This document shows positions 1-64,000 of a stretch of DNA of 64,000 nt, piece by piece. Where the stretch lies: NCBI GenBank assembly GCA_002104905.1, contig MCFE01000076.1:118643-182642 (forward strand). The letters run 5' to 3'. Each line of letters opens with the position of its first letter. Position 1 is the stretch's first letter. Both the position numbers and the translations under genes were made by a program. Under the pieces are notes generated by a model. The model saw nothing but the letters and a program-made list of their open reading frames with translations, ran no database searches and was not told the origin of the DNA. Source of the DNA: Basidiobolus meristosporus CBS 931.73. Its lineage: Eukaryota; Basidiobolomycota; Basidiobolomycetes; Basidiobolales; Basidiobolaceae.

Positions 1-26
1 AACAAGCCAGAAAGCATAATCGGACG

Positions 27-1458
27 ATGCCATTGCTGAACCATTTCCAGACAACTAGCTGTCAAATGCCCAATTTTCCTGCGACCAATATGGGATCACA
101 TACTCAAGACATATTGTTTTTCGGAATGTCTGGAATTCTTCAACTCTGTCGTATCTCAATTACGAAGATTGAGGGGGCAATCAAGAAAAATGGTGTGTTA
201 AATTTTCGGTCAGTTAATAGTATATAGCATTTTGACATTTTCATCCAAGGGAGAAACTTCACTTCGCAGAAATTGTTGGGCTCTTCTTCAGACTTGGTTG
301 AATGGAAATTACTGAGAGATCCTAGCTGGAGCGAGGTTCTTGGCGTGATCGAGGTAAAACTATTATAACCTCATTGCTTAAGCCAACAAGATTCGCTCAT
401 TCATTTATTTCAGGGCGTTGAGTTTAAAGATTCAGATCCAAAATGGCCGGGTACCAGGTATGAGGATTTGCCAGACTTACACAGGAACCAAAGCTTAATG
501 GCATTATCAGTTGGGTCAATGGTGTTGAGACATTTTCCTACTCTGTACCGCCAGTATCATTATGGAGCTCAAGCCAATTTCACTTCCAAACCTATATGAG
601 CCCAGACAAGCTTGAAAACTGGGATGAAGCATTACATTTACCTTTGACACAAAACATCGATGCAATCAATCGATGCACTGTTCCATATGGGGTGTAAGTA
701 TTTCACCTACATGTATCGGGCTTATCTAACGTCTAACCCACGGTCAACAGTGAGTATCTTCCCAAATGTGCCACCGACCTTGATCTAAATCTGGCAACAA
801 TGCTGGAGGGTAACACCAATGTTTTATTGAAATATGAGTATATACTAATATACTTACCGGGTTCCCAGAGAATATGTTAGAAGCCATAGGGACGGATCTG
901 ACCTCAACCTCAACCTCAACCTCAATCCCGCACAAACCTTTCCATCCTGTGCAAGAGCTTCGAGCAGAATATCATGAAAATGACATCTTTAACAATTTGG
1001 GGGGATTTCTTGAGGAAATGCATATTTATGAGGATCAATCAGAATTAGGGGACTTTGCTCCTGTAAGGCGATCTGATGATTACGACCCTCAAACACAAAG
1101 GCCAACGAATAATCAAAACACCAACCCATCATACGATTTGGATTGGCCAGAGTCTGATGACGAGGTACACCGGGATTATTTTTGTTCGACAAACGTGCCG
1201 CGTGAGTTTACACCGAGCGTATCCAAAGCCAGGGAAAATCACACCGATTCCTCAACAGATGATGATGAGGTGTTCCTTGAGTCATGCCCATATCCTTCGC
1301 TCCCACCTCGTGGCATTAATGATTCTCGGAGAGAGGTTAACAGAAACTGCCAGATATCTGATTTCTCTGGCTACCCATATACCGAGTCGGCTTGGACACC
1401 GCAGCCTCAGCTTCAAAACCAAGACTCACACTCCTGGGCAAGACTGTCTCGAGAGTAA
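27..1458 (+). CDS. Unrecognised protein, reconstructed from seven exons, possibly starting left of the window
   Basis: I do not recognise the family. A coherent frame of about 401 codons comes from exons 27-194, 228-353, 414-457, 475-693, 751-809 and 869-1458, with GT..AG at every junction and codon phase kept. Two introns are abnormally short: 33 nt (195-227) and 17 nt (458-474); the others are 57-60 nt. Skipping the 17-nt intron hits a stop at about 596. The middle part has conserved-looking stretches such as WKLLRDPSWSEVLGVIEG and PKLNGIISWVNG. The last exon (from 869) is acidic and Ser/Asp-rich and looks disordered. The start at 27 is the first ATG of the open frame, but more could lie upstream. 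The last exon is most secure, the first least. It could be a decaying gene with a small indel instead of a 17-nt intron. Confidence 0.5.
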
Positions 1459-2333
1459 GCGATATCACATCCATGGAACCCAGACTCCCACGGCATATTT
1501 CCAATCTATTGTATTAATAGCTATATAGTTATTTTTCAATTATCTACACTCATATCGTGATCGTGATTTTGCAAGATGGCTTCTGTATTAAGAATTTCAA
1601 ACCGCTGAACATTGAATATAAGTTTTGATATCAACTGCAACCACCAACTGATCCCCGTCGTGTACATGGGCTAACCTGCTTTGCGTTGGTGTTGCCGTAG
1701 CCAATTGGTCAGCGAGATCTACCATGTCAGGCTGATCGTACATGGTTTGCATTCTTTATTCAATCGTAGTTTATAGACACCTGTGCTTAACTTGATAGTT
1801 TACCAGCAATGTTGAATGTATGATAAATCGGTTTATACCATGCTTACTGGATATAGCTGGAAGCCGCCCATACATAGCAACCTAGCTCTGGTATTTTTTC
1901 TAGAATATCAACATTGCACGTGGCCATGTATCACGGCTCAAAATGGAATCAAACAACTTCACTAGGAGCTATTTGACCGTATTAGATTCCATACATATCT
2001 ACTGGACTTCCAACGATTTAGCAGCTGGTTCTCAATCACAAGCCCCAATAGCGTGATTCATGAAAGACCCCAATGTAAGATCAGCAAGATTTCAAATGTA
2101 TCAGATTATACGTGATTAACATCATCAGCAAAGCGAATCCTATTCACTCATGACAAGCATGTGGATCGGTCATGGGCCAATAATCTTTCAGAATCATATT
2201 TATCGAAACTGAGGCTAATTCAGATTCCCAAACGTAAAGATCTTGTGATATACTATACTTCGGAGAAAAGTTCATCATTCTATGTGATTAATATGATCTT
2301 CGATAACACAAAGAACCACTTGTTCATATTTCA
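1459..2333. other. Intergenic, no gene seen
   Basis: A/T-rich sequence with no open frame that continues across plausible splice sites. It presumably holds the 3' end of the left gene and the promoter of the Mg-chelatase-like gene starting at 2334. Confidence 0.6.
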
Positions 2334-4062
2334 ATGAGATTTCCGAAGGGTCGATACAGACAGCGTATACAGGCGATCTGCCGAGCATCCAATTCCTATT
2401 ACTCTGAAGATATAATCATTTCTGTATTATTATGTTTACTTGCTCGAAAAAAGTCTTTATTGCTGAGAACACAGACAGAAGCGGTGCACGGATTAGCAGC
2501 GTTGGTTGAACAAGTAATATTTGTAGTGTGATTTTTCCTGTTGTATATATCCTAATCAAATGTGCCTTTCAGTTGGTTCAGAATGTCTTCGAGCTGGAAT
2601 GCGCCAATATCAATTGCTCGCAATTAGCTTCACCGGCAGAGTTGTATTATATTATGATCAATAGAAGTAGAGAAAAGAAATTACGCACTCATATTAGCAC
2701 AGTCGCTCGAGCAAACACACCAAGCACAAGCACGATGCCCCAATCGGGTGGTTTAGGCAACACAAAGGCATCCCCGACCACTCTCAAGTATAATCCGAGT
2801 AGGGAATTCGTACAGTTCTCGAACTTCCCCGAAAGAAATTTTTTGACAGAAGAGCGCACCTCAGAAGATGAAAGTGCTCATAGGAGCCCACATAGACACA
2901 GCGCAAATTTAGAGCGCTTCACCGACCAGTCAGCGATTGATAAGTACACCAAAGATTTTGGTGGCATATCTTATGGTGGCACACTGGAGGTAATCCCATA
3001 CTCGCCATTCCTTTGGTTGAATCGACGCTCATACACCTATTATAATGACTCTAGAGAAACAGCCCAGTCTCGTCGCGGGATTACTACTCTCGAGCTTCCA
3101 AACAACAAAAGGATATTGAGATCATTCCCCTACAACATATTAATGGGCGGAAAGAGCAAGAACCTATTAGACAACAAAAGAGTCCCTCGGCATTATATGC
3201 TTCGCGTGTTATCAATTCCAAGAAGTTAGCGAATGTCATTATATTGGAAGGGCTGGAGAATGCTAGCAATGCGATACAATTAGCACTGTCGCAGGTAAAT
3301 GAATATCTGCTTCTGTCGATAGTCCTGTGCTAATTCTACTGGCTGTCAGATTCTGTCAAAAGGGTGGTTTCTAGATCGAAACAACGTATGCCACGTTCCG
3401 GATCCGTTTGTAATCATCGTCTTGTTACCACTGAACAATATGCCCCTTATAGCCCGACATCTAGTAAGTAGCATCAACTGTTGCCAATTGACAACCAATG
3501 CAATAACCTGTTCGGTAACATAGATGGATAAATTCTACATCAGCTATACTTATGACGGGGTTATTGGGCCACCACCTCACCCAGCAATCAAACGACCTTT
3601 TGTGTTTCCCAACGAAGTAAGCGATAGGCAGCCTACTCGGTGCTAGCCCAACATGTGCACTAATTCCACCCCAATACATGTACAGGAAGTAAAGGAGATT
3701 GCCCTACGTGTAAAAAATGTCGTTATTAGCCCCGAAATCAGTCGCTATTTACGCGATCTAATGGTTGGGATTCGTCTGAATCCGAAGTTCAGATTGGGTG
3801 CAAGCCCTCATGCATCCATGGATCTTTTCTCAGTGCTGAGGTAGGGAATGTACCTTCTTTCATCCACCCATTCTAGCTACTCACACAATCTTCAATTGTC
3901 CCTAGAGCTCTGGCAGCAATTTACGAGAAGGCCTATGTCACACCTGAACTAGTGCTCGTCGTGATCAACAAAGTACTTGGACATCGTTTGTTTTCTGCGA
4001 ATATGTTGTCGGACCAAGGAATCATCTCTGACACACTACAACTAGTGTGGCCTCCTTCATAA
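2334..4062 (+). CDS. Magnesium-chelatase-like AAA-lid protein (fungal hypothetical family)
   Basis: Exons 2334-2513, 2573-2989, 3055-3294, 3350-3463, 3524-3616, 3686-3840 and 3906-4062 join in phase to about 451 aa. The N-terminus has the block LLARKKSLLLRTQTEAV, typical of fungal proteins annotated as Mg-chelatase-like. The middle (about residues 65-200) is Ser/Arg-rich and likely disordered. The C-terminal third, with VVISPEISRYLRDLMVGIR, GASPHASMDLFSVLRALA and YVTPELVLVVINKVLGHRL, matches the helical lid that follows the ATPase core in the MoxR/Mg-chelatase group. No Walker A (GxxxxGKT) is visible, so ATPase activity is doubtful; fungal members usually lack it. These proteins have no known role in fungi, which make no chlorophyll. 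It stands alone between long spacers. Confidence 0.75.
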
Positions 4063-5481
4063 TGTCATGTGACAAGCTGTAGCACTGAGCCTACTTATGT
4101 TGAGCTTGAAATAAAATATTCGAACAAGGTGAACCTTCACAATCACATGCAAATATAGCCCTGATATGAATGCTAACTTGCTGCGATCCAAATAACAGCC
4201 AAACACTTGAACTGGTTTTCCGGGGGTTGCTCCAAGAACGTATTGTACACTCGGAGAATCATCCATCTGATGTGCAGATCTGGATGTTTGATTTCTGGGC
4301 ACCTGATCCGGTAGATATTACGAGTGGAAGAAAATTTGCTCAAATCAGCTAGAAATGGCGCGTCGAGATCGTTCTTTCAAGCGGGTGCAGGTTGAATGGA
4401 ATCCAGATACACCTCGAGGATGAATGCAACAACTGGCTGCTGCAATGGCAAGAAAATATTGCATCATATCCGGTACTTTGCACCAAGACGCTCCCCACTT
4501 CGCACCTGATCACGACACCCATTTTGAATAGCTGCAATGCCTCGCTGGTCTGATTGGCTGTAGAGTGAGCGGGAATCCCATCGTGAGAAGCATAACCACA
4601 GCTTTATTCTAAAGTCAGGATGCTATACTGCAACTAAACAAACTCTGGTCGAAGTATTACGCAGTTGAGAGGAGGCGATTTGCTGGCTCAGATGGCGGCC
4701 GCTACAATTCTAAATTACGGGGTGGAAGGTGCAGTGAATTTGGAGCAGGCTCGAGACTCTCAAAGATCCTTGCCAATTTAAGCCAACTACTCCAGTGATC
4801 GCCAGGGATAGCCAATGTTGTTTGCCTCGCCATTCCGTATGAAATCCGGGGTGCTTGTTTTCGTTGTCCAGGGAAACTGTGGTTGGAGAATCACACCCAC
4901 CTATTGTAGTGTTACCATTTTCATTATAGAGCCTGGTCTAGTCGATTCAATCATAGGCAAATACGTCCCAAGATGGGTTTGCTTTTATCGTGCTATGATA
5001 TTGTCTCCAACTTGCAAGGTTAATGTACTCTCTCGTACGAGTCCTCCTCCTCCCCCCCCCCCCAATGACTGATGCTTAGAGGACTTCGACTGGCCAGATT
5101 GATTATCATTGGCTTAATATTGCACCAGTATAGCATTTCTTTGGTAATTGATCAATCACCGCTCGCTCGTTTTGAGCAACCATAGCCGCCACCTGTGAAG
5201 GATTATTCCTAATCAAGCAGGACTTTAAATTTATTTATCTAGGTGACTCGAATTTGGAAGAGTTGTTTCCTTGTTTTGGATGGTGTATTTATTGAATGAT
5301 CGCCCATTTAGACCTTCATCATTAATTGCATTTCTGTGATACGCTTGATCACAGCAACCTTTTTCGAGCGGGTTTCTGGACCTCCAAGATACGAACTTGG
5401 CCTTGGTGACCACATTTCCATCGTTCGCCATATAAATGGGCACTCCGACCCATTCCACGAGCCACTCGAGATAGTTGAATC
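4063..5481. other. Intergenic with possible gene remnant (4198-4553) and a poly-C tract
   Basis: Two adjacent open segments on the + strand look protein-like: about 4198-4349 (contains VQIWMFDFWAPDPVDIT, after an acceptor-like AACAG) and about 4361-4553 (contains CNNWLLQWQENIASYPV). An intact frame would need an intron of about 30 nt around 4325-4355. I cannot assign a family. It may be a short real gene or a decayed one. A pyrimidine tract ending in about 11 C residues lies near 5050-5063. Nothing else is supported up to the HPP gene. Confidence 0.35.
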
Positions 5482-6332
5482 ATGAGGTTCTTGGACTCGT
5501 ACATCGCTAGGATGCAGAAATCAGAGAGGACGCCGTTTCCTCCGATGCCGCCGCTTACTCATATCTTCGGCTCGTTCCTCGCCGCGTTCACTGGTATATC
5601 TATAGTCGGCCTGTTGACCTGGGAGGCAAAAATCTTCAGTGCTTACAATGATGCCCCGGTGATTATGGGTGCGTTTGGTGCCAGCTCGGTACTGATTTAT
5701 GTAGCCTTGGATAGTCCCCTGGCACAGCCTTACAATGCATGTAAGCAGCACCAAACTCATATTTCCCATCCATTCCTGGCTAATTCTGGTTTGATGTAGT
5801 TGTTGGTGGAACCATCTCGGCGTTTATCGGGGTTTCTGTCGGAAAGATCTTTGAGGCGGCCTGTGAGCATAGTACTGACCACTTGTGGCTACAGGCTTCG
5901 CTTGCTGTATCGTTGGCCATTGTTGGAATGATGCTAACACGCAGTGTTCATCCGCCAGGAGCTGCCACCGCTCTGATTACCGTGACTAGTGGGCAAAGCA
6001 TCCGAGACATCGGCTACTTTTTCCTCGTCTCTCCACTCCTTTTGGGCACAGCCATCATGATCATCGTCGCCGTGCTGTTCAATAATGTGCATCGGAAATA
6101 CCCGAAGTACTGGATCTTCAGGAAGCCGGAGCTGATTGAGCTTGGGGTCAACAAAAGGGACGGGCTTGGAGCAAAGCAGACAGCCAACCAGGATGTCGAG
6201 ATCCCAATGATCGAGCAGTCTACTCCTACCACTGAAGCCAAGCTGGGGGCGGCTGAAAAAAGAATCCGAGAGTTGGAGGCCAAGATTGCTAAGATGGAGC
6301 AATTCGCCCAGCTGGGGGTGGCATCGAATTAG
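5482..6332 (+). CDS. HPP family integral membrane protein
   Basis: Two exons (5482-5740, 5800-6332) give 263 aa. The protein has about four to five hydrophobic segments: residues 30-50, 60-80, 88-105, 118-140 and 165-185. It shows the HPP family signatures: MGAFGASSVLIYVALDSPLAQPYNA across the splice site, and the name-giving HPPGAA in SVHPPGAATALI. Plant and cyanobacterial HPP proteins of this type have been linked to nitrite transport into plastids; the fungal role is not established, so transport is only a guess. The C-terminal 60 residues are hydrophilic and end in a short coiled coil (KRIRELEAKIAKMEQ), probably cytoplasmic. The first ATG in frame was chosen, and it precedes the conserved PPLTHIFGSF block by the usual distance. 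Confidence 0.88.
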
Positions 6333-7064
6333 ATCGCCTAAGGGCTCCGCGAAATACCCCTCATGATCCGTCAGCTCTGTCTCGCATTCCGTAGCCATCT
6401 GATTTGCTGTGGTGGTCCTCAGACCGCATGTATATCTAAAAAGGGTGAAATATCCCATCATTCCGAGATGGCTTCTTTAAATAGGCCGATTAATCTGTGT
6501 TATATACAAATGGTTTGGTTAGCAATAAATAGAAGTGTACAATGGGCAGTGTATTTGTCAGATCTATTGCATCTCGAGAAGATTGAGCCGAACGTGAACC
6601 GTTTGCCGGAATGCTGCTTGGTGCCTATGCGTTGTCTGTAGCCCCCATCCAGATCAGCTCAACATGATGCGGGTGTGACGTGGTTGTTTTGAACACCCAC
6701 AGAGACATGGGATTCGCAGTGATCTGTGTGAAATAGAACTTCCACTGGCCGAGATTGGCGGCGATTGGTGGCGTTTACAATGAGATAGGTCTATGGTATA
6801 TGTACAATCAGCATAAAGTATGGAGTGAGTGATGGTTTACTCGAGTATCTGGAAATGCAGTTGAGATATGTAGTGACCCGCGCTATATAGATATATGGAA
6901 AGGCAGATCAAATGTGGATTTTCTAGCACTCTTCATGGTCTTGATTGGGCAAGTGACTAGGGAAAGACCCAATGGCCTATTTCTCAAGATGTTAGATAAC
7001 CATTTATAAGCCTCTCCACCGACAGTCATTCGTAGAACCAAATCTCTAACTGTCATCAGCTACA
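6333..7064. other. Intergenic, no gene seen
   Basis: Separates the HPP gene from the zinc transporter. Short TATA-like runs (near 6885-6898) lie about 170 bp upstream of the next start. No RNA gene or credible coding exon was seen. Confidence 0.6.
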
Positions 7065-8498
7065 ATGGAGCGAAAATTTAAGCTAAAGCTACTGCTTTCG
7101 CTGACTACACTTTTCTTTTTGGCCGAATTGGTAGTAGGCTATGCTGCCGGCTCCATAGCGTTGATTGCCGACTCCTTCCATATGTTAAGCGATATGCTTA
7201 GTGTCATTGTAGCATTATACGCAATCAATGTAAGAATGCGGGATCACCCTAAATGGCGTATTTGCGCTAACCTATTCTCCAGTTGAGTGAAAGGCGGGAC
7301 TACTCTGCACAATATACCTACGGTTGGCAACGGGCAGAAGTTCTTGGCGCTTTGATAAACGGGGTATTCCTGGTCGCATTGTGCTTTTCGATCTTCCTTG
7401 AAGCAATCCAGCGTTTCTTTGAGCCACAAGGTGAACACACAAAGTTGCTTTCTATACGTTGATTCTAGACTTAGCCATGCTTCTTTCAGACGTGAAAAAT
7501 CCCGAGCTAGTTTTGATCGTAGGGGGCTTCGGTCTGGTGGTCAACATTCTAGGGTTGTCGCTGTTCCATGGTAAGTTGACCACTTCAAACCTCCATTGAT
7601 AGTCTTCTTGCTCACATGTATCTCAGAGCACACAGATGATGCACCAGAAAACAACCCAACCTTCTCCTCAGCATCCACATCGTTAATCGAAACTGCCGAC
7701 CGTGTTAAGCGAAGACGCGAGTCTATTACTTCCGTGGATGAAACGACGCCAATTCTCAACCCCGCTATCGGCGGCGAGGGCCGCCGGAATGACGGAAAGC
7801 TAAACATGCATAGCATTTTCCTTCATGTATTAGGGGACACGCTTGGCAGCGTGGCTGTGATCGTAAGCTCCGCTGTGATATGGAAGTGCGACTTTCCGTA
7901 CAAGTATGTTCTGGATCCGATCATCAGGTATGAGCCCTCTGCACGTGTATGCCTGATACAAACATCGCGAACGCTCGCTAACTTGACCGTCTAGTTTAAT
8001 AATCACGGCAATCATTTTGGCCTTCTCTTTGCCTTTAGGTGGGATTTTCTTCCTTGCCCAAAAATGCTGTATTTGATGTTGGATTGCTAATTGTTTTGAA
8101 AACAGTCAGAAGCACTTGCTTTATACTTCTTCAGGGTGTTCCTAGCTCGATCCCGGTAGACCTCATCCATGAGCAAATATCGAATGTATGGGTGTCTCAC
8201 AACCTATTGATATGACATATGCTGATACTTGTTTTAGATGAGATATGTGCGTTCGGTTCATGAACTCCATATATGGCAGTTGACCGACACTAAAGTAGTA
8301 GCCTCTGTTCATATTTGTGTTGAAGACGCGGACCAGTACAACATTCTGGCTGAGAAAATCAACGAATTGCTGAGCTCCTATGGTGTTCATTCTGTTACCA
8401 TTCAACCCGAGTTCCTAAATATCGATCAAGGCCGTCCATTCAAATGTCCCGCCGTGAACGGGATCTCCACTTGCTGTCCCCCTAATGGCACCAACTGA
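7065..8498 (+). CDS. CDF zinc transporter (ZRC1/COT1/SLC30A1-like)
   Basis: Seven exons (7065-7229, 7283-7430, 7490-7570, 7627-7927, 7995-8038, 8106-8185, 8238-8498) give 359 aa. It is a cation diffusion facilitator exchanging cytosolic Zn2+ for H+, probably at the vacuolar or another internal membrane. Six membrane segments are predicted. The Zn-site residues are present in TM2 (ALIADSFHMLSD) and TM5 (IFLHVLGDTLGS), each in HxxxD form as expected for zinc-preferring members. The loop between TM4 and TM5 is hydrophilic and Ser/Arg-rich, but lacks the long His tract of yeast ZRC1. The cytoplasmic C-terminal domain starts at SIPVDLIHEQIS and includes VRSVHELHIWQLTD, the usual CDF block. The protein ends in a Cys pair. 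It is convergent with the metallopeptidase gene, 182 bp away. Confidence 0.93.
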
Positions 8499-8680
8499 CA
8501 ATTGTGGTGGAACTTGTTTTTAATAAACAAACAATTGATTGCTTGAATACTGTTGTATATTTCTTCTGTATGACAGAGATCAATTTCTTGGTAAATTCAA
8601 CAGATGGTGTCCTCGTGCAAGACGTATTTACATATAACAAAGCCTCCATACCAGAGTTGCTGCGAGTGCTGTACTTCTGC

Positions 8681-10720
8681 CTAGAATTTTTTGTACATGA
8701 TACCCATGGTCTGGCACCATCTGGCAGCTGAGCCGAACACCCCCACGATAGAGTAGCCAGGAGGAGGCTGGAGGCTTTGATCTTGGCCACCTTTGCCACC
8801 AATCCACCCAGTGGTTTTGCCTTTGTTGCTGACAATTTCGATTCCGTCGATCCATGCGCCGTGATTAACGATAATCCTGTTGATCCAATCGTCCCGATCC
8901 AGGGATATCTCCTTGGTGTTTCCACCACCAGTTTTCCCACACACCACCTCTCTACCATCTGAATATTTGAAGACCAAACCGTCTATGTAAGCGCCGCTGT
9001 GCACACGAACTGATATCATCTGATGGCCTTGAGAAGGTAGAATGATGCTGCTGAAGTCATCGGCCTCCTGGAAATACCTGGAGCCACACTCGTTAGATTT
9101 GAACAGGTTTCCAAGGTTTCTATCTTGGATTGTCCCTTTCTGGACGAAGTCTCGGATGTCTTCCAGAGTGTTGATTTGTTGGTTTTTGGATACGACCTCG
9201 ATCCGCAATTTATCAGAAGGGCTTATATTCAAGCGAGAGTAGATTTCATTGATCTCAATGGATATCTCGGTGGGCTGTGGCACGTCATCTCGAATGAACT
9301 CAACGTGCGTCGAGTATTTTCCATTTATATGATATTCGATCATCGAGATCCCCGCTGGCGACTGTATCAAGATCCCATTGTCCATGGCTAGGAAAGAAGC
9401 GCCTTCAGTAGGTAAGGCTGGAGCGTACGGATCAGCGGGTAGACGAAAGCATGGATGGTAGCGAAGGCGAACCACATCTGTTCGGTGCCAATGGGAGCCA
9501 GCTTCATCCTGCGCATTTGGCAATATGGGTCTTTTGTTGCCTTCCTTCACCACGAACGTTTTGTTGAAGTCATTGAAACCACGGCTCATAATTCCTGGTT
9601 GAGCGCACGGCTTTAGTGTCATTGAAAATAATAGCTGGCCGAAATCATGCACATACCTGAGGCTGAATGAGCAAGTGTCAAGCAATGACCAACTTCATGA
9701 AGAAAAGCCCCCATTCCAACATTAAGGCACCGGTAATACACGCCGCATTCGTTGCTATCATTTGCCAGGTATTCTTCAGTGCATCTTTCATCCGTAAAGG
9801 CTGGGACAACTTCCTCGAGGTTTTTCGGCCAAGAGTGGACTGCGTGCGAGCCAAAAATCCCCAGGCGGATATGACCAGACCCGCCACCCAAGGCTGTATG
9901 GCCCAAGATCAAGTGCTGTTGAGGGTCATAGTGAGCGTCCATTATAAGGCCAGCAACATAACATGGTGCGTCAAATGGGGCACCGTATTCGCGAAGAGCA
10001 TCAAGAAAAATCGAGAAAAGGGATGGCTTATTAGTAGGCGGGGTGCCGGCAGGTGGTTTGTATTGCTGTGCAATATCCCGGTCTTGGATTTCCTTTACCG
10101 TACGCTGAGATCTTATCACATACACCACAGCGGTATTGCGAGGTTCGCGAGTTTGGCAGCTTAGTGTATCTGAAGGCAGATCAAGTCAGTACTAAGCCAA
10201 CTGGAGTTACTCTGGCGTAAGCACACGTACCATTTTGGAAGTTTTCGTCGATACGGAATGTCCTTCTTCCAAAACCATTTCTCATCATCTGCTCACTAGT
10301 GAACGCCTGCCACAAATATGCTGCACACCTAAATCTCTCAATAGCCCCTTCGAGGCCACATTCATGTCTCTTACACTCGGGTGCGTCAAGTTGGGCGGGA
10401 CTGTCCTTGGCCAGCATGATAACCAGCCTTAAGGGTGGGTTTTGGAGCGGAGGTATATAGTTCAGCTCTAGTTTAGTTTGCTGGCCTTCATACTGGAACA
10501 GCACTTGGTTGGGACCAGGATGAAGATGTACCAAGCACTTGAAGTGGCTATCCACCACTGGCCACTTTATTGGTGGGAAGTTGGTGCTTTGGACGGTTAC
10601 CTCGCCCTCGAAACGTGAGCCATCTGTACCTGCCCGGCCGTATATTAAGAGAACTCTCTGGTAAATGTTCTCACCGTTTTGTACATTAACAATGCTTGGT
10701 GCAGATGCGAAATGTGTCAT
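8681..10720 (-). CDS. Zinc metallopeptidase with C-terminal jacalin lectin domain (YIL108W-type)
   Basis: Three exons on the complement (10720-10231, 10169-9657, 9594-8681) give 638 aa. The catalytic motif HEVGHCLTLAHS (HExxH plus a downstream His) is near residue 328, just before the second intron. The N-terminal region (QNGENIYQRVLLIYGRAG; NFPPIKWPVVDSHFKCLVHL) matches the fungal putative-peptidase family of yeast YIL108W. The last 140 residues form a jacalin-type beta-prism: HSGAYIDGLVFKYSDG and HGAWIDGIEIVSNKG are two of its repeats, probably sugar-binding. There is no signal peptide, so it is likely cytosolic. A TATA-like element lies 34 bp upstream of the start. Substrate is unknown. 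The ends are firm: the start ATG has no in-frame competitor, and the stop is TAG. Confidence 0.9.
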
Positions 10721-10753
10721 GACTGATCACGACTGCACAGCATAAATTCTTCG

Positions 10754-10760
10754 TTATATA
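10754..10760 (-). promoter_or_regulatory. TATA-like element of the jacalin metallopeptidase gene
   Basis: TATATAA on the minus strand, 34 bp upstream of the ATG at 10720. This leaves room for only a very short 5' leader. Confidence 0.4.
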
Positions 10761-11954
10761 CGCTGCAACGGGCGAAAAACTGCCAGCGTAGGAACACGCC
10801 AATAAATATGACATGATTGGCTACTACAGGGTTGGACGTCATTCCATGACGTGATGTTACCTCGGGCATATAAGAACCGTCATGATTTATCGCCTACATC
10901 AGTGAGAATGGCTTAGCAACAGTCACATTCTTGAATCATCATCACATGGTGATTCGGATTTGGATGGATCCAATGAGGTGCTCCAGATCCCGGGATACTC
11001 AGAATATTCCTGAACGAACGCTGCAGCATCTCGAAACAGTAAGATCTAAAATTACGTGCAGAGAGTACAGTGCAAAACAAAGAGAATGTCGATAGATGGC
11101 CAAAATCCCTTATCTTGTAGACAAGAAGCATCCTAACCTATGGCTTCGCAGATATTTTCAAGATACATCACCATCACCAACTTTACGTAAGCCAATATCA
11201 CCAATTGACTGCCAGCGCTTGGTGCTAATTTAATGCAGATTTATGTGTCACCAGTCACTTGCTTTGAATGCCATGTCAAGCAATTCGAGCCCTGGATTCT
11301 ATCCAGCTAATATAGCGCGCAAGGTGCATTCCGCCTCTGTAGGCTGATCGAGCCAAGATACATATTCCACGCCTCACTGTCGCTGAACAGAGATATTAAA
11401 GCCTAGGGAATGTCTTAGACTGTCTTGGTGTTGGTGTGTCGCATAGCATGCGCTCGAACGCCAAATAAGTACAAATCGAGGAATTGCTGTGTGCTGCCCT
11501 ACCAAGCTTTCTGATACAGTAGAGGATAGATCTGGATCTAATATTGATGTTTGGCAATTTATCGGAGCTTCAATAGCCACGATCAATGAAATAACTGCAA
11601 TATATGACAGCGCCCAGCGATATTAGGATCTGGTCTTTACCCAGTACATGTATGCATATATGGATATTGATGTAAAAAGAAACGAGTCAATATTGATACG
11701 TTGAGTCGTTCGGCTCAGAATGCATAAACTAATTGTTTGTGAATCATTTCTTACCACTGCTCATATACACTTCTCAAATCACCTCTCTTTGGTTATTTAT
11801 AGTTACTCACTCGTCAGTGATATCCAAACAACGGTTTTTATTTTTCTCTTTCTCTTCAAACCCTTGTTTGTTTTGCGGTGGACATTTAATACTCCCAGAA
11901 GTAGATATCCTTAGGCTTGACTCAACACTTTGAATTTAAGTTGAGTAAAGGACA
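10761..11954. other. Intergenic between divergent genes, no gene seen
   Basis: Shared upstream region of the metallopeptidase (-) and the DMPK-type kinase (+). No conserved exon, tRNA or repeat was found. The stretch before the kinase start is pyrimidine-rich (11820-11875), common in fungal core promoters. Confidence 0.6.
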
Positions 11955-14588
<2,634 letters not shown>

Positions 14589-14972
14589 TGCTCCGAGAGA
14601 TCAAGATCTTTCGCCGGGAAAACCAACCAACTCTGTAGAATCGGGACTTCTCGCCGTTTTCAAGTAAATATCAGAAGATCCTGTGCCGCATTCAACCATC
14701 TAGATAATACGAAGAGCTGAGTTCTAATCCATCAATGTGAATTACTACGGTATCCCTATCACATATTTAAAATTCATGTAATATGCTGCTGGTTTTTTAT
14801 AATAAATACCTTGAATCATTTCATACATAATTCTCGGATCCAGAACGAGTAACATTATCGCCTAGGCTCCCTTCGTCCAGTCACATGACCTATCAAGACA
14901 TTCATTAGAATCATGAAATTTATCCATATCCAAGGTATCAATATACTTGCAAGCCAAGGCTAACCACGCAGA
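14589..14972. other. Short intergenic, no gene seen
   Basis: Contains a poly(A) signal-like AATAAA near 14800 and the promoter of the METTL16 gene. Nothing else is visible. Confidence 0.55.
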
Positions 14973-17042
14973 ATGGCTAGCAAGCGCAAGTTTTCTCGGG
15001 ACTTGAGTGTAGAAAGCGGTGAAAAAGTCCATGGAGATCTACAGCTCCATGAAAGAAATGTATATAGGTATAAGCCGCCGAATTTCGAGCAACTGGCAAA
15101 AGGGTATCCAGAATTTGGAAAATAGTAAGAGAAGAGTTTTCCCCAAACCGACAGAACAGAGTAGTGGGCTGACTTCCTTCGTATTATCTAGTGTTACTGT
15201 CAATAAAGGGGTAGGGAGGATTAACTTTCACGATCCAAAAGCAGTCCGGTAATTCGTTTGCGTTGAAATGCTTGGCCGTTGCGTGACCTCTACTCACTCC
15301 ATTCATAGCCAGCTCGCCTACACACTGTTGAAAAAAGACTTTGATTTGGAAGTGGAATTCCCACTAGATAGATTGTGTCCCATGGTAAGAAACGAAGCCC
15401 CCAGCTGTTGTATCTTTGGAAGATAGTTGGCTTGAGGAGCCTGGTATATATTATTTTGTATGCTTGGACCTAATTTCTACCAAGATTCCCAATAGGTACT
15501 ATAGAATGCAACCTGACACCACAGTGAAGTACAACCGTGCCCTAATGGAGCTGTTGGTTTTGCAGACTAAATTACTTGCTCTGGATAGACGATCTATTGC
15601 AGTCAACCAAAATGGATCAAGAAGTCGTTCGAGGGATAGACATGTACGTGACGCCTGTACGCTGGAAACTTTCTACCCGCCAGACCAACCATGCTGACCA
15701 CGTTGCCGCACAGCGGGGTTGGCGCTTCCTGCGTTTATCCATTACTAGGGTGTCGTCTGAACAGAAATTGGCATTTCTTGGGAACAGGTAGGACTCGAAA
15801 CTGGCGCAGGCACGAAGATTGTAGAAACTAAGCAGGCTTTCGTCAGAAATCGATCCACGTTCATTCTCCTATGCCAAGGCGAATGTCGAGAGAAACGGGC
15901 TGTCAGATAGGATACAGCTATTCTTGAATCCCACCTCCAAAACGCTGCCATTGGATGAGGCTGACGGAGATGCAAGGTACGGCTTGGCGCTCCACGAGGT
16001 GCTTCGGCCCAACTGACCCTTTGTTTAGGTTTTCCTTTGCCATGTGTAATCCACCCTTCTACGAAAATTACGAGCAGGTTGAGGCAGGCATCAACACGAA
16101 AAAGCTGAAACCACGCGCGGTAAGCTCGTGTACCTATCTTCGGTGGAGGCTCGGCATCTTAGTCCTCCATATAGGTATGCACCGGTTCTTCGAACGAGTT
16201 GATTACCGAGGGCGGTGAGGCACAGTTCATTTCGACAATGATCTCCGAGAGCCTGGAGCTACTGGACCGAGTAAGGTATCGCGGGTAGGATTCTCTCATT
16301 CATCGCAACATAGATTGATCGCATCCTGTGTGTGCAGCTGGTACACGACGATGGTGGGGCGTAAGGAAACCTTGGATGTCGTGGTTGCCAAACTCAAAAG
16401 CTCCAAGGTAGCTTGGTTCCTGATTTAGAGCCACTTCTTAACACTTACACCTTGCAAATACAGATCAACAACTATGCCATTACCGAGTTCTGCCAAGGAG
16501 TTACAAGACGCTGGGGATTGGCCTGGTCTTTCATGGATCAAAGGCTTAGCAAGGTCGATATGGGATGCATGGATGCTAAATCCAGTCGCGTGGTACTAAA
16601 TTCCCTTCGTTAGGAGATCGCCCAGCCAACATCAAAGCGCCTAAAGAAATTAGCACCGCCCACTACCCAATTCTGCCACACGTATCCACTAGTCCCAATC
16701 GTCTGCCGTAGCTTCCTCAAGGAGCTGATGGACGAACTGCAAGTAGAGTATAGTGCTGACGATGAGACCAAGACCCTTAGCGGTCTGACACGAGTCAATA
16801 CTTGGAGTCGATCAGCCAGACGTCTTCGTCAAAGGGGCGAATTGATGCCGGTAGCGACGGAAAACATTTTGTTCGAGTTCGAGAGCAAAGTCGACCCAGG
16901 GGAAAAGCCAGGAACTGCCTGTGTCATATTCACGTGGGTTAGGGGAGAGAGTAGAGACCTGTTCGAGTCCTTTCATAGCCACATCAAGAAGCGTATAGAA
17001 ACATACACCAATGGGTTGTCTGTAGAGCGCCAAGATAAATAA
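14973..17042 (+). CDS. METTL16-type U6 snRNA m6A methyltransferase, with an 11-nt microexon
   Basis: Twelve exons join in phase to 452 aa: 14973-15124, 15192-15248, 15309-15384, 15485-15495, 15566-15643, 15714-15787, 15847-15976, 16029-16119, 16175-16275, 16338-16407, 16464-16553 and 16614-17042. Family blocks appear in order: YKPPNFEQLAKGYPEF, INFHDPKAVR, LNYLLWIDDLL, the SAM loop GIDIGVGASCVYPLL, the catalytic NPPFYENY, ELITEGGEAQFIS, WYTTMVGRKETL and TEFCQGVTRRWGLAWSF. METTL16 methylates the ACAGAGA box of U6 snRNA in the nucleus; it is found in fission yeast but not in budding yeast. Residues IPN of IPNRLNY come from an 11-nt exon (15485-15495), needed to keep phase. The C-terminal 140 residues are less conserved. 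Confidence 0.9.
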
Positions 17043-18058
17043 CGAGTCCTGGCTAGGCACCGTTTGGCATAGTTGGTTTATTAAACTGTTTCAAAACCAT
17101 GGATTTCTCTTTAGGCTCAGTGAATTGTTCGAGTAATTGACTAGGGTGAAGAAAGTGCCAATTGCTTCCTAAACAGCCGTCGGCTCAGCTACCGGCCCAG
17201 ATGATGCTACTTCCATGATGGTGCGGTTCTCCCCAACTTATACTACATCAGCTATCACAACTGTTACTGTTGTGTTTGGCACACTTATACGCCCACAAAG
17301 CATGGGAACACATATATTTAAAGCGACTCACACCTCAGTAGATCGTAGAAGCCCATTTGATACCGTCGGGGTGCATTTACCAAGGATATTTTCTGAAGCA
17401 TTTGTTACAACAACCGCCCATATCTACTCAATAAGAACCAGGCTATAGGTTCATCTTACTATTACCTCGAAGCTTCTCCCGCACACGCATGCGAAAGCAT
17501 ATGTTAAAAGGATGGTTTCGAAGCGGTCAAAATGGGCCGAATAATTGACGGCACTATTCGGGCGAGTATGGAATCAGGATTGTCTACTAGGTCGGGAGCA
17601 CTAACTACTGAGCACTGTATGTATGCTTGTGCTTACTGCAGCATTCGTTGCATACATGGAGCTCGTTTAATAACCCTAAGTATGGCCCAGAAGAAATCAT
17701 TGTTCTCTTGGAATCATGGCTGAATTTCTAGCGAATACCATATTAATAAATATGCCAGGACCAAATATTGCCTGCACCTTGCTCAATAGGCCACTTCAAA
17801 AATCCCAATCCTACACAGCTGTGTGGCCAATCAATCGTGATATATAAGGCATGGTCGCCATTATACCAGAAATTAGGGAGATTTTTGGAACGTCCTATTG
17901 AATCCCGAGTAGCAAATGGGATTTGGGTGATTTGAGAAATGGTGGTTTTTAAGTTGAAATCAGTCTGATAATAGGTTTCTTCCTTTTCAACCATCCTTTG
18001 GTGTTGGATATCGTATCGTTTCTCTTCGGTCACCCATCCAATTAAAGTTATTTAGAAA
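17043..18058. other. Intergenic, no gene seen
   Basis: About 1 kb with scattered short frames without family resemblance or splice support. A TATATAA at about 17839-17845 is about 215 bp upstream of RPL12. Confidence 0.55.
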
Positions 18059-18672
18059 ATGCCCCCAAAGGCCGATCCCAACGAAGTTAAGATCAGTAAG
18101 TACCGCCGTTTGTCAGTCTTCGCGAACCGCCGTTAACCAGTCTACAGTCTACCTCAGAGCCACTGGTGGTGAAGTTGGTGCTTCTTCCGCTCTTGCTCCC
18201 AAGATTGGTCCCCTTGGTTTGTCTCCCAAGAAGGTTGGTGAAGATATCGCCAAGGCTACCCAAGAATGGAAGGGTCTTCGTATCACCGTTCAATTGACCA
18301 TCCAAAATCGCCAAGCCGCTGTCTCCGTTGTTCCCTCAGCTTCTTCCTTGGTCATCCGTGCCCTCAAGGAGCCCATCCGCGACCGCAAGAAGGAGAAGAA
18401 CATCAAGCACTCCGGAAACATCACCTTGGATGATGTCATTGAGATCGCCAGAACCATGCGCTACAAGTCCTTGGCTCGTGAGTTGAGCGGTACCGTCAAG
18501 GAAATCCTTGGCACCTGCTTCTCTGTTGGCTGCACCGTTGATGGTCAGAACCCCAAGGATCTCACCGACGCCATTGATGCTGGTGAAGTTGAAATTCCCG
18601 TAAGTTGACAAACCAGATACACCACACAGTCACCCGACGCTAACCACGGAATTTGTCCCATAGGAAAACTAA
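18059..18672 (+). CDS. RPL12: 60S ribosomal protein L12 (uL11)
   Basis: Three exons (18059-18095, 18148-18599, 18664-18672) give 165 aa, exactly the usual eukaryotic length. The last exon encodes only Glu-Asn-stop. The start [20 protein letters not shown] and the stretch [20 protein letters not shown] are nearly universal. The protein binds 25S rRNA at the base of the P-stalk and supports recruitment of translational GTPases. Codon use is strongly biased to C/G third positions (AAG, ATC, TCC), unlike most neighbours, as expected for a highly expressed gene. Poly(A)-signal-like AATAAA motifs follow at about 18713-18725. Confidence 0.98.
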
Positions 18673-18950
18673 ATGTCGAGGATGCGTCCCCGAATGAGGA
18701 GAATTCGTTGATAATAAACAATAAATTTGGTTTCCAAGTCACACGTCCCGTCTATGCATTTTCTTGTTCACAATCGGATTTGGCCGAATCACCCATGGAT
18801 CGTGTAGTCGGGTTGATTTTTTTTCTTGATTAATAAATTAGGTAAATCAAATTAGCGAGTTGACCGCCATTTATCTGGCGTTCCATTTGATATGAAGTGA
18901 ATCAATTTTTCTAGTCTTTGCATTGCGCGTACTCCGCAGAAAGCCACCCC

Positions 18951-19605
18951 ATGACGAGTACTTCCCAACCAAAACCACAGGTATTTGTAGTCACGCTTAG
19001 CAGACAGAGGCCATCGGTCTAATCCAAGAACAACACAGTCCAAGAAAGCCACTCTTGATAAGCTTCGTGAGGCAGAGAAAGAGCTTCAAGAGTACCTTGA
19101 GCGCAAGAAACATGTGGACCGTAAACTGGTACTTTCATTAGGTGTTATTGTCTGTTTTGTACGCCCGTTAAGCTCCTGCACCTGTAGACGGATATAGAGG
19201 TCAAGATCTATCGGATGGAGGACAACTACCTTGAAGCAACGGCCCAAAGCGGTAACGTGATCCAAGGCTTCGACAACTACCTTAGCACAAGAAGCGAAAA
19301 AAAGCGAGTCAAGACTAGCGAATCTCAGCGGATCTTCACCAAATCCTCGACCACATCGTATAAGGTACGCTTTGCTTAGAACCACCCTAGTCACCTATTC
19401 GCTAACATCCCCTCATAAGGCGATCGAGACCATCGAAGATGAAGACTCCAGCATGGGTGAACGATCCAGAAGTGTCACTCCCCAACATATGAAGTCCATA
19501 CAACGCACATACAAGAAGAAGAAGTATTCGTTGGAGACGCCCAAGAACCAGAAAAAAATCCGGTTCTCGCTAAGCAAAGATACGGAGGAAGAGTTAGATA
19601 TATGA
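18951..19605 (+). CDS. EAF6: EAF6, histone acetyltransferase complex subunit
   Basis: Four exons (18951-18980, 19039-19128, 19188-19364, 19420-19605) give 160 aa. The N-terminal half is the Eaf6 coiled coil (LDKLREAEKELQEYLERKK), followed by the family block DIEVKIYRMEDNYLEA, then GNVIQGFDNYLS. Eaf6 is a small scaffold of the NuA4 and NuA3 acetyltransferase complexes (ING-MOZ/MORF in animals), acting in the nucleus. The C-terminal 60 residues are basic and Ser-rich. The last intron uses the less common acceptor AAG. It lies 279 bp downstream of RPL12 on the same strand. Confidence 0.92.
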
Positions 19606-20675
19606 ACAGCTCTCAGCATGGTTGTATACATATGTCTATCTTGTATAACCAGCTTCAGCCAGAACAAAATCGCCGTCGTTTTCCATGTAATTCTATGTTG
19701 GAGGCTGTATCTATTCACCACTCACTAGTCGTTAATATCCCATTAAATGTATTTTTACCACCATGCCTAAGAATGCTACATATTCCCAAGGCATTTTGCT
19801 TGCCAACACAAACATTTGCTACTGCATTCACGCCATCAACCTCACACATGGGCTGATCCTCCAAACAATTACACCAGTACCCGGTGAAATGAAAACGGGG
19901 ATGGATTGACGTAAAAAAAAATTCTCGAATATTCACGTCCGCCCTAGTGGATGGTATAAAAGCACAAACTTAGCCCCAAGCGGGGTAAACACATACGTTC
20001 CAATAAATCCCATTTTCCACACACACACACATACACACCGTTGCCCGTTTCACTTTGATTGCCCCAAGACGCGCATAAAGGCAGGGATCCATGAACTAGT
20101 TATTTCATGTTGGTCCAGAGTTTTTAGTAAACTACAGCGCTAGAGTAAGTACTTGATGAAAGAACACATCTGGGCCTAGCGCCCCGATGCCTTTTTTTCT
20201 ACTCATGAGACGATTTTCGGTGTATTGGAATCTAAGCTGCCATGTGTTAGAGTATATGAGCGGTTTATCCCAAACATACATTTCTACTGGTAGGTTCCAC
20301 CTATTCTTCCCCCTCCTTACCATCATTGCTTCTACTAGCACATGTTAGTATCTGTAAACAGTAATAAAGCGCTGGTCAATTCGTGAAAAGGGTGATTAAT
20401 AATCAGAGATTGAAGTAAATGGCGGCGAAAGAAGTCATGAAGCCAGGTTGGGTGATATGGGCGCATATGGCGAGGGTGAGAGTTCAAAGGTAGCCGCACT
20501 ACCGATCAGTGGGAGGTTTTCTTATCCACGTGAAAACCTGGATGCCATTTAAACTAGTTGGCAAATTAGGATTAGATGCATGTTTCGATTTAAACGAGCA
20601 TCGCATTCAGCCAAGCTCACCTATTAATTGCTAAGCATCAAATTTCAGTCGACTGAATACAACTTCTTAAATACC
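19606..20675. other. Intergenic with a TATA box and a CA microsatellite
   Basis: A strong TATAAAAG sits at about 19955-19962 on the + strand, but no convincing ORF follows before the eIF4A3 gene. A short (CA)n run with one TA interruption occupies about 20020-20039. The TATA box could serve a non-coding transcript or a long-leader eIF4A3 mRNA. Confidence 0.45.
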
Positions 20676-22010
20676 ATGGCCTTCGACCGTAAAGTAGATG
20701 AGAAGCTCAATTTCGAGACCAGCGAAGATGTCAAGGTGGTCTCCACCTTCGATCAACTAGGGCTAAAGGAGGATCTCCTACGTGGCATATATGCTTACAG
20801 TAAGTTACCGGCAATTTTATGTCTTTTGGGTTTACCCCTCACTATTGGTCTCACCTCGTCTGACGCCATCCCACCTAGACTTTGAGAAGCCTTCTGCCAT
20901 TCAGCAACGTGCCATCGCACCGATCATGAAAGGTCGTGATGTTATTGCTCAGGCACAATCGGGTACTGGTAAAACGGCCACTTTCTCCATTTCGATCCTG
21001 CAAACCGTAGACACCTCGGTCCGTGAAACACAGGCCCTCGTACTTTCACCTACTCGTGAACTTGCCACGCAGATCCAGAATGTAGTCTTAGCTCTGGGCG
21101 ATTATATGAACGTACAATGCCACGCCTGCATCGGTGGTACCAGCATTGGAGAAGATATCCGCAAGCTTGACTATGGACAGCACGTGGTGTCTGGTACTCC
21201 AGGAAGAGTTTATGATATGATTCGCAGGCGTAACCTGCGTACACGTAATATCAAAATGCTTATCCTGGATGAGGCAGATGAACTTCTTAATCGAGGTTTC
21301 AAAGATCAAATATATGATGTCTACCGGTATCTGCCACCTTCTACCCAAGTCGTCCTACTCAGCGCCACACTCCCACACGATGTACTTGAGCTTACCACCA
21401 AATTCATGACCGACCCCATTCGTATCCTTGTCAAGCGCGATGAGCTCACCCTCGAAGGGATCAAGCAGTTCTTCGTAGCCGTGGAGAAGGAGGAGTGGAA
21501 GTTCGACACGCTCTGTGATCTATATGATACGCTGACCATTACACAGGCAGTAATCTTCTGCAATACCCGGAGAAAGGTCGATTGGTTAACCGAGAAGATG
21601 CGAGAGGCCAACTTTACAGTGTCGTCGATGCACGGAGAGATGCCACAAAAGGAAAGAGATTCCATCATGCAGGAGTTTAGACAGGGCGCCAGCCGTGTAC
21701 TAATCACCACCGATGTGTGGGCTCGTGGGATTGATGTTCAGCAAGTCTCGTTGGTGATAAACTACGACTTGCCCTCCAATCGAGAAAACTACATTCATCG
21801 GTAAGTCCATCTAGGTCCCCAATGTGGATGGGATCGAGAGTGCTAACCCATTATTTTCTGTGCAGCATCGGGCGTTCCGGTCGGTTCGGTCGTAAGGGAG
21901 TCGCCATCAACTTCGTCAAGAACGATGATGTTAAAATCCTACGTGATATCGAGCAATACTACAGCACACAAATCGATGAAATGCCCATGAACGTCACCGA
22001 TTTGATTTGA
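20676..22010 (+). CDS. FAL1: eIF4A3, DEAD-box helicase of the exon junction complex
   Basis: Three exons (20676-20799, 20879-21800, 21866-22010) give 396 aa, close to the usual length. All DEAD-box motifs are present in order: Q motif ([10 protein letters not shown]), I AQSGTGKT, Ia PTRELA, Ib TPGRV, II DEAD, III SAT, then [15 protein letters not shown] and [12 protein letters not shown]. The [12 protein letters not shown] form and the end [21 protein letters not shown]...DLI identify the eIF4A3 branch (Fal1 in yeast) and not eIF4A1/2. It clamps RNA in the exon junction complex and also acts in pre-rRNA processing; it is mainly nuclear. A full EJC role is plausible in this intron-rich genome. 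The stop is TGA, which shows that TGA terminates in this organism. Confidence 0.96.
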
Positions 22011-22661
22011 TTCGATGTGATTTAATGTAATCTAATTTGGTTCCGAGGGCTTTGTATGCAGTGGCAGTGTAAACACATCTGGTTGTATCTTTTCGCCACC
22101 ATTTCTCCAAGCGGCTCGTGCTATCCATGTGATGGGGATTTCGATGTCTCATAGGAGTCTGGCCAGGCTGGAGCTGGGTTTAGCAGTTGCAATCAATAAA
22201 TTCGGACCGTCAAACAATCCCCATCACCGTTTCATATTCTAGCACCATTGCTTCGAGTATGAGTAAAGGCAATCACGCGCATACTATATAGAGTAGATCT
22301 ACACTGAGTCATGAAAGCCCAAGTGAGCACTGATGGGCCTTGCTCCCATAGCCCTTATTGCATTTCACTAGGGGGCTTCAACAGAACCAATAGGCTATTT
22401 TATCCTCAGATAGCCGGATATGGTAATTGAGCTGGATGTGGAGTGGGTAGAAATGCATTATTATCTCCTATTTCTTGTCTCAGTACTACACCAAGGGGCA
22501 TCAGATGTGAGGGGTATCCGAGATGATAAAGATACCACGGTGGGTGGAAGGCAGCCCAATGTATCAGGACAAAATATTTATTGGATTAGCTTTGCGCACT
22601 TGAGATCTGTTCACATCGCCTTTATTCCTTCCACTCGTGCCACTTCATACTTGCTTCGATC
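22011..22661. other. Intergenic, no gene seen
   Basis: Contains the eIF4A3 3' end and the promoter of the GT13 gene. No RNA gene, repeat or credible coding exon was seen. Confidence 0.55.
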
Positions 22662-23845
22662 ATGTCCTGGCCTGTTCACCTACCTCGTCGCTTTCGGACG
22701 ACCAATTTCATCTGTCTCACACTGCTGGTGCTGCTCTCCTTCCTATTCATACTGACTCTGACGATAACTAGCTACAACACCTATTGCCACGACGCCAGCG
22801 TCAAAGGGGTTATGACAGGCCTGAGGAAGAATTACTGGAAAGAAGGAGAGATCGATTTTCTACCCATTTTGATGCCAGTGTGCGACCGACCGGAATACCT
22901 CAAAGAGGTCCTGGATGCCCTGGCCAAGAACCATGACATCGACAAGGTAATGATTCAAGAGCACGAAACAATCTTCACTGATATTGACCATCCTCCATGC
23001 CCAGACTGTGCTAGTCGTATCTCAGGACGGGAATAACAAAGAGGTGGAGGCACTCATCAACAATGTTACCCTTCCATCGCGTGTGGTCCACTTGCGCCAT
23101 ATTCGTCCATACCTTTCTATTCCCTCCTACATCCACACTAACGAGTACGCCACCGCAGCCAACGTCAAATTTCTGTTGGAATTCGCTTTTGATTACTTGA
23201 AGGTAAGTGTATGGAGTGCCGCGAGACTACTGTGATCGCCAGCCTAACCAGTCGGGATCCCTAGGCCCCTGGAGCGATTGTACTTGAGAGTGATCTCAAA
23301 CCATCAGTTGATATGTACAATTACTTCAACTGGGCGTTCCAGAAGATTCTAAAGAATCCTCGTTACAGCCACGTTCTAAATATCAATAGCTTCAATATGG
23401 ACTCCCGGGAGGATTCCGATCCATACACCCTAACTCCAGCGGAGTTCACCGTATGGGGATGGTGCACTGCTGCTGACAGGTGGCCGCTCCTGAAAGAGAA
23501 GTGGACGAAATTTGGTAACTGGGATATCAACGTTCAGGAGAACATCAGAATTCCACACCGTATGGTCAGCATGACTCCACTTCTGGCTAGGGTTAAGAAC
23601 ATTGGCAGAATTGTAAGTGCCTTTCACTGAGGTGATTCGCGTGTCTTGAAGCTAATCATTTTCCCAACAAGGGGATCAATTTTGACATATCTGAAGAGGA
23701 TTTCTACGAGTGGGACGAAGTATACATCAATACAAACCGGGCCATTTCTTTCGATGGTCAAGAGCCCAGGATTGTCAACACCAATCTTACTGCCAAGGCT
23801 GTCGAGAACTTTGATAATCAGGGATTCATGGGAGTATTTAATTAG
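22662..23845 (+). CDS. GT13 family N-acetylglucosaminyltransferase (MGAT1/POMGNT1-like)
   Basis: Four exons (22662-22946, 23005-23202, 23265-23612, 23672-23845) give 334 aa. It is a type II membrane protein: residues 15-38 form a Leu/Thr-rich anchor after a short basic cytoplasmic tail, so Golgi lumen location is likely. The GT-A core shows LPILMPVCDRPEYLKEVLDAL, VLVVSQDG, the nucleotide/metal site VLESDLKPS (EDD in animal GnT-I, ESD here), and EFTVWGWCTAADRWPLLKEKW. Family members transfer GlcNAc from UDP-GlcNAc, to the Man5 N-glycan core or to O-mannose. It is about 110 residues shorter than mammalian GnT-I and ends soon after the catalytic core. GT13 enzymes are rare in fungi and absent from yeasts. 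The exact acceptor cannot be read from the sequence. Confidence 0.85.
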
Positions 23846-23986
23846 TGAAACCAACCCAGCTTAGTGTACTTTGTTTACTCTAGTCTTTGAAAGCTCACGA
23901 GAATCCAGTTAGACTGATGAAATGATACATATCTGACGCAAGTGACGACTCGTACCGAGCGGGATAACCCATAGATAGAAACATCC

Positions 23987-25141
23987 TTAATGTGTTAAAG
24001 CACTACCCTCCCAGTTGACCAAGATACCAAATAAACAAAAGCTGCTATAATATACACTCCAACCACGGTTCTCATTTAACCCCTTCACACCTCCTGACTG
24101 CTCAGCCGATTTGCCGTGTGTTTTCTCAGCGACTGGAATATAGGTGACTCCATTGAGTTCGGCTACTACCTGCAATATGTTTCCCACATCGTAGAAATCA
24201 ACCGCGAGGAAGTTGGCGGTTCGATTCCTCTCCTCCCTGCATTGTATGGCATGATTTTGCAGCTGCTCTCCATTGGTCAAGGTAGCATGGCTTGCTGCGG
24301 GTATGTTGATGTTGCTCTCACCAATGTTAAGCTGAGTAAATACGAAATGATTGATTAGATACATCGCGGAATTTGACTCCTTCGGCCGATCCACGTCGCA
24401 GTTGTATGATGAATTAACTGGTATTGTGTAGGTTGTTTCCCACAAGAAATCATACTCTTCTAGAAGCCTACGATAGACCGATTCGGTTTCAGCCCAAGTG
24501 GCGTGTGATTCGAGCAGGTTATCAGGATCTACTTACCATGGCCATTTGGGGGCGACACTCCTATCAATAAAGACAACTAGTCTGGTATTGTTTCTGATCA
24601 TCTCCTCCAACGTGGGCCATTCCTCATCGACCTTCTGGGCCTTGGCGAAGCGAAGTAGCCCAGAGCTTTCAAAAACCTTCTTGATCGCATCCCCGTCCAC
24701 TTGGGCGAAGTTTTCTAAAAAGAGGGTGATCACTTCGAACGGGTTTGTGTCAAGGAAATCTTTGATGGCCACTAGCGTGTCCAGAAGCGGCCCAGCATCC
24801 AAAAAGCCACAATCTCCATGGCAGAGTTCTACAGCGTTACTACTTTTGGTAGAGATATGTAAATCCAACATTAGCCCGCGGATACCATCCTGGAGTTGGT
24901 TCACAATGGGCTTGTTCTGGTTGCCGGCAGGGCTGGGGGTTAGTGCGAATGAGTTGTGGGTTACCGCGGTTGAGACTTTCCCGTAGCTGCGCTGGCACAA
25001 TTCCTTGTATCCATTACAGGTGATTAGCTCCAAGTGGTTATGGAATGCTGTGTTATTTACAGGCACTGGGGCGTCCTGGTGAGAAATACTGAAGTGATTC
25101 AGTAAAGCAAGACTCGTCAAGATGTGGATTGGGATATGCAT
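23987..25141 (-). CDS. Secreted PLC-like phosphodiesterase (PI-PLC X-type TIM barrel)
   Basis: Two exons on the complement (25141-24537, 24467-23987) give 361 aa. A signal peptide covers about residues 1-22 (IPIHILTSLALLNHFSI). The X-domain hallmarks are present: THNSF with the first catalytic His, QLQDGIRGLMLDLH, and LCHGDC with the second His, followed by FLDTNPFEVITLFLEN. Several N-x-S/T sites fit secretion. These fungal proteins resemble bacterial PI-PLC and PLCXD proteins, lack PH and C2 domains, and cleave phosphoinositides or related phosphodiesters; the exact substrate is unknown. Translation was begun at the ATG at 25141. A TATATAT lies 40 bp upstream. It is convergent with the GT13 gene, 141 bp apart. 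Confidence 0.88.
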
Positions 25142-25180
25142 CACCTCAACGACTGCTCTGGTCGCTATCTCTACTGATCA

Positions 25181-25187
25181 TATATAT
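25181..25187 (-). promoter_or_regulatory. TATA-like element of the PLC-like gene
   Basis: TATATAT about 40 bp upstream of the ATG at 25141. Position and base composition fit a core promoter; no initiator is recognisable. Confidence 0.35.
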
Positions 25188-25834
25188 TCTCTTTCCGCCT
25201 AAGCTAGCCGGCTCTTGAACTTGGAGGTGGTTGTTGATTCAGCTGCACTGTCAACACCACAGACAGCGAATAACACTCGAACAAGTCGAGCCCAACACTG
25301 GGAGCACGTAGTCAACCTAGTCAAACGATTGGACACAGAAATAACACAGCTAGCAGTAAAGTATAGAAAATATCTCTAAGCCATTCACGCAAACCCTCAC
25401 TAACTCTGTATGAGGTTGGGATTTCATAGATTGATGCAATCAAATGCATGCCAGGTGTTGGCGGCGAGCTCATGCTCTAAAAACAGTCTTACAATTTCTG
25501 GTGTTTATTCCACTCGATACTGATTACTTGGAAGTAGAACTATGCTATATTTGATGTTTGAAGGCACAGCTGTAATGAATGGTTAGACCATAGGTGGACA
25601 GTGAACTTGAAACATCTATCTATTATATCAACACTTCACCTGATCCTCATACTATGGACTGGGGTGTGAACGATTGTATATGATAGGATTGTATTCGATT
25701 ACAACTGGATAAATAATGCTATTTGGAAATAATGGAGCGATTGCTCATAACCCATTGGGCTGATGATCGGATTCAATCGTTGCCGGCACCAATGGAGGGA
25801 TCCCTCTCACACGGGCTTAGGCAGGAAGGATGGG
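25188..25834. other. Intergenic, no gene seen
   Basis: Upstream region of the PLC-like gene and downstream region of the Hsp20 gene. Only short frames without family resemblance. Confidence 0.55.
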
Positions 25835-26509
25835 CTATTTGGCCATGCTCTCAATCGAAATCTTCTTGGCAAGTGGCTTATGAAGACTCACCTTCGGCAC
25901 ATGGATAAGGAGGATTCCGTTCTCATAGACTGCTCTAACATCCTCCACCTCCACTTTCACCGGAAACACGAACGCTCTTTGGAAGCGTGTCTGGTTGCTT
26001 CTGTCGGTATCGAACATGAATTCGGTAGTAACCCCCGAACGAGTCATCTCGTTATGCATAGCACTTGCAGGATTCTCAATGCCAAGAAAAGCGTCCACTA
26101 TGTTGCCCCGACGTTTGACTACCCCGTAGACTACCATCGTTGTTTCATCCACAAATTCCAGGCTGATGTCCTTCTTCTGAACTCCAGGAAGCTCCACTTG
26201 AATCAAATAGGAGTTACTGTTCTCTACAAACACCAAACAAGTCAGTTCAGATGCTACCACGCACTGTATACACCCCTTATAAATACCAGATAACTCCACT
26301 GCAGGCTTCAAATGATTTTCGGGTTCAACCTCCGGCTCAATGGGTCGCAGAATCGTTGGTCTGGTGAGATGGATTGAATGGTAGTTCGCCACTGGCCGGT
26401 AATGCGTGTGTCCAGCCCTTCTTTGAGCGGTCGCTGACAGTGGCTCATCCAGGATAGCAACTGCGTGGCGAACGCCGGGGACAACGGAAGAGAACACACG
26501 AGAAAACAT
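25835..26509 (-). CDS. Small heat shock protein (Hsp20/alpha-crystallin)
   Basis: Two exons on the complement (26509-26287, 26223-25835) give 203 aa. The alpha-crystallin domain spans about residues 75-190: YLIQVELPGVQKKDISLEF at its start, TRFQRAFVFPVKVEVEDVRAVYENGILLIHVPK at its end (the A-x-x-x-NGxL motif). sHsps bind unfolding proteins without ATP. The first 60 residues are basic with few acidic residues (MFSRVFSSVVPGVRH), so a mitochondrial presequence is possible. A 25-residue insertion lies between the beta5 and beta7 strands. A 27-nt GT..AG segment near the end is in frame and was left in as coding. A TATA-rich element and a TTCnnGAA pair lie upstream, consistent with heat-shock control. 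Confidence 0.9.
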   Translation of the reverse strand: MFSRVFSSVVPGVRHAVAILDEPLSATAQRRAGHTHYRPVANYHSIHLTRPTILRPIEPEVEPENHLKPAVELSGIYKGCIQCVVASELTCLVFVENSNSYLIQVELPGVQKKDISLEFVDETTMVVYGVVKRRGNIVDAFLGIENPASAMHNEMTRSGVTTEFMFDTDRSNQTRFQRAFVFPVKVEVEDVRAVYENGILLIHVPKVSLHKPLAKKISIESMAK

Positions 26510-26610
26510 ACTTATGATTTGACTGGTTAGGAAAAACGTAACAAAGTTGGGCTACCAAGATGACCAATATCTAGCCTCATTCCACGATGAGCTTCGGCTG
26601 GACCATCGCT

Positions 26611-26668
26611 TTTAAATATATATCTTTTGGGGGCCGGGTTTACCTGGTCCTTGGTATATTCCCGAAGC
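26611..26668 (-). promoter_or_regulatory. Putative Hsp20 promoter: TATA-rich element and heat shock element
   Basis: A TATATATTTAAAA run on the minus strand (26611-26624) is about 100 bp upstream of the Hsp20 ATG. An inverted TTCCCGAA (26659-26666), the minimal head-to-head nTTCnnGAAn unit bound by Hsf1, lies about 40 bp further up, with another GAA near 26677. Family context supports it; no binding data. Confidence 0.4.
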
Positions 26669-26677
26669 AAATTAAAG

Positions 26678-27839
26678 AACGGACTAGAGGCATCTCTTGC
26701 TCGGGCTACTTAGGGACAGTCACACATTGCCGTGCTACAAGCGCATTTCAGACTAAATGGCGTCTACCGTGGCAGCATATTCTGGTTGAGTTAACTGGTT
26801 GAAATGAAGGTGATTAGTGGAAATCGATTCTAAGAAAATAGTATGCAGCTTTGTGCACCATCCATGTGGGCTCTAGATTCGACTGCGTTGCCGCTCGCCA
26901 TAAAATCATTAAACATTACTTCGAGGTTCCCACCGAAATTCGCCCACAATTGATCCGAAACAAACGGCCCGAGAACTGTGTTAATGTGAAATGACCCATT
27001 TCTTTAAGTACAGCGCAGCCCAAGCTAAGCCGTATAACCACGAGATATCTCCTTGCACAACTGATGTGTATGCTCTAGTTTGCATATGTGTGTTACACTC
27101 ATCTTTTTACAGCGGATATTCAAAAGAGACTCAGTGTGTTGTGCCTCTAAGCTCTTTTCGTTAGTTTTCTTTGTGTTGTCGTGACTGTGGGATATTTTCA
27201 TGAACGAGCGCCTCGAATCGATTTGGAGAAGTATCAAGGTGGCGAATGGCACTTTGGGGAGTCTACAAACCACCCATGATCATCCCGGTATGCACTACGG
27301 ATGCTACAAAACCTGTATGGACATGATTCCAAATCAGAAAGCCCATAGGCTGATGACGAAGAGTTGGGGGAAGTCAGCATATGGTGAGGTGATAGTTCCA
27401 CTTGCGAAATCTAGTGGATTGATATGGTGCGCAATTCTAGGTCTCTATCTCCAAACCACCGGTCGCCTGAGGATTTACCGTCTTGTATTTTCAATACGTC
27501 AGTGTTTCTCTTTTCCGCTTTGGGTGGAAAAATGGAAAGGGCAGGAAACAAACAGATTGCCATCGCACAGTTCGAATTCTTTTCCGCCAGTCCAGCCCTG
27601 TGCAATAGGTTCAAAGGTGGTTTATTTTACAGCCCACTATCATATACTTTCTGGCCAGCTTTCGACCCTCCACGATGTATGGTGTTGTCATCAATAGGTT
27701 GATATTTGGCAAAGATGAGGCAAACGGATTAAATGTACATTACTATTAACTAACAAGATGGATGTGTCTTGGATATTTCTTTAGGATCAAAACAGCACCA
27801 GGTGTGCTCGGGGAACTCACTAACATACTTTATGCATAT
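26678..27839. other. Intergenic, no gene supported
   Basis: Overlapping open frames on both strands at 27200-27700 have no recognisable domain or splice pattern, and I read them as chance. No tRNA or repeat found. Confidence 0.5.
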
Positions 27840-28858
27840 TTAGGGGGTAAGGTAACCACTGATTCCAACGCATGGGTAGGGTGTACCGGTGACATTTGGG
27901 ATTCCTGAGGAGATGGGGGCCTCTTTTGGCGGTGAACAAGGTAAGTATGACCGGGTGAGCTTGTTTTCTTGTCCAGTGACGACCATCGGACTTTTCACAT
28001 GGGTGTTCCTACCCTGTTTACATCGCGCAGAAAACCGTTGGATTATGTACGGGGCAAATCGGAGGGGGCTATTTGGCTTCTGGTATTGCTTCGTGGTTAA
28101 CGGTCCCATGTGGGGCTCACGCAAGAAGATTTGCTTCTGAAGGAATCTCTCCCAATGGTGGTAAATTTTCTCGGGAATTATTAGATCATGGTCCATCAAT
28201 TTCAAGAACGTATATTCGATACAGTTCACTTCGGCCACACTAACCCCCATGATGTTGGCCCAGGTACGATTCTTGTAGTTCTTGTCCTGGGTGAACTTGG
28301 ATGTCACCATTAAAGAGGCTACAAACATTCGTCTTCCACACCGGGCAAAATCCATGCAGCTTGGATTCTCAAAACATGGCTCTTTGGTCTGGAGCTTAAG
28401 GAGGTAAAGCAAGGCCAAAGACCAGATGCCTATGGGCACCCCAGAACGTCTGACTATCTCCAAGATAAATTGTCTGGGTGGGATGGCTTCATTGACTTGA
28501 TTAAGTTTCATGGAGGCACCCTGAATGAAATTCGTAGTAATCTCTAAAGGGAATCATTCATTAGTCTACGAGCCCGTGTTAGCCTATCAAGCAGATCTTG
28601 AATCCAGGCCACTGTAGATAGCAGCAGCGGATTATTAGCAAATCAATGCTTACCAGTCAAACATTCAAGTGCAATAATATGCAGCGAAGTCGAAGGAGCA
28701 AGCGTTTTCGTGGGTGGTGCTCTGGGATTCGGATTAGTGGTGGGGTGTGGGTGGATGTCATGAGGGTTCTCAGGAGGGGTGGCCAAACAAGTGGCAGAAC
28801 ATAGAAGAGAAGGAACACATCTCAAAGCCGAACCGGGTAAATCTCCTTGCACTTTCAT
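27840..28858 (-). CDS. PHO80-like cyclin
   Basis: Two exons on the complement (28858-28654, 28543-27840) give 302 aa. The cyclin box spans about residues 85-190: IPPRQFILEIVRRSGV, RRMFVASLMVTSKFTQDKNYKNRTWANIMGV and VNCIEYTFLKLMDHDL match the Pho80/Pcl family, which partners Pho85-type CDKs. These cyclins link phosphate and nutrient status to transcription, glycogen metabolism and polarity. The N-terminal 60 residues are Pro/Thr-rich and low in complexity (NPHDIHPHPTTNPNPRAPP), likely disordered, and the C-terminus after the cyclin box is also unstructured. A frame extends seven codons upstream without ATG, so ATG 28858 was chosen. Glycogen branching enzyme lies in the same window, but far away. 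Confidence 0.85.
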
Positions 28859-29126
28859 TGAAGATCCCACTAGATACAAAGACTATACAAGGTATAAAAG
28901 GTTGAGTTGAATGATCACTATTCAACTTGTGTCATATCTTGTACTTAAATACTAGCAACATGCTCTTGCCCAAATGTAGAATAGATTTCCTAATGGTTAT
29001 GAATATACTAGCTGTCAGTGATCCCAATTTCTGACCTCTTACCAAAAAGTAGTCACGCCTTCTGAGCCTATCCTAGGCTAGGATTCTCGGAGCCAAACTT
29101 GTTCATCTCCAACATAAGAGCCATTA

Positions 29127-29588
29127 TTGGATGACACCATGATTGATTCACCTCACCGTTCAACTCAGAGCTCCGTTTCACCTGCTGCCATCTTTCCCCT
29201 AGCGAAGAGGCATCTGTGCAGATTGAAACTGGAATACATTAAAATAGCCTATTCGCACACTACAGAGTATGGCGGTAGTTGGATTATTTATGATGTGATT
29301 GGCCAGCTGCCAATCAGCAGGCGCGATTCCGAGCTCCATCATGGAAGGGCGAGGTCATGTCTTTATGGAACTAGTAATGGAATAGCATCTAGGACCAATC
29401 ACGGGATACGCAAGCGATGTGCTACTGGTGGATGTGCCCATTTCTGCTACAGCTTGGATACAGCAAAAGCTGCCATCCTTGAGGAAAAGCACGCCATTTA
29501 CCACCTCACGATTTACAGGAGGCATCCGACAGGCTTCCGGATCACTTCCATAAATGGACTTCCCTGGACACCCATTTGTTTGCTATAG
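29127..29588 (+). CDS. Orphan ORF, possible small hypothetical protein
   Basis: A single open frame of 153 codons downstream of a good TATA box. Composition is Arg/His/Ile-rich. I see no signal peptide, membrane segment or known motif. Another frame over the same stretch is also open for about 70 codons, so codon bias gives no clear decision. It is reported because its length is unusual for this A/T-rich spacer; chance remains quite possible. Confidence 0.2.
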   Translation: MDDTMIDSPHRSTQSSVSPAAIFPLAKRHLCRLKLEYIKIAYSHTTEYGGSWIIYDVIGQLPISRRDSELHHGRARSCLYGTSNGIASRTNHGIRKRCATGGCAHFCYSLDTAKAAILEEKHAIYHLTIYRRHPTGFRITSINGLPWTPICLL

Positions 29589-29875
29589 CTTTTGATCCTC
29601 TCTAACCTGATATGTGGTGGTAGTCACTTGATGAAATGCCATCATGGTGCGAGGCTCATGGTTACTCAGCTACCTACATGTATTGGCGCATCGCCTTGCC
29701 AGACATCACGTAATATAATAAGGTTTCCTCATTCAAATCCTTATCAGGTTCAGGTAAGCGAGCGAGATCAATGTTCCGCTGTCTAACCTTAATCCCAACA
29801 ATAAGCCAAAACTCGTGTGGCCAACCCTCCTGTGACCAACTGACCTCCAAGCGCTTCCGTTACAAGTAACCTCGA

Positions 29876-29937
29876 TCCCTCATCCCTCATCCCTCATCCC
29901 TCATCCCTCATCCCTCATCCCTCATCCCTCATCCATC
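29876..29937. repeat. Tandem heptamer (CATCCCT)n
   Basis: About nine near-perfect copies of CATCCCT (read also as ATCCCTC), the last copy degenerating to CATCCAT. A minisatellite-like slippage tract in the spacer about 200 bp downstream of the prenylcysteine oxidase gene. It is not a telomeric permutation: the complement AGGGATG differs from TTAGGG in unit length. Confidence 0.9.
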
Positions 29938-30145
29938 AGTATTCTAAATCTTTGTGCAACATCAGTCTCGTAATAGCCTTGGTCATATCGTGGCTGTGGA
30001 ATCCATGCGTTTGGTAATCACTACATTATCAATTGATACGTTTATTCACTTCAGCTGAAGCTCAACCAATGGCAAGTAACCCAGGGCAGTATGCTCCGCA
30101 GAATGGTATATACAGCTATATGGAGCGGCCTTGCATATTCAGGTT

Positions 30146-31806
30146 CTATTCAGCGGAATAGCGAAACTTTCCACGAATCTTATGGATGATGTTTTTCGCG
30201 CTAATCGTTTCGGTCTCCATAGTGGAAATAAACGGCTCAAAGCCATTGACATAGTAGAGGCCTCCCACACTGGTTGAATCTAGTTCTACTTTATGAACAT
30301 GGTCACTGCCTATTGCGTTTCGTGGGGTCATCTTGGGATAAGCCTTCCAATTCTTTTCCAGAATAGTGGATTTGTCCCAGAAGTAGAACAAGGTGTCGAG
30401 AGTCTCCGATGAGAGCTTCTCATATGAAAAAAGCTTGAACGATGAGTTGGCAGTGGTGCGGTTTAACACGGAGATCGAGATAAATGGTGGCTGATGACCA
30501 GGAATCGTATAGATGGACGTGGGAAGTATGTCGTTCTCGCCAAAATTGAAATACGTGTAATTAAGAATTCCCTGGACAAAAGTAACATGTAGTGTCTGGT
30601 ACTCCACTGGTGGGATTATCAGCTCACGATCTGGCCCAAGGTCAAGCTCAATATCACTGAGGTCCTGAAACCAAAAAGCACATCAACAAATGGCGACACG
30701 TACTTGGATGATCTTGCACTTACCAGTGGTGTAGCAATAATCACTGAATCGTATTCCTTCGCTCCACTGGATGTGTGCACAACATACTTATCGGAGGCCC
30801 TTGAGCTACACGAATTCGAAGATGTCATCCAGTTTTCTTGTTCCACCGCTAGCTGTACTCTTAGTAGGCTGAAATCGCAGACTGTGGGAGGATTGCTGGC
30901 GCTATTCGTTGTGCTCACTTTCGTGATTTTTTTAACTGCGCTGTTTAGTAGGAGATTAGCACCCGAACGTTTCGCCATTTCAACAAAAAATCGATTGTTT
31001 CCACCGTCGATGCGGTAGATAGTCTGACCCTTCGATGTTGGTGCTAAGCTGATCATCCCAGCCAATCCATGAATGTTGTACACATCCTGTGCATAATTCA
31101 CTCGGCTGGCAATTGCTAGAAACTCCTCTACCAGCTTCTTGTTGATTCCACGGTCGTTTACCAAATAATCCAGGAGGCTTTTCTCCGTCAGGGAAATTAG
31201 CTCCAGCCTTGATAAAATCCCTTCCACTGTTTCCCATTGATACTCCTCAAGCAAGTCATAGATTTTTTCGAATTTTTTGATCGTCTCTTGTGTGGTGCTC
31301 TCAACCTTCATCAAGGAAGGGAGGCCATACCGCCATATCAATTTGGCTTTCTCCCACCAGTTTTTAGGGTGATACATGAATGAGGCCTCTCTGTACGTGA
31401 ATTCAGCTCCGTCCCAGATAGCAAGAAGTGGCTTGATCCCATTCGCCAACGTAGGGCCCTGTAGCTTCAGGTTGAAGGCTTCCGCCAGGGTGCGCAGGTG
31501 TCTGTTTGCAGTTACAAAGATAGAGGCACCCACGTCAACCGTAGTTCCCTGAAAGTTAATGGTCTGAACTCTTCCGCCCAAGGAGGTTCTCTTTTCGTAC
31601 AGCTCAATATCAAACAGCGGCTCATTGAGCTCACAGGATTCCACCGGCGAAGTGGGCAAACACCGGGTTAGGTTTAAGTTATATCTACTTAGGAAGTATG
31701 CTGCCGAAGTACCACCTGCGCCACCTCCTATGATAGCAACCTTACGCACGGCCGCCACATTGACAACATGGGCGGCGAGCAGTAGTTGAGCCAGCCAGAA
31801 TTTCAT
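30146..31806 (-). CDS. Prenylcysteine oxidase/lyase (PCYOX1-like flavoprotein)
   Basis: Two exons on the complement (31806-30724, 30664-30146) give 533 aa. A signal peptide (KFWLAQLLLAAHVVNVAA) leads directly to the FAD-binding dinucleotide fold VAIIGGGAGGTSAAYFLSRY, then LYEKRTSLGGRV and VDVGASIF. The middle and C-terminal parts show YRIDGGNNRFFVEMAKR and the PCYOX block WEKNWKAYPKMTPR. The animal enzyme is lysosomal and oxidises the thioether of farnesyl- or geranylgeranyl-cysteine to free Cys, a prenyl aldehyde and H2O2. Here secretion or vacuolar location is likely. Fungal homologues are uncommon. It lies in a run of minus-strand genes with no evident functional link to the neighbouring sugar transporter. 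Confidence 0.88.
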
Positions 31807-32233
31807 CTTTCGTAATAGACTACGATGCAGTGCTTACTTGAATGGTGAAGTGGAAGAAAAGATATCGATGCAGCACTCCTCGATACTCTGGAGGGCTGCT
31901 GGTAACACATCTCTTTGATTTTAAAGGGAATCAGGTCTCAAAGTGCCCGAATGGTATCAATCATGCGGAGATGGTTTATACGTAATGCCAAATTACCCCC
32001 TGATTCCAGCCTCACCGGTAGCTATTGTGCGGATCTTGCGCACAGAAAAGTGCACCCCAGTCTCAAGTGGGATGTTTCAAATTTTTGCGCTCCAGTGCTA
32101 CAACTCGGATCAGATCAGCCGCGGTACGTAAGTCATGCTTTTATTGACATGGTGAACAGGTTGAAGAGATGAGTCCATAAATTACATCTGGATATTGATT
32201 CTGCCTGTGAACGATTTGGAGGGCGCAATTCCA
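31807..32233. other. Intergenic, no gene seen
   Basis: Spacer between the sugar transporter 3' end and the prenylcysteine oxidase promoter. No supported feature. Confidence 0.55.
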
Positions 32234-33718
32234 TTAGACAGTGGAGCTCTTGCGGGTTTTTGTCTCAGGAACGAATATCACAATATAGACAGCTGCAAGA
32301 GCAGTGATGGCCGAAAACGGCAAGAATGACCAGCCATGGAGCACCGTCTGGAGCGGTGGAAAGGCGAATCCAAACGCAAAGTTCACTAGCCAGTTGACCA
32401 CCGTTACCACCGATGAGCCGGCTTCAACTGCGGCCGGCGGGAGTAGTTCTGGAGTGATCATCCAAGGAATTGGACCTACTCCTATGGCGAATCCACAAAT
32501 AAATAATGCTACGGATACCACCATCAGAATATCGATATGCAGTACAGACCCTACAACCAGCAATATAGAAAAGATGCACATGATTATGTCGCCAACCAGC
32601 AAGAGTGGCTTGCGACCCACTTTGTCAATGACCAGACTGGATATGACGGTCATGAAGACATTTAATGCTGCTACTCCAACCGTCGCGTGAATGGCATGGT
32701 CTTCTCCAAAAGAACTGCGGAAAATCGAGGAAGAGTAATAAATAACTCCATTGATTCCCGATAGCTGCTGGATGATGTGGACGATAATTGCATTGAAAAA
32801 TCTTCCTCGAACGTGGGGAGTCGCTAGTATTTCACGAACTCCCATGCTATGATGATTTCTACTTTCGGCGTTCTCTTCATTGGAGCTGGTTTCGCTGTTG
32901 CCATGGTTCTTTATCTCCTGGAACTCTCTGTCTATGTTACATCCTGGACGTAACCGTTTCAGAGCGTTTCTTCCCTCCTCCATGTAACCTTTATGAATAT
33001 ACCAGTAGGGCGTTTCTGTGCAAAAAGGCAACAAAATCGTTTGAATGATTGCTGGGGCTATCGAGAGTCCTAGCAGGATTCTCCAGCCTGGAGGAGAGTT
33101 CAGACCCAAACCAAGCGCCTGTGAAAGCAAGATCCCAACCACGATAAACAATTGCATCATGACGCCAAGCGTCCCACGATAGCGGTGGGTGGATATTTCC
33201 GAATTGTACATTGGGACCAATACGCAGGCCAAACCGCCGCCGAAACCAGCAATCACTCTGCCTACAATAAGTTGGATGACATTTGGTGCTGTTCCCTGGA
33301 GTATCCCGGCCACAATGAAGAAGAAGTTGCCCAGTAGAAGAGTTTTTTTACGACCAAGGCGATCGGCGACAGCCCCAGCCCCGAGTGCTCCCAACAAACA
33401 TCCCAGAGCAAAGATCCCCACCGTTAGACCCCTACAAAATCCAGAATCAGCGAGTGTGCAAATATGTTTCAATTATTACTACTACCATAGACTCGGCCCC
33501 ATGGGAAGACAGGCTGGCAGTGGGGATGGAGGGTACGAGCTAGGATCACATTTGGAGACAACATGTTCTATGGTGTTGGGAGAGCCAATATGGTACCCAG
33601 TGGACAGTGAAGAAAGAACGCAGGTGAAGGCGCAAAATACTATATATGAGGATAGCCCAAAATCTTTGGAGTCGGTGGTAGCAACTACTTCGTGCTCAAT
33701 GTATGATTTTAACTTCAT
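32234..33718 (-). CDS. MFS sugar transporter (hexose/GLUT-like)
   Basis: Two exons on the complement (33718-33486, 33431-32234) give 476 aa. Twelve membrane segments are expected. Sugar-porter signatures are present in order: TM1 block ending LSTGYHIGSPNTI, GAVADRLGRKKTLLLGN, VPMYNSEIS (PESPR-region equivalent), QQLSGINGVIYYSSSIF, DKVGRKPLLLVGD, and PETKTRK near the C-terminus. TM1 with the TGYHIG motif and the QLSG in TM7 resemble animal-type GLUT carriers more than yeast Hxt. It probably takes up glucose at the plasma membrane. The ATG at 33718 gives a short cytoplasmic N-terminus; a non-ATG extension exists but is not needed. Confidence 0.92.
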
Positions 33719-35309
33719 TCTGGAGCAATATTGCGACAATTGAGGTAGTTATAAAATGAACCTTGTGGGAGTGATGGGGCATTATTTATATCAGCTTCTG
33801 CTGTCTACTGAATCGCAAGGAATGATTGTATGAGAGAAGTGAGCCGTAGTCCTCGATAATACTGCTACATTCAAGACCTTTGTAGTTCAGTAATAAAACA
33901 GTTCGATTCATGGCATGATGCATAAATCCTCAAATGGCCACACAGCTTAAGAAAGTGCATAAAGTTGACTAAATGGTGCAGATAATCATTTGCTACGGCA
34001 GTCAGCTTTGATCATCGTGATGAATCTGATTTTGGTCAACAAAGGCGAAGCAGTCTCTGGCTATGAAATTGGCATATCACCAAGCTTTATGAACAATCAT
34101 GCTTCACATGTCGCATATAACCATCGACAAATGCGTAACCAATGTCATCGCTCACATCCTACCGATCGCATTTCAAATTCTGAAATATTATCATTGCAAG
34201 TTGCTTAAGGCGATCTGAGGTTTGAATACTTTTGGTCACGATTGTTAGATCATTGCTTGCAGGCTTTGGTTCTTGGTCAACTGATGTTTAAATGACAGTG
34301 AAGCCACTCGAACATTGTAGATATTCATGCTCCGCAATTGTGAGCTGCACGCCGTTCTGAAACAACTTGTACCTATCTACCTGCAAATAACAGTCATGAA
34401 TGGTTATGCCATGGCTAGGATCCAGTAGGGGTTCTCTGCTGGGCGTGATCTATTGAACACTGTGTATCACGACCACGCTGTGATTCGATGCTTGGCAGTT
34501 GTATCTTCAATTCCATTGCTGTGGCTGGATAATGTATCCTTCTTTTATAGCATACAAATCTGGTCGACAAAGATTGTATCACATACAACCATCTTGACTA
34601 TGCGACCCTCCGAACCACGAGAGCTTAGCTCCTGTTGGCAATTTGTTGATTGTATTATACTGTGGACCAATTGTTTCCTCACACCCAGTTACCCTCTCCG
34701 TGATTAACATTGGTAATAATGCATCGTCAATGACTCAGAATAGCAGCGGAGCATTAATGGAACACTGCGCTGTATTTGTAAAACGTGAACTACAACCGGC
34801 GTGTGTAAAGAGCTAGGGCAACACTGTTAGATGTGTGTGTGATATGTAAATAGCCAATGAAAACCCGGCTTGCAAGTGACAGAACATACTTCATGTACTG
34901 TTAAAGTCTTGCAACTCAACACATCCCCTTCAAGTCGGAAAGCTACATTCAAACACTCACTGGCTTGGCATTGGCCCATTCCACATTCCAGAGCCATCTA
35001 ACGCTGCGGTCGAAATAAAACTGTCTAAAATCCCAACTAGCGAATGATTATATTGGCAATTCCGCGAATAGATTGAAAATCGTTCCCGAATTTCCCCACG
35101 GTCGCAATACAGAATATTATTTGTTAGTGGATTGTGTCATTTTCTATCTGCGAGAATCGCTCCTGGCCTTCTTACTTAAGTTGGGCTGGTATGCTCGTAT
35201 TGGAAACAACATCAGTTGTGTGACATAGCCATGTATAGTATGTGAAAATTTTTAGTACACTAGCGAGGATATATTAGCCCAGAATCCCGCCTGGGTGAAG
35301 CACAACATT
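33719..35309. other. Intergenic between divergent genes, no gene seen
   Basis: About 1.6 kb between the sugar transporter (-) and the GNAT gene (+). Open frames are short and unsupported. No tRNA or repeats found. Confidence 0.5.
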
Positions 35310-35917
35310 ATGACTGTTACCATCACCACCCGTCCTTCTGGCGCTGAAGACGTTCCCGCCAACGTCGAGCATATCTATTCTATCATTAACGCCGCTTACC
35401 GCACCGGTAACTATCATCTCTTACTACATAGGGTCGTCCGATAGTCGGCTAATCTGATTCTTTTCACTCTCAAGATAAGTCCTGGACTCATGAGGCAGAT
35501 TTGGTGTCTGAGGACCGCATCGGCACCGAGGAATTAAGTCATCTGTTATTGAACAATGAGGAGCCTATTATATTGGCAGAAATTCAGAAAAACCCCTCCG
35601 AAGCTGCCGTCGTAGCCGGGACTATTCGTATCGAGAAACTTCCTGAGGAGGGTGAGTATTTACTCGGACTCCTATCTGTTGACCCAGAATTTCAGAGCTG
35701 TGGCATAGGCTCCAAGTTAGTCAAAGCAGCTGTTGAGTACATCAAAACGGAACTCAAAGGCAAGAAGGCAGTTGTTTGGGTCATCTATACAAGATCGGAG
35801 TTAATTTCCTGGTACGAGAGACTTGGATTCGTTGGAACCGGCGAAACCAAACCTTTCCCAATGCCCCAGTTCTTGAAGAAAGATGTACACTTCAACGTTT
35901 ACAAACGGGACTTGTGA
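35310..35917 (+). CDS. GNAT family N-acetyltransferase
   Basis: Two exons (35310-35406, 35475-35917) give 179 aa. The acetyl-CoA binding loop is clear: YLLGLLSVDPEFQSCGIGSKLVKAAVEYI (motif A, Q-x-x-GIG), followed by motif B with LISWYERLGFVGTGE. The N-terminal IYSIINAAYRT and HEADLVSEDRIG fit the GNAT alpha1-alpha2 region. The protein is small, single-domain and has no targeting signal, so a cytosolic enzyme acting on a small amine or peptide is likely; bacterial and fungal relatives of this length include drug and amino-sugar acetyltransferases. Substrate unknown. It ends in TGA. Confidence 0.88.
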
Positions 35918-37600
35918 ATCAAACCTAGAAATTGTATTTTTAGCCACGCTACATCCAGTCAGTAATCTCAATTAATAAACACTGGTGACTAACGAGATAT
36001 GTTTCTCTGGTTATATAAGTTGGAGTTGAGAAAATACACCATCATAGTGATAGCAAGTTTCCAAGGTCGTGCTGTAGACTTGAAGTACGTGTATTTTTGA
36101 CCTACACATGAAACATAGGCCATTTTTGCATCTTGGAGATATAAGCATATGAAATTAACATAACGAGTGGCTCCGTGTGCATCATATTTGGAATTTCGAA
36201 GAGTTGCTATCAAGGAGCATGCCTCCTTCTTTCATGTGAGCCACGCAATGGATAATGAAACTTATATCTGTTGACTCGTATCACGTGAGTGCGTCGAATA
36301 CACACTCGCAATTGTTTCTTCACAGGCATGACAGCAGCTTGGGATTGTCAATCAACTCCGGATATGCGAACGATGTACGGAAACCGTCCATCAGTTGATC
36401 TAGTGGTAATGAAGAGTTTTGTAACAGATACTGATCAATCCCTGGATGGCAAAGCGCTTACTTACCAGCTTTGAACCACAAGTTAGGCATTACATACAAG
36501 TTCGCCTAATTGAAAACCGTCAGACGGTGACCACATTCTAGATCCTACGATCGAAATGCAGTGTTTCCACTTGCAATTAATGGCCAATGCGCATAAGCTA
36601 TGATGCTTACTGTGCCCAAAGATAGCATGAACTTTCAGCCCCTTATCGAACGCAGTCAGATACCCCACAAATCTGGTTGAGCCTTTCTCAGCTCTCGCAT
36701 TCGTCAATGGAAGAAATACTGGTTATCAGCCTCTATGCCTCAAACAAGTTACTGTATACCCCAGGTTGTTTGAACAGTGACTGGACACTGAGCAGGTCAC
36801 TCCAACACGGTCGGGGCAATGCTGCAAATCAGCATCAATGTGTGAAGCATTCCGCCGGCCTATACCACTAGACATCGATATATCACACGATACTTCCGAG
36901 CTTTTACTAGCCAGTAACTCATACACACCCCGTCATGTTTAATTCGATATCTGTCATCCCTGACCCTGAAATGGTATTCAGGGTGAGGAGGATTCTCTCC
37001 AGTTGACATTATCAATATCTAACAATTGAGCAACATGCATTCTGGACTTGCTTTAAATAGGAGATCTACCATTCCTGTATTTAGCCTCTATTGCGAGCCT
37101 CAGAATGGTAATCTTCACCGATATGACCCTATCAACAATATCCTGATTATTGTGAAAGAATCATGCTATTGGTACACGTGGATGATGTAGCCATGTGACT
37201 GCGTGCCGTGCCTTATTTCCAACAAAGCTCATTCGAATGTACGGCTAAGAGTATGCGGAGATGCACATCAGCCTGCATATCTAAGCCCGATCCACCACAC
37301 CTGAACTCGGGATGGATGTTTCTCATTTTCCCTACCAGCCATCCCCAATTCCAATGTGTGGATATTTGACCTGCTGAGAATTATCAGGATTGATTAATAG
37401 CATGCAGTGTCATATTTCATAGTGGTACGTTAAATTGAAAAAATCCACATCAATTGGTCAGATGGTTTGACTATTCGGAATTGGTAATATGCTAAAGGGG
37501 AGGTGGCAAATAATAAACGCGTACAAGAAATTTCTCCAGTTATCCCTAGGTAGCATAAAGCAGATAGCTGTTGTTCTAGTATCCACAAAGAATACTGGCT
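35918..37600. other. Intergenic, no gene supported
   Basis: About 1.7 kb. Open frames on both strands at 36480-36930 overlap and lack recognisable domains. AATAAA near 35974 may serve the GNAT gene. Nothing else seen. Confidence 0.5.
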
Positions 37601-40244
37601 ATGAAGTACAACCATGTTCAGTTCATATTGTTGGCTGAATTTGACATAGACAAAGGCTCGTCCTTGACATATCAGTATCCAGCACCGACTGGTACAGACC
37701 CACAGTAAGTATACCTCCCTCACGTTGAAGAGACCGGTGGGGTAGTTGTTGCATCAAGACAGCTCCAGTAGCACGCCCTACAGTTCTTGTGCACCGTGAA
37801 ATTGAACCGTACTTTGTTTTTTAGTGTTTTGGCCGAGCTTATGCTTCCAGATGGTGCTCATCAGTGGGAGGACGATTGGACCATTTTCTTTTTAAACCAA
37901 AAAGTCCCAGAATCTGGTAAGAACTTTGAATGTGGTGGCGAGCCTCAGAAACAAAACCCCAACCATCAGCCATTGCTCTACGTCCTGAACCGAGTTTGCA
38001 CCAAACACGATCCAGGAGCACCTAGGTTTGTTCGCACTTTACTGGGTTGTGCAAGCGTACGTATTCACCCTTAGCCAACAATATTCAGAGGAGCCATGGT
38101 AAAAGCAATGGCTATTTGCACCAAGCATCAGTATCTGCACGTCTACAAGGTTAGGGTTGCGCCAGAATCGCAATTTCCAGACGTAGTGCTCATATAGTCG
38201 ATCCATATTTTAGCCTGTCTTACTACTAGCATTGGAAAACTATTTTCAAAACCCTTCTCAAGATATATTGGCATCACTCTTTGACGCAGTTAATTCAATG
38301 GATCTTCGAACAATGCCTGCGTTCTCCCTGAACGAGCGGTTGATTCTTCGCGCCTCTGAGAATAAGGATATGTTCGAGGAAAAGTTTGTAGAGATGGAGG
38401 AGATCAACAATCCCGATTTTAAAGATCCGAGAGAGCTGGAACAAGTCTCCGGGGATGAAATGGATGAAACCGCCCTGAAAAAAAAGAAGAGAAATACCTA
38501 CATCGACCTCTCCTCCGGACAGAAAAAGGAGATGACCACCACCATGAGCAACAAAAATAAAGATCGCCACTTCTTCGAAACCAAAGTCATATACGAAGGG
38601 CATAAATTGCCCATTCGAGTGCCGCTGACGGTTCACCCGGAGGAAGTCGGAGATGTAAGCACGCCGTTTCCATTCGCCGTTATCGGATACTAACCTTGCG
38701 CTATAGTTTTCGCTGATTAAGTTGATCACCACTTTCTCGCAAAGCTCTGCCTCGTATCAAACTATCCACCCGCATCTGCACACCAGTGGCCCACAAACCC
38801 ACCCGATCATTCTTCTGATCAACGCACTTCTCACCCAGAAGAAAATCATCTTCCTGGGTCATGGCCTTCCGTCTGGAGAGGTTGCCAACTACGTTTTGGC
38901 AGCATGTGCCATGGGCAGTGGGAGTGGCGCGGTTCTCCGGGGGTTTACTGAGCGCGCTTTCCCTTATACAAATTTAACCAATGTAGATGAGCTTCGGAAG
39001 TTGTAAGTATATATACACCCAACATGGCATAGCTCCACTTGGTTACAGCCATTTTCTGATTCTTTCGATGCAGCCCAGGGTTTATTGCTGGTGTGACGAA
39101 TCCTACGTTTGAGGAGCATCCGAAGTGGTGGGACGTGTTATGCAACATCCGCACCGGTAAAGTCACCGTGAGTGGAGAGATAAGTATGTCTGGCGTAGGT
39201 GGAGGCACCTTCGTAGGAAAAGAGAAGATTGGTAACGATCCGATGACAAAACCCGGCTCAACTACCTCACACCCACAGCGACTCGAAAACATAGCGGATA
39301 ATGACTTCATGAGCGAGGTTTGTAGAAGCAGCACGTTTCCAGTATTCATCATGATGGCTAATGCAAATGTGTTATAAATGTGGGCTAGGTCATGCTTGCC
39401 ATACAGTCTCATTACGGCGAAAACGTGATCAGAGCCAAGATCCAGGAATACATTCAAAGATTTGTTCGGCTTGCTGCTTTATATGAGGAAGAAACAAGAG
39501 GGTCAACCAACATTGGGATCACAAGCAGCAACACCAAGAGCGCAAATGAGCTCCTTGGAAACGGGCTGTATTTTCCTGATACTGGGCCTAACAGCACCAA
39601 GGAGAGGGAGTTGCTAGCCAATCGAGGCAGAATCGAGGGGTGGATCGGGACTATATCCTATCAATTTTATCAAGAAGTAGAGTACTTTCAACATGCATTG
39701 CTTGATGAACAATGGAACTGACTGGCTTTGGTAGGATTTCCAAAGCTATCTCAAATCAAGAAGCATCATCAACATCGATGTAGCTAGACAAATCATGAAG
39801 CTCAAGGTTTGTCGTGAAATGTCCTCTATAGAGGCCGAGGGCATTTTCAAAGCATTTCTAGAATCAGTGACCACTGATGATCAAGTGATTGAGGTAATCT
39901 GAGAGGCGCAAGAATTTGCCTGCATCGTCACTCATCATAGATCTCACAGCTATTAGCAAATCTGCCTCAAAACCAAGGCGGCCTGTTTGTGTTGGCTTCT
40001 GGGCTTTATCATCCTTCTAAGTCAGTGCGAGAATTTACGGTCCAGTTGTTCAACCGAATCAAACAACACAAGGTAAGCCTTGATATGTTCAGCTCAGCAG
40101 CCCCATTACTCAACTCTCGGTTAGGCTGGTGCTAGATTCGTACAGGATCTGAATCATTTTCACAAGCTCGCCTACGAACGACTATCCAGGACCAGCTCTT
40201 CCACCGACTGGAGTTTACGCAGCATTTCCAATTTCGCCCATTAA
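37601..40244 (+). CDS. Afi1/Anr2-type DENN protein (Arf3-interacting docking domain)
   Basis: Ten exons (37601-37704, 37825-38025, 38089-38149, 38214-38654, 38707-39002, 39074-39317, 39389-39676, 39735-39893, 39950-40072, 40125-40244) give 678 aa. The N-terminus is the Afi1 docking domain: [33 protein letters not shown] and WTIFFLNQ. A second block follows ([66 protein letters not shown]), matching the SPA/DENN half. These proteins bind Arf3/Arf6-type GTPases and guide polarised membrane traffic at the cell cortex. An acidic-to-basic linker ([13 protein letters not shown]) near residue 220 is probably disordered. The start at 37601 puts the conserved FILLAEFD at residue 8, as in homologues. 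Confidence 0.9.
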
Positions 40245-40650
40245 GAATCGGAAATGAGCGGCCTTGGACTGTTGGTCTTTCCTGTTATCTGTACATTTAT
40301 TCTTTATGAGCCTAAACTGCGTTAATTCCCATGATTATTGATATATCAGCATTGCTGGAGTTCAGTCTGTCATCGTCATAACACTAATTACATCAATTAT
40401 CGTGACTTTCAAGCCCATTGACATCATCACAATAATGATTGACTAAACTGCTATGACCTCACCCTCCTACCATAGGAATACCAACGTGAGGTCATGTATT
40501 GCTGATTTCTTGTAGATCATGCTTAATGGTATGGAAATAAATCACTTGGATCAATGGTTAAAGCACTTGTGCTCAACAAGGGCATGGGGCCATATAAAAA
40601 TAAGGACCCACCTCTAGCCGTCAATCATCATTCAATCTTCTACATCTGAC
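40245..40650. other. Short intergenic with a TATA box at 40593-40600
   Basis: Promoter region of the CsbD-repeat gene. TATAAAAA lies 51 bp upstream of its ATG. No gene seen. Confidence 0.55.
40593..40600 (+). promoter_or_regulatory. TATA box of the CsbD-repeat gene
   Basis: TATAAAAA, 51 bp upstream of the ATG at 40651, a typical position for a stress-regulated TATA-containing gene. Confidence 0.5.
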
Positions 40651-41091
40651 ATGGAGAGGTTAACGAGTACAGCGAAGTCGGCTTCAGGATATATCCAAGA
40701 GACCATTGGCGGCCTGATAGGAAGTGAGGAGATGAAAGCGGGCGGACAACTCAAACAGGCGGAGGCAGAAGCGATCTGGGATGCCTCGAACACAGTCGAG
40801 CCAAGCAAGACATCAGCAAGTGTTAAATCAGCGAAGGGCAATATGAAGCAGGTTGTGGGCGGTTTAATGGGAAATGACGAGTTGACCGCAGAAGGGCTTC
40901 GTGAGCACTCTCAAGCAGGCGCAGAGTACGAGTCTGCAAGAGTCCGAGAATATGCAGAAGGTGCTGGCGAAGAGTTAAAAGGCAAGTTCAAAGTGGCAGT
41001 GGGCGAAAAACTTGCCGATCAACAATTGATGGCTGAGGGCAAGGCAGAGCAACTCAAGGGGAAAAGCCGCATGCGAGCTAACTCTAATTAG
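40651..41091 (+). CDS. CsbD-like stress-response protein with three tandem repeats
   Basis: A single exon of 146 aa. Three CsbD-like units are visible at about residues 6-45, 57-92 and 100-142: KSASGYIQETIGGLIGSEEM, KSAKGNMKQVVGGLMGNDEL and EELKGKFKVAVGEKLADQQL, each with a Gly-x-x-Lys and a DEL/EEM/DQQL turn followed by an AEG-x-x motif. CsbD proteins are small, very hydrophilic bacterial general-stress proteins; fungal versions are often expressed in spores and under stress. The biochemical role is unknown. Absence of introns and the bacterial family make ancient transfer possible. AATAAA follows at about 41126. Confidence 0.88.
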   Translation: MERLTSTAKSASGYIQETIGGLIGSEEMKAGGQLKQAEAEAIWDASNTVEPSKTSASVKSAKGNMKQVVGGLMGNDELTAEGLREHSQAGAEYESARVREYAEGAGEELKGKFKVAVGEKLADQQLMAEGKAEQLKGKSRMRANSN

Positions 41092-42448
41092 CTTTACTTC
41101 TACTGTTAAATATTATATTCGTCTCAATAAATCTTACAACCGTTAGAAATCTCTATGGGGGTTAGTCTTCAGTAGTACGAATGAAATTACTGCTATGGTT
41201 TGTAAACCATCTGATAACAATATGATCGGGAAATCCCAGTCCCTGCCCCAAAACCGAAGTCTATACATGCAGCTGGTGAAAAGAGTGTTCGAACATATAC
41301 TGGCTCTACAAATGACATCACTGCGACTGTGCTTCTCAATGCCAATTGTGATAGTGATCTGGCTGATTGAGCAGCAGCTTGTAATCAATTTAATCTGTAC
41401 ATTGGGTCCTATCAAATTTCGACCTATACCTGAATAAATGGAACATCAAAGAGTCAGCTTATTGATTATCAGCGGCTATAGCACCTCTTCTGCAAGTAAC
41501 AAGTCTATCTAATACCTCCATATTCCCCATTCAGCCGAATGAATCACGATTCATCATATAGCCAGCTTCGTTTTTCTCATTCTTATCGACGTGATATTGG
41601 TCACTGCCATGAGAAAGCAGCCTATTGGTCTTCGGTGGTTCAGCTTACGTTTGTGTCACATCTCTTGGGCGAAGAATGAGTTCTGGGACCACGACATCTC
41701 TACCTCTGAAGGCTCCAGAGATTGAGGCCATAAGTCCGCATACCCGAAATCAGACACTTAAGCAACGGTGGCCAACTGCTTTTAACGTGTTAACAATTGG
41801 CCCTGGCTGATGCTACAATTCCAACCGAATAAAAGTAGACATCTACCAGTATTCCGATTAGGCAATTGCTCCGGGGTTTGACAAGATTGGGATTTAGGTT
41901 TGATTAGGGAAGCCATAGCTCCCCCCTTATATCTCTTCCCTAAAATGGATCTCTCGATTTGTTTTGAATCCACATTGGTTTCACCACGCCTTCAATGATT
42001 TAATGGCAGAGGAACATGCAGAGGGTTCCCAACAAAATGGGCAATCCTGAAGATCCTTATGCTTGACAATCCTGTAAATGACTGATAAAATGGGATATGC
42101 GCCTGCAATATTCAAGGGATTCTTGGTGAAGAGCAAACGAAGCCGATTGTGTCCCAATCACATTACCGAGTTTACATTTTACCTGCATTGCTGCCATAGG
42201 GAAAAGACATTCAATATTGACTAGCGTTGGTGTTAACCCACTCGTGACCCTGGATACTGTTGGCTATTTATCCGTTGAGCTTGGATTAGCACTCATTCTA
42301 TATATGATTATATATTACAAAATTTGTAGTGCATTTGATGATCTCGCACAAGCAGGATAAACACCTTGTTCAAGATGACGAAACCCAATGTATATAAATC
42401 TACACTACTTGCAAACTAGCTGGCTGTAGTAAACTTCGTCCTAACTCA
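41092..42448. other. Intergenic, no gene seen
   Basis: About 1.35 kb between the CsbD-repeat gene and the aminopeptidase. Short open frames only; no RNA gene or repeat recognised. Confidence 0.5.
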
Positions 42449-44130
42449 ATGGGTGTACCTAAAATAAACGTGTTTTCCTCTAGCCAGGACATAGCTTCTT
42501 CTGGCTACGACGGCCTTATTTTGCTTTTTACAGACGTCCAAAAGCTCTCTCCCAAAGTATCCACCCTTGACGTAAGTACCGTTTCGACGTATGTAAAGGC
42601 TGACAAGCAAGCAAGCTCCAGTATCTCCTTCATAGTTGACCCCAAGGCTCCAGGTGGTAGAATCATCTTGGCCCCCACCGGAACCTTGTTTGGCGACACG
42701 GATGATCCTCGCAAAATTGGAGGTAACTCATTTTTGTTATGCATTCGTTGGACTTCCACTCTGACCCTTTACAATATCGAAAAGAAACGGTTTCTAAGGC
42801 ATTCCAGCGTGCTCGTCAAGCGGGGATTACCTCACCTCTTATACACTTTGTGGATCCTCCTAAAGATCACCCCGAATACAGGCGCTACCTAGAAGTGGCG
42901 CTTTTAGGTGCTCTAGAAGCCTGCTACGAGTATCTTGAGTACAGGGAACACCGTGAAAAAATCGGCGAAGCCTCACCTGAACTAGTCAAAGAGTTTGGCG
43001 TGTTAGAAAGCCATCTCGAAAGCTCCCAACTGGAGGCGATCATCAAGAATGCCATCGCAATTGAGGAAGGAAGAAGATTGTGTCGGGACGTTGGCAGTCC
43101 AGATCCTGAGCGCATGACCCCATTGAAATTTGCCGAATATGTCGAGGAATCCTTAGCTGGTGTCAAAAACATGAAGGTCACCACAATCAAAGATTTGGAC
43201 ATTTTGCAAAAGGAGTATCCACTGCTTCATGCTGTTTCCCGATGCTCGCTAAGTGTCGAAAGACATAAACCTTGCGTAGTACGAATTGAGTACAAATCAC
43301 CTGAGCCATCAAAAGTTAAGGAAAATCTTTACCTTGTTGGCAAAGGTGTCACCTATGATACTGGAGGTGCTGATCTGAAAGTTAATGGTGGTATGCGTGG
43401 CATGTCTCGTGATAAGCTAGGCGCCGCTTCTGTTGCTGGTTTCATGAAGACTGTTGCCGAGCAGCAACCAACTAACGTAAACATTGTCGCCGATCTGGGC
43501 TTAGTTCGCAATAGTATCGGCTCTGATGCTTATTTAAGTGACGAGGTAATTTATTCCAGGGCTGGGGTCCGTGTCCTCGTTGGCAATACTGATGCTGAAG
43601 GTCGAATGGTCATGACTGACCTCCTATGTCATATGCGTGAGCGTGTATTGGAAGCACGTGCAAATGGAGACCAGACTCCTGCAAGATTAATTACAATAGC
43701 CACTTTGACTGGGCATGCCATTAGAGCAGCTGGCCCTTATACTTGTGCTCTTGATAATGGGCCTGCGCGCAAAGACAATATCTCCATTCGTCTTTCCAAT
43801 GCTGGCGCTGAGTGGGCTGACCCATGCGAAGTTTCTACCTTGCGTAGGGAAGATATGGCTATTGTTTCTCCGGGAAGCTCTCGTGAAGATGTGATTCAGG
43901 CAAATGACAAGCCAAGCACAATGACCAACCGCGGCCATCAGTTGCCTTTTGCCTTTATGATTGTAGCTTCTGGACTTGATAAACATGGGCTTGATGCTGA
44001 TCCAAGCAAGCAGATAGCATACACCCATCTTGACATTGCTGGCTCTTCCGAAGAAGTCGTTCACGGTCTAAGCCTTCCGAACGTTACTGGAAGACCTATT
44101 CCTTCTCTCGTGGGAGCTTTCTTAGGGTAG
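42449..44130 (+). CDS. M17 leucyl aminopeptidase family protein (NPEPL1-like)
   Basis: Two exons (42449-42722, 42785-44130) give 539 aa. The M17 catalytic signatures are intact: VGKGVTYDTGGADLK, with the metal-binding Lys/Asp cluster, and NTDAEGRMVMTDLL, which carries the metal ligands of the NTDAEGR box. The GVTYDTGGADLK and HLDIAGSSEE forms fit the NPEPL1 branch, not PepA/LAP3. These are dizinc (or Mn) cytosolic hexameric peptidases that remove N-terminal residues. There is no signal peptide. The N-terminal 150 residues are the poorly conserved accessory domain. Intron acceptor AAAAG was chosen because it restores phase into EETVSKAFQRARQAGI. The stop is TAG. Confidence 0.92.
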
Positions 44131-44582
44131 ATTCTTTGCTAGATAATATAAATCGCTCTTCCCATGATTAAGACAATTCGTGCGTTGAGAAACCTTCATT
44201 TGACCGAGATCAAGCATTCAATATATCTCCATTTTAACTTCCTGGTGCTTACATCAATACTATACCAAAAATAAAGTGCTCATATCCAGTGCTTTAGATG
44301 GCGGCCTTCGATTTCACGTACTTTCACTACTAATCGAGTGGAAGGGAACCAGCACTCAAAGCGGTACCATTTTCGGTCACATGGAGAATACCGTATATAA
44401 CATTAGACGGGCACTGCGTGCATATTGGCCAAATATATTTAGAAGTGATACAGATTAACCAAGTATATTTAAGAGAGATACAAATGGCAAATTAAAGCTT
44501 CAATGAAGGATGCAAGTGGGTGGTGAGTGAAATTGGGGAGGATTTTACATTTAATTCGTGACGGTTGATCGTTGTTTCGGGT
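44131..44582. other. Short intergenic between convergent genes
   Basis: Holds the 3' ends of the aminopeptidase (+) and branching enzyme (-). No gene seen. Confidence 0.6.
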
Positions 44583-46806
44583 TTACCCTTCATACTTGAG
44601 TACGAGCGCGGTACGACTGGGAATGTACACTTGGATGTAATTAGGGCGGCCATACCACTCCTGTGGATTGGAGAAGAATTTCTGGTCAGGATTGATCCTA
44701 TCATGTCCGCCAAAGAGAGGACTGTCCGAGTTTAGAATAATGTTGTATTTTCCTGCCCAGGCGGTGCCGATCTTATAATCACTGAAGCTCTTGTTGGGAT
44801 GGAAGTTGAAGATCCAAAGTAGACCAGCACGCTCGAAAACAATAACTTTGTCTTCCTCGTGTTTATGCGAAACGTAGGCCTGTGGGGCCTCTAGCCAGCG
44901 GTATTCCCCTTCCAGAGTGTTCATCGCCCGATCAAACTCATTAAGATGTTTGAATCGAAGAAGTCCATCTTTGACCAGGTTAAATTGTCGCCTGGCATAC
45001 TGGAAACTACTGCCGTTTCCATCCCGTGGGAAGTCGAGCCATTCCGGATGCCCGAATTCGTTGCCTTCGAAGTTAAGGTAGCCCTCACCACCAAGACCAT
45101 GGGTGAGTAATCGGATCAGCTTATGAAGTGCTATGCCACGGTCAATAATAGGAGTTAAAGGACTGAGAATCGACATGTAGTCGTACATTTCCTTATCCAT
45201 TAACCAGAATGCGATAGTTTTATCGCCAACTAGAGCCTGATCATGGGATTCGCAGTATGTAATGGTCTTTTCCATGTGTCGACGGTTGGTCAGAGTGTGT
45301 ACGATGTGGCCGATATTCCAGTCATCATCACGTACTTCCTTCAGTAGCTTGATCCACATATCTGGCACTGCCATGCCAAGACGATAGTCAAATCCAACAC
45401 CTCCTTCTTGGACAGGGCGGCATAGGCCGGGCATTCCAGACACATCTTCAGCAATGGTAATGATCTCAGGATACAGCTCATGAAGCATGTAGTTGCTTAG
45501 CATTAGGTAGACGACGGCTTCCTCATCAACACTCTCGTTGAAATACTCATGATAACCCCCGCTAAAGCCTGCTCCAATTCCGTGATGAACGTACATCATT
45601 GAGGTCACTCCGTCAAATCGGAATCCATCGATTCTGAATTCCTCGACATAGAATCGAAGGTTGGAGAGCAGGAAGCGAAGCACTTCATGGTGACCGTAAT
45701 TGAAGAGGCGGCTATTCCACAGGTCGTGATGGCCTTTACCGCCCTCATGGAAGTAGCAATGGTCGGTGCCATCGAACTGGTTTAGGCCGTCAAGTACGTT
45801 GTTGGATGCATGAGAATGAACCACGTCAAGAAGGATATACAGCCCCAAGCCATGGGCGGTGTCGATAAGCCGCTTTAGATCTTCGGGAGTCCCATATCGA
45901 CTAGATATGGCGAAGAAACTGGTTACTTGGTAGCCGAAGCTGGCATAGTAGGCATGCTCCATAATGGCCATCAGCTGGATAGAGTTGTAGCCAAGACTGG
46001 CAATGTGCGGCAACACATTATCAGTAAATTCATTATATGAGGTGACTTTAGGTTCGGGACTAGAGATGCCAATATGAGCTTCATAGACCTTAAGATTCAA
46101 GGGTTTGGGTGGAGCAGCGTTCTTCCACACATAGGCGTTTTTAGGGTTCCAGAAACGAGCATCATAAGTTGCACTTACACTCAAATCTTGAGTTACTCGC
46201 TTAGACCAGGCGGGTAGTCGGTCAATTCGCTCTCCTTGGGGCGTAACCATAGATATCTTGATCTTGCTGTCATGAGGGATTGCTACTGTGCCATCAGATT
46301 TGTTAGGAACAAAAGTCTCCCACACGCCAAACTCATCTTTAGTCATTGGATTGGCTTGGTGATCCCAGTTGTTAAAATCTCCGATTAGACTGGCGGAAAC
46401 AACACTTGGTGCCCACTCTCGGTAGATAACACCTTTGGGAGTCACATTTAAACCCATACGTTCATAGCCGCGAGTAAACTGGTCGAAGCCGGACTCGTAT
46501 TGTATGATTTTATCGCACCATTCTTGGAATTTTGCATATCTACATCAAACGGTTTAATACGTGAGTGAATCTTAAAATCCAACTAAGAACCCGGCGAATC
46601 CAAGGAATACATTACCTCTTGGCGATTGCAGGAGCGTACGGCTTTAGCCAAGGATCAAGCTCGACTATCCCAGTACCAGTATTAGAAGACTCAGTGGGCT
46701 TGCTGATCTGCTGGATGCTCGGCTTGAGAAATGAGGATTTCTGATTTTTAGAAGCAACTGTCATCTTCGAGTGAGGAACAAATAGAGCAGTAGTCTTGTT
46801 CACCAT
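44583..46806 (-). CDS. GLC3: 1,4-alpha-glucan branching enzyme (GH13)
   Basis: Two exons on the complement (46806-46616, 46539-44583) give 715 aa, the usual length for eukaryotic GBE. It cuts alpha-1,4 chains and rejoins them as alpha-1,6 branches in glycogen, in the cytosol. The N-terminal CBM48 domain is seen as [23 protein letters not shown]. The GH13 barrel carries the catalytic triad: nucleophile Asp in [15 protein letters not shown], acid Glu in [11 protein letters not shown], and Asp in [31 protein letters not shown] and [20 protein letters not shown] are further family blocks. The C-terminal all-beta domain ends in [11 protein letters not shown]. The first 40 residues are a weakly conserved Ser/Lys-rich extension. 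Confidence 0.96.
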
Positions 46807-49800
46807 CTGCTAGTGCACTTTTATAGGATTTTGAAAGTGAGAGCGATTTGGGTGGTGTTGGGTTCAATATGAAATCCCGTACACCAGATTGGCATTGATC
46901 GTAGAGGATTAAGACCAATGTCGTTGTTGAGTACTGGATCTACCTATCAGTAACATCGCCAGGTTGGGGAAGGGGAGCAATGGTGTAGCAGAAGTAAGTC
47001 AATCAATGATGACCAGCATTAATCTGCTAATCATCTGATCCAATCTGTGTATTCTACTCACCAAAGGTTGAACAAGAATATCACTTATTAGGTATCTACA
47101 GATAAACCAGCGGGTGATGTCAATGAGTGAGTAGTCTTGCAAGTTGGCACTATATTGCGTAACCGGTGCCCATTTTGTCAACATACGATGCTTTTGAAAC
47201 AGCCGTAAAGCTAGCTCTGGTCAGCCATCATTGCTTGTCCTTGCGGTATGCAAGCATCATCTTACGACTTGGTGCACTGTCATGTTGGAGGGGCACAACC
47301 AGGATCGTCAGAGAAGCAGATGTGGGAATCAGGATCTAAAAATAGTGGCTTTGCAGCTGTTTGCAAGAAAAGGTCCTATTTCTAAATAATGCCATTGGTT
47401 GACTTGAGGATCTGGTTCATGGTGACGGCAAGATAGAATGGAAACTGCCACTTGGGCCCAACGCAAGATATATCAAGTGAGCTGTAATGCATTTAGTGAC
47501 ACAGACGTACCGGAAGATTCCTGCCAAGGGTGATGGCACTTGCGAGCGGGTTCAATTTGGACCATGCATCGCATGAGTGGAGTGCGCATAAGGCCTCAAG
47601 ATAAGCCGCCAGCCGAAAGATCGCCCATCACCATTCGTACCACTACCGAACAATTAGCCCTATTCTTGGGGCAGTTCGCCATATAAATGAATATGATCTC
47701 AGAGTACAAGAGACAAGTGGTATCGATTTCCACCACTGTTTCCCTACAACTTAACCAGGTCCACGAAAATCTTGGATAGATATAATGAAAAGACTGTGTT
47801 GAAATACTGGTTATCTGGATCATAGTGCCTAAAAGCCAATTATTTAGGACGACTGTCCAAAACAAGCAACCAACTTGACAGGTTTCCTATGAGTACGTGG
47901 CTGATGAATCATACTGACTATCCCACATCGTGGCACCTTGTCTGGAATATAGAAGCCCACTAGTACCAGGACGCCGAGGTTGGTAGCAACCTTCACATCC
48001 ATCTAAGCCCAGGTAGAGTCAATGCGGCTGCTTGCCGATGTCTAATTTACCAGATTTTCAAGCCACGAGTCCCATCTACCATTGTGCCTGAGTGACCTTG
48101 GCAAGAAAACTACAAACGAAACGGGCGCAGCTTCTACGATATACTGATGCACAGTAAACCTCATAGTTCCAATCAATTGATACACTCCCTAATGTGTATT
48201 TTAAATCCAAGGCGCCAGGTTAGTGGGCGCTATTGTTCCTTTGCTTGATGCTGGTTCCATGGATGGACTAGGCTATCGAAGTTGGATTCGAATCATCTAA
48301 GGCTTCCATCAAGGGTGATGAAATCGTGTGTGAAAGCAACATTTAGCTTGTGCATCAATGAGTGGTTGAGCCTTTTGAGAATAATATGGCAAATCCTTGC
48401 ACAGCGTGATCTTTAGTGTTAGGGGCAACAGGACATTCTGCCTAGATGAAGATGAGAGAGGGTCGGATTGAAGCCAGCGGTTGATTGGCCCCAATCGTGC
48501 GAGTATCTTAGATTAGAGCCAGGCAACAACATTCACAAATGTGGCGTCGAGTTAAATTTGCCCCAAGACAATGTGCGACATTCAGTTCCGACCTCTATCT
48601 TGAATAAAATAAACAATCAGATGGAGCTCAGTAAATAAGCCGGTTGATACCCGTGCATGCCGGTCCATAGCTGGCTTATTCGCATTGGTGATGAATGGGA
48701 CCAAAACAGCATATACTGATGTCAAATGGCCATCTAGAAGCACCATCACTGGGCAATCGTCTCGTGCATGATGATCACCTCTTTTGTCCCTTCATGTTAC
48801 ATACAGGATAGCCACAAAAAATCAACGCCCAACGAATACCGAGTTGCCGATACGGTGTGCTTGATTGATCAAATCCGTAGCATTCGGCACATTGTGGATT
48901 CGCGAACATGACATTTGCCCCTCGCCCAAAGAGGTTTGGCCATCTATTCCACACGGCTGAAATGGGCCACTGGTTAAACAAATTTATGTTTTGGCCAATA
49001 GGTCTGTAGGCGTCATTGCACATGAGACTTCTCTCGATTATCTATGCGAAACATCTCCCTCGTATACTGATCACCACCAAATGATCCGTATTCTACGGAT
49101 TGTGTTGAGAGTCACACCGTAGCAATAGTAACCAGATCAAGTCCTACTGGGCATTGGTCGTCACCTGTAACTGCCCACCTCACTTGGACCAATGTCTCGT
49201 CTTCGATTATTTGCATTGCATACATATCCACTGGCCATAGATACTGTCTTTGCTATGGGCTAAGCCCACATTGTTGCATGGAGTGATTCGACCGTTTCAG
49301 ACAGCCACAAAGCGCTTCTTTAATTAAGACAGCTGTTGGACTGCACGATGCATACTCACTCACACTCGGGGGATAAACCATCTGGCTTGGAAAAGGAGGG
49401 TGAAATCGGGTGTTCTTGGGGAGTTGATAATCCTATGGTTACCAACACATTACCACCGTCCCAAGAGTGTGCGAACTTTGAACCATTCATGCAAGTTTTT
49501 CCAAATGATGCATACATTTACCAGCGGTACGCATAGTAGGCTTCGCCGTGGCCATTGACCATAACCGAGCAGGAATCCCTTTGTCTCCCGGTGTTTCTTA
49601 CGCAGGCTGAGAGGAAATGAATCCTGGCACCGACCACTGGAAGGAGTGTGGCCTTCAGTATTGTGCTTGGCTTTTTCTTAAAGTAAAACCGTCGGAGGGC
49701 GCCCCTGAGTGGACAGAATAATGTGGTCACCTTCATTGAAGTGTAGACAATGCGGGTGGTCATAAGAGCCAATTGTATGGGCGGCTAGGATCCTGTATAC

Positions 49801-50591
49801 ATTCGGTGGATCATCGGCAGCCGAAGGATAGTTGAAGTAACGAATGAATCATCAGGCTATCTTTAGAAAACCTTGTGTATGGATCTAGAGTAAGAGCGGA
49901 ATACCTCAATGACTACATATGCGGCAGCCATAAAGCAGTGAATGGGTAGAACGCCCACGTAGTACCAATTCTAACCTCATTGAAACGCCATATTTGCCAT
50001 GTTATTTGCGGGATGGGGAGATCGCAATGAACGCCCTTTGACGCTCATACTTCACGAGTACGTCAAGTTTCATCCCACATGAATGATTAAGATAACTGCC
50101 GTTGAATCATACAGTTCACAATAGCCGGGTTTTTCCCCATGGGTTTTCCAATATTCACCTCGGTTTTGATTTGGTAATTTCACTGACATCAACGTGATAC
50201 GTTGGTGGATCATCCCTCTATACCATATTCCTAATCAAGTTAGGAGGGGTGGGTGAGAATTCTGCATGATAAATTATGAGGAATTGTCCAATACAATCAA
50301 GCAGCTTACCTCAGTGAGATAATCGGACTGTTGTTCGTCCCTGTCCACCAACACTTTTAAGTCTCGATTTTCTCTTCTTTTTCCGTATGTCACCTGCTTC
50401 GGTAGCTAATATCTTGAACATCTGAACTCTTTTCAGTAATACCTTGCAAATATTGAGCTCCTCGTAGCTTTCTTTACCTCTTTTTATCAATTGATTCCTC
50501 TAGCTATATCGTGCCCGTCCTGTTCTCATATCACGCTTTACCAGCTATTTCCCGCCGTGTATCCCGAGAGTGCGAGCAAGCCAGCCAAAGT
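46807..50591. other. Longest gene-free stretch (about 3.8 kb), nothing recognised
   Basis: No frame longer than about 90 codons, no exon chain with family resemblance, no tRNA, no terminal repeats or element ends. Base composition looks the same as in the other spacers. Relics of old mobile elements could be hidden by decay. The right end holds the arrestin promoter, with pyrimidine-rich runs (50350-50480). Confidence 0.5.
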
Positions 50592-51649
50592 ATGTTCAAC
50601 AGGCACAATCTCTCCATAAACTTGGAAAACGACCATATCATACTGCGTGGTAATAGCCAAGAATCGGCAGGATATGTACTCAGAGGCTACCTATTGCTGC
50701 AGCTTTGCCATCCCACGAAGATAAAATCCATTGAGTTAACCTTCTTTGGACATGCGCTCATTCATGGTAATGCAGGCTCATTTGTTCAGCCCCAGGCTCT
50801 CTTTGCCAATCCCTAACTATTCTTCCGCCGCATATTTTAGAAACAAGACCGTACAAAAATACGATAATCGAAAAGAAATGGAACTTTATTGAGTCCATGG
50901 AAAGCCCATGTCTATTCAAGAAGGGAAAGTACGAGTATCATTTTGAATTGCCACTCAACGGGAATATTCCAGAGTCAGTATGCACTCAGAAAGGGTACGT
51001 TAGTTACCAATTCAAAGCTATTGTTCGGAAAACAGGGCTCCGTAGCAGTATCGAAAGTGAGCAGAATGTGAATGTTGAGCGGTCCCTCGGCCCCTTATCA
51101 GCCGAGCCTGAGCCGTCACTCATCCGCACCGGTGATGTCCAAGGGCAGATGAAATTTTATATCGTTATACCCTGCTCCGGCTTTATCACAGGGCAAGACA
51201 TCCCCGTGATGCTAGGGATTCGGCCCATGTCGCGGGGTATCAAAGTCTTTAAAGTATATCTAAGGCTGCGGGAAGCGACAAGATATCGTACTTTCTTTGA
51301 GGAGTGGTCGGACACACATGAGGGAAAGATCGACGAGGTTTCTTGTGTGTGGCGGCCGAAACTCTCCGGTTGGTGGGAGCAAGCACTTACCCTAAAAGTT
51401 CCGAAGAATCGTAGCTCAGTGCGAGCAGACAGTCGGTCTAGATATATTCATATATGGCATTTCATTGAGGTACAAATCAGTCTGATTGATTTGTCAAGAA
51501 AAAAACGATTCTTGACCGTCCATGTTCCTGTGCATATCTTTTCCGACAAGTTGAAAGCCAGTGACGAGGTACCGCCGGCATACGAAGATGCATTGGCCAA
51601 GCCGCCGGATTATCTTTCTAGCCTTCGCCGAGCGACAGTTGCATTTTAA
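50592..51649 (+). CDS. Alpha-arrestin-like ubiquitin-ligase adaptor
   Basis: Two exons (50592-50766, 50841-51649) give 327 aa. The N-terminal arrestin fold starts NLSINLENDHIILRGNSQESAGYVLRGYLLLQL and continues IKSIELTFFGHALIHGETRPY; the C-terminal arrestin fold covers about 150-290 (IPCSGFITGQDIPVMLGIRP). The tail has PPAYEDA and PPDYL, two PPxY motifs that bind the WW domains of Rsp5/Nedd4-type ligases. Fungal alpha-arrestins bring the ligase to plasma-membrane transporters for endocytosis, so the sugar transporter in this window is the type of client they act on (inference only). ATG 50592 was chosen because upstream in-frame sequence has no ATG and the conserved fold begins at once. Confidence 0.88.
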
Positions 51650-52870
51650 CCTGATATGCATGTAAACTGTAACAAAAAACACATCACTAGGTCGGAGCGT
51701 ATGCGGCATCTGCACTGGTACCATGTACCTCAAGCGTACAGCCATGTGGCATTTGGGATCAACAGTATACAGCACCTACCCTCAACTCAATGTATAGTAA
51801 TTATTGAAGTCATGATCGATTCTGACTCCATGTCGATATTCATATTTGTTAACCTTGTATATTCTAAACGAAAATTGCCAACTGCATATTCATTAAATCT
51901 CTTTGCTAAGTATGTACGGCAGTCGTCTTGAAATACTGTTACTTGAATGTGGAGATGGGCAAGCTATACAAACACGTTCGGACCAAGTGCGAAATTGGGA
52001 TCAAGCCAATGTACATTGTGGACCTGGTAATTGTCAGCCTCAGAAGAAGCTTCTCCCTAGAAATGCAACTGATTGTTGCATGAAATAAGGAATGGCTTAG
52101 AATCGATCTATATCAGTCTATATATGAGCTATAGTGCCAAGTGGCCGCTGGATTTAGATACAAAGCATACTAGTAGCTATAGATTATACAAACCATCGCA
52201 TGGAATTTATACCAGTTTTAGATGTTTTTCGCTCCTTTTACGATTGCCTGGGTTTCATGGTTACAAGACCAAGTGATTTTGCCCAGCTAATCGAGAGCTA
52301 CACTGCAACTTTTTTGATTGCCGTGTTTTTCTCATTGCTGCGCACCTCAAGTTCCACTTCGACTAGCAGCCTCGGTGGGTTAAAGCATAGAATGTAGGTA
52401 TCACATAATTGCCAATATGATTGGCTGGCTCATGAAATTCAGCAGTAAGTATACATGTATCTGGGACATTTACATTGTGAAGCTCTTAGCAATCACGGGG
52501 TATTTTGTGCGTCGTTCATTGGGAGTTACAGCCCGGCCTCATTGGCAAAGAGTATTGATATTCCATTGATAATTCGACATTTTCAAATCGGGATTAATTT
52601 ATGGTAGAATATGGCTAATTATCCCATCAACAACCAAAAATCAATCCTGCTTACTTCGGTAATATTGAATATCCCTGAATGATCAGTACACTCATCAATC
52701 CCCTTATGGTAAGTTACTTGTAGATTTGAGGTTGAGATTTATAATGGTTACTTGACGAATCGAATAAACAGACTCTTTTGTTGTAGTACGCTTCTATTAT
52801 TAATAAACCATTCGAACAACCTTCCACATCTACACACTCAACACACCAGCAAAATCACATACTTTGAAGC
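51650..52870. other. Intergenic, no gene seen
   Basis: About 1.2 kb of A/T-rich spacer; short frames only. It contains the VPS4 promoter. Confidence 0.55.
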
Positions 52871-54750
<1,880 letters not shown>

Positions 54751-55898
54751 GTGACCGTCACTTAAATTGCCTGTGGCCTCTGCTAAGAATAGTACGTTTT
54801 ATGCCTTCCTCCTGCTTTACTTGATCTATATATCAAAGCTTCCAAGTGAAGTAGCTGCCATATTATTAAGGATCTTTCAAACACAATAATATTCCATTGC
54901 ATTCTGATTATTTACAATCCAAGATAATAAATGTTAATGTTAGATCAACAGAATTCATACATTTTCGTATTCCAATGGCTTGATGATAAAAATACCATCG
55001 TTGATGATTCACCCAAAAGAACCCTTCGCCATTATCGTGCCCTGCAGGGAATGAAAATACACTCTAACGATGGCGTGATGGCGTTCATTAGCTTACGGGA
55101 TTAATTGTAATTGAATTCCCCCGGTAATCTGTTCAGCTAACTGTCCAACTTGAACTGAGCATTCAACAGCTTGTGAGCTTGGACAGTATTCGCCCAGAGT
55201 TCTGTGAAATCTATGCTTACCTAATACTAACCCCGGAGCTGCTGTATATACGTGATTTGCAGTTAGGAAAATATTTATCGTGGAAGACAGCTGACAGGAG
55301 AATAGGCCTAGTACGGTAACCAACGTGATAGACAATGCTGTAGAAGTTTCAATTTATCGCCTAGAACCATAGAGCAAGTTACCATCAATAGGAAGGGCCA
55401 GCCTGTGAGAAATCATCCCTTCCCAGATTGACATCTATTTATTTACTATATGGTTGTTTGCCACCATGTACATGTCTTAAAGATAATTGATATTTCTGCG
55501 CTTCCCAACGAGGATTGTTGTCAAAATATTCCTATTCTGTCAACCTTACAAAACTAGGTCTGCTATATTGGACATTGGCACTGATTATTGTGAAACTGAT
55601 AGCCATAGAGCCAATAAACATGGGTACAGCAACCTTAAATACAAGTCACAGACCCGGCGAGTTTTTAATAGAAAAATTACAACCATTGAAGTAATTCATG
55701 GCTAATCTTAGGATATATGCGAATTTGGGTTATTCATAGGGCCATTCCTGATGACAACCATCGATGCTGTGATTAAAAACAAACAGCTTCTTGGGTCATG
55801 AGTATTCGTGATAGTAGAGAAATATAATCAAGGTGCTTGGACCGACTGCCACTATAAATTCACCATGGTATGCGTGGCCAAAGGTAGTTCTAACCAAA
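54751..55898. other. Intergenic, no gene seen
   Basis: About 1.15 kb, A/T-rich; no supported exon. It includes the LPMO promoter. A CTATAAATT at about 55853 lies about 45 bp before the LPMO start and may be its TATA box. Confidence 0.5.
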
Positions 55899-56822
55899 AT
55901 GATACTCTGTGATTTCATACAAGTAGTTCTTTGCCTGCTTTGTTTCCGGACGTTGGCCGTTGCTCATATGGAAATGGTTCAGCCACCACCGCGCCATTCA
56001 CGCTATAATCCTACATGGTCAGCAGAGCCGGATTATAATATGGTGAGCCCGTTGAGTGTCTATCCCTGTAAAGGATATGGAAAAGGGGGAGTTGTTCAGA
56101 CCGTAAAAGCAGGCGACTCAGTTCAGGTGCAAATTAGTGGTAGTGCTCCTCATGGTGGAGGGCATTGCCAATTTGCTCTCTCATACGATGAGGGCAAGAC
56201 CTTTGCTGTATTAGAAACAATTTACAGCGATTGTCTTTTTCCGAGCACCAATTATTCCGTGGGTATCCCGGTTTCTGCTGGTTCCAGCAAAAACGCCATC
56301 TTTGCCTGGGCATGGATTAACAAAATCGGTAATCGCGAATATTACATGAACTGCGCGGACTTGGAGATTCAGGGAACCGATAATGGCCATGTTGTAGGAC
56401 CAAAGTTGCTAGTAGCAAACCTTCCAGGATACCCTACCATACCAGAGTTTCTTGGCGACAAGTCCTATGATGGTAGAGATTTGCTAGAAGCTCGCCCAAT
56501 CATCACTATTCGTCCAATGAACGATGTGCCTACATCTAACTTAAATACCACATCAGCATCCACACCTGCGAATACACCGCCCACGTCTAGCACATCGTCA
56601 ATCAGTTTCCCGACCTCGACTACAAGCAAGATAAGCACGACCACAACTTCACCAATATCAAAAAATAGACGTTGCGAAGGCTCCTTAGCATGGAGTGCCA
56701 TAGTTGCATATAGTGGCTCCCGGAAGGTTACTTATGAGGGGCATCTATGGCAAGCCAAATGGTGGAATCAAAATGAGTCACCAAAAGAGAGTGGCGTATG
56801 GATTGACTTAGGCTCTTGCTAG
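55899..56822 (+). CDS. AA11-like lytic polysaccharide monooxygenase with chitin-binding C-terminus
   Basis: A single exon of 307 aa. The signal peptide (residues 1-22, ending LAVA) leads to a mature N-terminal His in AHMEMVQPPPRHSRYNP; in LPMOs this His forms the copper histidine brace. The second brace His is probably in GSAPHGGGHCQFALSYDEGKTF. Further AA11-type blocks are VSPLSVYPCKGYG and WAWINKIGNREYYMNCADLEI. A Ser/Thr-rich linker (about 215-260) is followed by a CBM5/12-type module (AYSGSRKVTYEGHLWQAKWWNQNESP, conserved Trp pair). Such enzymes oxidatively cut chitin outside the cell, in cell-wall remodelling or on insect and fungal substrates. ATG 55899 was preferred because it puts the signal peptide at the start; a non-ATG frame continues upstream. 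Confidence 0.88.
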   Translation: MILCDFIQVVLCLLCFRTLAVAHMEMVQPPPRHSRYNPTWSAEPDYNMVSPLSVYPCKGYGKGGVVQTVKAGDSVQVQISGSAPHGGGHCQFALSYDEGKTFAVLETIYSDCLFPSTNYSVGIPVSAGSSKNAIFAWAWINKIGNREYYMNCADLEIQGTDNGHVVGPKLLVANLPGYPTIPEFLGDKSYDGRDLLEARPIITIRPMNDVPTSNLNTTSASTPANTPPTSSTSSISFPTSTTSKISTTTTSPISKNRRCEGSLAWSAIVAYSGSRKVTYEGHLWQAKWWNQNESPKESGVWIDLGSC

Positions 56823-57280
56823 GTTTCTTGTTAGTTCATGTTATTTTTTAATAAAGCAAAACCACAATACTTCATTGTTAGTTTAAAGCAAAAATGAGGG
56901 GAATTATACTGCCATGGAGGTGCATATGAGCCAAAGGCACAACATGGAACACTCATTTGTGTTATAAGTTATCCATTTGCACCCAAATATTTGCATTGAA
57001 TGATATATCTTCAGTTTTTCCATCAATTCTTGTAATTTGCACAAATGCTATAGGATTTCTTCTATGCTAAGTGCATTAATCTTGTGCAAGCTGGATGGCA
57101 CAAATTTTTTAAAGCTTAGCTTATTATGCAGAATGCTTCTCTCCATTGAATTTGTATATAATACCAAATTATATGTTTGCTATTGGGCATTATTTTAGTC
57201 TCAAGTAGGCTAATTATTTAACAAAGGGCCTGATCTCTTAGGGTGTAGATTTTATAGTAAGATTTCAAAAAGGTTGGAGG
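56823..57280. other. A/T-rich boundary between chromosome and telomere-associated array
   Basis: No gene. AATAAAG at about 56851 likely serves the LPMO. Composition becomes strongly A/T-rich, and the first telomere-like GGGTTAGGGGGGG starts at about 57279, marking the proximal border of the retroelement array. Confidence 0.6.
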
Positions 57281-58268
57281 GTTAGGGGGGGAGACAGTTA
57301 CCAACTTAGGGGAGGGAAAGTCACCAAGGTAGGTGAAATCCTTATTTGATTTCAGACAAGTCTAACTACAAATAAGGAAGCCAGCTGGGAATAGAAGATT
57401 CCCAAAGTAAACACTAAGATGAATATGAATAAATCTAAGCCAAAGTTAAGGCAGTATACCAGAGTACACTGGAGTTCAGGTTCATGGGGGAGTGAAGTAG
57501 ATAAGCTTGAGAGATGTAATAATCTTTTAAGAAGTGGGTAACAGCAGGTGAAGGGGAGTTTTTGATAAGTGAGGTGAATCTTGAGAGCAGAGATTCCTCT
57601 AATGAGAAGGTCTTGTAAACTGGAGAATCAGGAAACTCTTTAAAGGCATGGTCAGTAGGTTCCCAGTAAAACTGGTCAGAGACATTTTGAGAGAATTGTT
57701 TGGCAATACTTTTGTCAAGTACTACCTCCAGAGTGTGATGGTTGATAAATCTTATGTTAACAATCTTGGATAAGTTGTAGCCTTGTTGCTTGAGATACAT
57801 CCTATGCTCAGATATGGGAATAAACTCCACATTTGCAAAGTAGCAGACAGCCCAGTCAGTAGCAGGAGGCAAATCAGAGGTGGCAGGAAGCTTTCTTTTA
57901 GTCTTGGGAGGGGCAGCAGGATGTCTTGAGGAAGCAGGATTAGACTTTTTGACAGCTTCAGAATAGGAAGAGTGAGCAGAAGCAGATGATTCTTGGGGAG
58001 TCTTGTTGGCAGGAAGAGTTGGCATAGGGACAATTGATTCTTGCAGATCAGAGAAGGCAGAAAACAGCTTTTGAACTTGTTTCTTGAGTAGAGCATTTTC
58101 AGCTTCAACAAGTGCAAGCCTTTCCTCAAGGAAAGAAATCTCTAGGGAATGGAGTGAAGGCATAAGAAACAAGAAGAAGAGGGTTGGATAGGGTGGGTGG
58201 GTGGGAAAGTTTGCAGGGAGAAGAGAAGGAAGGAATGAATATTCCAGAAGTCAGAATTTATAGATGGG
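57281..58268 (-). mobile_element. Unit A: short non-autonomous retroelement carrying only an ORF1-like gene
   Basis: The left border is TTAGGGGGGG followed by the tail GAGACAGTTACCAAC, the same tail type as in units B and E. A second tail-like stretch (GAAAGTCACCAAGGTAGGTGAAATC, 57315-57345) resembles the SINE tail of units C and D. The right border is TAGGGTTAGGG at 58270-58280. The sense strand is minus, so the element's 3' end is proximal. It holds one intact ORF (57435-58163) and no reverse transcriptase. At about 1 kb it looks like an ORF1-only derivative, parallel to mammalian HAL1. Whether the 5' end is complete is not known. Confidence 0.65.
57435..58163 (-). CDS. ORF1-like protein of unit A (coiled coil plus RNA-binding-like domain)
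   Basis: An intact frame of 242 aa from ATG 58163. Residues 5-40 form a coiled coil (LEERLALVEAENALLKKQV). A Pro/Ser/Ala-rich linker follows, then a C-terminal domain beginning ATDWAVCYFANVEFIPISEHR and LSKIVNIRFINHHTLEVVLDKSIA. The same layout, with weak similarity (ASTWTVVYLKQVPWTPISNIR; LSRIVNLAWRKGKILEVILDQNIA), is found in ORF1 of unit B, so the two are homologous but diverged. The N-terminal zinc-ribbon of the unit B protein is missing. A role as nucleic-acid-binding partner in retrotransposition is inferred. No ORF2 follows it. Confidence 0.7.
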   Translation of the reverse strand: MPSLHSLEISFLEERLALVEAENALLKKQVQKLFSAFSDLQESIVPMPTLPANKTPQESSASAHSSYSEAVKKSNPASSRHPAAPPKTKRKLPATSDLPPATDWAVCYFANVEFIPISEHRMYLKQQGYNLSKIVNIRFINHHTLEVVLDKSIAKQFSQNVSDQFYWEPTDHAFKEFPDSPVYKTFSLEESLLSRFTSLIKNSPSPAVTHFLKDYYISQAYLLHSPMNLNSSVLWYTALTLA

Positions 58269-58338
58269 CTAGGGTTAGGGGGGGAGACAATTACCAACAG
58301 GTGAAATCTTTATTTCAGTTGAAACAAAGAAGCCAGCA

Positions 58339-61107
58339 CTACTGTTGTAGCTTTGATACAAGAGTGTGTAGCTGAGGGGAACTTGTAGGTAAGTTAATAA
58401 GAAGTGATGATAGTTCTTGAGTGCTCAAGACACTGTTCAGTGGGAAGGGGGGTAGCAAGAGAGGTAAGAATGACTTGTGAACAACATTAATGAGGGGAAT
58501 GTGATAAGGATTGATATTCATCATAAAGGGAGTGTGCTGCTGCAGATATTGCTGCCAAAGGTCTGTCAAGTACTTCAGGTAGGCCAGCTTGGGTTTTTCT
58601 GACTGCAGAATAAATTCTGCAAACTTCTTGACTTCAGGATCTCCAAGTATAGTTCTCCAGCAGGAGCCAGGTGTTGTGTGGTGTGTTCTCTTCCAGGCCT
58701 TAATCAGTGGGTTGTTGCAGTGGTGAAGTCTGAGATATAATCTGGTTCTAAGGTAGAGAAGTCTGATCTTATAGGGCATAAACCCAAAAGCACCAAGAAT
58801 AGCATGTCTGTAGGGGCATTCAGGCAAATGAGGCACCAAGGAGGTAATGCACCATACTGCAAACTTGTCAAGCTTAGTGCAGTCTCTAGAAGTAAGAGAG
58901 AGAAGTGGTAAGCCAAATTCCAGTACAGGGAAGACAAACTGCTTGAGTAGAAGAAGGCAGCTGGGAGCTGAAGTTGTAGGAGGAGTAACAGCCAGTAGCT
59001 TGTGGAGTGCCTGTCTTGCCAGGATAATTCTCTTCTTCAGGTGTGCTCCAGAGTCTAGTCCAGTAGGAAGGAAAGGAAAGCCAAGATATGTAGCAGAAAC
59101 CTGAGCAGGTAGAGTGGAGTTCTCTAAGGTGATGGGAGAGCCCAAAGGTACTGTCTTTGCAATGGAAAGCTGGAGATTATTCTTCTGCAGATACTGGTGG
59201 ATGGTCTGGGAGTCTTGTTGCACATTGGAGGAGGATATTCTGATGTCATCAGCAAAGAGAGTAACCAGGCAGTCAGCTGAGAGTCATGGGAAATCATTCA
59301 GGAAGATGGCAAACAGTATAGGACCAAGCACAGAGCCTTGAACCACTCCATTAGGAACTGAGAACACAGCTGATTGCTCACTTGGGTGCAGAATTCTTGC
59401 TTGTGGATCCAGAAACAGGGACCTGACAAGGAGGGTGAGAGAGGTACTGGAGAAGCATTGCAACTTGGACCAAAGCAGATTTCTGTCAACTGAATCAAAG
59501 GCCTTAGTAATATCAAACAGAACTGAGGGATACTTACACTGGAGAGAGTGATCTTGGCTAAGTATGACTGCATATTCCAAGGAGAGGCCAGGAACAAAGC
59601 CAAACTGTGCAGGATGAAACTTGAGGGAGTCAGAGTAGAGCTCCTGAGCAAGCAGAAGCTCAAACACCTTTCTGCAGGTGGGCAGCAGAGATATTGGCCT
59701 GTAGGAGCTAGGATCCAGGTGCTTTCTGTTACCCTTGTACAGTGGCAGAACATTTGCAATGGACCATTCCTCAGGAGTAGAAAGCTGGGCTGAGCATTGC
59801 TGAAACAGTGGAAGCAGAAGTGCAGACATGGCCTTGGTACTAGTCTTCAGAAGCTCATAGGAGATTGTGTCCACACCTGGAGCAGTAGAGTTGGGAAGCC
59901 TCTTGAGCACATTATGGATTCTCCTTTGATCAAGTGCAAGTGGGATGGGCAGAGTCTTGAAGTCAGGATGAAAGCCAGGAGTTGAGTACTGCTTTGTAGA
60001 GAAGAAGATGTTAGCCAGCTGTTCTGTTGAAGGTAACTTCCTGGAAGAGGGCCTCATTGCCCTGTAGAGTCTTGATACTGTTCTTGTTATAGAGTTGGAA
60101 GATTGCAGAGGCAAGGAACTCATAATATGATCCCAGAGCTGAGTATGCAGAGTGTGGTGAATTGCCTTGGAGTGGTGTATTGCTGTCAGGAGGAGTTTCT
60201 CTGTTTTTGGGTTAGGGAAACTCAGGTAGCTTTGTTGCAGGGCTGAAACAATGGATTCCCATTTTCTTGAGGTAACAGCAGTAGTCTTGCATGGCAGTGA
60301 GAGGGAGGCAGACACCAGAATCAGATGCTTCACAAAGAGCCAGGCATAGTTGAGATCATCTGGCAGAGAAAGTAGCAAACTGGCAAGCTTCAAGTAGTTC
60401 CCAAAGTCTTTCTTCTGATTCTTGGTAGCTTTGTGGGTGAGCACAGTAAGTTTTGGCAGCTTCTTCTTCACAACTGGTTGCATAGAAAGGGACCAGGCTG
60501 GGTGGTCAGAGGCTCTCAAGGATCCTAGCTCAGCTCCAGAGAATTGCTTAACTTCATCCACAAAGTAGAGGGCAGCAGCAGAAGGGCAGATCCAGTCAAC
60601 ACATCTTTTCTCAGATTGAGCACCTAGTGCTAGCAGATGGCTTTCTCTCAGGAAGTTCAGTAGGAATGTAGACCTTGGCTTCATTCTTGCAGTCAGAGTA
60701 GTCTTTTTCTCAGGATGGGGAATGTTGAGATCTCCAAGCAAGATAATAGGTGTTGATATAGATTGCTGGTATTGCTGAACTTTCTGGCATATAACTTGCA
60801 CTTCCTGAAGGGCAAGACTTGGAGGCAGATAGCAGAGCACCAGACTGATAGTTGGCAACTGGAGAGCAGCACAGTAAGGGGAGTAAAGAGGAACACAGAG
60901 CTGAGGAGTATTGATGGTAGAAGAGATGAAGCAGATAGAGGAGGTATTCTTTGTTCTAGGAGTAGAAAAGCAATATAGATTAGTCAAAAGTATAGAGGGT
61001 AGCTGAACATCAATCAAACACAGGAGGGAAAATCTTGAAAGAAGTCTCTCTAGAGTTGGTCTTGATGGCTGTATGCTGTTGCAGTTAAGCAACAGAACTT
61101 CAGGTAG
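58339..61107 (-). CDS. ORF2 of unit B: APE-type endonuclease and reverse transcriptase, interrupted by one in-frame TGA
   Basis: In frame with ORF1 after its UGA; 922 codons with one internal TGA (59286-59284). No ATG near the beginning. The endonuclease domain starts VLLLNCNSIQPSRPTLERLL; its later motifs are present (LLGDLNIPH, RASDHPAWS), but the usual catalytic QET position reads CLIDVQL. Reverse-transcriptase blocks follow: NSTAPGVDTISYELL, SYRPISLLPTCRKVFE, LFDITKAFDSVDR (first catalytic Asp), GVVQGSVLGPILF, and FADD (catalytic Asp pair) just after the internal TGA. The C-terminal 250 residues have no clear RNase H. A CGA-to-TGA transition would explain the internal stop, making this copy inactive unless read through. 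The true stop is at 58339. Confidence 0.8.
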
Positions 61108-61110
61108 TCA
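61105..61110 (-). promoter_or_regulatory. Candidate stop-codon readthrough site UGA CUA between ORF1 and ORF2
   Basis: The minus strand reads TGACTA: the ORF1 stop TGA is followed at once by CTA, and the frame stays open for about 600 codons into endonuclease and reverse transcriptase. UGA CUA is the best-established readthrough context in animals and fungi. ORF2 has no nearby ATG of its own. Confidence 0.6.
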
Positions 61111-62616
61111 GGCAGAGGTTGTAGCTTCTTCAGAGGCAGCATTAACTATGTGACCTGCAGAGTCCCAGAGCTCTTCAAATGGTGCATCACTTAAGTCAGC
61201 AAGGAGGGAAATGGCATGGTTCTTGAGGAAGTATGCCACATCATAGGAGGGGGCTTGTCTCTTGATGGCAGCAAAGAAAGACAGAATGGCAACATGGGCT
61301 GGAGGCTTGTTGAACAGTAGAGAGTCAGAGGATTCAGATTCTTCAGGCACTATCTTGAAGTCAGTTTTCAGCCAGTTAAGGTTCTTCTCCACAAAGGCAA
61401 CAAATGGGTCAGCAATGTTTTGGTCTAGGATAACCTCCAGAATCTTCCCTTTTCTCCAGGCCAGGTTGACAATTCTTGAGAGCTGAATATTGCATGCCTT
61501 GAGTGCTTTCCTGATGTTGGAAATGGGAGTCCAGGGAACTTGCTTCAAGTACACCACAGTCCAGGTAGAAGCTGGTGGTAGGTTTGCTGGGGGCTTGTAA
61601 GTCCTTCTGTGTGGCAATGGAGCTGCAGTAGTCAGATTGGAGTCCACATTCTCAGTAGAGGGTTTTCTTGATGTGTCTTGCTGAATGGTACTGGAGCTGG
61701 ATGTGTTGATAATTCTTGCTAGAACCTTGCCTGCATAAGTCTGAGGTATAGCTGAGGTGACTGTAGAGGTGGTGGCAGCTGGTGCAGGTGGAGAGGCAGA
61801 AACTGAAGCAGGAACTGAGGTCACCTGGGAGAAGGCAGTAGAAGCAGGTTTTCTGGGAGGAACAGAGTTCACTATCCAGTTGTTCTGTAAAACACTGGAG
61901 TAGCTTTTCTGTGGAACAGGATCTTGCTCTTGAACAGGAACAGAAGCAGCAGGCTGGGGCTGAGCAGTAGTGGTAAGGCAGTGGCACTCCAAGGAAGCTT
62001 TTTGCAAGGCATCTCTGGCAGTTTTCAGGGCAGTATTGGCTTCATTCTTGAGCTTCTTGCATTGGGCATCCAGTCTCTTGTTTTCAATAGCCAGGGCAGT
62101 ATTGGCAGCCTCTAAATCAGCAATTCTCTTCTCAATTGCAAGGAATCTCTGAAGAAATGCATCAGTAGAAGTGCTGGCATCTGGGAGAGCAGTGGCAGGA
62201 ATAGAGTCCATTGACAGTGGGCTTCTTGGAGGCAAGGAAAGTGGACTGGCAGATTCAGGCACAAAAGGAGATATCCTGGCAGGAGGAGAAGGAGTATCCA
62301 AGGCAGTAACAGAGGCAATTCTTGTTGGTGAAGCAGCAGCAGGGGAGGCAAGCCTGTTCAGAAACTGGGCAGGAGAGAGTGCTTGAGGAGAGGGAGTCTT
62401 CAGCTTGCCAAGCATGTCTTCCATCAGAGTGATACCAATATTCCTGGTGCATTTGCAGAGAAAAGTAAGCTTCCTGAGTCTGCCAGCTCTTCCATTCCTT
62501 CTGATAGTTCCTTTGTTTCCACAGTTGGGGCAAGAAATCTTCTTGATAGACTTGTCAAAGCAATCAAGAACCTTCCTTTCAGGTGTAGTGGGCTCCTGTT
62601 GAGGTTTTGGTGGCAT
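61108..62616 (-). CDS. ORF1 protein of unit B with N-terminal zinc ribbon
   Basis: An intact frame of 502 aa from ATG 62616. Residues 29-56 hold a Cys4 ribbon: C29, C32, C54 and C56 (SCPNCGNKG ... TFLCKC) with basic residues between, like the zinc ribbons of transposases and not the CCHC knuckles usual in LINE ORF1. A Ser/Pro/Ala-rich region follows, then a coiled coil (about 155-205, KRIADLEAANTALAIENKRL), a low-complexity stretch, and a C-terminal domain (about 345-490) with ASTWTVVYLKQVPWTPIS and GKILEVILDQNI. It ends in UGA followed by CUA, and the same frame continues directly into ORF2. Likely role: RNA packaging and telomere targeting (inference). Confidence 0.8.
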   Translation of the reverse strand: MPPKPQQEPTTPERKVLDCFDKSIKKISCPNCGNKGTIRRNGRAGRLRKLTFLCKCTRNIGITLMEDMLGKLKTPSPQALSPAQFLNRLASPAAASPTRIASVTALDTPSPPARISPFVPESASPLSLPPRSPLSMDSIPATALPDASTSTDAFLQRFLAIEKRIADLEAANTALAIENKRLDAQCKKLKNEANTALKTARDALQKASLECHCLTTTAQPQPAASVPVQEQDPVPQKSYSSVLQNNWIVNSVPPRKPASTAFSQVTSVPASVSASPPAPAATTSTVTSAIPQTYAGKVLARIINTSSSSTIQQDTSRKPSTENVDSNLTTAAPLPHRRTYKPPANLPPASTWTVVYLKQVPWTPISNIRKALKACNIQLSRIVNLAWRKGKILEVILDQNIADPFVAFVEKNLNWLKTDFKIVPEESESSDSLLFNKPPAHVAILSFFAAIKRQAPSYDVAYFLKNHAISLLADLSDAPFEELWDSAGHIVNAASEEATTSA

Positions 62617-62685
62617 ATCCAGAGTTTCAGCTTCAAATTTCAATTTTTGAGATTTTTGGGTGATTTTTGATGGGCGGGATCAAAA

Positions 62686-62697
62686 TTAGGGTTAGGG
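62686..62697 (+). repeat. Two interstitial telomere repeats between unit B and the next fragment
   Basis: TTAGGGTTAGGG directly joined to the 5' end of unit B, in the same orientation as the terminal telomere. It marks an old chromosome end on which later sequence was added. Confidence 0.85.
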
Positions 62698-62846
62698 TTG
62701 CGCGCTGTGACTGCTTTTTACGATCGCAAGGTCAGAACCTAGGAAAAAATAAAAATAGTTAGTAAAGGTGATTTAATGGATGGATGGATGGATTCGGAGT
62801 CAGATTCAATCAAAAAATCAAATCGTTGACTAATTTAAAGAGGGTT
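62698..62846. other. Unassigned fragment with an ATGG microsatellite
   Basis: About 150 bp between interstitial telomere repeats and unit C. It contains four ATGG units (about 62776-62792) and no gene. It lacks the G-rich tail that begins the other units, so it may be an unrelated subtelomeric piece or the 5' remainder of another element. Confidence 0.5.
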
Positions 62847-62931
62847 AGGGGGGGAGGAAAGTCACCAAGTGGTGAAATCTTTATTTACTTATGACAAGTA
62901 TCTAAAGAAGCCAAGCTAATCTGATGTTATT

Positions 62932-63050
62932 CCTAGAAAGCTAGGTCTGAGAGATATATTCCTGGTAAGCCAGGTCTGAGAGTTGAGAAGCTGAGTGGTA
63001 CTATATTTCCTAGTTAGCTAGGTCTGAGAGTGGTTTCCTGGAAAGCCAGG
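62932..63050. repeat. Row of four 14-nt hairpins in unit C
   Basis: Four palindromes with 5-bp stems and 4-nt loops: CCTAGAAAGCTAGG (62932-62945), CCTGGTAAGCCAGG (62961-62974), CCTAGTTAGCTAGG (63009-63022) and CCTGGAAAGCCAGG (63037-63050). Each is followed by YCTGAGAR. Stem position 4 alternates between A-T and G-C with the partner changing to match. The same four occur in unit D at 63459, 63488, 63536 and 63564. Confidence 0.9.
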
Positions 63051-63304
63051 CCTGAGAAGTGAGAATCTGAATATATCTGAGCTAAGTTATACTGGTTTGC
63101 GGTAGCTGAATTGTGGCCGGAATGGCCAGTAGACTGGGGGAGCTGAGATGTATTTCTGGGCAATCACTGGCCAAATTTACTAGGCAAATCTGGCCAAGTA
63201 GCATTTCAAGGATTTCAGCCAATCAGAGCCTTTACTTTGCCCGATGGTTGATCAAGCCATCTCCCAATGAGCACACATCAATTTATTGATCAAATTTTGT
63301 TGGA

Positions 63305-63372
63305 TCCAGGATTTGAACCCACAACCATGGGTATGGAAGGGTTAGGGATAACCACAAGGCTAAGTGTTCTTG
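63305..63372 (-). promoter_or_regulatory. tRNA-like head with RNA polymerase III A and B boxes
   Basis: On the minus strand, TAGCCTTGTGG (63362-63352) fits the A box with one mismatch, and GGTTCAAATCC (63319-63309) is a perfect B box, 32 nt apart. The acceptor stem is not formed and the T stem is imperfect, so this is a tRNA-derived promoter, not a working tRNA gene. Confidence 0.65.
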
Positions 63373-63737
63373 GTTAGGGGGAGGAAAGTCACCAAGTGGT
63401 GAAATCTTTATTTACTTATGACAAGTATCTAAAGAAGCCAAGTTAATCCGAAGTTATTCCTAGAAAGCTAGGTCTGAGAGATATCTTCCTGGTAAGCCAG
63501 GTCTGAGAGTTGAGAGGCTGAGTGGTACTATATTTCCTAGTTAGCTAGGTCTGAGAGAGGTTTCCTGGAAAGCCAGGCCTGAGAAGTAAGAATCTGAATA
63601 TATCTGAGCTAAGTTATACTGGTTTGCGGTAGCTGAATTATGGCCGGAATGGCCAGTAGACTGGGGGAACTGAGAGGAATTTCTGGGCGATCACTGGCCA
63701 AATTTACTAGGCAAATCTGGCCAATTAGCATTTCAAG
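63373..63737 (-). mobile_element. Unit D: 5'-truncated copy of the SINE-like element
   Basis: About 360 bp, the proximal two thirds of unit C with scattered point differences, mostly transitions. It begins TTAGGGGGAGGAAAGTCACC next to the 5' end of unit C with only one telomere unit between, and stops at TTTCAAG (63737), where unit C continues into the tRNA-like head. Loss of the 5' part on the distal side fits incomplete reverse transcription. All four hairpins are retained. Confidence 0.85.
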
Positions 63738-63829
63738 GGTTAGGGGGGGAGACAGTCACCAACAGGTGAAATCTTTATTTCAGTTGAAACAAAGAAGCCA
63801 GCGCTACTGTTGTAGCTTTGATACAAGAG
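63738..63829 (-). mobile_element. Unit E: about 90-bp, 5'-truncated LINE 3' end next to the telomere
   Basis: Nearly identical to 58272-58362 of unit B, with three differences, all transitions. It begins GGGTTAGGGGGGGAGACAG and ends at ATACAAGAG, where the terminal TTAGGG tract starts without any spacer. The truncation leaves only the 3' UTR and the last few codons of ORF2. Confidence 0.9.
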
Positions 63830-64000
63830 TTAGGGTTAGGGTTAGGGTAGGGTTAGGGTTAGGGTTAGGGTTAGGGTTAGGGTTAGGGTTAGGGTTAGGG
63901 TTAGGGTTAGGGTTAGGGTTAGGGTTAGGGTTAGGGTTAGGGTTAGGGTTAGGGTTAGGGTTAGGGTTAGGGTTAGGGTTAGGTTAGGGTTAGGGTTAGG
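63829..64000 (+). repeat. Telomere, (TTAGGG)n at the chromosome end
   Basis: About 28 head-to-tail TTAGGG units to the window's last base, G-rich strand 5'-3' toward the right. Two imperfect units are seen: a TAGGG near 63847 and a TTAGG near 63979. Length and orientation mark a true right-hand chromosome end. Confidence 0.98.

Follow-up and report, generated by a model that had tools for sequence, protein, structure and literature searches.

The right end of a Basidiobolus meristosporus CBS 931.73 contig (GCA_002104905.1, MCFE01000076.1, positions 118,643-182,642; a window of 64,000 nt, to which all coordinates below refer) carries retroelement units arranged head to tail beneath a telomeric tract, and raises the question of what primed the synthesis of each unit at the chromosome end. 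The original prediction was of five units in a common orientation, joined through TTAGGG plus extra G and truncated, if at all, on the distal (5') side, the primer being the telomeric G-rich overhang. Order, orientation and junctions are all present in the window sequence, and truncation is indeed distal in the units that are cut, namely B, the more distal of the two SINEs and the LINE tail that closes the array; LINE A and the first SINE are full length. The number of units, however, is six: a tail stub, the ORF1-only element B, LINE A, two SINEs (one full, one truncated) and a LINE tail of 80 nt.

Distal to the proximal flank (57238-57281, beginning TTAGGGTGTAG), the array starts with the junction TTAGGGGGGG and a LINE-type 3' tail stub of 14 nt (AGACAGTTACCAAC, 57292-57305; junction and stub together 57282-57305, minus strand), which comes before the unit predicted as the first. 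A TTAGGGG junction and element B follow (57306-58268, minus strand; tail AGGGAAAGTCACC, G4), this copy being 5'-truncated at about position 955 of the 1018-nt reference. The next junction (58269-58284), with an 11-nt telomeric stub and G7, leads to a LINE A of full length, 4559 nt (58285-62843, minus strand), whose 5' end reads ...AAAGAGG and whose 3' tail contains hairpins and C7TAACCC. AAAGAGG is joined to GTTAGGGGGGG (62844-62854) and this to a full-length, 521-nt tRNA-type SINE (62855-63375, minus strand; 5' end ...CTTGGTT), in which GGGTTCAAATCC is presumably a box B-like element; the junction of CTTGGTT with AGGGGG (63376-63381) introduces a second SINE (63382-63738, minus strand), cut short on its 5' side at about position 354-357 of 521. 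On the truncated SINE, GTTAGGGGGGG with a microhomology of 3 nt (63739-63749) precedes the last unit, a 5'-truncated LINE A 3' tail of 80 nt with a two-hairpin 3' end (63750-63829, minus strand), and 171 nt of TTAGGG repeats (63830-64000, plus strand) close the array and reach the contig end. By eye, this flank is similar to a repeat found ahead of arrays elsewhere, for instance on contigs C32, C407 and C428. When an empty site of this flank was sought, only relatives 66-85% similar were found besides the flank itself, hence no near-identical allele.

The 24 occurrences of TTAGGGTTAGGG in the window, against 0.01 expected, exclude chance, and genome-wide GGGTTAGGGGGGGAG (at most one mismatch) gave 229+26 matches versus 3+4 for the reversed pattern. 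The occurrence of TTAGGGTTAGGG at 62686-62697 (plus strand) was ruled out as a junction, since it sits within the LINE A 5' UTR in 10 of 10 rows from 8 contigs, these being the rows listed for that 5' end with a search motif that itself included the first TTAGGG. Rfam and ARAGORN gave no match within the array.

LINE A qualifies by its sequence as a non-LTR retrotransposon, with a reverse transcriptase, an ORF1 and, in the copies compared, no sign of long terminal repeats on either side. ORF2 (58339-61092, minus strand), interrupted in the window copy by one in-frame stop near 59284, encodes an APE-type endonuclease and a reverse transcriptase (Pfam RVT_1, E=1.6e-16), while the 511-aa ORF1 (61108-62643, minus strand) has only weak coiled-coil-type Pfam matches and resembles the ORF of B in its C-terminal part. 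Pfam matches to the endonuclease domain are weak, below the cut-off, but the residues N, Y, GD.N, D and SDH are kept in two LINE families, one disrupted copy excepted. Glu of the ET/ES motif is replaced by Asp, which was considered as a possible sign of weakened nicking. Loss of the endonuclease was rejected because most catalytic residues are conserved in both families, so the element may nick DNA. A, B and the SINE share the plan of their 3' tails (an AATAAA-like stretch, a TCACC-loop-GGTGA hairpin, a C-run and TAACCC), and the first 45 nt of the SINE are 84-91% identical to LINE tails. The SINE head contains box A/B-like letters by eye, and ARAGORN reports no tRNA there. We infer that the SINE and B are parasitic partners of the telomere-associated LINE.

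Terminal and oriented addition with the 3' end proximal, as predicted, holds well beyond the window. Among the matches listed, 93 of 95 tail matches point to the distal contig end and lie within 21 kb of it (the 95 are part of 100 listed matches, of 255, five on contigs of unrecorded length having been left out). Of copies found through element sequence alone, all 30 of the SINE lie within 7.4 kb of the distal contig end and 27/30 of the LINE within 8.9 kb, in repeat searches that scored the best 40 of 554, 444 and 350 candidates and thus favour young copies; a second LINE family has the same terminal, oriented placement. Contig ends reached by such arrays terminate in telomere repeats in 21 of 30 cases, with tracts of about 50-240 nt. 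A survey by eye of 136 element 5' ends, rows under 88% identity being dropped, found them followed by an element (94), by telomere (20) or by other sequence (22); two of them (C473, C355) enter unexplained DNA and six enter other repeats. Internal or opposite copies had been named as contrary to the prediction, and nearly all the copies located are terminal, but C558, C355, C726 and C217 do not fit a simple terminal picture. These four and C473 are not simply explained, and assembly error is possible. The sharing of one tail and a nearly uniform orientation on chromosome ends under a thin cap suggests direct copying onto those ends.

As to the primer, the prediction has to be revised. From 232 junctions collected, three with short upstream sequence were dropped, and at 207 of the remaining 229 the telomeric stub is at most 12 nt, with non-telomeric DNA directly proximal, which argues against the telomeric G overhang as the usual primer; the suggested alternation of elements with telomerase repeats would fit at most about a tenth of the junctions, the 22/229 with stubs longer than 12 nt, and not the remainder. 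A locus can be found by GGGTTAGGGGGGGAG only if it has G7 and 9 or more telomeric nt, which biases both the G-run and the stub measures; in an unselected set, from which such loci and the junctions responsible for the repeat-search loci were removed, the stub is at most 12 nt at 99 of 105 junctions. Short stubs could also be what remains of target-primed insertion into telomere tracts, the route proposed for MoTeR, FoTeR, TRAS and SART, if longer interstitial tracts were later lost and one- or two-repeat stubs left behind. Such a history is in keeping with the preserved endonuclease residues, and unselected stubs of up to 6 nt (35/76) and of 7-12 nt (37/76) are about equally frequent, as loss would give. 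We nevertheless regard it as unlikely, since a limit on repeat number should allow a few nt beyond the second repeat, whereas stubs of 13-17 nt number 2 against 26 of 7-11 nt in the unselected set of 76 (5 against 76 among 175 distinct junctions), and a telomere tract follows only a minority of the elements (20/136).

Most stubs begin with a short microhomology to the non-telomeric DNA that they adjoin. At truncated junctions the mean microhomology is 1.91 versus a null of 0.74 (sd 0.13, null maximum 1.21 in 2000 draws; 67 of 92 used, 25 with mismatched bases at the break being dropped), and in the unselected set 1.73 versus 0.74 by chance (sd 0.19, null maximum 1.67; 30 of 41 used). After a full-length SINE, CTTGGTT runs directly into AGGG at 25 of 40 junctions (16 of 27 unselected). 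Blunt in-phase breaks fall at pyrimidine-purine steps in 12 of 12 cases (chance 0.39 each), a preference that would suit nicking or RNA cleavage.

We give something close to an even chance to the reading that a telomere-associated LINE and its two parasitic partners, the tRNA-type SINE and the ORF1-only element, extend chromosome ends by RNA-tail priming on telomere-less DNA. The element RNAs would end in a C-run followed by UAACCC(UAA), that is, in one or two C-strand repeats, and a chromosome end without a telomere, whether it lies in unique DNA, in an eroded element or at the point where an earlier cDNA stopped, would pair over a few bases with this tail. The LINE reverse transcriptase would then extend the paired 3' end into the element, often incompletely, which would produce the distal 5' truncations, and the new 3' end would either prime the next element or receive a cap from telomerase. 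The GG or GGTT at the end of full-length cDNAs is already telomere-like and so suited to both fates. More tentatively, the element RNAs may act as mimics of the telomerase template and the 5' ends may have evolved to GG/GGTT, making of the autonomous element and its two parasites a self-propagating terminal chain beside telomerase. As most catalytic residues of the endonuclease are conserved, the route need not be wholly independent of an endonuclease, as it would be on the Athena model.

Telomerase might instead act first, healing a broken or eroded end by one template pass (at most 12 nt), after which the C-run of the element RNA would pair with GGG; the elements would thus use nascent, not mature, telomeres. 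A telomerase gene is probably present, judging from a TERT RNA-binding domain at C880 (two adjacent matches, one with an internal stop). By eye, 5 of 21 terminal tracts start in phase after C (4) or T (1), like the stubs, and the others on seeds. The base before in-phase TTAGGG is C in 40 cases, T in 21 and A in 2 (C 20, T 13 unselected), a preference resembling that reported for telomerase healing in Magnaporthe, where seeds of 1-7 nt are used and five of the six exceptions have C (PMC7367193). The G-run bears on this order of events as well. G7 occurs at 88 of 109 A junctions in the full set, largely as a product of the search pattern, and at only 13/32 unselected ones (range 5-11), so we no longer argue from a constant G7 in A; a fixed C-run can be argued for B alone, which keeps G4 in 27/31 unselected junctions. 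For A and the SINE, the variable unselected G-run makes pairing inside the C-run with slippage possible and fits a telomerase-first order. Two points make us think that order rather improbable. A stub of 12 nt occurs at 37/150 junctions with A or the SINE downstream and at 0/23 with B (p=0.005, two junctions of ambiguous downstream family dropped; unselected 10/53 and 0/21, p=0.053, three-class chi-square p=0.011), and such a dependence on the downstream element, modest as evidence, is unexpected if telomerase made the stubs; moreover, terminal tracts of about 200 nt imply that telomerase there exceeds one pass.

The reverse transcriptase of R2 is capable of template jumping, which usually requires the 5' end of the template. 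Were the enzyme here to move from a finished RNA to the next 3' tail, a multi-element array could arise at once, and the same 4-nt pairing does join 25/40 full-length SINE ends to the next tail. Of the LINE A copies preceding a junction, however, 47/52 are truncated, and jumping alone accounts neither for the terminal location nor for the telomere cap, which makes it quite unlikely as the main process; it is compatible with end-priming by the RNA tail, and the two are not exclusive. Growth of the arrays mainly through recombination between ends, by break-induced replication or rolling circle, is very improbable and was rejected as the main cause, as the 181 junctions include 175 distinct ones. 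The six shared junction groups (two at C324, those in tandem at C533 and C751, and two common to C227 and C659) do indicate some growth through duplication or exchange.

Telomeric LINEs are already known in fungi, in MoTeR and FoTeR; apparently new here are partners of the SINE and ORF1-only kinds, the limit of 12 nt and 5' ends that resemble telomere sequence, and a literature search, over sources available in part, found no published account of Basidiobolus telomere retrotransposons or telomeric SINEs. The sample read from this one genome contains 175 distinct junctions and so allows a base-by-base study of telomeric LINE priming, in a fungus that has telomerase and is distant from the cases known so far. 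If RNA tails with a telomere complement do prime telomere-less ends, they would represent a working intermediate between three modes, namely telomerase, telomeres of the Drosophila style and the insertion of LINEs, and the two partners, SINE and ORF1-only element, would show that this route is open to parasites. The predicted RNA tail is directly testable.

HeT-A, TART and TAHRE of Drosophila are added head to tail at termini, 3' end proximal, and attach to non-telomeric ends; telomerase and a TTAGGG cap are absent there, and HeT-A does not encode a reverse transcriptase. Basidiobolus likewise shows oriented addition at its chromosome termini, with the exceptions named above, whereas here a TERT domain is found and TTAGGG tracts cap the arrays. 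Athena elements of bdelloid rotifers, for which end-priming by a telomere-complementary tail has been proposed, are telomere-associated, but they are endonuclease-deficient and Penelope-type, and the element described here is a LINE with a conserved endonuclease. The enzymology of TRAS and SART of Bombyx mori is APE-type. Like the Basidiobolus elements, these are telomeric LINEs that coexist with telomeric repeats, but they insert inside the repeat, TRAS and SART in opposite orientations (PMC10088271), whereas here there is almost only one orientation and 207/229 junctions, with at most 12 telomeric nt, lie outside tracts, unless tracts were lost later. FoTeR of Fusarium oxysporum is likewise a telomere-confined fungal LINE with upstream tandem repeats; it differs in having typically 3.0-7.0 TAACCC copies on the 3' side and a short telomeric motif on the 5' side, and, in the part of its description consulted, no SINE partner is mentioned (PMC12857005). 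MoTeR1 and MoTeR2 of Magnaporthe (Pyricularia) oryzae are fungal, telomere-associated and head to tail with the 5' end toward the chromosome end, and combine an autonomous and a non-autonomous partner, truncated copies and telomerase, as in Basidiobolus (PMC7367193). MoTeR1 has a putative restriction-like endonuclease (PMC7367193), the type that marks the CRE-like telomeric LINEs MoTeR and FoTeR, where LINE A has an APE-type domain; MoTeR interstitial tracts range between half a repeat and over 20 repeats, against stubs mostly of at most 12 nt here; and the MoTeR partner is an internally replaced LINE, while that of Basidiobolus is a tRNA-type SINE (PMC7367193).

The retroelement array extends to the right end of the contig (window base 64000) and comprises, from the gene side outwards, a LINE-type tail stub of 14 nt (57292-57305), an ORF1-only element, B (57306-58268 with the junction counted in, the truncation lying near position 955 of a 1018-nt reference), a full-length LINE, A (58285-62843), a full SINE (62855-63375), a second SINE truncated at about position 354 of 521, an 80-nt LINE A tail and a terminal TTAGGG tract of 171 nt. 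ORF1 of the LINE encodes 511 aa, and the LINE's endonuclease-reverse transcriptase frame carries one in-frame stop in this copy. At its 5' end A bears a single or double repeat of about 100 nt, and B as many as four such repeats. The TTAGGGTTAGGG at 62686 was ruled out as a junction, being part of the LINE 5' UTR: the 10 listed rows with that 5' end, from 8 contigs, all have it at the identical position. The window also holds a glycogen branching enzyme gene; the final long ORF before the array (55833-56822) encodes a protein with a CBM5/12 carbohydrate-binding module, and a repeat starting TTAGGGTGTAGGTGTTATAGTAAGGGC lies just proximal of several arrays (57238-57281 in the window, and contigs C32, C428 and C407).

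A, B and the SINE have a common 3' plan, consisting of an AATAAA-like stretch (which reads AATAAG in the B copy of the window), a TCACC-loop-GGTGA hairpin, pyrimidines, a C-run and TAACCC. Two hairpins are predicted in the window's last A tail (z -4.4), and the predicted folds have z -3.4 for the full-length A copy and about -1.9 for B and the SINE. The B reading frame is similar, at about 35% identity, to the C-terminal part of A ORF1.

A search of the genome (89.0 Mb, 1311 contigs) with the tail pattern gave 255 matches, of which 100 were listed, 95 of them on contigs of known length. Among these 95, 93 point to the distal end and lie at most 21 kb from it, 91 being within 12 kb; contigs of at least 50 kb have 77 of their 81 matches no more than 12 kb from the end, where 9.2 would be expected at random. 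Because the pattern itself includes a telomere repeat, it could be biased towards telomeric copies, and more weight falls on copies found by element sequence. In those searches the 40 best candidates were scored, and the counts rest on the top 30 places, to which a locus had been given: all 30 SINE copies are at most 7.4 kb from the distal end and 27 of 30 LINE copies at most 8.9 kb, the others being on C217, C726 and C558. Telomere repeats close 21 of the 30 contig ends reached by these loci. A second LINE family, with an ORF2 about 38% identical to that of A, behaves like A in position and orientation: of 40 scored copies, 38 have plus-strand and two minus-strand orientation, the latter two near the contig start, and the 10 copies on contigs of known length all lie, by distances worked out by hand, within 7.4 kb of the end. 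The head-to-tail terminal array originally described in the window holds, with genome-wide support that exceeds the window's own.

Exceptions in position or orientation were found on C558, C355, C726 and C217. C558:89000-99478 (L050, L130) holds an array that is 98 kb away from the left contig end and adjoins an LTR-like repeat (TGTTGTATCC...), which also adjoins truncated elements on C90, C924 and C1001. At C726:57488-66200 (L046, L113) left-pointing and right-pointing arrays lie back to back, either a telomere fusion or an assembly chimera, and at C355:154742-154797 (L079) an inverted 55-nt LINE tail lies within a right-pointing array. A LINE A tail of 60 nt at C473:96584 (L090), a site 20.8 kb away from the contig end, runs into about two telomere repeats and then unrecognised DNA, possibly through internal insertion or fusion. 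Beyond 136 element 5' ends lie another element (94), a telomere tract (20) or other DNA (22), the last comprising, by eye, 10 tails that are damaged or belong to further families, four cases of an LTR-like repeat and two of another one, four splits or monomers, and two cases left unexplained (C473 and C355).

With at least 100 nt upstream required, and with three of the element's Gs included in the telomeric count, 207 of 229 junctions have no more than 12 telomeric nt ahead of the element, in contrast to the terminal tracts of about 50-240 nt. On C1109 (L024) the terminal tract has CACC followed by TTAGGGGGGG, with telomere repeats directly after, and looks like element addition halted after the C-run. 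Since 80 of the 229 junctions had been found by a pattern that requires G7 plus 9 or more telomeric nt, and a further 44 had brought in repeat-search loci, the counts were repeated on the remaining 105, here called unselected, 99 of which have no more than 12 telomeric nt. The 76 distinct unselected junctions on truncated or other DNA have stubs of up to 6 (35), 7-11 (26), 12 (11), 13-17 (2) or more nt (2); the 175 distinct junctions of the whole set have up to 6 (44), 7-12 (114) or more (17). The original prediction of end-primed addition is supported as regards terminal orientation, but a telomeric overhang is not supported as the usual primer.

Terminal oriented addition is well supported. 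In the best description of the mechanism, reverse transcription would take place onto chromosome ends of which most have lost their telomere, priming would involve a few bases on the telomere-complementary RNA, and telomerase would add the cap. Our preferred, although unproven, reading is that the element's own RNA tail templates the stub. Three observations speak for it. Stub length varies with the next element, 12 nt being found ahead of 37 of 150 A or SINE copies and none of 23 B copies (Fisher p=0.005, chi-square p=0.002), or 10 of 53 and none of 21 at unselected junctions (p=0.053, chi-square p=0.011); B has a constant G-run (4 at 27 of the 31 unselected junctions); and the stub limit, with 26 unselected stubs of 7-11 nt versus 2 of 13-17, is set in nucleotides and not in repeats. 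Against it, the unselected G-runs of A and the SINE are variable (5-11 in A), so that their earlier apparent constancy was mostly selection. A comparable limit would also follow from a single telomerase pass, and the terminal tracts start, by eye, much as the stubs do. Telomerase is probably present, since its reverse transcriptase RNA-binding domain has two adjacent matches at C880, one with an internal stop.

Junctions on truncated elements have a mean microhomology of 1.91 nt (67 of 92 scored), compared with 0.74 for random cuts (sd 0.13); for the unselected ones the mean is 1.73 nt (30 of 41 scored), compared with 0.74 for random cuts (sd 0.19), 1.67 being the highest value among 2000 runs. 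With a slash at the joint, CTTGGTT/AGGG occurs at 25 of 40 junctions beyond a full-length SINE (16 of 27 unselected), and GG/GTTAGGG, with 10 telomeric nt, at 3 of 5 beyond full-length A and 3 of 3 beyond full-length B. Two truncations, one of A at position 1924 (C162) and one of the SINE at position 483 (C670), coincide exactly with element-internal GGGTTAGGG motifs, as if these had served as primers. Of 16 junctions that lack microhomology, 12 have a stub that begins in phase, with TTAGGG or TTAGGGTTAGGG (9 of 11 unselected). In-phase stubs are preceded by C (40), T (21) or A (2), and by C (20) or T (13) in the unselected set; if the element references were cut at random, two or fewer As among 63 would have a probability of about 5e-14. 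All 12 blunt in-phase breaks (9 of 9 unselected) fall at pyrimidine-purine steps (null 0.39), which suits nicking and RNA cleavage equally. The endonuclease domain is probably in use, since the Asn, Tyr, Asp/Asn, Asp and Ser-Asp-His motif residues are kept in both LINE families, one disrupted copy excepted. At the Glu position of the ET/ES motif, Asp is found in the window, two relatives at about 60% identity and the second family; all 12 more distant relatives with a readable motif have Glu.

A literature search of limited coverage found no report of such elements in Basidiobolus or of telomeric SINEs. SART, TRAS, GilM, GilT, Zepp1, MoTeR1, Tx1-1_ACar and Athena are named as telomeric retrotransposons in PMC10088271, from whose main text the word SINE is absent. 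In FoTeR the 3' side typically carries 3.0-7.0 TAACCC (PMC12857005). The tracts within MoTeR arrays are described as being between half a repeat and over 20 repeats long, with no more than two at stable ends, and truncated MoTeR copies as having seeds of 1-7 nt in 17 of 23 cases, with C in five of the six exceptions (PMC7367193).
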